From contig NZ_BJYS01000052.1 of NCBI RefSeq assembly GCF_007991635.1, positions 1-47,719 on the forward strand: DNA of 47,719 bases, in the 5' to 3' direction. Made by a program: the position numbers and the translations under genes. This DNA comes from Adhaeribacter aerolatus. Its GTDB lineage: Bacteria > Bacteroidota > Bacteroidia > Cytophagales > Hymenobacteraceae. How positions within the stretch are numbered: the first letter of the stretch is position 1; every line of letters starts with the position of its first letter. Below the pieces are notes generated by a model. The model searched no databases. It saw nothing but the letters and a program-made list of their open reading frames with translations, and was not told where the DNA came from. Of the stretch, positions 1 to 47,719 are shown one piece after another.

Positions 1-69
1 AGGGGTGGATTATAATGTCCTAAGTCTCTGAAACAATAAACCTTACAGTTGCTTAACTGCCATTAAACA

Positions 70-122
70 AAAGCTGAAAAAGATTCAGACCATTAAAATA
101 GTCTGAATACTTCTTCAGCTTT
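70..122 (-). terminator. Hairpin downstream of ino1, probable terminator
   Basis: Bases 70-78 pair with 114-122 and 83-90 pair with 101-108, with a partly paired internal bulge. The structure sits about 20 bases beyond the stop codon of the inositol-phosphate synthase gene read on the minus strand. The T-rich run on that strand is weak, so termination is an inference from position and stem strength. Confidence 0.55.
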
Positions 123-144
123 AAAATAGATTACCTTCAGCGGA

Positions 145-1470
145 TTACAATACCTCCGTTAGATCTTCGTAATATTCTAAGCCCAAATGCGTTATCAGGT
201 CTTCGCCCATTAAGTGGCGCAAGGTATTTTGCAGTTTAATAAGTTGCTTAAAAATATCGTGCTCGGGGTGTAAACCGGGAGCAGTTTGCGGCGATTTAAA
301 ATAAAAAGATAACCACTCCTGAATGCCCGACATACCGGCTCTTTTTGCCAGGTCGCTGAATAAAGCCAAGTCCAGCACGAGGGGGGCAGCCAGAATTGAA
401 TCGCGGCACAGGAAGTTTACTTTTATTTGCATTTGGTAACCCATCCAACCAAAAATATCAATATTGTCCCAGCTTTCTTTATTGTCGCCGGCCGGTGGGT
501 AATAGTTAATTCTTACTTTATGGTAAATATCGCCGTATAATTCCGGGTTTGTTTCGGGCTGAAAAATATCTTCCAGCACACTTAACTTAGAAACTTCTTT
601 CGTTTTAAAATTATCCGGATGATCCAGTACATAACCATCGCGGTTACCTAAAATATTAGAGGAAAACCAGCCTTTTACGCCCAAAGCCCGCGCCTGTAGG
701 CCAGGGGCCAAAATTGTTTTCATGAGGGTTTGCCCGGTTTTAAAATCTTTACCGCCAATGGGGGTGTTGGTTTGCTTGGCCAACTCAATTAAAGCCGGAA
801 TATCGCAGGTTAAATTAGGTGCACCATTCATAAACGGAACGCCCAGTTTAATGGCCGCGTAAGCATAAATCATAGAAGGGGCAATAGCCGGATTATTATT
901 ACGTAAACCTTCTTCGAAGCTTTCGATGGTTTCATGCGCGGCCGAAGGCTCCAGGTATATTTCAGTTGATCCGCACCAAACCAATACCATGCGGGAGCAA
1001 TCGTTGGCCTCTTTAAAATTCTCAATGTCGTCCATCACCATCTGGGCCAAATCGGCTTTGGTAGCGGCTTGCTTTATATGATCTCCATCCAGGTTAGACA
1101 CATACGACCGATCGAAAACTGCTTTCATCGGCTTGATGGCTTCCAGTTCGGACTTTACGGCGTGCAGCATCATGGGCTCAATAACCTTGGCTTTCAGGGC
1201 TGCTTCAAACACATTATCGTTATACACATCCCAACCACCAAAAACAATATCATTCAGGTCGGCCAGGGGTACAAAGTCTTTAATTTTAGGATTGCGGTTT
1301 TCGGTTCTCTTTCCTAACCGAATATTGCCCATCTGGGTTAAAGAGCCAACGGGCTGCGCCAGGTTCTTTTTTACGGCTTCTACCCCGGCAATTAGCGTGG
1401 TGGCAACCGCACCCAAACCAGGTGTTAATATACCAAGCTTTCCTTCTGCTTTTTCTATGGTATTGTGCAT
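145..1470 (-). CDS. ino1: Inositol-3-phosphate synthase (myo-inositol-1-phosphate synthase)
   Basis: The enzyme converts D-glucose 6-phosphate to 1D-myo-inositol 3-phosphate, an NAD-dependent cytoplasmic reaction that opens inositol and inositol-lipid synthesis. The 441-residue protein starts with a Rossmann dinucleotide-binding loop (GLGAVATT, about residues 18-25). In the middle it carries the family motif GGKDFKTGQT, where catalytic lysines lie, and it ends with the family's typical C-terminal region. Its length fits the bacterial members. The start is the ATG at 1470, about 17 residues before the glycine-rich loop. A hairpin follows the stop. It lies alone, about 440 bases from the upstream phosphatase gene, so it is probably monocistronic. 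In Bacteroidota such enzymes feed inositol phospholipids; that role is inferred here. Confidence 0.95.
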   Translation of the reverse strand: MHNTIEKAEGKLGILTPGLGAVATTLIAGVEAVKKNLAQPVGSLTQMGNIRLGKRTENRNPKIKDFVPLADLNDIVFGGWDVYNDNVFEAALKAKVIEPMMLHAVKSELEAIKPMKAVFDRSYVSNLDGDHIKQAATKADLAQMVMDDIENFKEANDCSRMVLVWCGSTEIYLEPSAAHETIESFEEGLRNNNPAIAPSMIYAYAAIKLGVPFMNGAPNLTCDIPALIELAKQTNTPIGGKDFKTGQTLMKTILAPGLQARALGVKGWFSSNILGNRDGYVLDHPDNFKTKEVSKLSVLEDIFQPETNPELYGDIYHKVRINYYPPAGDNKESWDNIDIFGWMGYQMQIKVNFLCRDSILAAPLVLDLALFSDLAKRAGMSGIQEWLSFYFKSPQTAPGLHPEHDIFKQLIKLQNTLRHLMGEDLITHLGLEYYEDLTEVL

Positions 1471-1912
1471 GTGTTTTGTTTTTGAGTAATAAAACTAAAT
1501 ATATCCGTTGGCTGAAATATTCCCAAAATAGCCAAATTATTCATTGTTAAACCTGCTTTTGCATCATTAATTTATTAATAAAGAAAAACAGGACAACTTA
1601 AAGCATTATATTATTATTTGCTGCATTAAAAATACTTCAAGCATACGAGTTTAAAATCAGTTAATTTTTCTACTTCTGACTTGATATTTAACTAATTAGC
1701 CGATATTAAACATAATTTTAAATATCGAATAGGAATGTTATTAAAATCTGGTAGTTTGGCAAATTGCCAATGCCTATTGCAAATAATAATTGCAGCAATC
1801 GCTTAAACCGAATCTAATCGAAAAAGTTTTATAAAATCTTAGTTAAACCAAGGCTTATGATTTACCATACTTCTATTCCGTTATTCCAGATTAATTGTTT
1901 CACTGGGGCAAA
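1471..1912. other. AT-rich intergenic region
   Basis: This 440-base stretch upstream of ino1 holds no convincing gene. The only structure seen is a short inverted repeat at 1756-1770 (TTGGCAA, one base, TTGCCAA), which could be an operator but has no further support. The ino1 promoter should lie near 1480-1530; a TATATTTA sequence on the minus strand there is a loose match to the Bacteroidota -7 box. Confidence 0.4.
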
Positions 1913-2515
1913 CTAAATATTCAGTTCGCCGGTATGGTTTAACAGCAATATTTGGGCTGTTTCGGCGTAAACCTGAACAATACTGACCGAAGCCGGACTT
2001 ATTTCGAGCCGTTGAAACATATCGAGGTGAATACCGGCAAAGTAGGCCACGGCAGCCTTAATTAAATCTGAATGGCTCACCACCGCCACCGTTTCGTTCG
2101 GGTGCTGATTTGTTAATTTCAAAAGACCGGCAACCATGCGGGTTTGGGCTTCCAGCATTAACTCGCCGCCCGGAATGCGCGTGCCGCTGCGGAAAGAATT
2201 AAAGCGGTTAAATTGCTGCTCATCGGCTAAACTCTCAAAAGCCGCATCTGTCCACTCCCCAAAATTCATCTCCAGAAAATGTTCATCAATTATAGGCCGG
2301 AGGTTTAATATTTTGGCAATGGGGGCGGCGGTTTCTAGGGCTCGCTCCAAGGGGCTGCTGTAAACAGCCGCTATAGCAGAACCAGTGAGGCGCTGCGCTA
2401 ATTTTTGCGCCTGCTCCTGCCCTGCTGGATTCAACGAAACACCGGACAAGCGGCCACTCAGTCGTTTGCCAACCGAATCGGTGGTGGCATGCCGAATCAA
2501 AAGAAACTTGGTCAT
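1913..2515 (-). CDS. Histidine phosphatase family protein (phosphoglycerate mutase-like)
   Basis: A 200-residue cytoplasmic phosphatase of the branch with a phosphohistidine intermediate. The N-terminal RHATT (residues 8-12) is the RHG-type motif with the nucleophilic His and a phosphate-binding Arg. YSSPLERALETA (about residues 56-67) supplies the second Arg, and a later VVSHSDLIKA gives the second catalytic His. The Gly of RHG is replaced by Ala, which is common in this family. Substrate cannot be told from sequence; related enzymes act on phosphosugars, alpha-ribazole phosphate or inositol phosphates. A role with the neighbouring inositol synthase is conceivable but unproven. The start is the ATG at 2515, six residues before the RHAT motif. 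Confidence 0.85.
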   Translation of the reverse strand: MTKFLLIRHATTDSVGKRLSGRLSGVSLNPAGQEQAQKLAQRLTGSAIAAVYSSPLERALETAAPIAKILNLRPIIDEHFLEMNFGEWTDAAFESLADEQQFNRFNSFRSGTRIPGGELMLEAQTRMVAGLLKLTNQHPNETVAVVSHSDLIKAAVAYFAGIHLDMFQRLEISPASVSIVQVYAETAQILLLNHTGELNI

Positions 2516-2716
2516 TTAGTAGGCTTAGTTTACTCTTTTTACTTATTTTCTCTTCCAAATTGCCAGTTATTCTTTTAAAATAAATATTTAACTCCTATAT
2601 ATTTTAACCTTTAAAAGCAAGTACCGCGTTTTCAGGTATTTAGTTTTAAGGTTAACTGTACCCCGGTTAATTTAATATTTATAATTAAAACCAAACCGGT
2701 ACTTCTTGCGTTGGCA

Positions 2717-2815
2717 ATGGACCAAAGCGCAAAACCAGGCATATACAAATATTCCGACCCAATTGTAAAGCTGGTAATGGCCAAACTTAATATATCTAAC
2801 TTTATTCAGAAATAA
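2717..2815 (+). CDS. Possible 32-residue leader ORF before the pyruvyl transferase
   Basis: An ATG at 2717 opens a 32-codon frame (starting MDQSAKPGIYKY, with an internal Met at codon 21) that stops at TAA 2813-2815, one base before the TTG start of the next gene. I recognise no family. The near-abutting stop and start suggest either translational coupling or a short leader peptide. It may equally be a chance frame. It is not a frame-shifted N-terminus of the pyruvyl transferase, because that protein's fold begins just after the TTG. Confidence 0.3.
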   Translation: MDQSAKPGIYKYSDPIVKLVMAKLNISNFIQK

Positions 2816-2816
2816 A

Positions 2817-3926
2817 TTGGATCATACGCATAAAAAGATTCCTCTTAAAATAGGTGTCTTAACTTTTCACCGTTGTATAAATTATGGTAGTTACTGGCAG
2901 GCCCGCTGTTTAACCGAAGGGCTGCAGGCCCGCGGACACCACGCCGAAATCCTCGACCATGATTCGCCGCGGGTAAACCAGACCGAATGGACTTGCGCCT
3001 TTCAACCGGTTTTGCCTACGTCCGTTCCAAAATCAGATTACCCGCTTTACCGCGAAAAAATCCTTAAGTTCTTCCAAATATTCCCCACGCTGCCTTTATC
3101 CAGGCGCTTTGATTTAGAAAATCCGGCCGCCATGGCAGAATACGATTTAGTAGTGGTGGGCAGCGATGAAGTTTGGAATTTATCGCATCCGTGGTTTGGG
3201 GGTTGCTCGTTGTTTTACGGCGATGGCCTGAAAACCGACCGTCTGATTTCTTACGCCGCTAGTTTTGGCAATTACGATGCCGCTTGGGGCATGGAACCCG
3301 CCTGGGCCGAAAAACTCCGGAAGTTTGACATGATTTCGGTAAGAGATGAAAACTCGCAGCTAATAATTAAAAATGCCCTTGGTTTTCAGCCCGAAATGGT
3401 GTTGGATCCGTGCCTGCAGTTTCCGGTAATACCGAACGAAAGAAGTTTAGACCATTTGCCGCAACAATACGTGGCCGTTTACGGGCACAACTTCACTGAG
3501 TCTTTTGCCCGCGAAATCCGGAACTGGGCCAGTACCCGCAAGCTTCCGCTGATTAGCATTGGCTACCGGAACGATTGGGCCGATGAGCAATGGCTTACCG
3601 CCGATCCGCACGATTTTGCGCAATTCATGGCTCGCTCTGAAGCGGTGGCCACCAACTTCTTCCACGGTTGCGTATTTGCCCTCCGTAATGCTAAACCCTT
3701 TGTTTGCGAATCGACACCTTACCGGCGGCATAAATTACAAGGCTTAATGACTAAAATTGGCGGCGAAAAACACTTGCTGCCGGAAGGCACCCCAACCGAA
3801 GTTTATGGTGCCCGGTTAAACGAACCTTTTGATGCCGAAATAACTCAGAAAATTGAGCGCCTGCGGCAAACTTCCAGTGCGTACCTCGATCGGGCTTTGG
3901 GTCTTAAACAACCGCAATTCGCATGA
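2817..3926 (+). CDS. Polysaccharide pyruvyl transferase family protein
   Basis: A 369-residue protein of the CsaB/WcaK type, which adds ketal pyruvate to sugars of surface polysaccharides. The N-terminus shows the family pattern ILTFH-like GVLTFHRCINYGSYWQA followed by 'DHDSPR'. The middle has VVVGSDEVWNLS (the family's GSDQxWN-like motif), then SYAASFG and ISVRDENS. The C-terminal half has the MVLDPCL and ATNFFHGCVFAL motifs. The start is TTG at 2817: the frame is closed by a stop at 2775-2777 and the next in-frame Met falls after about 100 residues, past the first conserved motif. The last four bases overlap the next gene (ATGA), so the two are co-translated. Pairing with an FrhB-like protein is common in capsule and exopolysaccharide loci. 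Confidence 0.88.
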   Translation: MDHTHKKIPLKIGVLTFHRCINYGSYWQARCLTEGLQARGHHAEILDHDSPRVNQTEWTCAFQPVLPTSVPKSDYPLYREKILKFFQIFPTLPLSRRFDLENPAAMAEYDLVVVGSDEVWNLSHPWFGGCSLFYGDGLKTDRLISYAASFGNYDAAWGMEPAWAEKLRKFDMISVRDENSQLIIKNALGFQPEMVLDPCLQFPVIPNERSLDHLPQQYVAVYGHNFTESFAREIRNWASTRKLPLISIGYRNDWADEQWLTADPHDFAQFMARSEAVATNFFHGCVFALRNAKPFVCESTPYRRHKLQGLMTKIGGEKHLLPEGTPTEVYGARLNEPFDAEITQKIERLRQTSSAYLDRALGLKQPQFA

Positions 3927-5308
3927 TAAAACCACTTAGCCCAAAAGATATTGTTTCGTCGGGTTTGTGTATCGGGTGCGGAAGCTGCGTAGCGCAAGCT
4001 AATTTGCCCGGTACCCAAATGAAGTTTGATGGTTACGGGGAATTAAAACCTACCGGCGCCTCGGCGTGGTACCAGCGCCCATCCGAAAGCTTTACCCGCA
4101 CCTGTCCTTTTTCGCCGGCCGCCAAAAACGAAGATTATTTAGCCACCAATCTTTACCCGCTGGCTAAACACCAGGATGCTGCCATTGGGCGCTTTCAAAC
4201 GGCTTACGTGGGTTACGTAGCCGAAGAAGAATTTCGGTTACAGGGCAGTTCGGGCGGCATGGTTACGTGGGTGGCTAATGAATTACTGCGGCAAGGCTTA
4301 ATCGATGGGGTTGCCCACGTGGTAGCGGCTAAAGATCCGCAAACCGAAGGCCGGTACTTTCACTACCGCATTTCGCGTACCGAAGCCGAAATCCAGGAAG
4401 GTGCCAAATCGCGTTATTACCCAATAGAATTAGCGCAAATATTGCAAACCATCCGGGAAGTGCCCGGCCGCTATGCTGTTATCGGCGTGCCTTGCTTTAT
4501 TAAAGCCGTGCAGTTGCTCCGGAACGAAGATCCACTCTTTATGGAACGCATTCCGTTTACGCTGGGGCTTTTTTGCGGTCACATGAAAAGCGCCCGTTTT
4601 ATCGAAAGTTTTGCCTGGCAAATGAATATTCCGGTAAAAGAAATTCAGCAGGTTGAATTTCGCCATAAAGATCCCAACCGTCCGGCCAACTGGTATAATG
4701 CCCAGCTCACTTTACGCGATGGCAGTACGGTTAACCGCGATTGGTGGCATTTGAAAGATGGCGATTGGGGCGCAGGCTTTTACATGAACTCGGCCTGCAA
4801 TTTCTGTGACGATGTGGTGGCCGAAACGGCTGATATTTCGTTTGGCGATGCCTGGGTTGAACCTTATTCTTCGGATGGTAAAGGTACCAACGTGGTGGTG
4901 GTTCGCTCGCCGGTAGTAGAACAACTGGTTGCCGCCGCTATTCAGGCCGGCCGCCTGCAATTAGATACCGTTGACAATAAATTTGTAGAACAAACGCAAG
5001 CGGCCGGCTTCCGGCAACGTCGCGAAGGTTTGGCTTACCGGCTTACCTGGTCGCGGCAGGGCGTACAGCCGCGTAAACGCGTCAGCCCCGATTCGCAAAC
5101 ACTAACCCGGCAACGTAAAATTATTTACCGGGTGCGTAGCTTTATTTCGGCGGGCAGCCACCGGGTATTCTCGTACGCACGCCGGTTGCAAAAACCACAA
5201 CTTTACTTTCTGTGGGCCCGCCTGGTAGCGGCAGTGTATCACGGTTTGGCTTACCACCAAGGCAATTTCAGCGAAATGAAAAAGCGTTTTGCGCAATTAA
5301 AAGGATAG
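3923..5308 (+). CDS. Coenzyme F420 hydrogenase/dehydrogenase beta-subunit family protein (FrhB-like)
   Basis: A 461-residue putative iron-sulfur flavoprotein. The N-terminus carries CxGCxxC (Cys16, Cys19, Cys22) and a further Cys-Pro at residue 61, a ferredoxin-like cluster site. The body holds the FrhB N- and C-domain motifs: GSSGGMVTW, GVPCFIKAVQLL, LGLFCGHMKS, and a second cluster signature CNFCDD followed by ADISFGDAW. About 90 residues after the conserved part are basic and low in recognised motifs. It overlaps the pyruvyl transferase gene by four bases. In glycan loci these two families occur as a pair; the redox reaction is unknown, and F420 itself is not expected in this phylum. A strong terminator follows at 5311-5337. 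Confidence 0.88.
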   Translation: MIKPLSPKDIVSSGLCIGCGSCVAQANLPGTQMKFDGYGELKPTGASAWYQRPSESFTRTCPFSPAAKNEDYLATNLYPLAKHQDAAIGRFQTAYVGYVAEEEFRLQGSSGGMVTWVANELLRQGLIDGVAHVVAAKDPQTEGRYFHYRISRTEAEIQEGAKSRYYPIELAQILQTIREVPGRYAVIGVPCFIKAVQLLRNEDPLFMERIPFTLGLFCGHMKSARFIESFAWQMNIPVKEIQQVEFRHKDPNRPANWYNAQLTLRDGSTVNRDWWHLKDGDWGAGFYMNSACNFCDDVVAETADISFGDAWVEPYSSDGKGTNVVVVRSPVVEQLVAAAIQAGRLQLDTVDNKFVEQTQAAGFRQRREGLAYRLTWSRQGVQPRKRVSPDSQTLTRQRKIIYRVRSFISAGSHRVFSYARRLQKPQLYFLWARLVAAVYHGLAYHQGNFSEMKKRFAQLKG

Positions 5309-5310
5309 GA

Positions 5311-5337
5311 AAAGGCAGGGACAAATCCTGCCTTTTT
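5311..5337 (+). terminator. Rho-independent terminator after the pyruvyl transferase operon
   Basis: A nine-base-pair stem (5311-5319 with 5327-5335), a seven-base loop and a T run lie three bases after the stop codon. It may also serve the minus-strand gene that ends at 5364. Confidence 0.85.
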
Positions 5338-5363
5338 GGTTCTACAATTTTAAACGAGAAGTA

Positions 5364-6317
5364 CTATTCGGGGGAATATTTTACCAAATAGTGAAGGCTG
5401 TTTTGGGCAAGGACTTCCAGCTCGCCTGCTACCCGCAGGATAAGGCTTTCCCAGTCGCCCGCACGTTCCTGCCGGAAGAGCCGCATAGTTGGATACCAGG
5501 GACTATCTTCCCGATTATCCATCCAGCGCCAATCGGCTTCGGCGTGCAGCAACGTCCAAACAGGTACCCCCAGCGCTCCGGCTAAATGAACCGGCATGGA
5601 ATCAACGGAAATTATTAAATCTAAACTGCTTACCACACGGGCAAACTCGTACAAACTAAACTCGCCGGGGTTAATGCCAAACCCGTTCTGCCACCCCGCC
5701 GCTTGGGCATTGGCCTGAAGAATATAAAGCTTAATGCCAGGAACATTGGCGAGCGGCGCCAGCAGTGGAAAAGGAACAGCGCGTTGCTCATTCCAATCAC
5801 CCGGTTTCCAAACCAGTCCAACGGCTAAATGCCCGTTTTCTGACGAGAGTGGTTGTGGCGGCACCTGCAAATACGGGATATCCAAAGGTATGGTATTCAG
5901 AGTAGTTCGGAAAATATGGGGCAATTCCATTATTTCCACATCTATGTCATACTCCACTTCGGGAGTGCCATCGTGCAGCGGCAGTAGTTCGTCAATGCCT
6001 TGTGCGGTTTCTAAAATTGGAATGAGTGGTGCCTGGGCCCATACAATTACTTTGGCAGCAATAGCTTTTAACAACGGTGCGTACCGGATAAACTGAATAG
6101 TATCGCCCAGGCCATGATAACAGCGTACCAGCACCCGCTTGCCTTCGAACGAACTACCGTCCCAAATATATTGAAGATGCCGCGGCCAGTGCCAGCAGGG
6201 CTGGCCGGCCCTAGATTGCAGCACCTTATCGCTAAAATGCCAGGCTTCCTCAAACGCACCACTCCGCATACAACGCATCCAATAATCTGACGTGTCCTCC
6301 TGCTTATCCTGACTCAT
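5364..6317 (-). CDS. Glycosyltransferase family 9-like protein
   Basis: A 317-residue protein resembling ADP-heptose:LPS heptosyltransferases and the GT domain of TPR-glycosyltransferase fusions. Residues around 65-85 (LVRCYHGLGDTIQFIRYAPL) form the N-terminal GLGD donor-domain motif. LAVGLVWKPGDW starts the second Rossmann-like domain, and the C-terminal part has the nucleotide-sugar-binding pattern LDLIISVDSMPVHLAGALG followed by PVWTLL. The first 50 residues look like a single remnant of a TPR-type helical repeat (ayWmRcmRsGaFeeAW). No signal peptide is visible, as expected for a cytoplasmic transferase. It is convergent with the pyruvyl transferase operon and upstream of nothing but the intergenic region; with the glycosidase gene behind it (65-base gap) it may form a minus-strand transcript. 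Confidence 0.8.
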   Translation of the reverse strand: MSQDKQEDTSDYWMRCMRSGAFEEAWHFSDKVLQSRAGQPCWHWPRHLQYIWDGSSFEGKRVLVRCYHGLGDTIQFIRYAPLLKAIAAKVIVWAQAPLIPILETAQGIDELLPLHDGTPEVEYDIDVEIMELPHIFRTTLNTIPLDIPYLQVPPQPLSSENGHLAVGLVWKPGDWNEQRAVPFPLLAPLANVPGIKLYILQANAQAAGWQNGFGINPGEFSLYEFARVVSSLDLIISVDSMPVHLAGALGVPVWTLLHAEADWRWMDNREDSPWYPTMRLFRQERAGDWESLILRVAGELEVLAQNSLHYLVKYSPE

Positions 6318-6382
6318 TCGGGTTTTAGTTGGGTATTATTTTTACGATTAATTATTAGGCTGAATTAAAAATAGAATGATTT

Positions 6383-7267
6383 TTAAGCGTAACGGCGCAT
6401 CATAGTCACGCAAAAATCGGCAAATTCTTCTACTTTTTGGGGCGGCGAGGTATGATGCGGCTGAATACCTCTGGATTCGGGCGTAAAGCAGAACGTTACG
6501 GTTAAATCAAATTCTTCCAACTTTTTCATAACATGGTCAAACCATTTATCGGCATCCGGCCGAAGCCAATCGGCCCAGCTTAAACCAGTACGCAGGCGTT
6601 TTACGCCTAATTTTCGAAGCCAATCTACGGCTGCATCCAACCGGTGATCTTCAAAATGGAACCATTGGCAAATCCCAAACTCGGGGGTATAATCCGAAAA
6701 ATGCTTTAGTGCCAGTTTAGGTGTGCCATCTTCGCGCAGCAATCCCATGTGAAAGTGGCGGTAATACGAAGAGCCTTCGGCTTCGCGGTGGCGGGTAGTT
6801 GCTTCCCAGGTGCGAGGCAAATCGTACAGGCTGTACCAATGCGCCCGGTCCACGCGGCCCATTAACAATTCGGCAGTTCGGCGCAAACCAAACTCCTGCA
6901 CTTCTTCTGCCCCAAAGCTCGAAATACCCACTTCGGTTACCCAAACAGGCAAGTTAGTTACTGCCTCAATTTCGGCTATTTTATCGGGCCATTCGTGTAT
7001 TTGCCAGAGATTCCAGTCGAGCGGAAAGCCGTGTACAGCTACAGCATCCAGGTTTTCGAGCGCGCCGTGTTTTTCTAATTTTTTAATAAAATGCGGGTCA
7101 ATGGGCGAAATACCACCCAGCACCCTTAAAATTCCCGGATTTTCGGCTTTTACGGCTTCCGCCGCTATTCTTACCATGTTACCGAAAATCTCCCATTCTG
7201 GATCAATTTCAAATGCCCAATGCGATTTATTATTTGGTTCATTCCAAAACTTAACTGCTTCAATCAT
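6383..7267 (-). CDS. Clan-A glycoside hydrolase, beta-xylosidase-like (GH39-like), with permuted barrel order
   Basis: A 294-residue protein with glycosidase clan-A motifs in an unusual order. WNEPNN lies at residues 8-13 (Glu10, expected acid/base at the end of barrel strand 4). VWVTEVG lies at 108-114 (Glu112, expected nucleophile on strand 7). Residues 198-294 then look like strands 1-3 (GVKRLRTGLSW, then TVTFCFTPES), ending in MMRRYA, which would normally precede the WNEPN strand. The start is well fixed: a TAA stop lies two codons upstream of the ATG at 7267, so no N-terminal barrel half is missing upstream in this frame. No signal peptide is seen. Such xylosidase-like proteins often sit with glycosyltransferases in exopolysaccharide regions, as here. 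Substrate is unknown. Confidence 0.75.
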   Translation of the reverse strand: MIEAVKFWNEPNNKSHWAFEIDPEWEIFGNMVRIAAEAVKAENPGILRVLGGISPIDPHFIKKLEKHGALENLDAVAVHGFPLDWNLWQIHEWPDKIAEIEAVTNLPVWVTEVGISSFGAEEVQEFGLRRTAELLMGRVDRAHWYSLYDLPRTWEATTRHREAEGSSYYRHFHMGLLREDGTPKLALKHFSDYTPEFGICQWFHFEDHRLDAAVDWLRKLGVKRLRTGLSWADWLRPDADKWFDHVMKKLEEFDLTVTFCFTPESRGIQPHHTSPPQKVEEFADFCVTMMRRYA

Positions 7268-7636
7268 ATTTTAATTTGTGTCGGTTTATTCGCCGAATCA
7301 CCATACGGAGATTATGCCCGGCAGTTCGGCGCGGCGGCAAATATAAAATCATTCCTGGGTTAGAATCTCAAATAAAGCACCTCTCTTCTTTACTTCAACC
7401 GCTAAATAAAACCTTAATACTAAAATTATACCGTTCCGCTGGGTTAGATCAACAAAAGGTAAACTCCTGGCTTTACACCAAGTGTAAGCTTCCTTTAATT
7501 AGGACCAATTAGAAGTAAAGTAAAATATCCATTTTAAGGATAAAGCAAAAAGCTACTACTAACGCTATAGGTACAACGACATTTCCCGCAGCTACCTGGC
7601 TCTTCTGTAATTGAATTGGGTTATCACGTGCCCTTG
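7268..7636. other. Intergenic region with no supported gene
   Basis: The stretch between the glycosidase start and the IS relic holds a 78-codon plus-strand open frame at 7276-7512. It is rich in rare-looking codons and matches no family I know, so I do not call it. The glycosidase promoter on the minus strand should lie just above 7267. Confidence 0.35.
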
Positions 7637-7762
7637 CTAATCTTTTACCCAACAATGCAGGCTTCGGTAATCAACGCCACCTTCATCGGCCACTTTTATA
7701 TAGCTCATATCATTAGTGAGATACCTGGCAACAATACGCTCTTCTACGTCTTTTTCTTTCAT
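7637..7762 (-). pseudogene. IS3-like transposase OrfA fragment (41 codons)
   Basis: The minus-strand frame from ATG 7762 to TAG 7637 encodes 41 residues beginning MKEKDVEERIVARYL and ending RSLHCWVKD. This resembles the helix-turn-helix start of IS3/IS150-type OrfA proteins (pattern RYL..D.SY..LA.EYGV.YR.LHRW). It stops after the first helix-turn-helix and no OrfB frame follows, so it is a truncated relic rather than a working element. It lies at the left edge of the peptide-export island, which suggests past insertion activity there. Confidence 0.55.
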
Positions 7763-7778
7763 TTCTGTTAACTTTTTT

Positions 7779-7798
7779 GTCAACCTATATTTAGGACA
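7779..7798 (-). repeat. Probable IS terminal inverted repeat remnant
   Basis: On the minus strand, bases 7798 to 7779 read TGTCCTAAATATAGGTTGAC, beginning with TG as IS3-family ends do. The sequence sits 17 bases upstream of the transposase-fragment ATG, the spacing expected for the left end of such an element. No matching right end was found nearby. Confidence 0.45.
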
Positions 7799-7962
7799 AG
7801 ACAAAGATTAATTCTGATCAAAATCATAAACTACCTAAATTAAATTAACCATAAAAAATATTTAAAAGTCTGTTGACCTTTGAAAGAATACGCAATAAAT
7901 AAGTGTATGATGATTGTCTTTGCCCATAATTTACCAAGCGTTAAGGAAACCCCACAGATAAC

Positions 7963-8023
7963 TAAGGAGGAAGTACTACTCTTATGCCACTAGTTACTCG
8001 CTAGTATAATACCTTCCTCCTTA
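7963..8023. repeat. Stem-loop upstream of the dead precursor gene
   Basis: An 11-base perfect arm (7963-7973, TAAGGAGGAAG) pairs with 8013-8023, and inside it ACTAG (7989-7993) pairs with CTAGT (8001-8005). There is no T run after it, so it is not an obvious terminator. It may be a structured RNA, an operator, or a remnant of mobile DNA. Confidence 0.4.
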
Positions 8024-8082
8024 ACTTATAAAATAATTTTATATGATGCGCACTTAACTCACCTTTCAAACAACTTTAAAAA

Positions 8083-8193
8083 ATGTAAAATTAAGAACAA
8101 TAAGCTTTGATGGCATTAGATGCTACCGAGCTACCTAAAGACATGGGTATTGCTTCACTTTTCAGAAGGGCAACCTACTTAATTATGTTTTAA
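8083..8193 (+). pseudogene. Decayed third double-glycine-leader peptide gene
   Basis: From ATG 8083 the sequence aligns codon for codon, without indels, to the leader of the intact precursor at 8325. Codons 2, 4 and 7 have become TAA stops, while MALDATEL matches VALDAAEL. The ELQQVQGG processing site is lost (ELPKDMGI instead). The open part continues from an internal ATG at 8110 to TAA 8193 (27 codons), with no recognisable mature peptide. The AT-rich stretch before the ATG also resembles the intact copies. This is evidence of a once larger precursor family. Confidence 0.75.
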
Positions 8194-8324
8194 GTATTTA
8201 CGCTTTACCTGCTAAACCTTAATGGTAAAAAGTACTTAATCAAAATTGATAATTAACTCCTTCGATTCTCCCCCAAAGAAGCTTTAAAGTAGAATTAATA
8301 AATCAAAATTTAAAAATTAAAAAC

Positions 8325-8501
8325 ATGAAAAATTTAGAACAATTCGGCTTAGTGGCATTAGATGCTGCTGAATTACAACAAGTACAAGGTGGTAGCTTGA
8401 TAGATATAGCTATTGATTTTATAAAAGGTGCATTAGGCGGTGACAAAAAACCTATTGTAGTTGAGTGTCAAGGTCCTTGTAAAGTTACAATTCCACAGTA
8501 A
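8325..8501 (+). CDS. Double-glycine-leader secreted peptide precursor 1 (two-cysteine core)
   Basis: A 58-residue precursor. Residues 1-23 form a leader ending ELQQVQGG, the canonical pattern (ELxxVxGG) cut by C39 peptidases of bacteriocin exporters. The predicted mature peptide has 35 residues: an amphipathic hydrophobic start (LIDIAIDFIKGALGG) and a tail with CQGPC, whose two cysteines (core positions 25 and 29) could form a disulfide or be modified. Net charge is near zero, unlike most cationic bacteriocins. The leader is 21/23 identical to precursor 2 while the cores are unrelated. A hairpin terminator follows at 8509-8544. The matching exporter lies 1.8 kb downstream. Toxin, signal and other secreted roles are all possible; no modification enzyme is seen nearby. 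Confidence 0.85.
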   Translation: MKNLEQFGLVALDAAELQQVQGGSLIDIAIDFIKGALGGDKKPIVVECQGPCKVTIPQ

Positions 8502-8508
8502 TAAATTC

Positions 8509-8544
8509 AGAGAGAAGGTGGATATCTATCCGCCTTCTCTCTTT
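8509..8544 (+). terminator. Hairpin between the two precursor genes
   Basis: A 16-base-pair stem (8509-8524 with 8527-8542, one G-T pair) with a minimal loop lies eight bases after the stop of precursor 1 and is followed by TTT. It is either a terminator that isolates the first precursor or a partial terminator and mRNA stabiliser that raises precursor 1 over downstream genes. Confidence 0.75.
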
Positions 8545-8578
8545 AATTCTAACCTTATATAAAATAAAAATTAAAAAC

Positions 8579-8767
8579 ATGAAAAATTTAGAACAATTTG
8601 GCTTAGAAGTATTAGATGCTGCTGAGTTACAACAAGTACAAGGCGGAGTAACTGAAGGTGGCTGCATCCAACCTTTTCCTTTTCCTTTTCTACCTCACTA
8701 CCCTTATCCACCCTTTAACCCTACCCCGCCTTTTGATTATCCTACTCCTATACGTCCAGTTTTTTAA
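8579..8767 (+). CDS. Double-glycine-leader secreted peptide precursor 2 (proline/aromatic-rich core)
   Basis: A 62-residue precursor with the same 23-residue leader type ending ELQQVQGG. The predicted 39-residue core has 13 prolines and nine Phe/Tyr, in patterns such as PFPFPFLPHYPYPPF, and one cysteine at core position 6. It carries only one Arg, one His, one Glu and one Asp, so it is not a cationic proline-rich antimicrobial of the known insect or mammalian type. A second Gly-Gly at core positions 4-5 directly precedes the Cys and could be an alternative cut site. The 69-base leader region is 62/69 identical to precursor 1 at the DNA level, and the AT-rich sequence just upstream is also conserved, showing duplication followed by core replacement. 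I know no described peptide with this core. Confidence 0.85.
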   Translation: MKNLEQFGLEVLDAAELQQVQGGVTEGGCIQPFPFPFLPHYPYPPFNPTPPFDYPTPIRPVF

Positions 8768-8792
8768 ACTCGGCATGTCTTTCTTTAATTAC

Positions 8793-8853
8793 CAGAAGTA
8801 CATAAAATATTAACTACATATACGATAATTGCTGAATTGATTGTGTACTTCTG
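8793..8853. repeat. Inverted repeat between precursor 2 and the exporter genes
   Basis: CAGAAGTACA (8793-8802) is repeated as its exact reverse complement at 8844-8853, 41 bases apart. Together with the hairpin at 8886-8931 it lies in a 270-base gap before the adaptor gene, so it may form an mRNA structure or mark a regulator site. Confidence 0.45.
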
Positions 8854-8885
8854 CCTCACAAACCACAGGAGCATTTAACAAGATG

Positions 8886-8931
8886 CCTTTATAAATAGCT
8901 TGCTTAAAGAATATAAGTAGGCTATTTATAG
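8886..8931 (+). promoter_or_regulatory. Stem-loop upstream of the HlyD adaptor gene
   Basis: TATAAATAGC (8890-8899) pairs with GCTATTTATA (8921-8930), extended imperfectly by flanking C/G pairs, and is followed by a T-rich stretch. It could terminate or attenuate transcription from the precursor genes before the transporter genes. Confidence 0.45.
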
Positions 8932-9040
8932 GTTCTATTTTCTTAGGTGCTTTTGTCTTCTGTCCTTTTCAATACCTTAAAATTAGGATAAAAATAATTT
9001 AGGTTAATCTTATCGATCCACTGATTATATCTTGTTTGTT

Positions 9041-10207
9041 ATGCAAAATCAGCTTTATCCATCGGATGTGATTGAGTACAGCGCCGAAAGCTACTTAGGG
9101 ACTATTTCCACGCGTAGTCAGGCTATCTATGTTGCTATCCTGGGCGGAATAATCCTGGCCTTTCTCAGTTTGCCTTTCATCTCTATGGATGTGGTCGTAC
9201 GTACCAACGGTATTATTCGCCCTATAGCTGATAAAAGCGAACTTAAACCGTTTGTGGCCGGCACTATTGCTGCCGTGCTGGTCAAAGAGAATCAATACGT
9301 GCGCCGTGGGCAAGTAATGTTGCGGCTGCAAACTGATGGGTTAGATACCAGAATTCGGCTAAACCAAGCCCAGCAAGTACAAAAAAAACAGCACCTAAAA
9401 GACCTTTCCCGTCTGGTGGCTCTCGATACCACTTCTTTATTAAGAGCCAGAAAGTTACAATCTCCACTCTACCAACAGCAATATACCCAGTTTGTCCAGG
9501 TTCTTTCCCAACATCAAAATACGCTACGTAAGAAGCAGCAGGAACTTACCCTAACGCAAACTTTATTCCAGGAAAAAGTAGTAGCCAGGCAGGAATACGA
9601 TGATAAGCAATTTGAATTGCGCAGCAGCCGGTCGGCTTACCTGGCTGCCATGGAGCAACAGCTTAGCCAGTGGCAGGCTGATTTAACCACTCATACCTTT
9701 TCCTTCACCGAACTCCAAGCCCAGGAAAAGGAACTTCAGCAGCAGAAAGAATTTTATACAATTCGCGCCCCAATCGCGGGCACGTTGCAACAGTTTACGG
9801 GAAAGTACGCGGGCAGCTACTTACAGGGGGGCGAGATGGTTGGGGTAATTTCGCCAGATTCCGGATTAATTGCGGAGTGCTATGTCTCTCCCAAGGAGAT
9901 TGGTCAAATCCGACTAGGTATGCCAGCTACTTTCCAAATAGATGCATTTAATTATAATGAATGGGGGTTGTTAAAGGGGCGGGTAACGGACGTGGCCCAT
10001 GATGTGGTACTATTGAATAACCAGCCGGCTTTTAAAATCACCTGCCAATTAGATGACACCTACTTACAGCTACCCAATGGCTATCGGGGCAACCTGAAAA
10101 AAGGCATGACGCTACAGGCCCGATTTTCCTTAACCCAGCGGAGTCTCTTGCAACTGCTTTTCGACAAAGCGGATGACTGGTTAAATCCTTTACAGGCAAC
10201 ACAGTAA
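9041..10207 (+). CDS. HlyD-family membrane fusion protein of the peptide exporter
   Basis: A 388-residue periplasmic adaptor that links an inner-membrane ABC exporter to an outer-membrane channel. A short cytoplasmic start is followed by one membrane helix (about residues 27-46). Next come a lipoyl-like half (VRTNGIIRPI... FVAGTIAAVLVKENQYVRRGQVML), a long glutamine-rich coiled coil (about residues 105-235), the second lipoyl half (FYTIRAPIAGTLQQF) and a beta-barrel end. I chose the ATG at 9041 over an in-frame TTG nine bases upstream. It lies 100 bases before the peptidase-ABC gene and downstream of the two GG-leader genes, so it almost surely serves their export. A TolC-type outer-membrane partner is not encoded in the window. 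Confidence 0.9.
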   Translation: MQNQLYPSDVIEYSAESYLGTISTRSQAIYVAILGGIILAFLSLPFISMDVVVRTNGIIRPIADKSELKPFVAGTIAAVLVKENQYVRRGQVMLRLQTDGLDTRIRLNQAQQVQKKQHLKDLSRLVALDTTSLLRARKLQSPLYQQQYTQFVQVLSQHQNTLRKKQQELTLTQTLFQEKVVARQEYDDKQFELRSSRSAYLAAMEQQLSQWQADLTTHTFSFTELQAQEKELQQQKEFYTIRAPIAGTLQQFTGKYAGSYLQGGEMVGVISPDSGLIAECYVSPKEIGQIRLGMPATFQIDAFNYNEWGLLKGRVTDVAHDVVLLNNQPAFKITCQLDDTYLQLPNGYRGNLKKGMTLQARFSLTQRSLLQLLFDKADDWLNPLQATQ

Positions 10208-10307
10208 TATTTCTTTATCAGAATAGCTAAACAATCAATTCCTTCGCCAGCCATTCTTTTTAGCCCTGCCTACAAGAATACACCTTTCTTATTTAAAACC
10301 TTTAGCC

Positions 10308-12500
10308 ATGAAAAAGCATATCCAGGTTAAACAACACGATATCACCGACTGCGGCGCCGCTTGCCTGGCTTCGGTGGCGGCCCATTATCATTACCACTTA
10401 CCCCTTAGCCGTATCCGGCAGTATGCCTCTACCGATACGAAGGGAACCAATGTGCTGGGTATGATTGAAGCAGCCACCCGGTTAGGGTTTACAGCCAAAG
10501 GGGTAAGGGGTACTTTGGAGAGTCTCTTTAAAATTCCTCTTCCAGCCATTGTCCACGTCGTAGTTAAACAAGAACTCCACCATTTTATGGTTCTCTACCA
10601 GGTAAAGGCAAAGTACGTGTTGGTGATGGACCCAGGGGATGGGATAATGCACCGGTTAAGCCACGAAGCGTTTAAAAACCAATGGACCGGGGTTTTGATA
10701 TTACTATTGCCTGATACCCAGTTCAAGACAGGCAATGAGAAAACTTCGGTTCTCACCCGGTTCTGGCAGTTAGCCCAGCCCCATCAGGCCGTGTTGCTGC
10801 AAGCATTTGTAGGAGCAGTGCTTTATACCGTGCTGGGTCTCTCCACCTCTATCTACGTGCAAAAAACAGTTGACTATGTACTAGTAGGGGGCAACAAAAA
10901 CTTGCTTAATTTAATGAGTGTAGTCATGATTTTGTTACTGTTGCTGCAACTGTTGATTGGCACCATCAAAAGTATTTTCGCCTTGAAAACCGGCCAGCAA
11001 ATGGATGCCCAGTTAATTCTGGGCTATTACAAGCATTTGCTGACCCTGCCCCAAACTTTCTTTGACAGCATGCGGGTCGGGGAGATTATCTCCCGGATAA
11101 ATGATGCCGTTAAAATCAGAACTTTTATTAATGATGCCGCGCTAAACTTAGTTGTCAATGTTTTTATTGTGCTCTTTTCCTTTGGGCTGATGTTTACTTA
11201 CTACTGGAAACTGGCCCTGATGATGCTGATTATTATTCCCTTCTACGGGCTGATTTATTTTATTACCAATAAGCTCAACAAGAAAGTACAACGAAAGCTG
11301 ATGGAAGATTCTGCGGAGTTGCAAACCCAACTGGTAGAATCGTTGAATACCATGGCCACTATTAAAAGGTTTGGCCTCGAATCTTATGCCAATTTAAAAA
11401 CCGAAACAAGTTTTATCAAGCTGCTGAAAACCATTTTTCAGGCTACCCAAAATGCGGTCTATTTAGGAACTGGCGCGGAGTTTATCACCAGGTTGTTTAC
11501 CATTCTTATTCTGTGGGCCGGCGCTTACTCGGTGCTGAATCATACCCTTACGGCAGGAGAATTGCTTTCCTTTTACGCGTTAATCGGCTATTTTACCGGT
11601 CCGGTCAACAGTTTAATTGGCATGAATAAAACCCTGCAGGATGCCTTAATTGCCGCTGACCGGTTGTTCGAAATCATGGACCTGGAGCGCGAAGAAATAG
11701 AGAACAAGATTGACTTAAAGCGGGAGATGATTGCGGATATCCATTTTCGGGAGGTGGCATTCCGGTATGGTTCCAGGGCCACCGTATTTGAAAACCTGAA
11801 CCTTACTATTGCCCAAGGCAAGGTTACAGCAATAGTGGGCGAAAGTGGCTCCGGCAAAACAACGCTGATGGCCTTGCTGCAGAACATCTACCCTTTAACT
11901 AGCGGGCATATCACCATTGGCAACTACGACCTCAAGCATATTAGTACGACTAGTTTAAGGTCCCTGGTAAGTGTAGTACCACAGAACATTGATTTGTTTG
12001 CAGGCAATGTTATCGAAAATATTGCGGTGGGGGTTTTTAAACCGGACATGGAAAAGGTCTTGCGGATTTGTGAAGCCTTGGGGATTGCTGCCTTTGTAGA
12101 AAAGCTTCCAAATGGTTTTAACACGTATCTGGGGGAAAATGGAGCCACCTTATCGGGCGGTCAAAAACAACGGATAGCCATTGCCCGAGCCCTCTACCAG
12201 GAACCCGAAATACTCATTTTAGATGAGGCAACTTCCTCGCTGGATTCCCATTCGGAGCAATATGTGCAGTCATCTATTCAGCAATTAAGAAAAGCCCAGA
12301 AAACCGTTATTCTTATTGCCCATCGCCTGAGTACAGTGATGCAGGCCGACCAGATTATTGTACTGGAGGAAGGAAAACTGGTGGAAGCAGGCACCCATGA
12401 AGAATTGCTGCTTACCGGTAAATACTACTACAAGCTTTGGGCGCAGCAATTCCGCTTTGCCAAACCAGATTTTGATTTGGTAAGTAGTAATGGGCATTAA
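10308..12500 (+). CDS. Peptidase-containing ABC transporter (C39 peptidase, TMD, NBD)
   Basis: A 730-residue bacteriocin-type exporter (PCAT) that cuts GG leaders in the cytoplasm and exports the mature peptide. Residues 1-130 are a C39 peptidase: Gln9, catalytic Cys15 in DITDCGAAC, His92 in ELHHFMVL and Asp108 in VMDPGDG are all present, so it should be active. A six-helix ABC exporter domain follows (about 160-450). The nucleotide-binding domain has Walker A GESGSGKTT, signature LSGGQKQR and Walker B ILILDEATSSLD. It follows the HlyD-like gene by 100 bases. Only one exporter is present for at least two precursors, consistent with their shared leader. No gene for lanthipeptide, thiopeptide or radical-SAM modification is seen next to it. 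Confidence 0.96.
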   Translation: MKKHIQVKQHDITDCGAACLASVAAHYHYHLPLSRIRQYASTDTKGTNVLGMIEAATRLGFTAKGVRGTLESLFKIPLPAIVHVVVKQELHHFMVLYQVKAKYVLVMDPGDGIMHRLSHEAFKNQWTGVLILLLPDTQFKTGNEKTSVLTRFWQLAQPHQAVLLQAFVGAVLYTVLGLSTSIYVQKTVDYVLVGGNKNLLNLMSVVMILLLLLQLLIGTIKSIFALKTGQQMDAQLILGYYKHLLTLPQTFFDSMRVGEIISRINDAVKIRTFINDAALNLVVNVFIVLFSFGLMFTYYWKLALMMLIIIPFYGLIYFITNKLNKKVQRKLMEDSAELQTQLVESLNTMATIKRFGLESYANLKTETSFIKLLKTIFQATQNAVYLGTGAEFITRLFTILILWAGAYSVLNHTLTAGELLSFYALIGYFTGPVNSLIGMNKTLQDALIAADRLFEIMDLEREEIENKIDLKREMIADIHFREVAFRYGSRATVFENLNLTIAQGKVTAIVGESGSGKTTLMALLQNIYPLTSGHITIGNYDLKHISTTSLRSLVSVVPQNIDLFAGNVIENIAVGVFKPDMEKVLRICEALGIAAFVEKLPNGFNTYLGENGATLSGGQKQRIAIARALYQEPEILILDEATSSLDSHSEQYVQSSIQQLRKAQKTVILIAHRLSTVMQADQIIVLEEGKLVEAGTHEELLLTGKYYYKLWAQQFRFAKPDFDLVSSNGH

Positions 12501-12680
12501 GGATGCTTACCATTTCTTCTTAAGTTAATGATATCTAAATTATACTTGATTATAGAATTCAATTCTGGTTTTTAAGTGGGATATACTTAAAAATGAAAGA
12601 CAGTAAATTCTATTATCCCCTATTTTCATCAAATCTTCATTTTAGGATTTTACATTGACATTATTAAATATAACAAGGCA

Positions 12681-12926
12681 ATGTCGGAGGTGAATAAAGG
12701 TTATTATATGTCAGTTTGCCATCGTTGCCAGGACGAAACTCCTACCCTACGGTCCTCCTGGTTTAATACGCAAATGTTATGTCCGGCTTGTTGTGCCGAA
12801 GAGGCGGTTCATCCCCTCTATACACACGCCCAACAGGTGGAATTTGCTAAAATTCAAACCGGTGATTATCGGTTCGTCGGAATAGGCTTACCTGATGATC
12901 TACAAAGAAAATATCCCTTTAAATAA
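12681..12926 (+). CDS. Small zinc-ribbon-like protein of unknown function
   Basis: An 81-residue protein with CHRC (Cys13, Cys16) and CPAC (Cys34, Cys37), a likely zinc ribbon, followed by AHP-like VHPLYTHAQQVE and a C-terminal GIGLPDDL motif. Similar short proteins with two CxxC pairs and a GIG.P.DL tail occur in many bacteria and plasmids without known function. A second possible start is the ATG at 12708 (residue 10). It lies 180 bases after the exporter on the same strand. An immunity or accessory role for the peptide system is possible but it does not resemble known immunity proteins, which are usually basic or membrane-bound. Confidence 0.6.
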   Translation: MSEVNKGYYMSVCHRCQDETPTLRSSWFNTQMLCPACCAEEAVHPLYTHAQQVEFAKIQTGDYRFVGIGLPDDLQRKYPFK

Positions 12927-12970
12927 AACTTTAACCTATAACCTGTTAAGTATTTTCAGGAACCTACCAT

Positions 12971-14116
12971 TTACTTCATCTTCATAATTTCGGTGCCGGC
13001 TAATAAAAAGCAACCCAAGCCATAATCTTCAAAATCTGGTTTGCTGTTGTAGGTCACCGGCTGCCCATCTTTGGGTTCTTTGCCGGTACCCTGCACATAA
13101 CCTAAAAAGCCATTGGGGTGAACCGCCTCTTTGGCCATAGCATTCCAGGCTTTAGCTATAATAGGTTTGTAATATTTGGCATCGAGCAGGCCATTATTTA
13201 CGCCCCAGGCCATACCGTATATAAATAACGAAGTACCGGTTATTTCTTTCCCACCAAAATTCGTGGGGTCATGCAGACTTACATTCCAGTAACCATCGGG
13301 CCGTTGGATAGGCAATAAAGCATTTATCATTTTCAGGTAAGTTTTCTGGTACTCCTCGCGATGCGGGGCGCCTTTGGGCATAATATCCAACACGCGCACT
13401 AGGGCTGCCACTACCCAGCCATTCCCTCTCGACCAATAACAATCTTCGCCGTTGGGCTCTTTGTAAGGCGGCACAAAATCCTTGTCGCGCCACCATAAAT
13501 CGTCGGTAGGGTTGTATAAGCCATTGCCGCCCTGCACCGTTTTAGCATGGTTATATAACGCATACATTTTTTCGTAATACGCATTGTCTTTGTACAAATT
13601 ACCTAAACGGGCAAAAACCGGCATCGCCATTTGCAAAGCATCTATCCAGTGCCAGTCATCTACCTTCGGGCTGTTTACCATAGCATCAACCGAATATTTA
13701 ATATCCCGGATGCGTTCGGGCTTGGGGTCTAGCAGGTACAAATCGATGTAAGTCTGGCCGGCACACTGGTCGTCGGCATCGCGGGTATCGCGACCATTGC
13801 GAAGCCCCCAATTATGTTTCTGGCCCCAATCTACGGCGTAATCAATATATTTTTGCTGCTTATCTACGCCATATAAGGCCATTAAACCTTCGTAATAAAC
13901 GGCGCGGGTCCAGAGATTACTCGGGCGGGTTTTATTGGTGGTTATTTCCTTTCCCGGATCGGGCCAGGTTTTCATGAAATAATCGTTGGTGAGCCGCAAA
14001 GTATTTAAAACCTGCTTCTTACTAGGCAAGCGTTGGGCCTGTACGCCAGCTACACCCCAAATAATTGCCAGGCTTAAAAGGAATATCTGCCGGAGAGAAA
14101 TAAATTTATTTTTCAT
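12971..14116 (-). CDS. Unsaturated rhamnogalacturonyl hydrolase, GH105
   Basis: A 381-residue secreted (alpha/alpha)6-barrel enzyme that removes unsaturated galacturonic acid from rhamnogalacturonan fragments made by PL11-type lyases. An N-terminal signal peptide ends near GVAGVQA (residues 21-27). Characteristic motifs are TRAVYYEGLMALY, DADDQCAGQTYIDLY (about 113-127, holding the catalytic Asp equivalent to that of YteR), DDWHWIDALQMAMPV and YWSRGNGWVVAALV. Length and motif order fit the family. It is transcribed away from the remaining pectin genes' 5' side but on the same strand as CE12 and PL11. A 16-base tandem repeat lies about 270 bases upstream of its start. Confidence 0.9.
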   Translation of the reverse strand: MKNKFISLRQIFLLSLAIIWGVAGVQAQRLPSKKQVLNTLRLTNDYFMKTWPDPGKEITTNKTRPSNLWTRAVYYEGLMALYGVDKQQKYIDYAVDWGQKHNWGLRNGRDTRDADDQCAGQTYIDLYLLDPKPERIRDIKYSVDAMVNSPKVDDWHWIDALQMAMPVFARLGNLYKDNAYYEKMYALYNHAKTVQGGNGLYNPTDDLWWRDKDFVPPYKEPNGEDCYWSRGNGWVVAALVRVLDIMPKGAPHREEYQKTYLKMINALLPIQRPDGYWNVSLHDPTNFGGKEITGTSLFIYGMAWGVNNGLLDAKYYKPIIAKAWNAMAKEAVHPNGFLGYVQGTGKEPKDGQPVTYNSKPDFEDYGLGCFLLAGTEIMKMK

Positions 14117-14535
14117 GGTTAGAACCTGATGTGGGTAAGAGTATTAGGTAAAATTAAGTGCTGAGGTATAGTAGGCTGTCCTGCTCTATCCTGTGAATAA
14201 ATTCAATCGTTTATTTTAATTTTTCTTAAAACTATCAGTAATTGATTTAAACTGTTGTTATCTGACAATAGAAAATATTCTGCTAAATGTATTTACGCTT
14301 ATTCAGAATTATTTTCGTTTCAATTGCAGTAAACTTTAATGAATTTAAGCAAAATACTTTTCTCTTATTTTAAGCCGGTCTTGTTTTCCGAAAACTAAAT
14401 TTTCCGAAAACTAAATCTAGTTTTGGAAGAAAACACTTTTCGCAGGATAAACCAGGATAATTTAGGGCTGGATGTTTGTTAACATTATAACAAATAATCG
14501 GGTAAACAAGGCCGTAAAGCGTTATTAGCTGCCGG
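14117..14535. other. Intergenic region upstream of GH105 with tandem 16-base repeat
   Basis: The region contains two exact tandem copies of TTTCCGAAAACTAAAT at 14385-14416, followed by a partly mirrored CTAGTTTTGG, so the whole reads as an interrupted palindrome. No gene is supported. It may hold the binding site of a regulator of the pectin genes. Confidence 0.5.
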
Positions 14536-14703
14536 TATAAAGAATCTTCGGTAGAAAATTATAGCCTGCGAAATATTCAAATAGAAGCCAAAATTGCCGG
14601 CAAATTTGCGCTTGCCAAGGATTTTAAATTTAAAATTGTAACCATCAAAACAGAAGATAATTTCATCGTTACCGTTAAAGACAGTACCAATGTTAATCTG
14701 TAA
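14536..14703 (+). pseudogene. C-terminal remnant of a GH28-like polygalacturonase gene
   Basis: An open frame without start, from about 14536 to TAA 14701-14703, encodes about 55 residues such as ENYSLRNIQIEAKIAG, then FKIVTIKTEDN and VKDSTNVNL. The pattern of parallel-beta-helix rungs and the ending resemble the C-termini of bacterial GH28 exo-polygalacturonases. Nothing upstream in any frame extends it. A lost GH28 gene would fit its place inside a rhamnogalacturonan locus. Confidence 0.5.
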
Positions 14704-14873
14704 ATTTAATTGGGTGAGTTATTAAAATAGTTATCAGGAGCAAAACCAAATAAGTTTACGATAGCTACTGTTAATTTAGATATTATTTCTACATGTGCGC
14801 CTGCGTTACTATTTTCTGAAGAAAGCTTAATTAATTGTGCTACCTTTATAGGAATTGTTAAAACAACAGAAAA

Positions 14874-15158
14874 ATGTCAGTAAAAATATTTGAAAATTTT
14901 GAGGAGCTATCAAAAGATATTCAGCAAAATTGTAAAGGCAGTAACGAAATTCTGATAGGCAGAACCAATTTCGATAAAAAAGATGTGGGCGGCTATTCGG
15001 AAGTTTTTTTAAGAATAAAAGGTAGCAACAGAAGGTACGATACAAAAATGTACGAGGTAAACGTAAATCTGCGAAATGAAATATTTACGGCTTTGGATGT
15101 GAAAGATACCGAAAACCCGTACAAAGGCGATTTTAAAGCAAGTAAATTCAAACTATAG
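14874..15158 (+). CDS. Hypothetical 94-residue protein
   Basis: I do not recognise a family. The protein is soluble, lysine-rich and mixed alpha/beta in character, starting MSVKIFENFEELSKDIQQ and ending DFKASKFKL; there is no signal peptide, membrane segment or cysteine pair. It is convergent with the CE12 gene and ends 15 bases before a perfect 18-base-pair terminator, which supports it being a real transcribed gene. The ATG at 14874 is preceded by TACCTTTA at 14840, a near match to the Bacteroidota -7 box. Confidence 0.6.
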   Translation: MSVKIFENFEELSKDIQQNCKGSNEILIGRTNFDKKDVGGYSEVFLRIKGSNRRYDTKMYEVNVNLRNEIFTALDVKDTENPYKGDFKASKFKL

Positions 15159-15173
15159 GTTTATTTAATTTCA

Positions 15174-15214
15174 CAAACACAAAGGGCAGCTTTCTTAGCT
15201 GCCCTTTGTGTTTG
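15174..15214 (+). terminator. Strong terminator after the 94-residue gene
   Basis: A perfect 18-base-pair stem (15174-15191 with 15197-15214) with loop TTCTT. The stem core is AAAGGGCAGCT. It could act in both directions between the convergent genes. Confidence 0.85.
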
Positions 15215-15336
15215 TTATAGGTCTTCAGCCGAAGATTAGCCGGTAACTAAAAATCTGAAAAATATTTATTCTACTTTTTCTACAGCGTGAAATATTTGCC
15301 TTTGGTTCTGCAGTATATTTAAAGCTATAATTTGGG

Positions 15337-16203
15337 CTAAGGCAAAACCTTTTTCTTGCGAGCATCTGAGTTCAGGAATTTATTTAAAGGTATATTTTTC
15401 TGTTCTTTAAGCCCCTGTATAACCGAAGCGGCATTTACCTGGGCACCGGCTTCGATGGTATGCGTGTGGTCGGTGGTGTTAAAATATTCAGCTTTTACTT
15501 TTGCTTCGCCTTCAGCTTCATACCGGTCCGAAATTATTTTGTTTAAATCGATGAAATAAGCACCGCCTTGGTTCGCGGCTTCGGCGGCCCATTTGCCGTA
15601 GTCCTGGCCATTGCGGTTGGCTTTACCCTCTTTCCAGGTGTTGCGGGGTACCGGGGATAACACAATGGCCGTAGCGCCTTTGGCTTTAACATCCGCAATA
15701 TATTGCCGCAGGTACCAGCCGTAAGAGTGCACCGTTTCGTGTTTTTTGGTAATCAGGTTGTCTATTTCTTCGGATTCATCTCCGTTGCTTTTAATAGTAC
15801 CGCGGGCCCTTAGTGTATCGTTTACCGGACTACTATCGTTGTGCCCGAATTGTATCATCACAAAATCACCGGGTTTAATATTTACGAGCACTTTGTCCCA
15901 CAAACCCATGGTACGGAACGTGCGGCTGCTGGTACCGCCCAAAGCATTATTCCGCACCAAAATTTTAGTAGTGTCAAAATAAGCCGGCAGAAAATTGCCC
16001 CAGCCCCACAATCCACCATCGCCTTTACCCTTGCCATTTTTAACCGTGGAGTCGCCGATAAGGAATAAAGTTGGCTTTTGGCTGGCGTGGTTTGGTTGTT
16101 TACAAGCGTAAACAGCTACGGCCAAAGAAAAAAACATAACCAACCAATATTTTACCTGGGCTGCTCTTTTAAGATTATGTGCTTCCCTATTTTTCGATTT
16201 CAT
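15337..16203 (-). CDS. Rhamnogalacturonan acetylesterase, CE12 (copy 1), probable lipoprotein
   Basis: A 288-residue SGNH hydrolase that removes acetyl groups from rhamnogalacturonan. Block I is LIGDSTV (nucleophilic Ser), block III is FGHNDSS, and block V is DHTHTIEAGA (Asp/His of the triad), with the family's SYGWYLRQYI and VPRNTW between. The start MKSKNREAH is followed by a hydrophobic segment ending VYACKQ, a plausible lipobox, so the enzyme is probably anchored in an outer or periplasmic membrane face. It is a diverged tandem paralogue of the next gene upstream (16462-17259). The two are separated by a 258-base gap holding an inverted repeat. Confidence 0.9.
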   Translation of the reverse strand: MKSKNREAHNLKRAAQVKYWLVMFFSLAVAVYACKQPNHASQKPTLFLIGDSTVKNGKGKGDGGLWGWGNFLPAYFDTTKILVRNNALGGTSSRTFRTMGLWDKVLVNIKPGDFVMIQFGHNDSSPVNDTLRARGTIKSNGDESEEIDNLITKKHETVHSYGWYLRQYIADVKAKGATAIVLSPVPRNTWKEGKANRNGQDYGKWAAEAANQGGAYFIDLNKIISDRYEAEGEAKVKAEYFNTTDHTHTIEAGAQVNAASVIQGLKEQKNIPLNKFLNSDARKKKVLP

Positions 16204-16261
16204 AACAGCTTGTACCTTTTAGGGGCAATATAGATGATTAAAAATTAGTTATATTTTGCTT

Positions 16262-16431
16262 TTGCTGGCGCGAGCGTTCTGCTTGTGCCTGGTTAATTCG
16301 GCCTCTGGCCGCTTGTTGAAATATTTGTTTTTATAATTAGTAATTGCTTGTAGGTCAAAAATTTATAAAACTAACAGCTTATCGGTTAGAACCCGGGAAA
16401 GAAGACACGAGCGGGACGCTCGCGCCAGCAA
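16262..16431. repeat. MITE-like inverted repeat between the CE12 copies
   Basis: TTGCTGGCGCGAGCG (16262-16276) returns as its exact reverse complement at 16417-16431. The similarity extends inward for 13 more bases with four changes, all transitions, giving 28-base arms with about 24 matches. The roughly 115 bases between the arms encode nothing visible. It looks like a small non-autonomous element or an extragenic repeat with GC-rich ends in an otherwise AT-rich gap. Confidence 0.6.
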
Positions 16432-16461
16432 GAGCCAGTAAGAGTCAGCAATATTTAAAAA

Positions 16462-17259
16462 TCAATTCTCATATTTCCGCTTCCGGATGAGGTATTTATT
16501 TAAATCTAATTTTTTATGTTGCTTTATACCCGTTACCACCGAGGCGGCATTTTCGAGGGCTCCCGCCGGGTTCGTGTGGGTGTGGTCGCCGGGGAAATAT
16601 TCTTTAACTTTTTCGGGTCCCATTTTATCGTACTTATCGGCGGTGATGCGGTTTAGGTCGATGAAATACACGTCTTCGGCCTGGGCTACTTCGGCAGCCC
16701 ACTTCCCGAAAGTGTCGCTGGCCCGCAATACTTTACCGTCCTGCCACTGGTTGCGGGGAATCATAGAAAGGATAATGGGCGTTGCGCCTTTGGCTTTGGT
16801 TTCATTTACAAATTTACGCAGGTACCAGCCGTAGGTATGCACCGTTTCTTCTGTACCGTTAGGCCAGGTTAGTTCTTTCGTTTCATCACCGCTGCCCCGC
16901 AAAACGCCGCGGTAACCGGCTTTGGTGGTATCGGGTGGACTGCCTTCGTTGTGGCCAAACTGCATCATCACAAAATCGCCGGCTTTTAGCGTCGACAATA
17001 CTTTATCCCAACGACCTTCTTTTATAAAAGTGCGGGTGCTGCGGCCCGCCATGGCCTGGTTACTTACGTTAATCCGGGTAGTATCGAAAAGCTCGGCTAT
17101 ATAACTCCCCCATCCGCCGTAACCCGCGTTAGTATTTCGGACGGTTGAATCGCCAATAATATACAAGACTGGTTTGGCCACTGGAGTTTTACTAGCGAGG
17201 CACCCGCAAAATATTAAAATGCCAAGCAGCAAAAATTTAAAAATACACTTACTTAACAT
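16462..17259 (-). CDS. Rhamnogalacturonan acetylesterase, CE12 (copy 2), probable lipoprotein
   Basis: A 265-residue SGNH hydrolase paralogous to the downstream copy. Block I is IIGDSTV, block III is FGHNEGS (Glu in place of the usual Asp after Asn), block V is GDHTHTNPAGA. TYGWYLRKFV and IPRNQW match copy 1. The N-terminal hydrophobic segment ends IFCGCLAS, a plausible lipobox. It starts only eight bases after the stop of the PL11 gene, so PL11 and this esterase form an operon; deacetylation would open the backbone to the lyase. Confidence 0.9.
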   Translation of the reverse strand: MLSKCIFKFLLLGILIFCGCLASKTPVAKPVLYIIGDSTVRNTNAGYGGWGSYIAELFDTTRINVSNQAMAGRSTRTFIKEGRWDKVLSTLKAGDFVMMQFGHNEGSPPDTTKAGYRGVLRGSGDETKELTWPNGTEETVHTYGWYLRKFVNETKAKGATPIILSMIPRNQWQDGKVLRASDTFGKWAAEVAQAEDVYFIDLNRITADKYDKMGPEKVKEYFPGDHTHTNPAGALENAASVVTGIKQHKKLDLNKYLIRKRKYEN

Positions 17260-17267
17260 AACTTATA

Positions 17268-19124
17268 TTATTTTGTCCGGCCAGGCGCAACCGAGATGGC
17301 TGGTCGTTTAATATTTTTAGTACCATTGCCTAAATAGAAACCAGGATGCGGCGGTTGATTATAAGCTACATTTTGCCAGGCGATTGCCATACGGTATTGC
17401 GGATCGTGCATGAGAGTTGGCATTCGGTGCTCCGTGGGAATAGTGGTGGTAAAGATGCGCAATTCCTGGTTATCGGTGGTCCGGAATATTACTTCTTCCC
17501 GCCAATCACCCAAAATATCGGCGCTTAAGGCTGGGGTAGATTTAGAGCCGTTGTTAGAAGTGCAGCCTTCGGCAGTAAACATACGTCCGGCCTGGTATTT
17601 GTCGATGTGGTTGCCATCCAGCAATTCGCGGGCCAGGTCGCCGTCCCACCAAATCACAAAGTTAGTTGAAGGGGGATTTCCGCCGATTTTGGCACCTTTC
17701 AGGTTGAGCAAACCTTGGGAACCGGAAAACCACATTTCGGCACCCGGATTATTTGGGTCAATATCGGCGGCTACGCCCCGGCCCACATCTTTGCCTTCGT
17801 GGCCGCGCCACAATATTTCACCGGTACGGGCATCGTACAACGCAGCGCCGGGTCCGGAGGTATTGGTTTCATTTTCGTGGATGCCAAAAACTTCAAGACC
17901 AGGCCGGTTCGGGTCTAAATCAGTAACGTGCAGGGCATCGCCGTGGCGCAAACCAGTCGTAAATAAACCGTGGCCGTTGTCGTCGACTACCATTGAACCG
18001 TAAATAATTTCGTCCTTGCCGTCTTGGTCTACATCGGCAATGCTTAAGCCGTGGTTGCCCATTCCGGAATAAGGATTCTCCCGGTTCTGCGAATCGAAAA
18101 TCCAGCGGGAGGTTAATTGCTTGTTGCGGTAATCCCAGGCAGCAATTACCGAACGGCCGTAATAGCCCCGGCACATGAGCACACTGGGTAATTTGCCATC
18201 AAGGTAAGCCGCACCAGCCACAAAGCGATCGACCCGGTTGCCGGTATTATCGTTGCCGCCGTTGCCGCCTACGCCGCCCCAGCCACCTAAATCACCGCGC
18301 GCCGGAATATAATTGGCCGTAGCCAAGGCTGCGCCGGTCAGGCCGCTGAAAACCGTAAAATATTCGGGTCCTTTTAATATTTTGCCGTTCTGTTCGCGCC
18401 AATCGGCGTTGGCATCGCCAATAATTTTGCCTTTACCGTCTTTGGTGCCATCCGCAGTTTTGCAGGAGAATTCAGCGTGACCGTCGCCGTCCATATCAAT
18501 CACAATAAACTGCGTGTAATGAGCACCTTCCCGAATATTTTTACCCAGATTGATTTCCCAGAGCAGCGTGCCGTTTAATTTATAAGCCTGAAAAATGGGT
18601 TCATCGGTAAAGCCATTGGCGGGCGTATCGAGGCTGCGGCCGGTCTGGTGTAATATTATTTCGTATTCGCCGTCGCCATCCAGGTCGCCGATGGATGCAT
18701 CGTTGGGCGTGTACCCGGGCGGCGTTTTTAGCGGAATGGCTAAATATTGCTGTACCGGAGCTTGGGCCGGTAACGTAAAGGCAGCGCTTACCTCTTGTTC
18801 TTTACCGTTTAAAACGGGTTTTACATAATAGGCATTTGGCTGGCTGATATCGACCTTGGAATCTTGGAAATTGGTGCTTTGGGTAAGTGGTTGCGGGTTA
18901 AGTTTAACCGGTTTTTTACTACCGGTTTTCCGGTACAGGTTAAAAGCAATATTAACCGGGTCGGTACCCAGCATCCGCCAGCTTACAAACACTTTGCCTT
19001 CTCCCTGGTGAACGGCCACCACTCCCCGGCCAAGGTTTTCCATCAACCGTTGCCCCAGAACATTGGTCGTAGACCAGTTAGAAATCAGGAAGATGAGTAA
19101 CCCAAGTATAAGTTTGTAAACCAT
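17268..19124 (-). CDS. Rhamnogalacturonan lyase, PL11
   Basis: A 618-residue secreted lyase that cleaves the rhamnogalacturonan-I backbone by beta-elimination, giving unsaturated ends for GH105. The chosen ATG at 19124 begins MVYKLILGLLIFLI, a signal peptide; an in-frame TTG at 19157 would add 11 residues ahead of it and is less likely. After the signal come RLMENLGRGVVAV, a fibronectin-like N-terminal part, then the eight-bladed propeller with many calcium-type loops (IGDLDGDGEYE, VIDMDGDGHAEF, IADVDQDGKDEI). The end has MHDPQYRMAIAWQNVAYNQPPH, typical of PL11. Length fits the family. It heads the operon PL11-CE12, possibly with the second CE12. Confidence 0.95.
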   Translation of the reverse strand: MVYKLILGLLIFLISNWSTTNVLGQRLMENLGRGVVAVHQGEGKVFVSWRMLGTDPVNIAFNLYRKTGSKKPVKLNPQPLTQSTNFQDSKVDISQPNAYYVKPVLNGKEQEVSAAFTLPAQAPVQQYLAIPLKTPPGYTPNDASIGDLDGDGEYEIILHQTGRSLDTPANGFTDEPIFQAYKLNGTLLWEINLGKNIREGAHYTQFIVIDMDGDGHAEFSCKTADGTKDGKGKIIGDANADWREQNGKILKGPEYFTVFSGLTGAALATANYIPARGDLGGWGGVGGNGGNDNTGNRVDRFVAGAAYLDGKLPSVLMCRGYYGRSVIAAWDYRNKQLTSRWIFDSQNRENPYSGMGNHGLSIADVDQDGKDEIIYGSMVVDDNGHGLFTTGLRHGDALHVTDLDPNRPGLEVFGIHENETNTSGPGAALYDARTGEILWRGHEGKDVGRGVAADIDPNNPGAEMWFSGSQGLLNLKGAKIGGNPPSTNFVIWWDGDLARELLDGNHIDKYQAGRMFTAEGCTSNNGSKSTPALSADILGDWREEVIFRTTDNQELRIFTTTIPTEHRMPTLMHDPQYRMAIAWQNVAYNQPPHPGFYLGNGTKNIKRPAISVAPGRTK

Positions 19125-19194
19125 CGTCCTGTTCGGGTTAAGGTTTGTTACCAGCAATTAAAGTAGTAAAATGGCCTTTTACCAAGTAACCAAT

Positions 19195-20034
19195 TTATTC
19201 CTGGGTTGCCATTGGCCGATCGTTGCGGGACCATTCGCTCCAGGAACCAACATATAGTTTCGGAATATTTAGGCCGGCGTAATCCATGGCCAGCAAGGTA
19301 TGGCAGGCGGTAACCCCGGAACCACAATGCACCACCACGTTCCCGGGCTCATGGTTTTCTAAAGCGGCGGTATATTTTGCTTTTAATTTGTCGGGTGGTA
19401 AAAAGAAGCCATTGGCATCTAAGTTGCCGGCAAACGGAATATTAACGGCACCCGGAATATGACCGGCAATTAAATCAATTGGTTCTCTTTCGCCCCGATA
19501 CCGAAATCCTTCCCGTACATCAATTACCAGATAATTTGCATCCTCCCGGATTTTATCTACTTCGTCTATAGCTACTGTTTGCAGTTGCCAGCCCTTTTGC
19601 GGATACGAAGGAGCGGCTACCACTTTCTCCGAGCCAGCACTGCTGGGAAAACCAGCCTCCAACGCAGCCTGATAACCACCATCCAGTACCTGCACCGACG
19701 CGTGCCCAATGGCTCTTAGCATCCACCAGAAGCGGGCTGCCGCATTGGCGCCGTTCTTGTCGTCGTAAACCACCACATGGCTTTCGGGGGTAATGCCTAA
19801 TAGGCCCAGCACTTGTGCAAACTTTTCTATATCGGGTAAAGGGTGGCGCCCCCCTTCGGCAGCATCCGGTTTTTTATTAGCCAGTTCTTCTTCCAAATCT
19901 ACAAAGAGCGCCCCCGCCAAATGCTCTGCTTCGTACTTTTCCCGGGCATCCGGACCAGTACGCGCATCAACAAGCACTAGGTTTGTGGCATCTTTTAAAC
20001 GGAGTAATTCTTGGGGATTTAGGATAGATTTCAT
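19195..20034 (-). CDS. sseA: Sulfurtransferase (3-mercaptopyruvate sulfurtransferase/thiosulfate type, two rhodanese domains)
   Basis: A 279-residue cytoplasmic protein with two rhodanese domains. The first (about 10-130) is the inactive structural one, with LVDARTGPDAREKYEAEH and HVVVYDDKNGANAARFWW-type motifs. The second (about 155-275) has HIPGAVNIPFA and the active loop CGSGVTA. A CGSG(V/T)T loop favours 3-mercaptopyruvate over thiosulfate as sulfur donor. The start ATG at 20034 leads directly into the first domain. The gene lies between the pectin locus and map, on the same strand as both, with gaps of 70 and 168 bases. Confidence 0.92.
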   Translation of the reverse strand: MKSILNPQELLRLKDATNLVLVDARTGPDAREKYEAEHLAGALFVDLEEELANKKPDAAEGGRHPLPDIEKFAQVLGLLGITPESHVVVYDDKNGANAAARFWWMLRAIGHASVQVLDGGYQAALEAGFPSSAGSEKVVAAPSYPQKGWQLQTVAIDEVDKIREDANYLVIDVREGFRYRGEREPIDLIAGHIPGAVNIPFAGNLDANGFFLPPDKLKAKYTAALENHEPGNVVVHCGSGVTACHTLLAMDYAGLNIPKLYVGSWSEWSRNDRPMATQE

Positions 20035-20202
20035 AGGGAATTTGATTATTTCATCTTTCGGTAAAAATTAAAAACTTTTACCTTTCTAAAAATAATAACG
20101 GACTTAATTGGCAAAAGGATAGCTTATTAACCAGTGGAGCTACAATTGTAAAAAGAACTCTATTGATCGGTTCTGAAAACGCTCCGGCACTTTATTGGCC
20201 GC

Positions 20203-20967
20203 TCAGTTCCAGATTTCGTTCATGAGGGTTAAAATAATAGGTTTATCCTCCGTCACCACAATGGTGTGTTCGTGCTGGGCTACGTACCCGCCTTTGTTTC
20301 CCACCAAGGTCCAGCCGTCTTTTTGGGTATTGGCATTGGTCGAAACGGTGGAGATAAAGGTTTCGATGGCGACCACCGAATTTTTCCGGAACCTGGTTAC
20401 ATTATACTTGTCGTAGTAGTTGGCTATTTCATGGGGTTCTTCGTGCAGCCGCCGGCCGATGCCATGCCCGGTTAAGTTTTTAATAACTTTATAACCCGCT
20501 TTTTTGGCTTCTGTTTCGATAAGCCTCCCAATCTCGGCTACGCGCACCCCACCTTTAATATTCTGAATAGCTTTCTGCAGTATAGTTTTGGAAGCCTCAA
20601 CCAAAGGCTGATGCTGGTGCACATCCTTACCCAGCACAAAAGACCCGCCATTATCCGACCAGAACCCATCCAGTTCCGCCGACACATCAACATTTATCAG
20701 GTCGCCTTCCTGTAATATTTTGTGCGCGGAAGGAATGCCATGGGCTACTTCCTGATTAATACTGATGCAGGTCCAGCCCGGGAAATTATAAGAAAGCCGG
20801 GGAGCCGAATTAGCGCCTAAATTATTAAGAATCTGGCCGCCGAAATCGTCGAGTTCTTTCGCGGTCATACCGGGCCGGGCGTGGTTTCGCATTTCTTTCA
20901 GCGTAATGGCTACCGCCTCGCTAACCCGCATCATTCCGGTTAATTCTTCTTCTTTGGTTATAGACAT
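20203..20967 (-). CDS. map: Type I methionine aminopeptidase
   Basis: A 254-residue cytosolic metallopeptidase that removes the initiator methionine. All five metal ligands are visible: Asp in NVDVSAELDGFWSDNGG (two Asp), His in GHGIGRRLHEEP, Glu in VVAIETFIS, and Glu in VAQHEHTIVV. The His that contacts substrate lies in VAHGIPS. There is no N-terminal zinc-finger extension. The catalytic-site phrase AIETFIST differs slightly from the common TIEPM, as in a second class of Bacteroidota MetAPs. It begins ten bases after the stop of the DUF7935-like gene, so the two are co-transcribed. Confidence 0.93.
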   Translation of the reverse strand: MSITKEEELTGMMRVSEAVAITLKEMRNHARPGMTAKELDDFGGQILNNLGANSAPRLSYNFPGWTCISINQEVAHGIPSAHKILQEGDLINVDVSAELDGFWSDNGGSFVLGKDVHQHQPLVEASKTILQKAIQNIKGGVRVAEIGRLIETEAKKAGYKVIKNLTGHGIGRRLHEEPHEIANYYDKYNVTRFRKNSVVAIETFISTVSTNANTQKDGWTLVGNKGGYVAQHEHTIVVTEDKPIILTLMNEIWN

Positions 20968-20977
20968 GTTTTATAAA

Positions 20978-21502
20978 TTAAAAAACCTGGTTAATTTCCT
21001 GTTTCAGGAAACTGATGGCGGAGCCGGTAGGCTCTTTTTCGGTAGCCAGAATATTTTCCAGAATGCGTTTGGCTAAATCGGTACCTTTGGCATTTTCCGG
21101 TAATTCATGATATACCCGATTGATGAGCGTTACTACTTCTTCTTTAGACCGTTTTACCATTTGCCAGGCCTGGTCGCTCATATACATTTGCTGCGAAACG
21201 TTGTGGTTAAATTCTTCGCGGATTTCGGCCAGCAACACGCGCTGATATTCGGCGGCCGATTGGCCGGCACTGCTCACCCGCACCAAAATATTGCTGGGCG
21301 TAATACGTTCGAGCAATAAGCAAACCCTTTCGTAAGCCTGCAACCGGATAGGCAGCACCACTTCCGAATTTTTCATCCGTAGTTCCAGTATGCGTTTCTG
21401 GTATTCTTTCGTTAAATAATTATTTACCAAAGAATACATGCCGTACAAAACCAGGGCAGCGGGTAAAATAACTTTCAGCAGGTCAAAAATATATTCCGTC
21501 AT
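20978..21502 (-). CDS. DUF7935-like membrane-anchored protein
   Basis: A 174-residue protein with one N-terminal membrane helix (about residues 7-28, LLKVILPAALVLYGMYSLV) and a soluble helical remainder containing LRLQAYERVCLLLERI and EIREEFNHNVSQQMYMS. This pattern is widespread and conserved in Bacteroidota as an uncharacterised family. No catalytic motif is seen. It is followed after ten bases by map. Its role is unknown; a membrane-linked cytoplasmic function is inferred from topology. Confidence 0.75.
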   Translation of the reverse strand: MTEYIFDLLKVILPAALVLYGMYSLVNNYLTKEYQKRILELRMKNSEVVLPIRLQAYERVCLLLERITPSNILVRVSSAGQSAAEYQRVLLAEIREEFNHNVSQQMYMSDQAWQMVKRSKEEVVTLINRVYHELPENAKGTDLAKRILENILATEKEPTGSAISFLKQEINQVF

Positions 21503-21621
21503 AAATCTAGTTATTCGGTAAGATGCGTAAAAATAGAGAAATTAAGTAATGAATTATTTCGGGTAACCGCCTGTTTTGTTACTATATGTAAATTGACTGA
21601 ACAAAATTGTTAAATATTAGT

Positions 21622-21629
21622 TAATTTTG
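21622..21629 (+). promoter_or_regulatory. Probable -7 box of the IscA-like gene
   Basis: TAATTTTG matches the Bacteroidota -7 consensus TAnnTTTG and lies 20 bases before the ATG. No well-spaced -33 TTG was found. Confidence 0.4.
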
Positions 21630-21648
21630 CATAGTTAAATCTAGAACC

Positions 21649-22002
21649 ATGGAAACAGCAACTTTAAATAAAACTGCTCCAGTTAGCTTAACGCCCCGGG
21701 CTATCGAAGAAGTTAAAATTATCATGAAAGATAAAAACGTACCCGCTGAATATGGGTTACGGATTGGGGTGCAAGGTGGCGGCTGCTCGGGTATGTCCTA
21801 CCTGTTGGGCTTCGATAAAAAGAAGGATAACGACGAAACCTTTATTATTGGCGGAGTAGAAGTAATTATGGATAAAAAGCACGGCATGTACGTGATGGGT
21901 ATGGAAGTAGATTTCCAGGATGGCCTGAACGCCCGTGGTTTTACCTTTAGCAACCCGCAAGCCAAAAGTACCTGCGGTTGCGGCAGCTCTTTTTCTGCTT
22001 AA
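21649..22002 (+). CDS. HesB/IscA-family iron-sulfur cluster assembly protein
   Basis: A 117-residue A-type carrier that receives and passes on Fe-S clusters. The three ligand cysteines are visible: Cys in GVQGGGCSGMSY (about residue 46) and the C-terminal pair in STCGCGSSF. The body VTLTPRAIEEVKIIM-like start (here SLTPRAIEEVKIIM) and LGFDKKKDNDE match the family. Length is typical. It is monocistronic, with a -7 box 20 bases upstream and a terminator 36 bases after the stop. Whether it is IscA, ErpA or SufA cannot be told. Confidence 0.93.
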   Translation: METATLNKTAPVSLTPRAIEEVKIIMKDKNVPAEYGLRIGVQGGGCSGMSYLLGFDKKKDNDETFIIGGVEVIMDKKHGMYVMGMEVDFQDGLNARGFTFSNPQAKSTCGCGSSFSA

Positions 22003-22037
22003 TATTTCTAACGCTAAGTCAAAGCATTTTAAAAATC

Positions 22038-22064
22038 AAAGCCACTCCCAGAGTGGCTTTTTTT
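22038..22064 (+). terminator. Rho-independent terminator after the IscA-like gene
   Basis: A ten-base-pair stem (22038-22047 with 22051-22060), a three-base loop and a run of seven Ts. Confidence 0.9.
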
Positions 22065-22572
22065 ATTTTATATCAGTTATTCCATTATTACTTGGTTATT
22101 ACGCATAACCGTACACGATTGGTCATCCTGGGCTTGCCGAAGGAACTAATAAAGTTATATAAAAGTAGATTTATTTGTTACGACAAGCGCAATATGACTA
22201 TACTATTAACGTCATTATCTGCATGATTTTATTATAGATAGGACTTTTACAAAATGGTTTTTTAACATTGTAAATCCTCTCCCTTGCCCCCTCCGAAGGG
22301 GGACTTTCAATAATTTTGCGAAAGTCCTGATATCTTTTAAATTGATTAACCTTCTTTGCAGCCATGAAAAAGCACAGAGCAATTCCCCGTGCCTTCATTC
22401 AATCATATAAACAGAAGCAGCTGTTTAGCGAATATTTAATTGCCTGGTCAGTAGCCCTTGCGTTGTGTTTTCACCGGCAAGCAGTCTGGCTAAAGCTTTA
22501 AAATTGGCAATGATAACACCACCAATGGCGACCATTCTTGCTTTTCGTTTAAATTCTAAACTGCTTCAGAAG
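22065..22572. other. Intergenic region with nested hairpin repeat and gene debris
   Basis: The 500 bases hold a GC-rich hairpin (22289-22294 with 22299-22304, CCCCCT/AGGGGG) overlapping a second one (GGACTTTC 22303-22310 with 22320-22327). A 45-codon plus-strand frame (22364-22501, MKKHRAIPRAF) and an overlapping minus-strand frame with IANFKALARLLAGE look like debris; neither is assignable. No intact gene is supported. Confidence 0.4.
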
Positions 22573-23880
22573 TTAAACTTTATAAAACAGCCATTTTGAT
22601 AGCTCGCGGTAGTTAACTTTTTTGCCATACATTAATATACCCACCCGATAAATACGCGCCGCTATCCAGGTGGTAAAAATAAAACCGAGTACCAAAAGCC
22701 CCATCGACAGCAGCAGTTCGGGCAAGGGCACACCAAACGGAATCCGCAGCATCATGGCAATGGGCGAGGTAAACGGAATGATCGACATCCAGAAAGCTAC
22801 TGCCCCGTCTGGGTTCCGGATAATAACGGTTTGGGCTACCACAAAGGTAATAATCAGCGGAATGGTAATTGGGAGCATAAACTGCTGGGTATCGGTTTCG
22901 TTGTCTACCGCAGCGCCAACTGCCCCAAATAGGGCTCCATAGAGCAAATAACCACCTAAAAAGTAAAACACAAAACAGCCCAAAATCATCGGCAAGTTCA
23001 GGTTATCGAGGGCGGTTAATATTTCGGAAGCGCCGCTGGCTTTTACCGCCGCTGGGTTTTGTACGCCGGCACCGGCTACGGTTTGGGTTTGCGCTTCGGT
23101 TAGTTTATCTTTAAAACTGGCGGTAACCGCCGAGGTAACCACTGTAGATAAGATTATCCAGAGCAGAAATTGCGTGAGCCCCACCGCCGCAATGCCTAAT
23201 ATTTTACCCATCATTAACTGAAAAGGCTTCACCGACGAAATAATTACTTCTACAATTCGACTGGTCTTTTCTTCGATTACGCCCCGCATGATCTGCACAC
23301 CGTAAATAAAAATAAACATGTAAATCAGGAAAGCGGCGGCATAACCGGCCCCGGTGGTAACAAAAGCATTATTATCTTTTTCGCCTTCTTTACTTAAATT
23401 AGTAGTGCTGATAGAGATGTCGGTTTTAATTTTATCCAGCACTTCCTGTTCAATGCCGGACCGCTGGTATTTCAGGGTTTCAATCTCCTGGCGCAGGCTG
23501 TTTTCGATGGCCAGTTTATTATCGAGGCTAATATTGGTTTTAGAGTAAAGCCGAATACCGGTGGGGTTATCGAGTTCGAGTTTGGGAATATACAGCAAAG
23601 CGGTATGGTCACTTTCTAGGAAAGCTGTTTTCAGGGTTTCTAAATTACCCTGTACCGGAATGTAAACCCGCTTCTCGTTGCTTTCGAATTTATCGCGGAA
23701 TAGTCCGCTTTCGTCCAGCACCTGAATGGTGTTGGTTTTATCCGAAACAGTTGTTAAAAAAATAGGAATTACCAGAATGGCCGCCAGCAGAATGGGCGCC
23801 AGTAAAGTCATGACAATAAAGCTTTTTTTGCGCACCCGCACCAGGTATTCCCGCTGAAATATTAACCAGATTTTATGCAT
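22573..23880 (-). CDS. ABC-2 type transporter permease (NatB-like)
   Basis: A 435-residue inner-membrane permease. From the ATG at 23880 it begins MHKIWLIFQREYLVRVRKKSF, the classic start of NatB/YhaP-like proteins; an in-frame TTG at 23916 is a weaker alternative. One helix follows (about 24-46), then a periplasmic domain of about 140 residues, then five or six helices (GAGYAAAFLIYMFIFIYG, GLTQFLLWIILST, LGCFVFYFLGGYLLYGALF, and others). RGVIEEKTSRIVEVI is a family motif. Its ATP-binding partner is not in the window, though it is often the next gene. A sodium or drug export role is known for some relatives; here it is unknown. Confidence 0.85.
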   Translation of the reverse strand: MHKIWLIFQREYLVRVRKKSFIVMTLLAPILLAAILVIPIFLTTVSDKTNTIQVLDESGLFRDKFESNEKRVYIPVQGNLETLKTAFLESDHTALLYIPKLELDNPTGIRLYSKTNISLDNKLAIENSLRQEIETLKYQRSGIEQEVLDKIKTDISISTTNLSKEGEKDNNAFVTTGAGYAAAFLIYMFIFIYGVQIMRGVIEEKTSRIVEVIISSVKPFQLMMGKILGIAAVGLTQFLLWIILSTVVTSAVTASFKDKLTEAQTQTVAGAGVQNPAAVKASGASEILTALDNLNLPMILGCFVFYFLGGYLLYGALFGAVGAAVDNETDTQQFMLPITIPLIITFVVAQTVIIRNPDGAVAFWMSIIPFTSPIAMMLRIPFGVPLPELLLSMGLLVLGFIFTTWIAARIYRVGILMYGKKVNYRELSKWLFYKV

Positions 23881-24033
23881 ACCAGAAAGGTAAGCCGCCC
23901 TGGCAGATAAATGCAAATAAATCCGGTAAAATAGATAAGCTCGTTAACCAAAAGGCTAGTAAAGCACTTAGGACATAACCCGCAGGCCAGCCTGACTTAC
24001 CGGCTAAATATTGCCCCGGACAGTAATTAGAAA

Positions 24034-25248
24034 TTAATCAAATTTAATGGCTGCCACCGGTTTAATGCGGGTAATCATAAGGGTAGGAATAATAATGGAC
24101 AACATGGTAAGAATTAACGTAATGGCATTTAACAATAATATTACCGGAAAATCCCAGTTAATCGGCACGGTATCCATGTAATAATTTTCGGGGTCGAGCG
24201 GAATAATTTTAAAGCGATCCTGCAGGTAGCAGAAAGTTAAGGCAATTACATTGCCCCAGAATAAACCTTTTAGCGTCAAACTCAATCCTTTAAAAAAGAA
24301 TATTTCCCGGATTTGGGGATCGGTGGCGCCTATGGCTTTAAGTAAGCCAATCATGTTAGTCCGCTCCAGAATCATGATAAATACGGTGGATATCATATTA
24401 AAAGTGGCCACAAAAACAATCAGGATCAGAAAAATGATAACATTTTTCTTCAGCAGCTTCATCCAATCGAACAACTGGGCGTACTGGTCGGTTATTTTTT
24501 CGAGCTGCAGATCATAATCCATCTTATCGAAAACAACGTTGGCTACGGTATCTATCTTGCTGAAATCTTTCAGCACTATTTCGTAGCCGCCGGCCAGCGT
24601 GTCGTCCCAGCGGTTCAGGTCGCGGATGTGCTGCAAATCGGCTATTACGTAAGCCTGGTCAAACTCTTCCAAACCGGTTTTATAAATACCGGTAACGGTA
24701 AACCGGCGGGCCCGCGGCGGGTTTTGAATAAAATAAAAAGTAGCCTTGTCGCCGATATTCAGGCGCAGTTTATTTGCAATTTGCTGGCTAATCATAATGT
24801 CGTTGGAGGCGGCGCTATCGGTAAAGGTAATGGTTTTGCCGGCTACCAGGTTCTCGCGCATGGGTTCCAGGTCGTAGGCTTTATCTACCCCTTTTATAAT
24901 AATACCCAGTACTTCGTCGGAGCCTTTGGCAATAGCCGTTTTAAAAGCGTAAGGCTGCTTTGTTTTGATTTCCGAAATCCCTTTCAAGTCTTCCTCAATA
25001 GCCCGGGTACTCACCGGATCGCCTTCAAAAGAATTATTGGTATCGTACTTGCTTACCTGTAAATGGGCCGCAAAACTAAATATTTTGCTTTGAATCTGAT
25101 TTCGGAAACCTTCCAGAATAGAGAAGGAAACAATCATGATAGCCAACCCGATAGCAATGCTAATAATTGCTATTTTTGTAACCGACGCCGTAAATGATTC
25201 CGTACCGGAATCTGTTATCTTACTCGAAATATACCTTGCTATGTTCAC
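24034..25248 (-). CDS. LolC/E-type ABC transporter permease (FtsX-like)
   Basis: A 404-residue inner-membrane protein of the MacB/FtsX superfamily. N-terminal helix at about 25-46 (KIAIISIAIGLAIMIVSF), a periplasmic MacB-core domain of about 220 residues (with QIANKLRLNIGDKATFYF and FTVTGIYKTG), then three C-terminal helices including VATFNMISTVFIMILERTNMIGLLKAIGA, the FtsX-domain signature. It starts with GTG at 25248. In Gram-negative bacteria such permeases release lipoproteins to the LolA chaperone, so that is the most likely role; the ATPase LolD is not nearby. A TATATTTG box lies upstream. Confidence 0.88.
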   Translation of the reverse strand: MNIARYISSKITDSGTESFTASVTKIAIISIAIGLAIMIVSFSILEGFRNQIQSKIFSFAAHLQVSKYDTNNSFEGDPVSTRAIEEDLKGISEIKTKQPYAFKTAIAKGSDEVLGIIIKGVDKAYDLEPMRENLVAGKTITFTDSAASNDIMISQQIANKLRLNIGDKATFYFIQNPPRARRFTVTGIYKTGLEEFDQAYVIADLQHIRDLNRWDDTLAGGYEIVLKDFSKIDTVANVVFDKMDYDLQLEKITDQYAQLFDWMKLLKKNVIIFLILIVFVATFNMISTVFIMILERTNMIGLLKAIGATDPQIREIFFFKGLSLTLKGLFWGNVIALTFCYLQDRFKIIPLDPENYYMDTVPINWDFPVILLLNAITLILTMLSIIIPTLMITRIKPVAAIKFD

Positions 25249-25264
25249 GCGGGCTTCTTTAGAA

Positions 25265-25272
25265 CAAATATA
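25265..25272 (-). promoter_or_regulatory. Probable -7 box of the LolC/E-like gene
   Basis: On the minus strand TATATTTG exactly fits TAnnTTTG and lies 16 bases before the GTG start. The divergent namZ gene begins 33 bases away, so promoters of both genes share this 56-base gap. Confidence 0.45.
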
Positions 25273-25304
25273 GGTGCCTGATTTAAATTTTCTAATTTTA
25301 CTTT

Positions 25305-26540
25305 ATGATACAGCCACTCCTGCTTTTGCTTTTATCCATACTGTTTAGCCTGGCACAATGTTCGGAACCTACCGCAGAACGCGCCGAAACCGCCGCCGTA
25401 AATCCGCCACCGGCTAAGGCGCCGGCAACTGCCACTTTACCAGTAGCGGCAATTCAAACCGGCGCCGATCAAACAAGCACGTACTTGCCTTTCTTAAAAA
25501 ATAAGCGCGTGGCTATGGTGGTAAACCAAACTTCCATGATCGGCAGCAAACACCTGGTAGATTCGCTGGTGGCAGCCAAGGTAAATATTACTTTGATTTT
25601 TGCGCCGGAGCACGGTTTCCGGGGTGATGCCGATGCGGGCGCCCACATTAGTAATGCTACCGACAGCAAAACCGGCCTGCCCATATTTTCTTTGTACGGC
25701 AAAAACAAAAAGCCATCGGCCGAACAACTCCAGAACGTAGATGTACTGCTATTTGATATTCAGGATGTGGGCGCGCGGTTTTACACCTACATTAGTACCA
25801 TGCATTACGTAATGGAAGCCGCCGCCGAAAATAATAAGACTGTGCTGATTTTGGATCGGCCCAACCCTACCGGTTATTACGTAGATGGCCCGGTACTGAA
25901 CTTAAAACACCAGTCTTTTGTGGGCATGCACCCGATTCCGATTGTGCACGGCTTAACGGTGGGCGAACTGGCGGGTATGATAAACGGCCAGAAGTGGCTC
26001 GCCGGCCAGCGTACCTGCAACTTAAAAGTTATTCCGGTAAAAAATTATACCCATAAATCGCGCTATTCCTTACCGGTAAAGCCTTCGCCTAATTTGCCCA
26101 ACGATTTAGCCATCCAGGTTTACCCCTCTATTTGTTTGTTCGAAGGCACCAACGTTAGTGTTGGCCGGGGCACCGCCACGCCTTTCCAGGTAATGGGTAG
26201 TCCATTTTACAAAAAGAAGGCTTATTCTTTTACGCCCAAATCGGTGCCGGGCGCTACCAACCCGCCGCACCTGAACCAGGTTTGCTACGGCTATAAACTA
26301 ACCGAAAAAGATGTACAGGGGAAATTTAGTTTGGCTTACCTCCTGGATTTTTACCAGAACTCCACCAACCAGGATAAGTTTTTTAATAATTTCTTTAACA
26401 CGCTGGCCGGAAATACCGAATTGCAAGAGCAGATAAAAGCGGGTAAATCAGAAACCGAAATACGGGCTTCGTGGGAACCGGCTTTAACCGCTTATAAAAA
26501 AATGCGCAAGCAATATTTACTTTACCCCGACTTCGAATAA
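25305..26540 (+). CDS. namZ: Exo-beta-N-acetylmuramidase NamZ (DUF1343 family), probable lipoprotein
   Basis: A 411-residue exported protein. The start MIQPLLLLLLSILFSLAQC has a hydrophobic stretch ending in a plausible lipobox (LAQC). After a proline/alanine-rich linker the catalytic part contains VAMVVNQTSM, LIFAPEHGFRGDADAGA, LFDIQDVGARFYTYISTM, LDRPNPTGY, and CLFEGTNVSVGRGT, all hallmarks of the NamZ family, which removes terminal MurNAc from peptidoglycan fragments. It is followed after six bases by fmt, so it heads that operon. It is divergent from the LolC/E-like gene. Confidence 0.92.
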   Translation: MIQPLLLLLLSILFSLAQCSEPTAERAETAAVNPPPAKAPATATLPVAAIQTGADQTSTYLPFLKNKRVAMVVNQTSMIGSKHLVDSLVAAKVNITLIFAPEHGFRGDADAGAHISNATDSKTGLPIFSLYGKNKKPSAEQLQNVDVLLFDIQDVGARFYTYISTMHYVMEAAAENNKTVLILDRPNPTGYYVDGPVLNLKHQSFVGMHPIPIVHGLTVGELAGMINGQKWLAGQRTCNLKVIPVKNYTHKSRYSLPVKPSPNLPNDLAIQVYPSICLFEGTNVSVGRGTATPFQVMGSPFYKKKAYSFTPKSVPGATNPPHLNQVCYGYKLTEKDVQGKFSLAYLLDFYQNSTNQDKFFNNFFNTLAGNTELQEQIKAGKSETEIRASWEPALTAYKKMRKQYLLYPDFE

Positions 26541-26546
26541 GCTTTT

Positions 26547-27473
26547 ATGCAGGATTTACGAATTATATTTATGGGGACGCCGGATTTTGCGGTGCCTACC
26601 CTCCAGACTTTAGTAGAAAATAAGTACAACGTAGTGGCAGTTATTACGGCTCCCGATAAACCCGCCGGTCGTGGTTTAAAGCTGGCGCAATCGCCGGTGA
26701 AAGAGTACGCCGTCAGCCAAAATATTCCGGTGCTGCAGCCTACTAATTTAAAAGCCGAAAGTTTTCTGGAAGAGTTGCGCAGCTACGAGGCCAACCTGCA
26801 AATTATTGTGGCGTTCCGGATGCTGCCCGAAGTAGTGTGGGACATGCCAGCGCTGGGCACTTTTAATATTCATGGTTCGCTGCTGCCGCAATACCGGGGT
26901 GCGGCTCCAATCAACTGGGCTTTAATTAACGGTGAAACCGAAACCGGCGTCACTTCCTTTTTCCTGCGCCACCAGATTGACACCGGCGACATGATTTTGC
27001 AGGACCGTATACCCATTACCGACGACGATGATTTTGGTACGGTTTACGAAAAGCTGAAATATGCCGGCGCGGCGCTGGCCTTAAAAACCGTTCGCGCCAT
27101 AGAAGCCGACAATGTAACGCCACAACCCCAACCCATGAGCCACGAGTTGAAAGAAGCGCCCAAAATATTTAAGGAAACCTGCGAAATAAACTGGCATCAA
27201 CCCGCTGCCCAAGTGCGCAATTTTATCCGCGGCTTGTCGCCGTACCCTACTGCCTGGACCAAGCTGGATGATAAAATATTAAAAGTATTTAAAGCCGCGT
27301 TAGTCCCGGATAACCAAACTTCGGCCGCTCCCGGCACCTTTACCTCCGACGGCAAAACTTACTTGCACGTAGCTACTGCCGCGGGCAACCTCAGCCTCAC
27401 CGACCTGCAACTGGAAGGTAAAAAGCGCATGAACGTAAACGAATTCCTCCGCGGCTACCGGGTTAAACAGTAA
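26547..27473 (+). CDS. fmt: Methionyl-tRNA formyltransferase
   Basis: A 308-residue cytoplasmic enzyme that formylates initiator Met-tRNA with 10-formyl-tetrahydrofolate. RIIFMGTPDFAVPTL opens the N-domain. FNIHGSLLPQYRGAAPIN carries the catalytic Asn and His and the SLLP signature, and HQIDTGDMI the catalytic Asp. The C-terminal OB-like domain has RGLSPYPTAWT and a LRGYR end. Length and motif order are normal. The gene follows namZ by six bases. The folate-dependent gene folA lies about 320 bases downstream on the same strand. Confidence 0.97.
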   Translation: MQDLRIIFMGTPDFAVPTLQTLVENKYNVVAVITAPDKPAGRGLKLAQSPVKEYAVSQNIPVLQPTNLKAESFLEELRSYEANLQIIVAFRMLPEVVWDMPALGTFNIHGSLLPQYRGAAPINWALINGETETGVTSFFLRHQIDTGDMILQDRIPITDDDDFGTVYEKLKYAGAALALKTVRAIEADNVTPQPQPMSHELKEAPKIFKETCEINWHQPAAQVRNFIRGLSPYPTAWTKLDDKILKVFKAALVPDNQTSAAPGTFTSDGKTYLHVATAAGNLSLTDLQLEGKKRMNVNEFLRGYRVKQ

Positions 27474-27796
27474 ACAGTAATTTGTTTTTCAGCAACAGTA
27501 AGTATTATTATAAATATTAATTTAAAGTCAGCTTACCCACTGGAATATATTTACAGTCTGACTGGCCGAGTGCTCCTCCTTGTTTTCAAGGAGGGGTTCG
27601 GGGATGGTTCCTTTAAGTGAGATATTCAAAAGGCCAGTTTATCACATTCGGCTAAGCTTGTAAGCGAAAACTTACATCTACCTAAAAAGCAGTTGTAGTT
27701 AAATAGCTAATTTTTTAAAGACCTAAGACCTGCGTTCCAAAATCTTTCCCTACCTTGAAACGCTTTTTATTATCCGAAAGGGTACAACTATACGAA
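27474..27796. other. Intergenic region with hairpin repeat
   Basis: CCTCCTTG (27575-27582) and CAAGGAGG (27587-27594) form a hairpin with a TTTT loop, followed by GGGTTCGGGGATGGTT. The pattern resembles the GC-rich hairpin at 22289-22304 and may be a dispersed extragenic repeat. Near 27751, TACCTTGA could be the -7 box of folA. No gene is seen. Confidence 0.4.
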
Positions 27797-28285
27797 ATGA
27801 TCGCATCCATTTTTGCCATGTCGGAGAACCGGGTAATTGGGAAAGACAATAAATTACCCTGGCACCTGCCCGCCGACCTCAAGTTTTTTAAAGCTACTAC
27901 CCTGCACCACCCGATCTTGATGGGCCGGAAAACCTACGAATCCATTGGAAAGCCTTTGCCCCAGCGTACCTCCGTTATTATTACGCACCAGCCAGATTAC
28001 CAGGTACCCGGCGCTCTGGTGGTTAACTCTTTAACCGAGGGCATTAAAACAGCGCAGGCCATTCATCCAGATATCTTTATTATTGGTGGGGCGGAAATAT
28101 TAAAAGAAGCTTTTCCGCTGATCGATACCATGTACCTGACCCATATTCATGCTACATTCGACGGCGATGTATTTTACCCGGATTATAACGAACAGGAATG
28201 GCAGGAAGTCTGGCGCGAGGACCATGAACCAGACGAAAAAAACAAATACCCTTACAGTTTTCTGAAACTAAAGCGGCGTAAATAA
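27797..28285 (+). CDS. folA: Dihydrofolate reductase
   Basis: A 162-residue cytoplasmic enzyme that reduces dihydrofolate with NADPH. From the ATG at 27797 it begins MIASIFAMSENRVIG, the usual DHFR start; the open frame extends upstream to a TTG at 27755 but those residues do not fit the family. Visible motifs are KLPWHLPADLKFFK (substrate-binding, with the active-site Asp), ILMGRKTYESIGKPLP (NADPH), and DIFIIGGAEI. The C-terminal MYLTHIHATFDGDVFYP is typical. No thyA is adjacent. Confidence 0.96.
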   Translation: MIASIFAMSENRVIGKDNKLPWHLPADLKFFKATTLHHPILMGRKTYESIGKPLPQRTSVIITHQPDYQVPGALVVNSLTEGIKTAQAIHPDIFIIGGAEILKEAFPLIDTMYLTHIHATFDGDVFYPDYNEQEWQEVWREDHEPDEKNKYPYSFLKLKRRK

Positions 28286-28559
28286 TTATTATTTAAATAT
28301 TGCTATTAAAGCAGGTGATGGAGAAAAACAGTAGAATAACAAAAAACCGGGAATAGTTTATTGTCCCCAAGTCCTGATGAACCATAATACACCTCCGGAA
28401 GCTCTTTTTTAAACCTTTACCATATCAATCACTTACATCAGTAGCCTATAAGGAGCATACGCTGCAGACACCATGGAGCGAAGCTGAAATTTTTATTTAA
28501 TGGTTTAAACCATTATTTAACCTGTGTTAACTTAAAAAGAAAAGCAAAGTTATTACCAC
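28286..28559. other. Convergent intergenic region
   Basis: No gene, repeat or clear terminator is seen in the 274 bases between folA and the convergent hydrolase gene. Confidence 0.3.
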
Positions 28560-29444
28560 TCAGTATTGTCTGACCAGGTCCATAATCTGTTGTTTCGCTT
28601 TTTTTGACTCCGGAAAGTTTAAAAGCATCCACACATGTACCATATCGGCATATTCGTAATAATTAATACAAACTCCTTTAGATTCTGCTAAGGTTTTAAA
28701 CTTTCTGGCATCGGCCAGCAAAATATCTTTTGTACCAATAAAAATAGAAATTTTGCCTAAACCTTCTAATAGCCCGTTTATCGGGCTAAGTAAATAACAA
28801 TCCGGGTTGGTGTCGCCGGCATAAACTTTGCCCACTGTTTGGAGGCTTTCCACTTCTAAAAAGGAGTCTTTCGGATCAATGGTTACAATATCGGGATTCG
28901 ATAAAGTAAGGTCCAGCCAGGGCGAAAGTAAAATTATCTGACTGGGTTGGTTTACCTGGTCTGCTTTCATTTTTTGTGCCAACGCTAATCCCAAACCACC
29001 CCCGGCCGAATCGCCCATCAGAATAAAATCGGCGGGGTTTACTTTTAAAATCATTTCCTGGTAAAGGGCTTCCACCATCGCAAAAGTTTCTACATAAGTA
29101 AAAGCAGGCGCCAATGGATAGTCGGGAGCCGTAATAGTACAATTAATTTCTTTTACGAGTAAGGCTAAAAAATCCCAATGCGGTTTTTTAAAATTCTGGA
29201 CGTAAGCGCCGCCGTGCAAATACAAAATATGCTTTCCGGCGCACTGGTGTTTGGGGCCAAGGTTAAATACATTTCTGCCATTTACCTGGTATTTATAAAC
29301 CAAACAGGACTGCCTGATTTTCAAAGGTGGTTCCGGAGAGTCAAAAAAATTAAACTTGTTTGTCGCTAATTGGAACCGGAGAAAACGCTTTTTCCTGACC
29401 AGTTTCAGGAAAAGATTAAATAACTCACTTTCGAGACTGGCCAA
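28560..29444 (-). CDS. Alpha/beta hydrolase of the HSL/steryl-acetyl-hydrolase type
   Basis: A 294-residue esterase or lipase-like protein. HGGAY (about residues 76-80) is the oxyanion-hole motif of the hormone-sensitive-lipase family, GDSAGGG holds the nucleophilic Ser, GTKDILLADA the catalytic Asp, and YADMVHVW the catalytic His. It starts with TTG at 29444: a TAA stop lies three codons upstream and no ATG occurs before the conserved region. No signal peptide is visible. It is divergent from the acyltransferase-like gene at 29601; hydrolases of this type often accompany that gene and its membrane partner. Confidence 0.85.
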   Translation of the reverse strand: MASLESELFNLFLKLVRKKRFLRFQLATNKFNFFDSPEPPLKIRQSCLVYKYQVNGRNVFNLGPKHQCAGKHILYLHGGAYVQNFKKPHWDFLALLVKEINCTITAPDYPLAPAFTYVETFAMVEALYQEMILKVNPADFILMGDSAGGGLGLALAQKMKADQVNQPSQIILLSPWLDLTLSNPDIVTIDPKDSFLEVESLQTVGKVYAGDTNPDCYLLSPINGLLEGLGKISIFIGTKDILLADARKFKTLAESKGVCINYYEYADMVHVWMLLNFPESKKAKQQIMDLVRQY

Positions 29445-29600
29445 ATTATTTTAATTAAGAGGAGGTTAATTTATTAAAATTAACCTATACCCCTGGTTTA
29501 ATCCGTAGATTTAAGTATACGGTAATTATTTCATTTCCAATACATAAACAGTTGATATTTACGCCGGCTAATTATTTACCTTAAAATAGAGCTTACAAAA

Positions 29601-30926
29601 ATGGAGTATAACCGCTATTCTTTTAAAAAGGCAGCGCATACCGCCTTTCAGCAGCAATCTCCGCCGGGTGATTTTTGGTTGCGCCTGGATAATGCGGCAA
29701 AGATTTACCCGGCAGTTAAAAACCGCGAGCTAACCTCTGTTTTCAGAATTTCAGTTGAGCTGGTAGAAAAGGTAAAAGCTAAACCGCTTTTGGAAGCTAT
29801 AAAGGCGCTAGAAAACAGGTTTCCCTATTTTAAAGTAGCTCTCAAAGCTGGTTTCTTCTGGTACTACCTGGAGTACAACAATTTGCCTATTCAGGTTAAG
29901 GCAGATAAAGATATACCTTGCCGGGCATTCACCGAAAAAGAATTGATGTACCGGGTACTCGTTAAAGAGAACAGAATCAGTGTTGAGTTTTCTCATATTT
30001 TAACGGATGGCACCGGGGCCTTCGAATTTTTAAAATCACTTTTATTTACCTATTTCGAAAAATGTCGCCTAATTTTAACCGATAGTTTGGCTTACGTTCA
30101 TCCCAGCGAGCCAGCGGACCCGGAAGAGTATGAAGATGCTTTTCACCGGTACTTTCAAAAAAGTAGCGCCCCCTTAATTAAAGCACCGGAGGCCTTTCAT
30201 TTAAACACTTCTTTAAGGCCAAAACCGCGTTTTAATGTTTTGATTGCAATTATCCCGTTAAAAGAATTAACAGAAAAGGCTAAAGCCTACCAGGTGAGTA
30301 TAACCGAATATCTGGTTGCCGTGTACCTGTTTGGCTTGCAGACAATATATAACAACCAATCTCCTTTGGCGAAGCTCCGGAGCCCCAAAATAATAAGAAT
30401 AGAAGTGCCTATTAATTTGCGCAAAATGTATGCGACCAAAACAATGCGCAACTTTACCTTGTACGTAATGCCCGAAATAGATTTACGGTTAGGTTATTAC
30501 ACTTTTGAAGAAATTACCAAAGTGGTGTACCACCAGATGCAGTTAGAAACAGATAAAAAACTGATTAATAAAATGATTTCACGTCATGTGGCCGGCGAAA
30601 AAAATCCTTTTCTCAGAAGTATTCCGCTTATTATCAAATCAATTGTTCTTTCTAAATTGTTTGCGCTTGGTACCAGCCGTTACAGCGGCGTAATTACCAA
30701 TTTGGGTAAAGTAAATTTTACCCCCGAAATGAATAAACTTATTGACCGGTTTGTTTTTGTGCCCCCGCCTCCTAATAAAATATTAAAGGTAAACTGCGGC
30801 GTGGTAGGTTTTGATAACAAACTGGTGCTCAGTTTCGGAAATATTACTAAAACCAAAGAGTTGGAGCAACTTTTCTTTTCCTTTTTAACCCACCAGGGTA
30901 TACCGGTAAAAATAGAAAATTACTAA
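29601..30926 (+). CDS. Condensation-domain-like acyltransferase (alcohol acetyltransferase-like)
   Basis: A 441-residue protein with the two-lobed fold of CoA-dependent acyltransferases and NRPS condensation domains. SHILTDGTGAFEFLKSL (about residues 132-148) stands where HHxxxDG would be; the first His of the pair is Ser but the second His and Asp-Gly are kept (HILTDG), so it may be active. FWLRLDNAAKIYP near the N-terminus and a late conserved NLGKV (TNLGKVNFT) match the alcohol-acetyltransferase family. Its stop is one base before the start of the zinc-ribbon membrane protein gene. Together they suggest acyl transfer to a lipid or glycan at the membrane; the acceptor is unknown. Confidence 0.7.
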   Translation: MEYNRYSFKKAAHTAFQQQSPPGDFWLRLDNAAKIYPAVKNRELTSVFRISVELVEKVKAKPLLEAIKALENRFPYFKVALKAGFFWYYLEYNNLPIQVKADKDIPCRAFTEKELMYRVLVKENRISVEFSHILTDGTGAFEFLKSLLFTYFEKCRLILTDSLAYVHPSEPADPEEYEDAFHRYFQKSSAPLIKAPEAFHLNTSLRPKPRFNVLIAIIPLKELTEKAKAYQVSITEYLVAVYLFGLQTIYNNQSPLAKLRSPKIIRIEVPINLRKMYATKTMRNFTLYVMPEIDLRLGYYTFEEITKVVYHQMQLETDKKLINKMISRHVAGEKNPFLRSIPLIIKSIVLSKLFALGTSRYSGVITNLGKVNFTPEMNKLIDRFVFVPPPPNKILKVNCGVVGFDNKLVLSFGNITKTKELEQLFFSFLTHQGIPVKIENY

Positions 30927-30927
30927 A

Positions 30928-31647
30928 ATGCCAGCACCAATCTATTGTGACCATTGTGGGGTAGAACTGGAAGCGGAAATGTTAGTGTGTCCGCTTTGCA
31001 ATAATCCGGTGTCATCCAGTCTGGAGAAGCAGGAAGGTGAAGTAATAATAAGCACTATATCTTTGCCCTATGGTGGAAAAAAAATGAATCAACCCCAGAA
31101 AAAAATTACCTGGGAAGTGGTTTCTATTGTATTGTTTTGTGCTATTATTGCCACCAGCACCATAAACTTCATTATTAACAAAAGTATTACCTGGGCCGAA
31201 TATCCCATCGCCATTTGCCTGATTATCTTCGCTTATATATCGGTTTTTGCTTTTCTGGCGCAAAAAACAATTGTTCAGCTATTAGTAAGCTTTTTAGTAG
31301 CCGCCGCCGCATTATTCCTGCTCGATTTATTAACCAATGGGTTAAACTGGGCACCGGCCTTAGCCATTCCTTTATTATTAGCCACCAATCTTATTCTAAT
31401 AGGCTTACTTGTAGTATTTCGGTCATCCAGGGAAAAAGGCGTTAACCTGATAGGATATAGCTTTTTGGGGGCAGCGCTGCTTTGCATTTGTATTGAAGCC
31501 ATCTGGAGGTTTTATTTAAACCAACCTTTTCGACTCTGGTGGAGTGTAATCGTAAGTTTATCGGTACTACCCGTTTCTTTGGTGTTACTGCTAATGCATT
31601 ACCGGTACAAGAGAGGTAGAGACTTAGGGAAAACCTTTCACATATAA
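30928..31647 (+). CDS. Zinc-ribbon membrane protein (DUF6320-like)
   Basis: A 239-residue protein. The N-terminus has YCDHCGVELE and VCPLCNNP, a zinc ribbon with two CxxC pairs. A charged linker follows, then about six membrane helices from residue 70 on (for example VSIVLFCAIIATSTINFII, IPLLLATNLILIGLLVVF, WWSVIVSLSVLPVSLVLLL). The layout fits the uncharacterised DUF6320 family. The start codon is one base after the stop of the acyltransferase-like gene, so the two proteins are made together and probably act as a pair, with the soluble transferase docking to this membrane partner. Confidence 0.7.
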   Translation: MPAPIYCDHCGVELEAEMLVCPLCNNPVSSSLEKQEGEVIISTISLPYGGKKMNQPQKKITWEVVSIVLFCAIIATSTINFIINKSITWAEYPIAICLIIFAYISVFAFLAQKTIVQLLVSFLVAAAALFLLDLLTNGLNWAPALAIPLLLATNLILIGLLVVFRSSREKGVNLIGYSFLGAALLCICIEAIWRFYLNQPFRLWWSVIVSLSVLPVSLVLLLMHYRYKRGRDLGKTFHI

Positions 31648-31831
31648 ATTAGAAGTAGCTTTTTGCCAGGTCTCCGGATTAATACGGAATTTAATAGATT
31701 TATTACTAGGTATTTATACATATTAGCGGTAACTTCATACCTAGTCATCAGCAGCCGATTTCTTTTTTCTGAAATTATTCTCCTAGCCTGCTCTCCCCTT
31801 ACTAAATGGCTGTGACTTAACTCTTGGAAAA

Positions 31832-34111
31832 ATGAAAATAGCATATATCTCCACTTATCTACCCCGCGAATGCGGTATTGCCACCTTCAATAATAATGTA
31901 GTAAAAGCCATATTAACTAATCTGAAATTGCAGCGACAAACCTGGCAAACCAGTGGTTTTGGCGTGGCCATTAATGATTCCGAAAATATAGCTGAATACG
32001 ATTACCCGGAAGAAGTGAAGTTTGTAATCCGGCAGGAGCATCAGAAAGATTATATTTTAGCTGCCAACTATATTAACACCAGCGATGCGGACGTTTGTTT
32101 ACTCCAGCATGAATTTGGCATTTTTGGCGGGGAAAGCGGTATTTATATTTTGCCTTTACTGCACCGCCTGGAAAAGCCACTGATTACCGTACTGCACACC
32201 ATTTTAAAGGAACCCTCTTATACCCAGAAAATCATTATTCAGCAGATAGCCCAGCAGTCGGCCAAATTATTGGTAATGAGCCGGCGGGGAATTGAATTTC
32301 TGACGAGTATATACGGCATACCACGGGAGAAAATACAATTCGTAGAACACGGAGCGCCGGACCTGGAAGCTCCCCACGAAAATCCGTTACACAGCCTTTT
32401 ACCTTTCCGGAACCGGCGGGTGCTTTTTACTTTCGGGTTACTAAGCCGGAACAAGGGACTGGAAACCGTAATCCGGGCTTTGCCGGCTATTGTGGCTCAG
32501 CACCCGGAGGTTACGTATGTGGTGTTGGGTAATACGCACCCCGGCGTTTTGCGAAGTTCAGGAGAAGAGTACCGGGAGCAATTGAAATTATTGGCCATCA
32601 AACTAAAAGTTGAAAAGCACTTGGTATTTATCAATAAGTTTGTTTCAGAAGCAGAACTAATTAATTACCTGACCGCTGCGGCCATTTACATTACGCCTTA
32701 CCTTAACGAAGCCCAGATTACCAGTGGAACCTTGTCTTACGCGATTGGCGCCGGCGCAGCGGTGGTCTCCACTCCTTACTGGCATGCCCTGGAATTATTG
32801 GCCGATAACCGGGGACGATTGTTCGGGTTTAAGGATTCAGAAGCTTTAGCCGAAATTGTAAATGAGCTATTAGAAAATCCGGTCGAATTAAAAGCCTTGC
32901 AACATAATGCCTACCAATACGGCTTGCAATTGCGGTGGCCAAAAATTGGCGCTGAGTATATTCAGGCCATTGAACAAGCGCTTTCCCTGCCGGAGCACGC
33001 CGAGCCGCAACTTCGCCTGATTGTAGACCCCGAAATAATTCCGACTTTCAGTTTAGCCCACGTCCGGCGGCTTACCGACGATACAGGTATTGTACAGCAC
33101 GCCAAATATGGTATTCCCAATCTGAAGGAAGGCTACTGCCTCGACGATAATGCCCGGGCCTTGATTATGGCCCTCATGGCCTATCAGCAGAATAAAAGTC
33201 AGGAAGCGCTTGCCTTATTGCCAATTTACCTCAGCTACATTCATTACATGCAGCGGGAAGATGGCAATTTCCGGAATTTTCTCAGTTTTACCCGCCAGTA
33301 CCTGGATGAAATTGGTTCGGAAGATTCTTTTGGCCGGACGGTGTGGGCCCTGGGCTATCTGATAAGTTGTGCGCCCAATAATTCTTACCGGGAATTTGCC
33401 GGCGAGTTATTTTCCCGCTCGGTTGTTCACTTTCAGGACCTGCACCATTTACGGGGGATCGGGAATACCATTATTGGGGTGGCTTACTATTTAAAAACCC
33501 ATCCGGATGACGAAGCCATCATGCGGGAACTGATAAATTTAACCGCGACTTTAATGCGGGCCTATGAGCATCAGCGGGGAGATACCTGGCATTGGTTTGA
33601 AGAAAAGCTTACGTACGATAATGCCATTTTACCTTTGGCGCTGCTGCACTCCTGCGAAATTACCGGCGATGAAAAAGTAAAGCGGGTGGCCCAGGAATCT
33701 TTGACTTTTCTGGATGAATTAAGCTTTAAAAATGGGTTTCTTAGTCCGGTTGGTAACCAGGGTTGGTTTAGCCAGGGAGATGAAATGCCCTTGTTTGATC
33801 AGCAGGCAATCGAAACCATGGCCATGGTTTTAATGTACCTGCAAGCTTATCAAAACACGCACGAACCGGAATTCATCCAGAAAATGTTTATCAGCTACCA
33901 ATGGTTTTTAGGTGAAAATATTTTGCGGGTGCCCCTATACGACCAGGAAACCAAGGGGTGCTGCGATGGCCTGCAGCAAACGGCCATTAACCGCAACCAA
34001 GGAGCCGAGAGTACATTGGCTTATTTGATTTCCCATTTAACAGTGCTGAAAGCCCTGGAATTGGAATACCAGTATGACCTGGCCCAGCAGGAATTAATAC
34101 CGGCCTTATGA
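31832..34111 (+). CDS. Two-domain GT4 glycosyltransferase with C-terminal helical-toroid domain
   Basis: A 759-residue protein. Residues 1-390 are a GT-B family 4 transferase: YLPRECGIATFNNNV at the start, LLQHEFGIFGGE (acceptor side), FTFGLLSRNKGLETVIRAL, and a donor-binding end with TPYLNEAQITSGTLSYAIGAG, where one expects the E-x7-E motif. Residues about 410-759 are a separate alpha-helical domain with repeated paired helices (EGYCLDDNARALIMALMAY, YMQREDGNFRNFL, GAESTLAYL), resembling an (alpha/alpha)6 toroid of glycosidases or epimerases. It overlaps the next GT4 gene by four bases (ATGA). With the facing GH130 gene this suggests metabolism of a mannose-containing glycan. The function of the fused toroid is unknown. 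Confidence 0.82.
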   Translation: MKIAYISTYLPRECGIATFNNNVVKAILTNLKLQRQTWQTSGFGVAINDSENIAEYDYPEEVKFVIRQEHQKDYILAANYINTSDADVCLLQHEFGIFGGESGIYILPLLHRLEKPLITVLHTILKEPSYTQKIIIQQIAQQSAKLLVMSRRGIEFLTSIYGIPREKIQFVEHGAPDLEAPHENPLHSLLPFRNRRVLFTFGLLSRNKGLETVIRALPAIVAQHPEVTYVVLGNTHPGVLRSSGEEYREQLKLLAIKLKVEKHLVFINKFVSEAELINYLTAAAIYITPYLNEAQITSGTLSYAIGAGAAVVSTPYWHALELLADNRGRLFGFKDSEALAEIVNELLENPVELKALQHNAYQYGLQLRWPKIGAEYIQAIEQALSLPEHAEPQLRLIVDPEIIPTFSLAHVRRLTDDTGIVQHAKYGIPNLKEGYCLDDNARALIMALMAYQQNKSQEALALLPIYLSYIHYMQREDGNFRNFLSFTRQYLDEIGSEDSFGRTVWALGYLISCAPNNSYREFAGELFSRSVVHFQDLHHLRGIGNTIIGVAYYLKTHPDDEAIMRELINLTATLMRAYEHQRGDTWHWFEEKLTYDNAILPLALLHSCEITGDEKVKRVAQESLTFLDELSFKNGFLSPVGNQGWFSQGDEMPLFDQQAIETMAMVLMYLQAYQNTHEPEFIQKMFISYQWFLGENILRVPLYDQETKGCCDGLQQTAINRNQGAESTLAYLISHLTVLKALELEYQYDLAQQELIPAL

Positions 34112-35115
34112 GGGTAGCAATACTGGCTCCCATTGCCTGGCGAACGCCCCCTCAGCACTATGGCCCTTGGGAACAAGTAGCCTCTAATGTAGCCGAAGGA
34201 TTAGTTACTGCTGGTATAGATGTTACGCTGTTTGCTACTGCTGATTCTATTACCAGGGGTAAACTCGACGCCGTTGTTCAAAAAGGCTATGCCGAAGACG
34301 GAGAACAGGACGCTAAAGTGGTGGAGTGTCTGCACATCAGTAACCTGATGGAAAAAGCCAGGCAGTTTGATATCATTCATAATCATTTTGATTTCTTACC
34401 GCTCACTTATTCCAAATTAATTCCGGTACCTATGGTGACGACTATCCACGGATTTTCTTCGCCCAGGATTGTACCGGTGTATCAAAAGTATGCCGGCCAC
34501 ACGCATTATGTATCCATCAGTAATGCCGACCGCAGCCCAAAGCTGCCGTATGTAGCTACGGTGTACAACGGGTTGCGCGTGCAGAATTTTACTTTTAACA
34601 AGCAACCGGAAAATTATTTGTTATTTATGGGTCGCATCCACCCGGATAAAGGCACCTCGGAGGCTATTCAGATTGCCATCCAAAGCAAAAGACAGTTAAT
34701 TATTGCGGGTATTATTCAGGAGGAAGAGTATTTTGCTGAAAAGGTTAAACCGTATTTAAATGACGATATTCAGTTTATTGGTTCGGTCGGTCCGGAAAAG
34801 CGAAATCAATTATTGGGTAACGCAGCGGCCTTGTTGCACCCCATCCATTTTAACGAACCTTTTGGATTGAGTGTGGCCGAAGCCATGCTGTGCGGAACGC
34901 CCGTTATAGCTTTTAACAAAGGCGCCATGCCGGAACTAATTAAACCTGACCAGACCGGTTTTTTAGTAGACAACGTAAACCAGGCCGTGGAAGCCGTCCA
35001 CCAAATCAACCAGATAAACCGTGCCTCCTGCCGGGAATGGGCATTGGCAAATTTTTCGCAGGAAAAAATGACGAGCGATTATTTAGCGGTTTACCGGCAT
35101 ATATTAAACCGCTGA
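34108..35115 (+). CDS. GT4 glycosyltransferase
   Basis: A 335-residue cytoplasmic GT-B transferase. It begins MRVAILAPIAWRTPPQHYGPWE, a start shared with a family of small GT4 proteins. IIHNHFDFLPLTY and TTIHGFSSP lie in the N-domain. LLFMGRIHPDKGTSEAIQIA opens the C-domain, and HFNEPFGLSVAEAMLCGTPV carries the donor-binding E-x7-E pair. It overlaps the upstream two-domain transferase by four bases and the 3' end of the convergent GH130 gene by 12 bases. Acceptor and donor are unknown; a hexose such as GDP-mannose is plausible from the GH130 neighbour. Confidence 0.88.
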   Translation: MRVAILAPIAWRTPPQHYGPWEQVASNVAEGLVTAGIDVTLFATADSITRGKLDAVVQKGYAEDGEQDAKVVECLHISNLMEKARQFDIIHNHFDFLPLTYSKLIPVPMVTTIHGFSSPRIVPVYQKYAGHTHYVSISNADRSPKLPYVATVYNGLRVQNFTFNKQPENYLLFMGRIHPDKGTSEAIQIAIQSKRQLIIAGIIQEEEYFAEKVKPYLNDDIQFIGSVGPEKRNQLLGNAAALLHPIHFNEPFGLSVAEAMLCGTPVIAFNKGAMPELIKPDQTGFLVDNVNQAVEAVHQINQINRASCREWALANFSQEKMTSDYLAVYRHILNR

Positions 35116-36576
35116 TGATTTGTCCAGGAGTTTTTGCAGCAAAGCGGCAACGTCCACGGTCGCAAAAGACGAACTGTAGTCCGATAAACCGTAGGGAATT
35201 ACCAGTTTGCCGTTGTGAATGATTGAGCCGCAGGAATACAGCACATTAGGTACATAACCTTCTCTTTCTTCTTTATTCGGAATCAGCAGCGGTTCGGTTA
35301 AATGTCCGATTTCTACGGCGGGATCATCCAGGCGCAACAGGCTTGCCCCCAGGCAATACCGGCGCATAGGACCTACCCCGTGGGTAATCACCAGCCAGCC
35401 GTCCTCGGTTTCAATGGGTGAACCACAATTGCCAATTTGGGTAAATTCCCAGGGTGTTTTAGGCTCTTGTATCCGGACCGGATTTTCCCAAACATTAATG
35501 TTATCCGAAAACATAATATAATTGCTCCAGCCATCAATCCGGGCCATCATCGCAAACTTGCCGTTGATCTTGCGCGGGAATAATGCCAGATTTTTATTAT
35601 GCGCCCCGGCACCATAAAGGGGCATTACCCTAAAATTATAAAAATCACGGGTTTTAATTAACTTTGGCATAATAGCCGAACCATCGTAAGCCGTATAGGT
35701 CGCATAGTAAGCGAGCTTACCGTCTTCTTCGGTAAAACGTACAAAACGGGCATCTTCAATACCTTTTCGTTCAAATTCGGATATGGGAAATAAAACTCTG
35801 TCCGATATATCGGTATCTAAAGAAAAAGCCAAATCGTAATGGGCATCAGCTAACCAGAGCACTTTTTCGTATTCCCGCTTTAAGGCAATATTCGGCTGTA
35901 ATTCCTGGGCATCCATCACCAATTTCCGTAGTACAGAAAAATCAAAATTCTCGCCCAGTTCTCCTTCTACACTTTTTAATATTTGCGGATTAATTTGGGT
36001 AGCAAAGGCGCTTTTGAAAAATACTTTTTTGTCATAAACGGCACTGCGCACAATCTCTGCTTCGTCGATGTAATTACCAACTGGCAGCACAACCAGGTTG
36101 GCATCTTTATCTAATAAGGCCCGGCGAAAAACAATCGAGGAAATGTGGCCTTCCCCAACCGCCCGGAAACTAATAATAATTCGTTTCTCTCCTACTTCTA
36201 ATTCAGACTGGTCCGGGTCTTCCACAATAGAGGGATTAAAAAAGGCCGCCGATTCAATAGAATATTCATGCGTGAAATAAGAACCTAATAATAGTTTCTG
36301 GTAAAGTTGTAAATTTTCAAAGTCAAAGCCTGATTCCGGAAATAAGAACTGCAGTTTATCACAATGGCGGTTTAATACTTTGGTAATGTTCCGGTGTCTT
36401 TTAGAATATTCCTGTAAAATGGGCGATATAATACTGAATACTTCTTCCGGGGCAAGGCGCATGACCCGGCTTATAACCTGACGGGCTCGTTCATCACCAT
36501 TAAAAAAGAAACGGGCAATTACCCGTTTCATATCTGGATACACTTTTACAGGTTTTCTCTCAATGGAAAGTCTCAT
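35104..36576 (-). CDS. GH130 family glycosidase/phosphorylase with N-terminal extension
   Basis: A 490-residue protein whose last 350 residues form a five-bladed propeller of the GH130 family (beta-mannoside phosphorylases and mannosidases). Visible motifs are EDARFVRFTEEDGKLAYYATY, MPLYGAGAHNKNLALFPRKINGKFAMMARID, GNCGSPIETEDGWLVITHGVGP and VLYSCGSIIHNGKLVIPYG. About 120 extra N-terminal residues (MRLSIERKPVKVYPD...) are helical and not part of the classic domain. It has no signal peptide, so acts in the cytoplasm. It is encoded opposite two GT4 genes with a 12-base overlap at their 3' ends. Phosphorolysis versus hydrolysis cannot be decided without aligning the phosphate-binding residues. 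Confidence 0.85.
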   Translation of the reverse strand: MRLSIERKPVKVYPDMKRVIARFFFNGDERARQVISRVMRLAPEEVFSIISPILQEYSKRHRNITKVLNRHCDKLQFLFPESGFDFENLQLYQKLLLGSYFTHEYSIESAAFFNPSIVEDPDQSELEVGEKRIIISFRAVGEGHISSIVFRRALLDKDANLVVLPVGNYIDEAEIVRSAVYDKKVFFKSAFATQINPQILKSVEGELGENFDFSVLRKLVMDAQELQPNIALKREYEKVLWLADAHYDLAFSLDTDISDRVLFPISEFERKGIEDARFVRFTEEDGKLAYYATYTAYDGSAIMPKLIKTRDFYNFRVMPLYGAGAHNKNLALFPRKINGKFAMMARIDGWSNYIMFSDNINVWENPVRIQEPKTPWEFTQIGNCGSPIETEDGWLVITHGVGPMRRYCLGASLLRLDDPAVEIGHLTEPLLIPNKEEREGYVPNVLYSCGSIIHNGKLVIPYGLSDYSSSFATVDVAALLQKLLDKSSAV

Positions 36577-37056
36577 AACATTTAATTTAACCGCATAATA
36601 GACAATTCCACGGTTATGGCTTAATTAGATGGTTTAAATAGACCATGTGTTAATTTCCTGTACCTGTTTCTGCTACTTCTATTAAAGGTAACCCTATTTT
36701 AGTTTGTTGGGCTTTATTATTTACAGATTAATTTGGAACTGGGCTATAGATGAGACGCAATTGCCTGATGGGGTATTAATAAATACCTGTAATGGATAAA
36801 TAAAACAACCTAATTGGCTGTTTGGGTGTGAAAGGTGTTCAGGAAAGCTGCTCTTTCCAGCACCGTCAGAGTATTTTAGCCGCTTATTTACCAAAAGCAA
36901 AGAAAGCTAATGGTTGCATGTAAGGACGGCCTTCTTATAAGGATTGTATGCTTTTACAATAGGAAACTACATGTATAAAAATATTAATTTTTAATTGTAA
37001 ATTATTTGGAACGTATATACCGCAAACTATGTAGTAGGTATATAAAACAATCTAAT
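36577..37056. other. Intergenic region upstream of the cold-shock gene
   Basis: Divergent gap of 480 bases. A hairpin GGTG..GGAAAG-loop-CTTTCC..CACC lies at 36834-36864. Long structured 5' regions are usual for cold-shock genes, so part of this may be an mRNA leader. No protein gene is seen. Confidence 0.4.
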
Positions 37057-37254
37057 ATGAATAACGGCAGGGTAAAATTCTTTAATGACTTGAAAGGGTT
37101 TGGGTTTATTAAAGATATCAATTCAGACCAGGATTACTTTGTGCATGTATCTGGTTTAATAGATGGCATCAGAGATAATGACGAAGTGACTTTTGACTTA
37201 CTGGAAGGGAAAAAAGGACTAAGCGCAATAAACGTAAAACTTGCCAAGGCATAG
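37057..37254 (+). CDS. Cold-shock domain protein
   Basis: A 65-residue single-domain RNA chaperone. From the ATG at 37057 it begins MNNGRVKFFNDLKGFGFIKD; RNP1-type motif KGFGFIK and RNP2-type DYFVHVS are both present, as in CspA. An upstream in-frame TTG at 37006 would add 17 basic residues that do not fit the family. It lies alone on its strand after a long intergenic region, typical for cold-induced csp genes. Confidence 0.92.
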   Translation: MNNGRVKFFNDLKGFGFIKDINSDQDYFVHVSGLIDGIRDNDEVTFDLLEGKKGLSAINVKLAKA

Positions 37255-37366
37255 CCTGTAAATATTCGGGTAAAGCCGGTAAAACTTTTTAACTTTTTCC
37301 GGTGCAAGGAGAGAGTTCTTTACCCAATGCAAATTTCAAATGTAATTTTTCTTAATATCAAATCAG

Positions 37367-37594
37367 ATGAACAGAAAATATTTAGTTGATAGCACTACGC
37401 ATGAGTACCTCTGTGTAGCTTTGAAAGATGGAAAAGGTTGGGTTGAGAATAACCAGAAATCCTTAAAAAGCTTTATGAGCTCCCGACCCGATAAGAACAA
37501 AGCGGGCTTCGAACTGCTTTCCGGGGAATTTAATGATAATGCTTTCTTCGAAAAGTGGATACGTAATGGCACTAATTTCCTGTTCCAATATTAG
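37367..37594 (+). CDS. Hypothetical 75-residue protein
   Basis: No family is recognised. The protein begins MNRKYLVDSTTHEYLCVAL and ends WIRNGTNFLFQY; it is soluble and charged with no clear motif. It lies 112 bases after the cold-shock gene on the same strand and converges on the response-regulator gene. Clean start, plausible codon use and the absence of a competing gene favour it being real. Confidence 0.5.
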   Translation: MNRKYLVDSTTHEYLCVALKDGKGWVENNQKSLKSFMSSRPDKNKAGFELLSGEFNDNAFFEKWIRNGTNFLFQY

Positions 37595-37654
37595 CTTCTA
37601 AATCAGAAAACCGGCTTCCAAGTTTATCAAACGCAACTGCTTTATACTCCTTTA

Positions 37655-38722
37655 TTACTGTTTTATTTTCCGGAGTTTTTCCATCGATAAAACTCTGATG
37701 GTGCTGCCTTCTTTCTGAATCAATTTTTCGCTTTTGAAGTCGGCGAGTGTGCGGCTAATTGTTTCATTGGCGGTACCCACCATCGAGGCCAGGTCTTCCC
37801 GGGAAACTTTTATTTCGCAAGTTTCGGTGGTGGCACCATGATATTTTTCTGCCAGGTTAATTAAGGCATCGGCCACTCTTTTACGAACCGAGTTGTAAGC
37901 TAATTTAAGTAGTTGTTCCTGCTTCTCCTGAATATTGCCCGATAATAATTGAATAAATTTATTCGCAATTCCCGCATCTTTAAACAAAAGCGCATTAAAC
38001 TCATTTTTGGGAATAAGATAAAGTTCTGCGGCATCCAACGCCTCCGCATTTTCAGCGTAAGGCATATTTAAAAGTACCGATTCGTAGCCTAAAAAATCGC
38101 CGGGGGTAAAAATTCCCGAAATAATTTCCCGGCCATTCTGATAAGTCATATAGGTACGTACCTGGCCACTTTTTACCAGATAAACCGTAACGGCGTGGTC
38201 GCCTTCTAAGTAAATATTCTGCTTCTTTTTGTAAGGATGCAATCGGCTGTTACCCGAAAGTTCGTTTAATAGTTTTGCCGACTTAGCCTCATTGCGTAAA
38301 CCCTCGAAAGATGTTGCATTGCCGACATTGTGGATGGCCCTTCCACGCTTTTGCAAGCGGGTTTCAATGGCGTTTAACAATTCTAAATCATTAAAGGGTT
38401 TGGTGAGGTAATCATCAGCTCCCATTTCCATGCCTTTGCGCATATCGGCCCTTTCGGATTTGGCGGTTAAAAATATAAAAGGAATATCTACGGTACTTTC
38501 GTTTTTACGGAGCAAATACAAAACGCTATACCCATCCATTTCGGGCATCATAATATCACACAAAATAATATCGGGCGGGTTGGCTTGCGCCAGTTCAACT
38601 CCTTTTTTACCATTTTCTGCCGTATATACCGTGAAGTCGGCCATCGCCAGAATTTCGGAGGTACTTTCTCTGATATCCTGATTGTCTTCTATGAGCAAAA
38701 CCGTCTTTTTAGCTAAACTCAT
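37655..38722 (-). CDS. Response regulator fused to Crp/Fnr-type regulator (REC-cNMP-HTH)
   Basis: A 355-residue transcription regulator. Residues 1-125 are a CheY-like receiver: acidic Glu12/Asp13, phospho-acceptor Asp56 in DIILCDIMMPEMDG, Thr86 and Lys108. A cyclic-nucleotide-binding-type beta-roll follows (about 155-270, with GDHAVTVYLVKSGQVRTYM and FTPGDFLGYESVLL). The C-terminal winged helix has GTANETISRTLADF: the E-x2-SR spacing equals that of FNR and FixK, which read TTGAT half-sites. The gene overlaps the kinase gene by ATGA and is translated after it, so the two form one signalling pair. The fusion would let phosphorylation directly drive a Crp/Fnr-like regulator, joining the roles of FixJ and FixK. 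Confidence 0.9.
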   Translation of the reverse strand: MSLAKKTVLLIEDNQDIRESTSEILAMADFTVYTAENGKKGVELAQANPPDIILCDIMMPEMDGYSVLYLLRKNESTVDIPFIFLTAKSERADMRKGMEMGADDYLTKPFNDLELLNAIETRLQKRGRAIHNVGNATSFEGLRNEAKSAKLLNELSGNSRLHPYKKKQNIYLEGDHAVTVYLVKSGQVRTYMTYQNGREIISGIFTPGDFLGYESVLLNMPYAENAEALDAAELYLIPKNEFNALLFKDAGIANKFIQLLSGNIQEKQEQLLKLAYNSVRKRVADALINLAEKYHGATTETCEIKVSREDLASMVGTANETISRTLADFKSEKLIQKEGSTIRVLSMEKLRKIKQ

Positions 38723-39906
38723 AACTTCTTAAAAATTAAAGACACGGAAGTGCCTTGATGTTGGGCACTGTGGCAAACTACTTTGCCCCCCATTAATTCT
38801 ATGTAACGTTTAACAATATTTAATCCCAGGCCGGTACCCGGAATATTGCCCGTATTATGGGCCCGGAAAAATGGCTCAAATAAGTTTTTCTGGTCTTCTG
38901 CCGGGATGCCGATACCATTATCCTTTACGGTAATGCATACTTCGCCGTCGTCAACTTCGGTATTAAACTCGATAAAAGTGTTCTCGCCGGAGTACTTTAT
39001 AGCGTTGGATACCAGGTTAATAGCTGCATTTTTTAATAGGTTTGGATCCAGGTATACCTGGCTGATAGAACCGGTGTGCTGATAGACAATAGTTTGGTTT
39101 TCTTTAGAAATCAATTGCATTTCTTCGATAAGATCCTCCGAAAACTTTACCAGATCAAAATGCTGTAATAACATTTGAGTTTTTCCAGCTTCCAGTTTTT
39201 CCAGCGATAAAAAATCATTCAGAATTCCGGTTAGGTGGGCAACAGAATTTTTTATTTTACCGGTGTGTTTGTGAATATTTTCAGGGTCTTTTTTCTGCAG
39301 GTATTTATCTATTAATAAAGCGGAAAGCTGTATGGAGCTTAGCGGCGTTCGGAATTCGTGCGAGGCCATGGAAACAAACCGGGTTTTAAGCAAGTTTAAC
39401 TCCTGTTGTTGTTCCATGGCGCGAGCAGCTTCATCTCTGGCTTTTTCCAATTCCGAGATTAAATGCTCTAAATTCTGTGTGCGGTCTTTAATTTTTCCCT
39501 CCAGTTCTTCGGTATATTTCTTTAATTTTTCTTCTGCTGCTTTTTCTTTGGATAGGTCATGAATAAATCCGGTATATATTACCCGGTTTTCATATAACAC
39601 TTCGCTTACGGCCAATCGAAAAGGGAAAGTAGTACCATTCTTTCTTAAGCCTAAAACCTCGCGGCCAATTCCAAATATTCTATTTTCACCGGTATCTTGG
39701 TGCCGGTGCAGGTAACTGTCATGCGCACCTCGGTCGGGTTCCGGCATCAAGGTACAAATCTTCTTGCCTTTCAGTTCTTCTTCTTCATAGCCAAAGAGTT
39801 TCAGGGCCGCCGGATTCATGGTTTCGATCAATCCCCGGTAGTCTATGGTAATAATGCCGTCGATGGCAGTATTAAAAATAGCATGTAAAAGTTTTAAACT
39901 ATCCAT
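38719..39906 (-). CDS. FixL-like PAS sensor histidine kinase, putative heme oxygen sensor
   Basis: A 395-residue soluble kinase without membrane helices. The PAS domain (1-118) closely follows FixL: MPEPDRGAHDSYLHRH, then RIFGIGREVLGLRKNGTTFP. His62 sits where the FixL heme ligand His200 is, and Arg68 and Arg82 sit at the places of Arg206 and Arg220 that control oxygen binding. A coiled coil (about 120-170) leads to the H-box SHEFRTPLSS (His183) and the ATPase domain (NLVSNAIKYS, VKDNGIGIP, GTGLGLNIVKRY). It is the first gene of a two-gene operon with the REC-Crp regulator. Oxygen sensing is inferred from the three conserved residues; a redox or NO role is also possible. Confidence 0.88.
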   Translation of the reverse strand: MDSLKLLHAIFNTAIDGIITIDYRGLIETMNPAALKLFGYEEEELKGKKICTLMPEPDRGAHDSYLHRHQDTGENRIFGIGREVLGLRKNGTTFPFRLAVSEVLYENRVIYTGFIHDLSKEKAAEEKLKKYTEELEGKIKDRTQNLEHLISELEKARDEAARAMEQQQELNLLKTRFVSMASHEFRTPLSSIQLSALLIDKYLQKKDPENIHKHTGKIKNSVAHLTGILNDFLSLEKLEAGKTQMLLQHFDLVKFSEDLIEEMQLISKENQTIVYQHTGSISQVYLDPNLLKNAAINLVSNAIKYSGENTFIEFNTEVDDGEVCITVKDNGIGIPAEDQKNLFEPFFRAHNTGNIPGTGLGLNIVKRYIELMGGKVVCHSAQHQGTSVSLIFKKL

Positions 39907-40289
39907 TTAGAAAGGAAGAAACCATGAAAAACTTGTTTTTGAAAATTTACAGATTTAATTAGAATGTAGATGGGCTATGATAGAATAGGTCTACTACAGG
40001 AAAAAGTTTCTGCTAAGAAACCGCTAATCGCTCCGGTTAGCTAAGCGTGCTTATGGGTATATATCTGTAATATACCTAAAAAACAGATAGGATCCAGATT
40101 TATCTGCAAAGAGTTTCATTGGAGTGATTATCTTTTTCTCCTAAGATTTCACGGCTGCCGGTTAAAACAGGAACCCAAACGTCCCTTTGTGTCCAAAGTC
40201 ACTTTTTCCCCGCGGCTACATCATTCTCTACCTAATGAACTCACCCTACCTTTGACCTATCATTAATCCAAAATTTTAAGCTGAAGGAA
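39907..40289. other. Divergent intergenic region
   Basis: Nearly 400 bases between the kinase operon and the YceI gene. No gene is seen. I looked for TTGAT-N4-ATCAA sites of the kind an FNR-like regulator would bind and found none. Confidence 0.35.
40247..40254 (+). promoter_or_regulatory. Probable -7 box of the YceI-like gene
   Basis: TACCTTTG exactly fits the Bacteroidota TAnnTTTG box and lies 35 bases before the ATG. No clear -33 element was found. Confidence 0.5.
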
Positions 40290-40928
40290 ATGAGAACTAC
40301 CATCACCTATGCAGACTTTAAAAATGACTTTTTTAAAGCCTTGTTTATTCTATTAGCCATATTTGGTATAATGGCTATTACCATTTTATCAGTAAGAGGT
40401 CAAACACCTTACAAAATGATGACCGGATCTAATATTAAAGTTTCCGGTACTTCCAACGTGCACGATTGGAATATGCAAGCCAGCAACGTAACCTGCGAGG
40501 CGAATCTCAAAATGAAAAACGGGCAATTGCAGAATCTTAATTCCCTTCATTTTGTGCTGCCGGTAAACAACCTTAAAAGCAAAGATAAACTTATGGATAC
40601 CAGAACCTATAAAGCTTTGAAAGCAAAAGAGTACCCTGAAATTTCTTTTAAATTAATAAATGCTTCTGTTGTTTCTCAGCAAAAAATAATTAATGCAACC
40701 GGAAACCTAACCATTGCCGGAGTTACTAACCAAGTAAATCTTCAAACGAGTTATGTAGAGAATTCGGATGAAAGCATTACTTGCAAAGGCACCAAATCTA
40801 TTAAAATGAACGATTTCAAAATGAAAGCACCTAGCTATATGATGGGCGCTCTTAAAACGGGTAACGAAGTAACTATTGACATTCTCTTAAAACTCAAAAA
40901 AACTGAACTGCTTACAACTAAGAAATAA
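40290..40928 (+). CDS. YceI family protein (lipocalin-like, isoprenoid-binding fold)
   Basis: A 212-residue exported protein. An N-terminal hydrophobic segment (about 18-33, LFILLAIFGIMAITIL) serves as signal or anchor. The rest has the YceI pattern: IKVSGTSNVHDWNMQA (start of the barrel), LHFVLPVNNLKSKDKLMDTRTYKALKA, YPEISFKL, GNLTIAGVTNQVNL. Relatives bind polyisoprenoids or amphiphiles in the periplasm. It is followed by remnants of a porin gene 20 bases downstream, which may once have been its operon partner. Confidence 0.88.
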   Translation: MRTTITYADFKNDFFKALFILLAIFGIMAITILSVRGQTPYKMMTGSNIKVSGTSNVHDWNMQASNVTCEANLKMKNGQLQNLNSLHFVLPVNNLKSKDKLMDTRTYKALKAKEYPEISFKLINASVVSQQKIINATGNLTIAGVTNQVNLQTSYVENSDESITCKGTKSIKMNDFKMKAPSYMMGALKTGNEVTIDILLKLKKTELLTTKK

Positions 40929-40948
40929 AATTATTAAGAACTAATAGG

Positions 40949-41233
40949 ATGAAAAATATTTTTACGAATATTCTTTCCAGCATTTGCCCTAATAGTTTTG
41001 AGCTTGAAATCTGAACAGGTGCAAGCCCATAAAAGGTTGATAATATGCGTTCTTATGACCTAAAAGGCATAAATGCATTTGAGGAGCCTAAAGATACTAT
41101 CATCGATTTTGATGGTATAAAAGTGAAATTTGGGGCCGGCTTTACGCAATCGTTCCAAGGTTTAAAGCACAAAATTAAGGAAGGTAGCTTAAGCATAATA
41201 ACCATGGAATTTTTTATTAACCATAATTTCTAA
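40949..41233 (+). pseudogene. Frameshifted and truncated outer-membrane porin gene
   Basis: An ATG at 40949 starts MKNIFTNILSS; the signal-peptide sequence then continues in another frame (AFALIVLSLKSEQVQAH), and the mature start resumes in a third frame from about 41045 (LKGINAFEEPKDT, FDGIKVKFGAGFTQSFQGLKH). That last stretch resembles the N-terminus of Bacteroidota porins with a KGIN.FE.PK start and a GA.FTQ.FQ.L.H strand. The frame ends at TAA 41233 after about 60 residues, so the barrel is lost. The 62-codon part alone could be annotated as a hypothetical protein, but the shifts mark a pseudogene. Confidence 0.6.
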
Positions 41234-41550
41234 TGAAAACTAATAAGGCATTTGAGAATCTGAAGGCATTGAGCCTTGAATTAGATACGCTAATGAATGA
41301 AAGTGATGCGCATATTGGTGCTATTGATAATTTATGTAATAGCATTTTAAATGAAATAGACCTTATAAAGATTAATAGTACTTCGGAGTACGTGCTCCTG
41401 ACAAAAAAGCAAGCCAAAGCATATATCAAAAAAGCCAAAGTAGAAATTAAAAAATATAACCAAGTAGGCTTGAGGAGTAATGGTAATTTCATGGATGTTC
41501 TAAAACCAGCACAAGCCGGCGTAAAAATTATTTTAAACCTCGACTACTAA
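41233..41550 (+). CDS. Hypothetical 105-residue protein
   Basis: No family is recognised. It begins MKTNKAFENLKALSLELDTL and is mostly helical, with a lysine-rich stretch KKQAKAYIKKAKVEIKKY and a non-helical end NGNFMDVLKPAQAGVKIILNLDY. No signal peptide or membrane helix. It starts at the last base of the porin pseudogene stop. An antisense open frame over the same bases is less likely because its product is arbitrary in composition. Confidence 0.5.
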   Translation: MKTNKAFENLKALSLELDTLMNESDAHIGAIDNLCNSILNEIDLIKINSTSEYVLLTKKQAKAYIKKAKVEIKKYNQVGLRSNGNFMDVLKPAQAGVKIILNLDY

Positions 41551-41700
41551 AACCATAATAATTATTACGCCATTTAAATTATAGTTTGACAAACCTTACT
41601 CGAAGTTTGAAAAAATAAAAATGTGATGAGCATTACTTTTCTGCGTGATTAGGGTTACAGGTTAGGGGTAGGTTTTAGGTTAAATTTGTATCCTATCTAA

Positions 41701-42693
41701 ATGCACTTACTCATGAAAGTTGTAGCCTACAGTATTAAACCTTTTGAAAAAGAATTTCTTGCCAAGGCGAACAGAAAGAAGCATGAGATAACGCTTATCG
41801 CAAATCCCCTCAGTTTAGAAACCATTGCTTATGCGGAAGGAAAAAATGCAGTAGTTGTATTTGCTAACGATGATGTTTCGGCGCCGGTAGTAAATAAGCT
41901 GGCCGATATGGGCATTAAATACATTGCCACCCGTTCGGCCGGCACCGACCACTTCGATAAAGAAGCCGCTGCCGAAAGAGGAATTAGCCTGGCTAATGTA
42001 CCGGTTTATTCTTCCCATGCCATTGCCGAACATGCGGTTGCGCTAGCCTTATCCCTGAACCGCCATATTATAGCGGCCCACGAGCACGGGCAGCAATTTG
42101 ATTTTAAATTAAACGGACTGATTGGTTTTAACTTTTTTGGTAAAACGGTTGGATTAATTGGCTTAGGACGTATAGGTCAGGCAATAGCCGCCATCTATAA
42201 TGGTTTTGGGTGCCGGGTAATTGGTTACGATATAGCCATGCCTGATGGTTTAATTGCCATTGAGTCTCTTTCCTTAAATGAAGTGCTTCGTCAGTCCGAT
42301 ATTATTTCCCTACATCTCCCATTAACACCGGCCACCAAATACATTATTAACGCCGCCTCCATTGCTATAATGAAAAATGGGGTAATGCTGATTAATACCT
42401 CCCGAGGTGGTTTACTAAACACAATTGACGCCCTGGAAGCTTTAGAACAAGGCAAAATTGGCTATTTGGGCATGGATGTTTATGAGCATGAAAAAGGCTT
42501 GTTTTTTGAAGACCACCAGCAAGACCTAATTAAGGATTCATTACTCCAAAAATTAATGACGCACGCCAATGTAATGGTTACGCCGCACCAAGCCTTTCTT
42601 ACAGGTGAAGCCTTACAGCAAATGGCAGATGAAACCATTAAAAACCTGGATGTATGGCAAAAGGATCGATTTGTTTTATCTGAAATTATATAG
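41701..42693 (+). CDS. ldhA: D-lactate dehydrogenase-like 2-hydroxyacid dehydrogenase
   Basis: A 330-residue NAD-dependent cytoplasmic enzyme reducing pyruvate to D-lactate. It is close to LdhA over its full length: RSAGTDHFDKEAAAERGI, VPVYSSHAIAEHAVAL, LIGLGRIGQAIA (NAD-binding), INTSRGGLLNT (catalytic Arg), GMDVYEHEKGLFFED (catalytic Glu region) and VTPHQAFLTGEAL (catalytic His). The ATG at 41701 or the one at 41713 (MKVVAYSIKPFE) may be the start; the second matches the family better. The gene stands alone. A fermentation enzyme near a putative oxygen-sensing system is suggestive but not proof of shared control. Confidence 0.93.
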   Translation: MHLLMKVVAYSIKPFEKEFLAKANRKKHEITLIANPLSLETIAYAEGKNAVVVFANDDVSAPVVNKLADMGIKYIATRSAGTDHFDKEAAAERGISLANVPVYSSHAIAEHAVALALSLNRHIIAAHEHGQQFDFKLNGLIGFNFFGKTVGLIGLGRIGQAIAAIYNGFGCRVIGYDIAMPDGLIAIESLSLNEVLRQSDIISLHLPLTPATKYIINAASIAIMKNGVMLINTSRGGLLNTIDALEALEQGKIGYLGMDVYEHEKGLFFEDHQQDLIKDSLLQKLMTHANVMVTPHQAFLTGEALQQMADETIKNLDVWQKDRFVLSEII

Positions 42694-42866
42694 GCTTAAT
42701 AATATTTCACCTATATGAATAATATTTATCCTTTCTAAATAAATATTAAAATTTCTCTAAATCATAAATTTTAAAATTTATTAAAATATTTATTACCAAT
42801 ACTTTGCATTAAGTATGGACCCACGTTAAAATATAATTAAACAAATCACCTTTAAATTTAGAAATC

Positions 42867-43544
42867 ATGATAAAGTTTTATTCACTCAAAAAAGTAGCGG
42901 GACTAGGCATGGCCATTCTCCTGCTTCTAACCACTATTCCGGTAAACGCCCAAAGCGATAATCCGGGGCCCAAAATTGGCGTAAAAGCGGGGCTAAACTT
43001 TTCGCAGCTTTATGTAGAGCAGCCCAACGCCAAAGACGAAAAAATTAAGCTGGGCTTTCATTTTGGGCTATTTGGTAAAATTCCTATAACCGACTTCCTA
43101 TCTGTTCAACCGGAAGTTCTCTACACCAATGTTGGTTCTAAAGTAACTTACGGTGGCTCCGACCTAGAAAATTTTCTGGGAATTGAACCCGGCGAGGTGC
43201 GGTTTAACCTAAACTACGTGCAAGTGCCCGTTGCCTTAGCCATTAATATTGGCCCGCTAAATGTCCACGCCGGCCCTTACCTAGCTTACCTGGTATCAGC
43301 TAATGTAAAAGATTTGGAAAAATCAGACTTAAGTGGCAGGGATATAAAGGACCTGGAAACAGAGGATTTTAACCGACTTGATTACGGCGTAATGGGCGGC
43401 GTAGGCTTTGATGTACAAAATGTAACCGTTGGTGCCCGCTACAATTATGGCCTCCGCAAAATAGGCAACAGTGGCTTAGCCGGCGACCTAACTGAAAATT
43501 CTAAAAATTCTGTATTTCAGATTTATTTAGGCTTTGGCATTTAA
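42867..43544 (+). CDS. Outer-membrane beta-barrel protein (PorT-like)
   Basis: A 225-residue exported protein. The signal peptide MIKFYSLKKVAGLGMAILLL ends at VNAQ (about residue 29). The mature part shows GVKAGLNFSQLY, LGFHFGLFGKIPI, FLSVQPEVLYTNVGSKV and a final IYLGFGI, the alternating pattern of eight-stranded barrels of the outer_membrane_beta-barrel_2 kind. Function is unknown; most relatives are structural. A loose TACTTTG box at 42800-42806 could be its promoter. Confidence 0.85.
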   Translation: MIKFYSLKKVAGLGMAILLLLTTIPVNAQSDNPGPKIGVKAGLNFSQLYVEQPNAKDEKIKLGFHFGLFGKIPITDFLSVQPEVLYTNVGSKVTYGGSDLENFLGIEPGEVRFNLNYVQVPVALAINIGPLNVHAGPYLAYLVSANVKDLEKSDLSGRDIKDLETEDFNRLDYGVMGGVGFDVQNVTVGARYNYGLRKIGNSGLAGDLTENSKNSVFQIYLGFGI

Positions 43545-43572
43545 CGTCCCCTCATAGTTTAATCTAAATAAC

Positions 43573-43815
43573 ATGACAAGCCTAAATCGAACAATGATTT
43601 TGAATACCCTCATTAAACACGAAACGCTCACTATTGTAGATTTAGCAAAGATGGTAAATCCTGGTATTAAACCGAAAGAAAATCATTTGCAATTGCTGTT
43701 AGATGAGATACTCGAAAGTGGACACATATGTATGCTGAATGGCATTACCCCCAGTACCTACACCATCACAGATAAAGGAATAAAGGAAGGGCAAAGACTG
43801 GCCCAGGAAGAATAA
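43573..43815 (+). CDS. Small winged-helix-like protein
   Basis: An 80-residue soluble protein. MILNTLIKHETLTIVDLAKMV, LLLDEILESGHICML and TYTITDKGIKEGQRL follow the pattern of a winged helix-turn-helix domain with a final 'ItdkG' wing, as in small transcription regulators. No second domain is present. It starts 28 bases after the barrel-protein gene and is followed by a strong terminator, so the two are probably co-transcribed. Confidence 0.6.
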   Translation: MTSLNRTMILNTLIKHETLTIVDLAKMVNPGIKPKENHLQLLLDEILESGHICMLNGITPSTYTITDKGIKEGQRLAQEE

Positions 43816-43912
43816 GATTGGAAAAATTGCCTGCCTTTCCTGGCAAAGGTAACCCTTTAATTAAGGGCGTGGGCTTATTGAAAAAATAGGCTTTGCTTCT
43901 GATTGATTGCTG

Positions 43913-43948
43913 AACCTTGCTGCCGTTGAGGTAGCAAGGTTTTTTTTC
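43913..43948 (+). terminator. Rho-independent terminator after the winged-helix gene
   Basis: A 12-base-pair stem (43913-43924 with 43930-43941, one G-T pair), a GTTGA loop and eight or more Ts. Confidence 0.92.
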
Positions 43949-43987
43949 GCTTACTAATAAACTTAATATTTTTTAAACCCAAAGCTT

Positions 43988-45169
43988 ATGAAAAGCACAT
44001 CTATTTTACTCACTATTCTCCTTATCATAAGCCTGCCCACTATGGCCCAGTATAAAACAGCCATATTTAATTATGAGCGCGCTTATTTCGACGATGGCCA
44101 GCCGTTACCAGCCGAAAATAGATTTATTATATCCGGCGAAACCGGTGCCAATATTGATATTGTGGAGTTAAAAATTTACCATTCTGCTAATACGGCTAAA
44201 GCTCCCTTTTACCAAAATACCTGGGAGAGACGCGATACCAGTCCGGTAAATACATTTACGCTGCCGGTAAACCAGCCTTTACGTGGCAACGGAGAATATA
44301 CCTTCGTGCTGAATTATTATACTAAAATTTCTGGCGAACAGCAGCAACAGTTATTAAGTCAGATGGATGCGGCATTGGGAGCCTATCTCGACCAGTCTTT
44401 CCGGGTAGAGCGGTCCAGCATCGACATGCAACATCCCAGAACTATGCGAACTGACCTGAACGCCATTGCGCAGCAAGGTCTTTCTTTTTACCGGAACCGG
44501 ATTAATTATTCGTTTGCGGGATTTTCTGATTTAGTGTACCAAAAGCTGGAACAGTTGGGAGAACTAAAGCTGCGGAAAGCACGCTTTAATATTTTTGCCA
44601 AAAACGATGAGAACACCAAATCGGTACAGTTACGCTATGCGCAGGAGCAAATAGCAGCACTTAAAATAATGGTGAGCAAAGAGGTAGCCCAGTTTGCCGG
44701 GGTGCAACTATACGCCCTAACCGACAGCAAAAAAGTAAGTGATTATGCTACCGAAAAAACTAAAAACGCTTTGGCCATCAACGTAGGATACGGAGGCGTT
44801 TATTACACCGGTAGTTTTGATAACTTCTCCTACGATACGGCTCCTTATGCCGGTATTTCAATCCCCTTTGGTAAAGCGCCATTTGCTTCTCCTTTCTGGG
44901 CCCGCACCAGTATTTCTACAGGCGTATTTATGCAAAACATGAAGTTTGGGACTGGTAGGGTGGCCACCGGACCTTTGGTGCAGCGCCCGTTTTTTCTGGC
45001 CTTGGGCTACCGGGCCTTGCCTTTTATCCGCCTCAATGCGGGTGCTACGGTACTGCAAGACAAACAAACCAGTAGTACTAACCCGGATATAAACCTGGAT
45101 AAGCTTTACATCAGACCTTTTGTAGGTTTAAGCATGGAATTAAACTTGTGGCTGAACTTAAACCGGTAA
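43988..45169 (+). CDS. Exported protein of unknown function, barrel-like C-terminus
   Basis: A 393-residue protein with a signal peptide (MKSTSILLTILLIISLPTMAQ, about 21 residues). Residues 22-110 look like a beta-sandwich with NRFIISGETGANIDIVEL. The centre is helical (about 115-250). The last 130 residues alternate as outer-membrane strands (INVGYGGVYYTGSF, YAGISIPFG, FIRLNAGATVLQ, PFVGLSMELNLWLNL). I know no name for the family. The OmpA-like gene starts two bases after its stop, so the products probably work together at the outer membrane. Confidence 0.6.
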   Translation: MKSTSILLTILLIISLPTMAQYKTAIFNYERAYFDDGQPLPAENRFIISGETGANIDIVELKIYHSANTAKAPFYQNTWERRDTSPVNTFTLPVNQPLRGNGEYTFVLNYYTKISGEQQQQLLSQMDAALGAYLDQSFRVERSSIDMQHPRTMRTDLNAIAQQGLSFYRNRINYSFAGFSDLVYQKLEQLGELKLRKARFNIFAKNDENTKSVQLRYAQEQIAALKIMVSKEVAQFAGVQLYALTDSKKVSDYATEKTKNALAINVGYGGVYYTGSFDNFSYDTAPYAGISIPFGKAPFASPFWARTSISTGVFMQNMKFGTGRVATGPLVQRPFFLALGYRALPFIRLNAGATVLQDKQTSSTNPDINLDKLYIRPFVGLSMELNLWLNLNR

Positions 45170-45171
45170 TC

Positions 45172-46890
45172 ATGAAATGTTTATTCATAATTTTATTGTG
45201 GTTTAGCAGCTTAGGTGCTATGGCGCAACATAATCTGTATAATTGGCAGCTAAAAGGTTATACCGGTACCGCTCATTACTATAACCCGGATAAGCGTACC
45301 AGCGATTATTTTAAATTAGACAACAGCTTATGGTACCAGCTCGAAATGAGCCGGAATTTAGGCAATAGCTTTGGCCTTGCTGTAAGTGGTTCTTTCGGTA
45401 AAATAAGAGGACAGCGGCCGCAAGGCGGTACCTTTATAACAGAGGCCCGTATGACTTCGGCGCGGCTTTATTTTTACACCGATAACGGATGGCTGCTTAA
45501 ACCTTCGGCCTTTGTTTCGCCGTACTTTTTTGGTGGATACGGCATAAGTACTTTAACCATAAATGATAATGGGGCATCTGACGAACGGAAGTATATAGCT
45601 GTACTACCGTTTGGCATGGGGCTAAAGTTCCGGTTAGCAGAAAGGTGGCAACTCGACTTGCAAACCGAAGCGGTTTATAACACCAAGTCGCACTTAAACG
45701 CAACGGAAGGCGAACAGAATAAATACAATAATAGCTTTCTGCATACGGGTCTGTCGCTCGCGTATAGTTTTGGATTTAAGCCATCTTCCTTTAAAGCATC
45801 CCGGTTTTACACGAGTTTCCAAGACCCGCTGAACCAAGCCAGTTCTGCCCGGCTTACACCAGTGGTTTCTCCGGTAGATAGCCTGGTAAATCCGAAATTA
45901 ATTATCCTACCTAAGTCGCTAGTAGTTGCGGAACAGCATAAAGGGGAGAGCACCGATGAACTTCGTTCCAGAAGAGTTGCCATTCAATCCTCAGACGCCA
46001 CTTCAACTTCTAATGGAAGCCGTACGATAATCCAGCAGAACCCGGTACGGCCGGATATCCTTCGTACAGCAACCGGGCAAAAAACAGCAAAAGCGCGGGA
46101 AACAGCTGAAACGGAGTTCAACCCAGGCAGAACACAGGTTGCTTCACCTACGCGGGAAACAATACGCTTAACGGAGCAATCAAGAATATCCGAGATGCCT
46201 AAAACGATTGCTGATAGCACATCGGAACCAACTTCAAACGTTTATGAGAACGACCGCTTCAGTCAACATACAGTTAAACTGATTGAAAAGGATAGAAAAG
46301 AACTGGAAAGAGCCGATAAAGAAAACGAGCAACTGGGGTATACCCGTGATTCCTTACACAATTTATCTGTACAAGACACGCTGCTGGTAAAACAGATTAA
46401 TCCATCAGATTCTGTTTTTAATGCTTTAGACGATAAAACGCTCCGGTATAGGCAACAGCAAGCTACTTTAAACGATAGTATCCTTCAACGGCTGGCATTC
46501 TACCAAAATGAATTAAGGCGCTTAGAGGCAAGTAAATCTGTAACCCCAGCTGCTATACCGAATGTAAAAAGTAGTTTTGATACAAATGTCTTTTTTAAAA
46601 TTAATAGCTATGAAGTGCCGTCCCAAAGTTTCAACGAGCTGCTTTCGCTTGCTGCGCAACTAAAGGCCAATCCAGAACAAAAACTACAGCTAACCGGCTA
46701 TGCCGACCAGACCGGCAAACCGCAAGACAACTTTGTATTAAGCCGGAAAAGGGTAGAAAAAGTTGCCGATTTTTTTCAAGGGCAGGGAATAGCAAAAGAG
46801 CGCATTCTGCTGCAGTACTTTGGCGAAGTTAATTCTGATGAAGCCTTGAATTCACTTAATCGAAAAGTAGTTTTAAAAACCATAGATTAG
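45172..46890 (+). CDS. OmpA-family protein: barrel, long linker, peptidoglycan-binding domain
   Basis: A 572-residue outer-membrane protein. From the ATG at 45172 it has the signal peptide MKCLFIILLWFSSLGAMAQ; an in-frame ATG at 45148 inside the previous gene would precede it and is unlikely. Residues about 20-205 are barrel strands, about 206-450 are a charged, Ser/Thr/Glu-rich and partly coiled-coil linker, and the last 100 are an OmpA domain (VFFKINSYEVP, LQLTGYADQTGKPQDNFVLSRKRVEKV). The unusually long linker could span the periplasm to peptidoglycan. It is co-transcribed with the upstream exported protein. Confidence 0.85.
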   Translation: MKCLFIILLWFSSLGAMAQHNLYNWQLKGYTGTAHYYNPDKRTSDYFKLDNSLWYQLEMSRNLGNSFGLAVSGSFGKIRGQRPQGGTFITEARMTSARLYFYTDNGWLLKPSAFVSPYFFGGYGISTLTINDNGASDERKYIAVLPFGMGLKFRLAERWQLDLQTEAVYNTKSHLNATEGEQNKYNNSFLHTGLSLAYSFGFKPSSFKASRFYTSFQDPLNQASSARLTPVVSPVDSLVNPKLIILPKSLVVAEQHKGESTDELRSRRVAIQSSDATSTSNGSRTIIQQNPVRPDILRTATGQKTAKARETAETEFNPGRTQVASPTRETIRLTEQSRISEMPKTIADSTSEPTSNVYENDRFSQHTVKLIEKDRKELERADKENEQLGYTRDSLHNLSVQDTLLVKQINPSDSVFNALDDKTLRYRQQQATLNDSILQRLAFYQNELRRLEASKSVTPAAIPNVKSSFDTNVFFKINSYEVPSQSFNELLSLAAQLKANPEQKLQLTGYADQTGKPQDNFVLSRKRVEKVADFFQGQGIAKERILLQYFGEVNSDEALNSLNRKVVLKTID

Positions 46891-46919
46891 GTTTGTTTAG
46901 GATTGCTTTGGTTATCTAA

Positions 46920-47033
46920 ATGTTCACTGAAGAGGAAATCCAAATTCTAAGGTACCAAATAAATCTCAAAGAGGCCAGCTTAAAAGACTTTAAAAGTTAT
47001 AAAAAGAGGGTCTCTGTAATTATAAGTAAATAA
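46920..47033 (+). CDS. Possible 37-residue protein
   Basis: An ATG at 46920 opens a 37-codon frame starting MFTEEEIQILRYQINLKEA and ending KRVSVIISK before TAA 47033. The product is charged and helical. It is 29 bases after the OmpA-like gene. No family is recognised; it may be a real small protein or chance. Confidence 0.35.
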   Translation: MFTEEEIQILRYQINLKEASLKDFKSYKKRVSVIISK

Positions 47034-47098
47034 AGGCCACCATTTCCGTTTGTTTCTGCGGGTTGCACGTTAAGCGTAATATACTTATAAATATCTCA

Positions 47099-47476
47099 AT
47101 GTCAGTAAAAAACAAAAAGCAATTTGGTGTGTGGCTAGATTCTAACCATGCCACTATAGTAGGCAGAGAACAGGTTGACAACGGAGACTTTGTTATTCTG
47201 GCCGAGGCGAAGAATGATGGCCAGGGAAGCAATTCTAATGAAAATACCGGCAACAATGCCGAACAATCGTTGCAGCAAAAATTCTTTAAAGAAATAACTA
47301 CGCACCTGCAGAATGCCGAAGAAGTACACGTAACCGGTACGGGTATTTCGCAGGAACAATTTATGCATTTTATGGCGCAAACCGCCCAGTTTAAAAACAC
47401 GATAACCAACGAAAGTACTTCGCTTAAAATGGGCGACGAAAAACTAGTTGAATATATTACTCAAAAATTTAACTAA
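47099..47476 (+). CDS. Small eRF1-domain-like protein of unknown function
   Basis: A 125-residue soluble protein from the ATG at 47099; a TTG at 47063 in frame is a less likely start. FGVWLDSNHATIVG near the N-terminus and a C-terminal half with EEVHVTGTGISQEQFMHFM and LKMGDEKLVEYITQKF are shared by a conserved Bacteroidota family that recalls the Rossmann-like baeRF/eRF1 domain 3 of host-attachment-type proteins. A glutamine- and asparagine-rich loop (GQGSNSNENTGNN) separates the halves. A perfect terminator follows, so it is a single-gene unit. Role unknown; a ribosome or nucleic-acid link is only a guess. Confidence 0.65.
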   Translation: MSVKNKKQFGVWLDSNHATIVGREQVDNGDFVILAEAKNDGQGSNSNENTGNNAEQSLQQKFFKEITTHLQNAEEVHVTGTGISQEQFMHFMAQTAQFKNTITNESTSLKMGDEKLVEYITQKFN

Positions 47477-47490
47477 GCAAATAACGCCTT

Positions 47491-47532
47491 AAAAGAAAGC
47501 TGCTTCAACTATTTTGAAGCAGCTTTCTTTTT
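47491..47532 (+). terminator. Strong terminator after the eRF1-like gene
   Basis: A perfect 18-base-pair stem (47491-47508 with 47514-47531), loop CTATT, with a T-rich 3' arm. Confidence 0.93.
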
Positions 47533-47703
47533 ATATCCATTAGGGGGTAAGGTTACTTAGAATTTTACACCCTTTCAATTCCTTTTAAAAGTTAACTAAA
47601 CTGCTATTTAAGCTATTCACCTTTATAATTAATACCATTAATATTAACGCATCTCAGTAAGCATAAGCGTGCTTGGAACATACCTTTTAAATATTTTATA
47701 ACC

Positions 47704-47719
47704 ATGAAATATATAATAC
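47704..47719 (+). CDS. Possible start of a gene cut by the window end
   Basis: An ATG at 47704 opens MKYII before the window ends, 15 bases after a TACCTTTT stretch that resembles a -7 box. A Met-Lys hydrophobic start suggests a signal peptide, but too little is present for a call. Confidence 0.3.

Follow-up and report, generated by a model that had tools for sequence, protein, structure and literature searches.

A double-glycine peptide-export locus of Adhaeribacter aerolatus with two dissimilar precursors, a candidate class IIb-like bacteriocin pair

In Adhaeribacter aerolatus (contig NZ_BJYS01000052.1), a decayed leader copy, two short double-glycine precursors (P1 and P2), an HlyD-type adaptor, and a C39 peptidase-ABC exporter follow one another in a locus that sequence comparison assigns to a widespread kind of bacterial peptide-export locus, the cores themselves being unmatched in our searches. 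The locus probably represents an accessory pair of unmodified bacteriocin peptides resembling class IIb; antagonism is the function we infer, and the peptides could also serve in signalling. This reading draws on a TIGR01193 exporter whose best PDB matches are bacteriocin transporters, on the strand bias of the leader pattern in related loci, and on the content of those loci, namely HlyD, multiple precursors, precursors passing a class IIb cut-off, and CAAX-protease-like genes. The presence of the same leader with different cores and of one dead copy points in the same direction. In what follows, the window is the whole stretch of 47,719 nucleotides that was analysed.

Precursors, Adaptor, and Exporter

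Precursor P1 (8325 to 8501, plus strand) encodes 58 aa, divided into a 23-aa leader and a 35-aa core, and precursor P2 (8579 to 8767, plus strand) encodes 62 aa, in which a near-identical leader precedes a 39-aa core. The 23-residue leader, MKNLEQFGL..LDAAELQQVQGG, ends in L-x3-E-L-x2-V-x-GG, and at the DNA level the two precursors share 93% identity across an 82-nt stretch that takes in the leader and the 14 nt preceding the start codon. The decayed copy (8069 to 8150, plus strand) aligns without gaps to the P1 leader region at 67% identity across that stretch; stops follow its start codon directly, and no GG stands in register. Applied to the short frames of the whole window in both orientations, a hand-written double-glycine pattern retrieved exactly P1 and P2, with none on the other strand. 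These results confirm the two intact precursors and the dead one reported in the initial annotation, along with the adaptor and exporter placed after them.

The P1 core, with a net charge of 0, starts with a hydrophobic segment whose hydrophobic moment lies above that of 96% of its own shuffles, and it carries one GxxxG (GALGG) and a CQGPC. A single-sequence structure model of P1, of low confidence (mean pLDDT 55.6), places a helix at residues 25–36 and strands at residues 45–48 and 52–55 about the CQGPC turn, from which a disulfide hairpin might be guessed. The disulfide-linked role suggested at first is possible within P1 through CQGPC, whereas P2 has a single Cys. The P2 core is 33% Pro and 23% aromatic, lacks a GxxxG, and has a net charge of −1; the earlier statement that neither core is cationic is therefore correct. 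Its proline content compares with a maximum of 25% and a mean of 3% among 187 exporter-strand frames of the relatives described below, and its Gly plus Ala content is 5%, against a median of 23% in the relatives' cores.

P1 and P2 passed no family cut-off in NCBIfam or Pfam. Their weak matches were to ComC, Bacteriocin_IIc, and class IIb models and mostly reflect leader signal; for the class IIb model TIGR03949, P1 and P2 scored 13.3 and 13.9 bits, under the cut-off of 21.5. The mature peptides had been described as resembling none known, and the cores indeed matched nothing in the searches made, which used samples of each group and a first-pass search that may lose short peptides, so that absence is not proof. 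In 200 family genomes, 390 order genomes, plasmids, and viral contigs, the P1 core retrieved nothing beyond P1 and P2 of the window itself, and in 200 family genomes, 395 class genomes, plasmids, and viral contigs no homologue of the P2 core was found beyond weak matches. These comprised four in family genomes, each with internal stops, and two in class genomes (L111 and L112); the stronger of these two, L111, was rejected, as it falls in a different frame of a region whose long open frames resemble cell-wall genes. Against 160 cores of related loci, a set in which the plus strand was taken as the exporter strand (wrong for L105, L106, and L108) and three duplicate loci were kept, the best scores of 32 for P1 and 44 for P2 fell within those of 20 shuffles (25–36 and 28–56, respectively). 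Kinship of P2 with proline-rich Aquimarina precursors (L066, L051, L063, and L065), considered for a shared PPF stretch, was rejected because the score of 44 lies inside the shuffle range. A profile of P2 and four of these precursors run on 385 class genomes was also set aside, having returned two double-glycine frames with unrelated cores (L127 and L131) and four noise-like matches.

The exporter (10308 to 12500, plus strand; 730 aa) contains the PF03412, PF00664, and PF00005 domains and scored 537.3 bits against TIGR01193, a peptide cleavage/export ABC transporter family with a curated cut-off of 523.85. Among solved structures it matches best to two of the bacteriocin transporter PCAT1, 4ry2 and 8vp3, and it was aligned to 4ry2. 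Gln-9, Cys-15, His-92, and Asp-108, the C39 catalytic residues, are present at the positions first given for them, and the ABC motifs are intact, with Walker A at 511, LSGGQ at 615, and Walker B at 635. The HlyD-type adaptor (9041 to 10207, plus strand) spans 388 aa from its ATG, an alternative TTG start at 9032 being possible; it scored over the cut-off of PF13437 (HlyD_3) and reached an E value of 7.2e-40 with TIGR01843, yet stayed under the cut-off of that family.

Two long hairpins were absent from the initial annotation. The terminator-like hairpin between P1 and P2 (8509 to 8542, plus strand) has 15 pairs and a T-rich tail (−25.3 kcal/mol, z −6.84), and the one between P2 and HlyD (8888 to 8932, plus strand) has 19 pairs (z −4.01). 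The scan returned five terminator-like sites, no more than in shuffles (mean 5.4); the 15 and 19 pairs of the two locus hairpins compare with 5 or 6 in the other three sites. Most adjacent precursors are not separated by so strong a hairpin: in the relatives, 8 of 65 such pairs have an intergenic fold of −15 kcal/mol or lower. This layout suggests that P1 may be produced in excess over P2.

Related Exporter Loci

The comparison covered the best 80 of 326 exporter relatives in named genomes, with 61–69% identity, all labelled Bacteroidota or Balneolota apart from a single MAG that carries the label Algicola. The 200 family genomes contributed 8 further exporter loci besides the window; the exporters of L103, L104, and L107 are identical to ones from named genomes, and dropping these duplicates left 85 distinct relative loci, counted by true exporter strand. 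All 85 have an HlyD on the strand of the exporter, at most 1.5 kb away in 83. A hand-written leader pattern, untrained but written after sight of the first listing of the relatives' frames, was found in 51 of the 80 named loci, and each of the 116 short frames that it marked shares the strand of the exporter, with 0 on the opposite one. A trained leader profile, partly circular in that it was trained on these same loci, gave 162 frames on the same strand and 2 on the opposite strand of the 85 loci at a score of at least 18. By this profile, at least two precursors occur in 44 of the 85 loci, one in 17, and none in 24, the last group being due in part to cut contigs.

The 162 cores have a median length of 35 and a median net charge of −1, which P1 and P2 fit in size and charge. 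Since 131 of them are at or below zero, a lack of positive charge is no argument against a bacteriocin, and the earlier use of the non-cationic cores as a pointer away from bacteriocins fails, such charges being typical of the group. A GxxxG is present in 88 of the 162 cores. Six of ten hand-picked relatives' precursors passed the TIGR03949 cut-off (22.9, 25.7, 29.8, 26.5, 25.1, and 31.6 bits), and none of the ten passed a Pfam cut-off. The system had originally been presented as undescribed. This was not borne out, as the best 80 named relatives show an exporter, adaptor, and leader of the same type, again with a multi-precursor layout, and a new kind of system is also contradicted by the TIGR01193 assignment and by these six class IIb passes; what stands of that interpretation is the association of the precursors with a C39 exporter. 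An exporter tree gives the window a long branch and no close sister, within a set of weak support; the tree does not demonstrate transfer.

CAAX-protease-like genes occur in 33 of the 85 loci, and 42 of 42 such genes lie on the exporter strand; three representatives scored over the PF02517 cut-off, and the remainder were called by a custom-built profile. In several loci (L014, L016, L017, L020, and L055), the gene sits between the precursors and the exporter. The sections of PMC9298176 used here describe such proteins as often tied to bacteriocin immunity, with processing and receptor roles too, and report one tested case with no immunity role.

Another recurrent neighbour of the exporters is a small protein, about 105 aa long (45 ORFs in 38 of the 85 loci, for example, L083 2388–2702). 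One scanned representative has a winged-helix look, with 24.4 bits for HTH_11, just under the cut-off of 25, and the protein may be a regulator of these exporters; by eye, none is present around the locus in the window. In Dyadobacter and Mucilaginibacter loci (L048, L076, L079, L080, L088, L092, and L093, around 4400–5600), the precursors are Gly/Ser-rich and number one to four per locus; most are nearly identical copies in tandem, and they contrast with the hydrophobic cores of other loci. A GDPR-x-x-DN-x-FP core motif is common to precursors of Aquimarina and a Bacteroidia MAG (L066 13035–13417, L051 14847–15017, L063 15030–15200, and L065 15098–15268), which form a separate small double-glycine family near the same exporter type.

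Genomic Setting

The locus lies in a stretch without a blastn match in the flanks of the nearest of the genus-mates examined, G019 (7346 to 12961, referred to as the island), which also contains a transposase scrap and a zinc-ribbon-like ORF; matches to G019 extend up to 7345 and begin again from 12962. The two G019 flanks are on different contigs, so no empty site is shown. The exporter was missing from the seven other genus genomes examined (E 1e-150; one genome 78% complete). The transposase scrap (7637 to 7804, minus strand) scored 20.4 bits for PF01527, under the cut-off of 24.1.

Relatives of the zinc-ribbon-like ORF (12681 to 12926) occur in 6 of the 8 genomes of the genus, its own included, and for this reason the ORF is not counted as part of the locus. 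It was considered as an immunity gene and rejected, given this distribution and the absence of relatives in the exporter loci examined. By eye, the island ORFs offered no candidate for an adjacent immunity gene, which leaves room for a small membrane protein of an unknown family. The window contains no PF02517 gene, and the two PF02517 matches of the genome are on other contigs (C5 and C8).

In agreement with the initial annotation, no adjacent modification enzyme was recognised among the listed ORFs of the island, where the Pfam scan covered those named in the analysis. LANC_like proteins are encoded on contigs C6 and C2, so modification from a distance is possible. The C6 region (L007, 8302–11517 and 11710–11940) is likely a class II lanthipeptide cluster of the same genome, with a LanM-like enzyme (DUF4135 and LANC_like), a C39 exporter, an HlyD-like frame, and, beside these, a frame of 76 aa that bears a GG and ends in a Cys-rich stretch. 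On C2 (L006, 8530–14170), a second C39 exporter has a LANC_like protein and an HlyD-like frame as neighbours, with a small Cys-rich frame upstream (7598–7744). Elsewhere in the window (2817–5308), a polysaccharide pyruvyl transferase adjoins an FrhB/FdhB-type iron-sulfur protein, a pair typical of surface-polysaccharide loci.

Functional Interpretation

If expressed as a class IIb-like pair, P1 and P2 would be made with their common double-glycine leader, which the C39 domain of the exporter would recognise and cut after GG. The ABC unit and HlyD, together with an outer-membrane channel encoded elsewhere, would then move the 35- and 39-residue cores out of the cell, where close relatives of the producer would be their targets. 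P1 probably enters or disturbs a membrane via its hydrophobic N-terminal segment, with the CQGPC hairpin behind, and P2, as an extended proline/aromatic chain, would probably be the binding partner. Duplication of the leader, followed by core replacement, could have given rise to P1, P2, and the dead copy. Counting against a class IIb-like pair are the unmet bacteriocin cut-offs, the core scores within shuffles, the lack of PF02517 in the window, the low Gly plus Ala of P2, and the 24 relative loci without a precursor.

Comparison with class IIb systems (TIGR03949, lactobin A/cerein 7B) disclosed a double-glycine leader, a TIGR01193 C39-ABC exporter, an adaptor, and adjacent short precursors in common, and P1 and P2 display the class IIb trait of two adjacent double-glycine precursors. 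P1 shares one GxxxG, a motif found in many class IIb peptides according to the portion of PMC5380434 drawn on here. In contrast, neither precursor reaches the cut-off, P2 is proline/aromatic-rich without GxxxG, no immunity gene is adjacent, and the host is Gram-negative.

The bacteroidetocins, for which a class IIf has been proposed (PMC6671954), share the Bacteroidota host, a double-glycine leader, a transporter with a double-glycine peptidase, and a similar core size. As described in the accessible part of that paper, they have a leader of 15–16 aa and at least 2 Cys (four in A and B, whose 42-aa cores have charges of +6 and +2), and their loci encode a TM protein and mostly also a thiol oxidoreductase. 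The present locus departs from them in leader length, Cys number, and both accessory proteins, having a 23-aa leader, uncharged to slightly acidic cores with 2 and 1 Cys, HlyD, and no TM protein or thiol oxidoreductase recognised adjacent. The same part of PMC6671954 reports that the producers apparently lack immunity proteins and inhibit themselves, so a missing immunity gene is not disqualifying here. Genome mining with IIBacFinder indicates class II bacteriocin potential in Bacteroidota, and the unmodified class II bacteriocins it reports there are of the same kind of locus, as far as the excerpt of PMC12648078 used here goes.

Among the matches listed in our search of the open-access literature, no title was recognised as describing this locus type in Bacteroidota outside Bacteroidales, and no experiments on this locus or near relatives were found. 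Locally unusual are the unmatched cores, the proline content of P2, the lack of an adjacent immunity gene, the scores of P1 and P2 under cut-offs, and the absence of the exporter from genus-mates. The locus adds two unmatched cores to a large Bacteroidota peptide-export class that is little-tested as far as the searches showed. With a single exporter and cores of opposite chemistry behind a common leader, it offers a tractable case both for the core diversity tolerated by a single C39 exporter and for producer survival without an adjacent immunity gene. We also entertain, as a speculation with perhaps one chance in a handful, that P2 is a new bacteriocin partner type, nearly uncharged, proline/aromatic-rich, and extended, which would be co-exported with a helix-plus-hairpin P1 and act at the envelope, with target-side immunity and no dedicated immunity gene; such a partner would differ from membrane-inserting class IIb pairs and from arginine-rich proline antimicrobial peptides.

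Peptide signalling, in which one or both peptides would be exported as ComC/BlpC-like pheromones reporting population density, appears rather improbable. P1 nearly reaches the cut-off for ComC (PF03047, 19.0 bits against 20.4), which would accord with it, but the match spans residues 1–24, that is, the leader, which is common to many exported peptides, and this weakens the case. The lack of an adjacent immunity gene and the winged-helix-like small protein frequent among relatives are also consistent with signalling; against it, no sensor kinase or response regulator was seen by eye beside the locus among the listed ORFs, the nearest such-like frames (37655–39906) being 25 kb off.

A smaller probability still is given to surface-held contact killing of the Cdz kind, whereby exported peptides would stick to the producer surface and act on touching cells. 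Cdz of Caulobacter, as presented in the part of PMC5380434 used here, is a type I secreted, Gram-negative system of two small bacteriocin-like proteins with class IIb likeness, and the hydrophobic N-terminal segment of P1 with its one GxxxG, as well as the aromatic, proline-rich P2, could suit such a mode. However, the extended glycine zippers of Cdz are found in neither core, there being at most one GxxxG, in P1; the precursors of 58 and 62 aa are smaller than CdzC (86) and CdzD (84); and no counterpart of the immunity protein CdzI was seen.

The class IIb-like pair is also preferred over the least probable explanation, a decaying locus without present use, with a dead precursor, no immunity gene left, and a P2 core arising from repeat slippage or a frameshift: the dead leader copy, the nearby transposase scrap (under its family cut-off), the exporter missing from genus-mates, and a short CCTTTT repeat inside P2 would agree with decay, but the exporter, adaptor, and both leaders are intact. 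Absolute fit of the P2 frame to the codon usage of the window is poor, at −23.4, which could likewise reflect decay, and two stop-containing frames over P2 each outscore it on one measure. GC3 and codon scores nonetheless make a frameshift origin of the P2 core less likely, as the GC3 of the P2 frame (0.23) is near that of P1 (0.17), against 0.58 and a codon score of −28.7 in the rival open frame.
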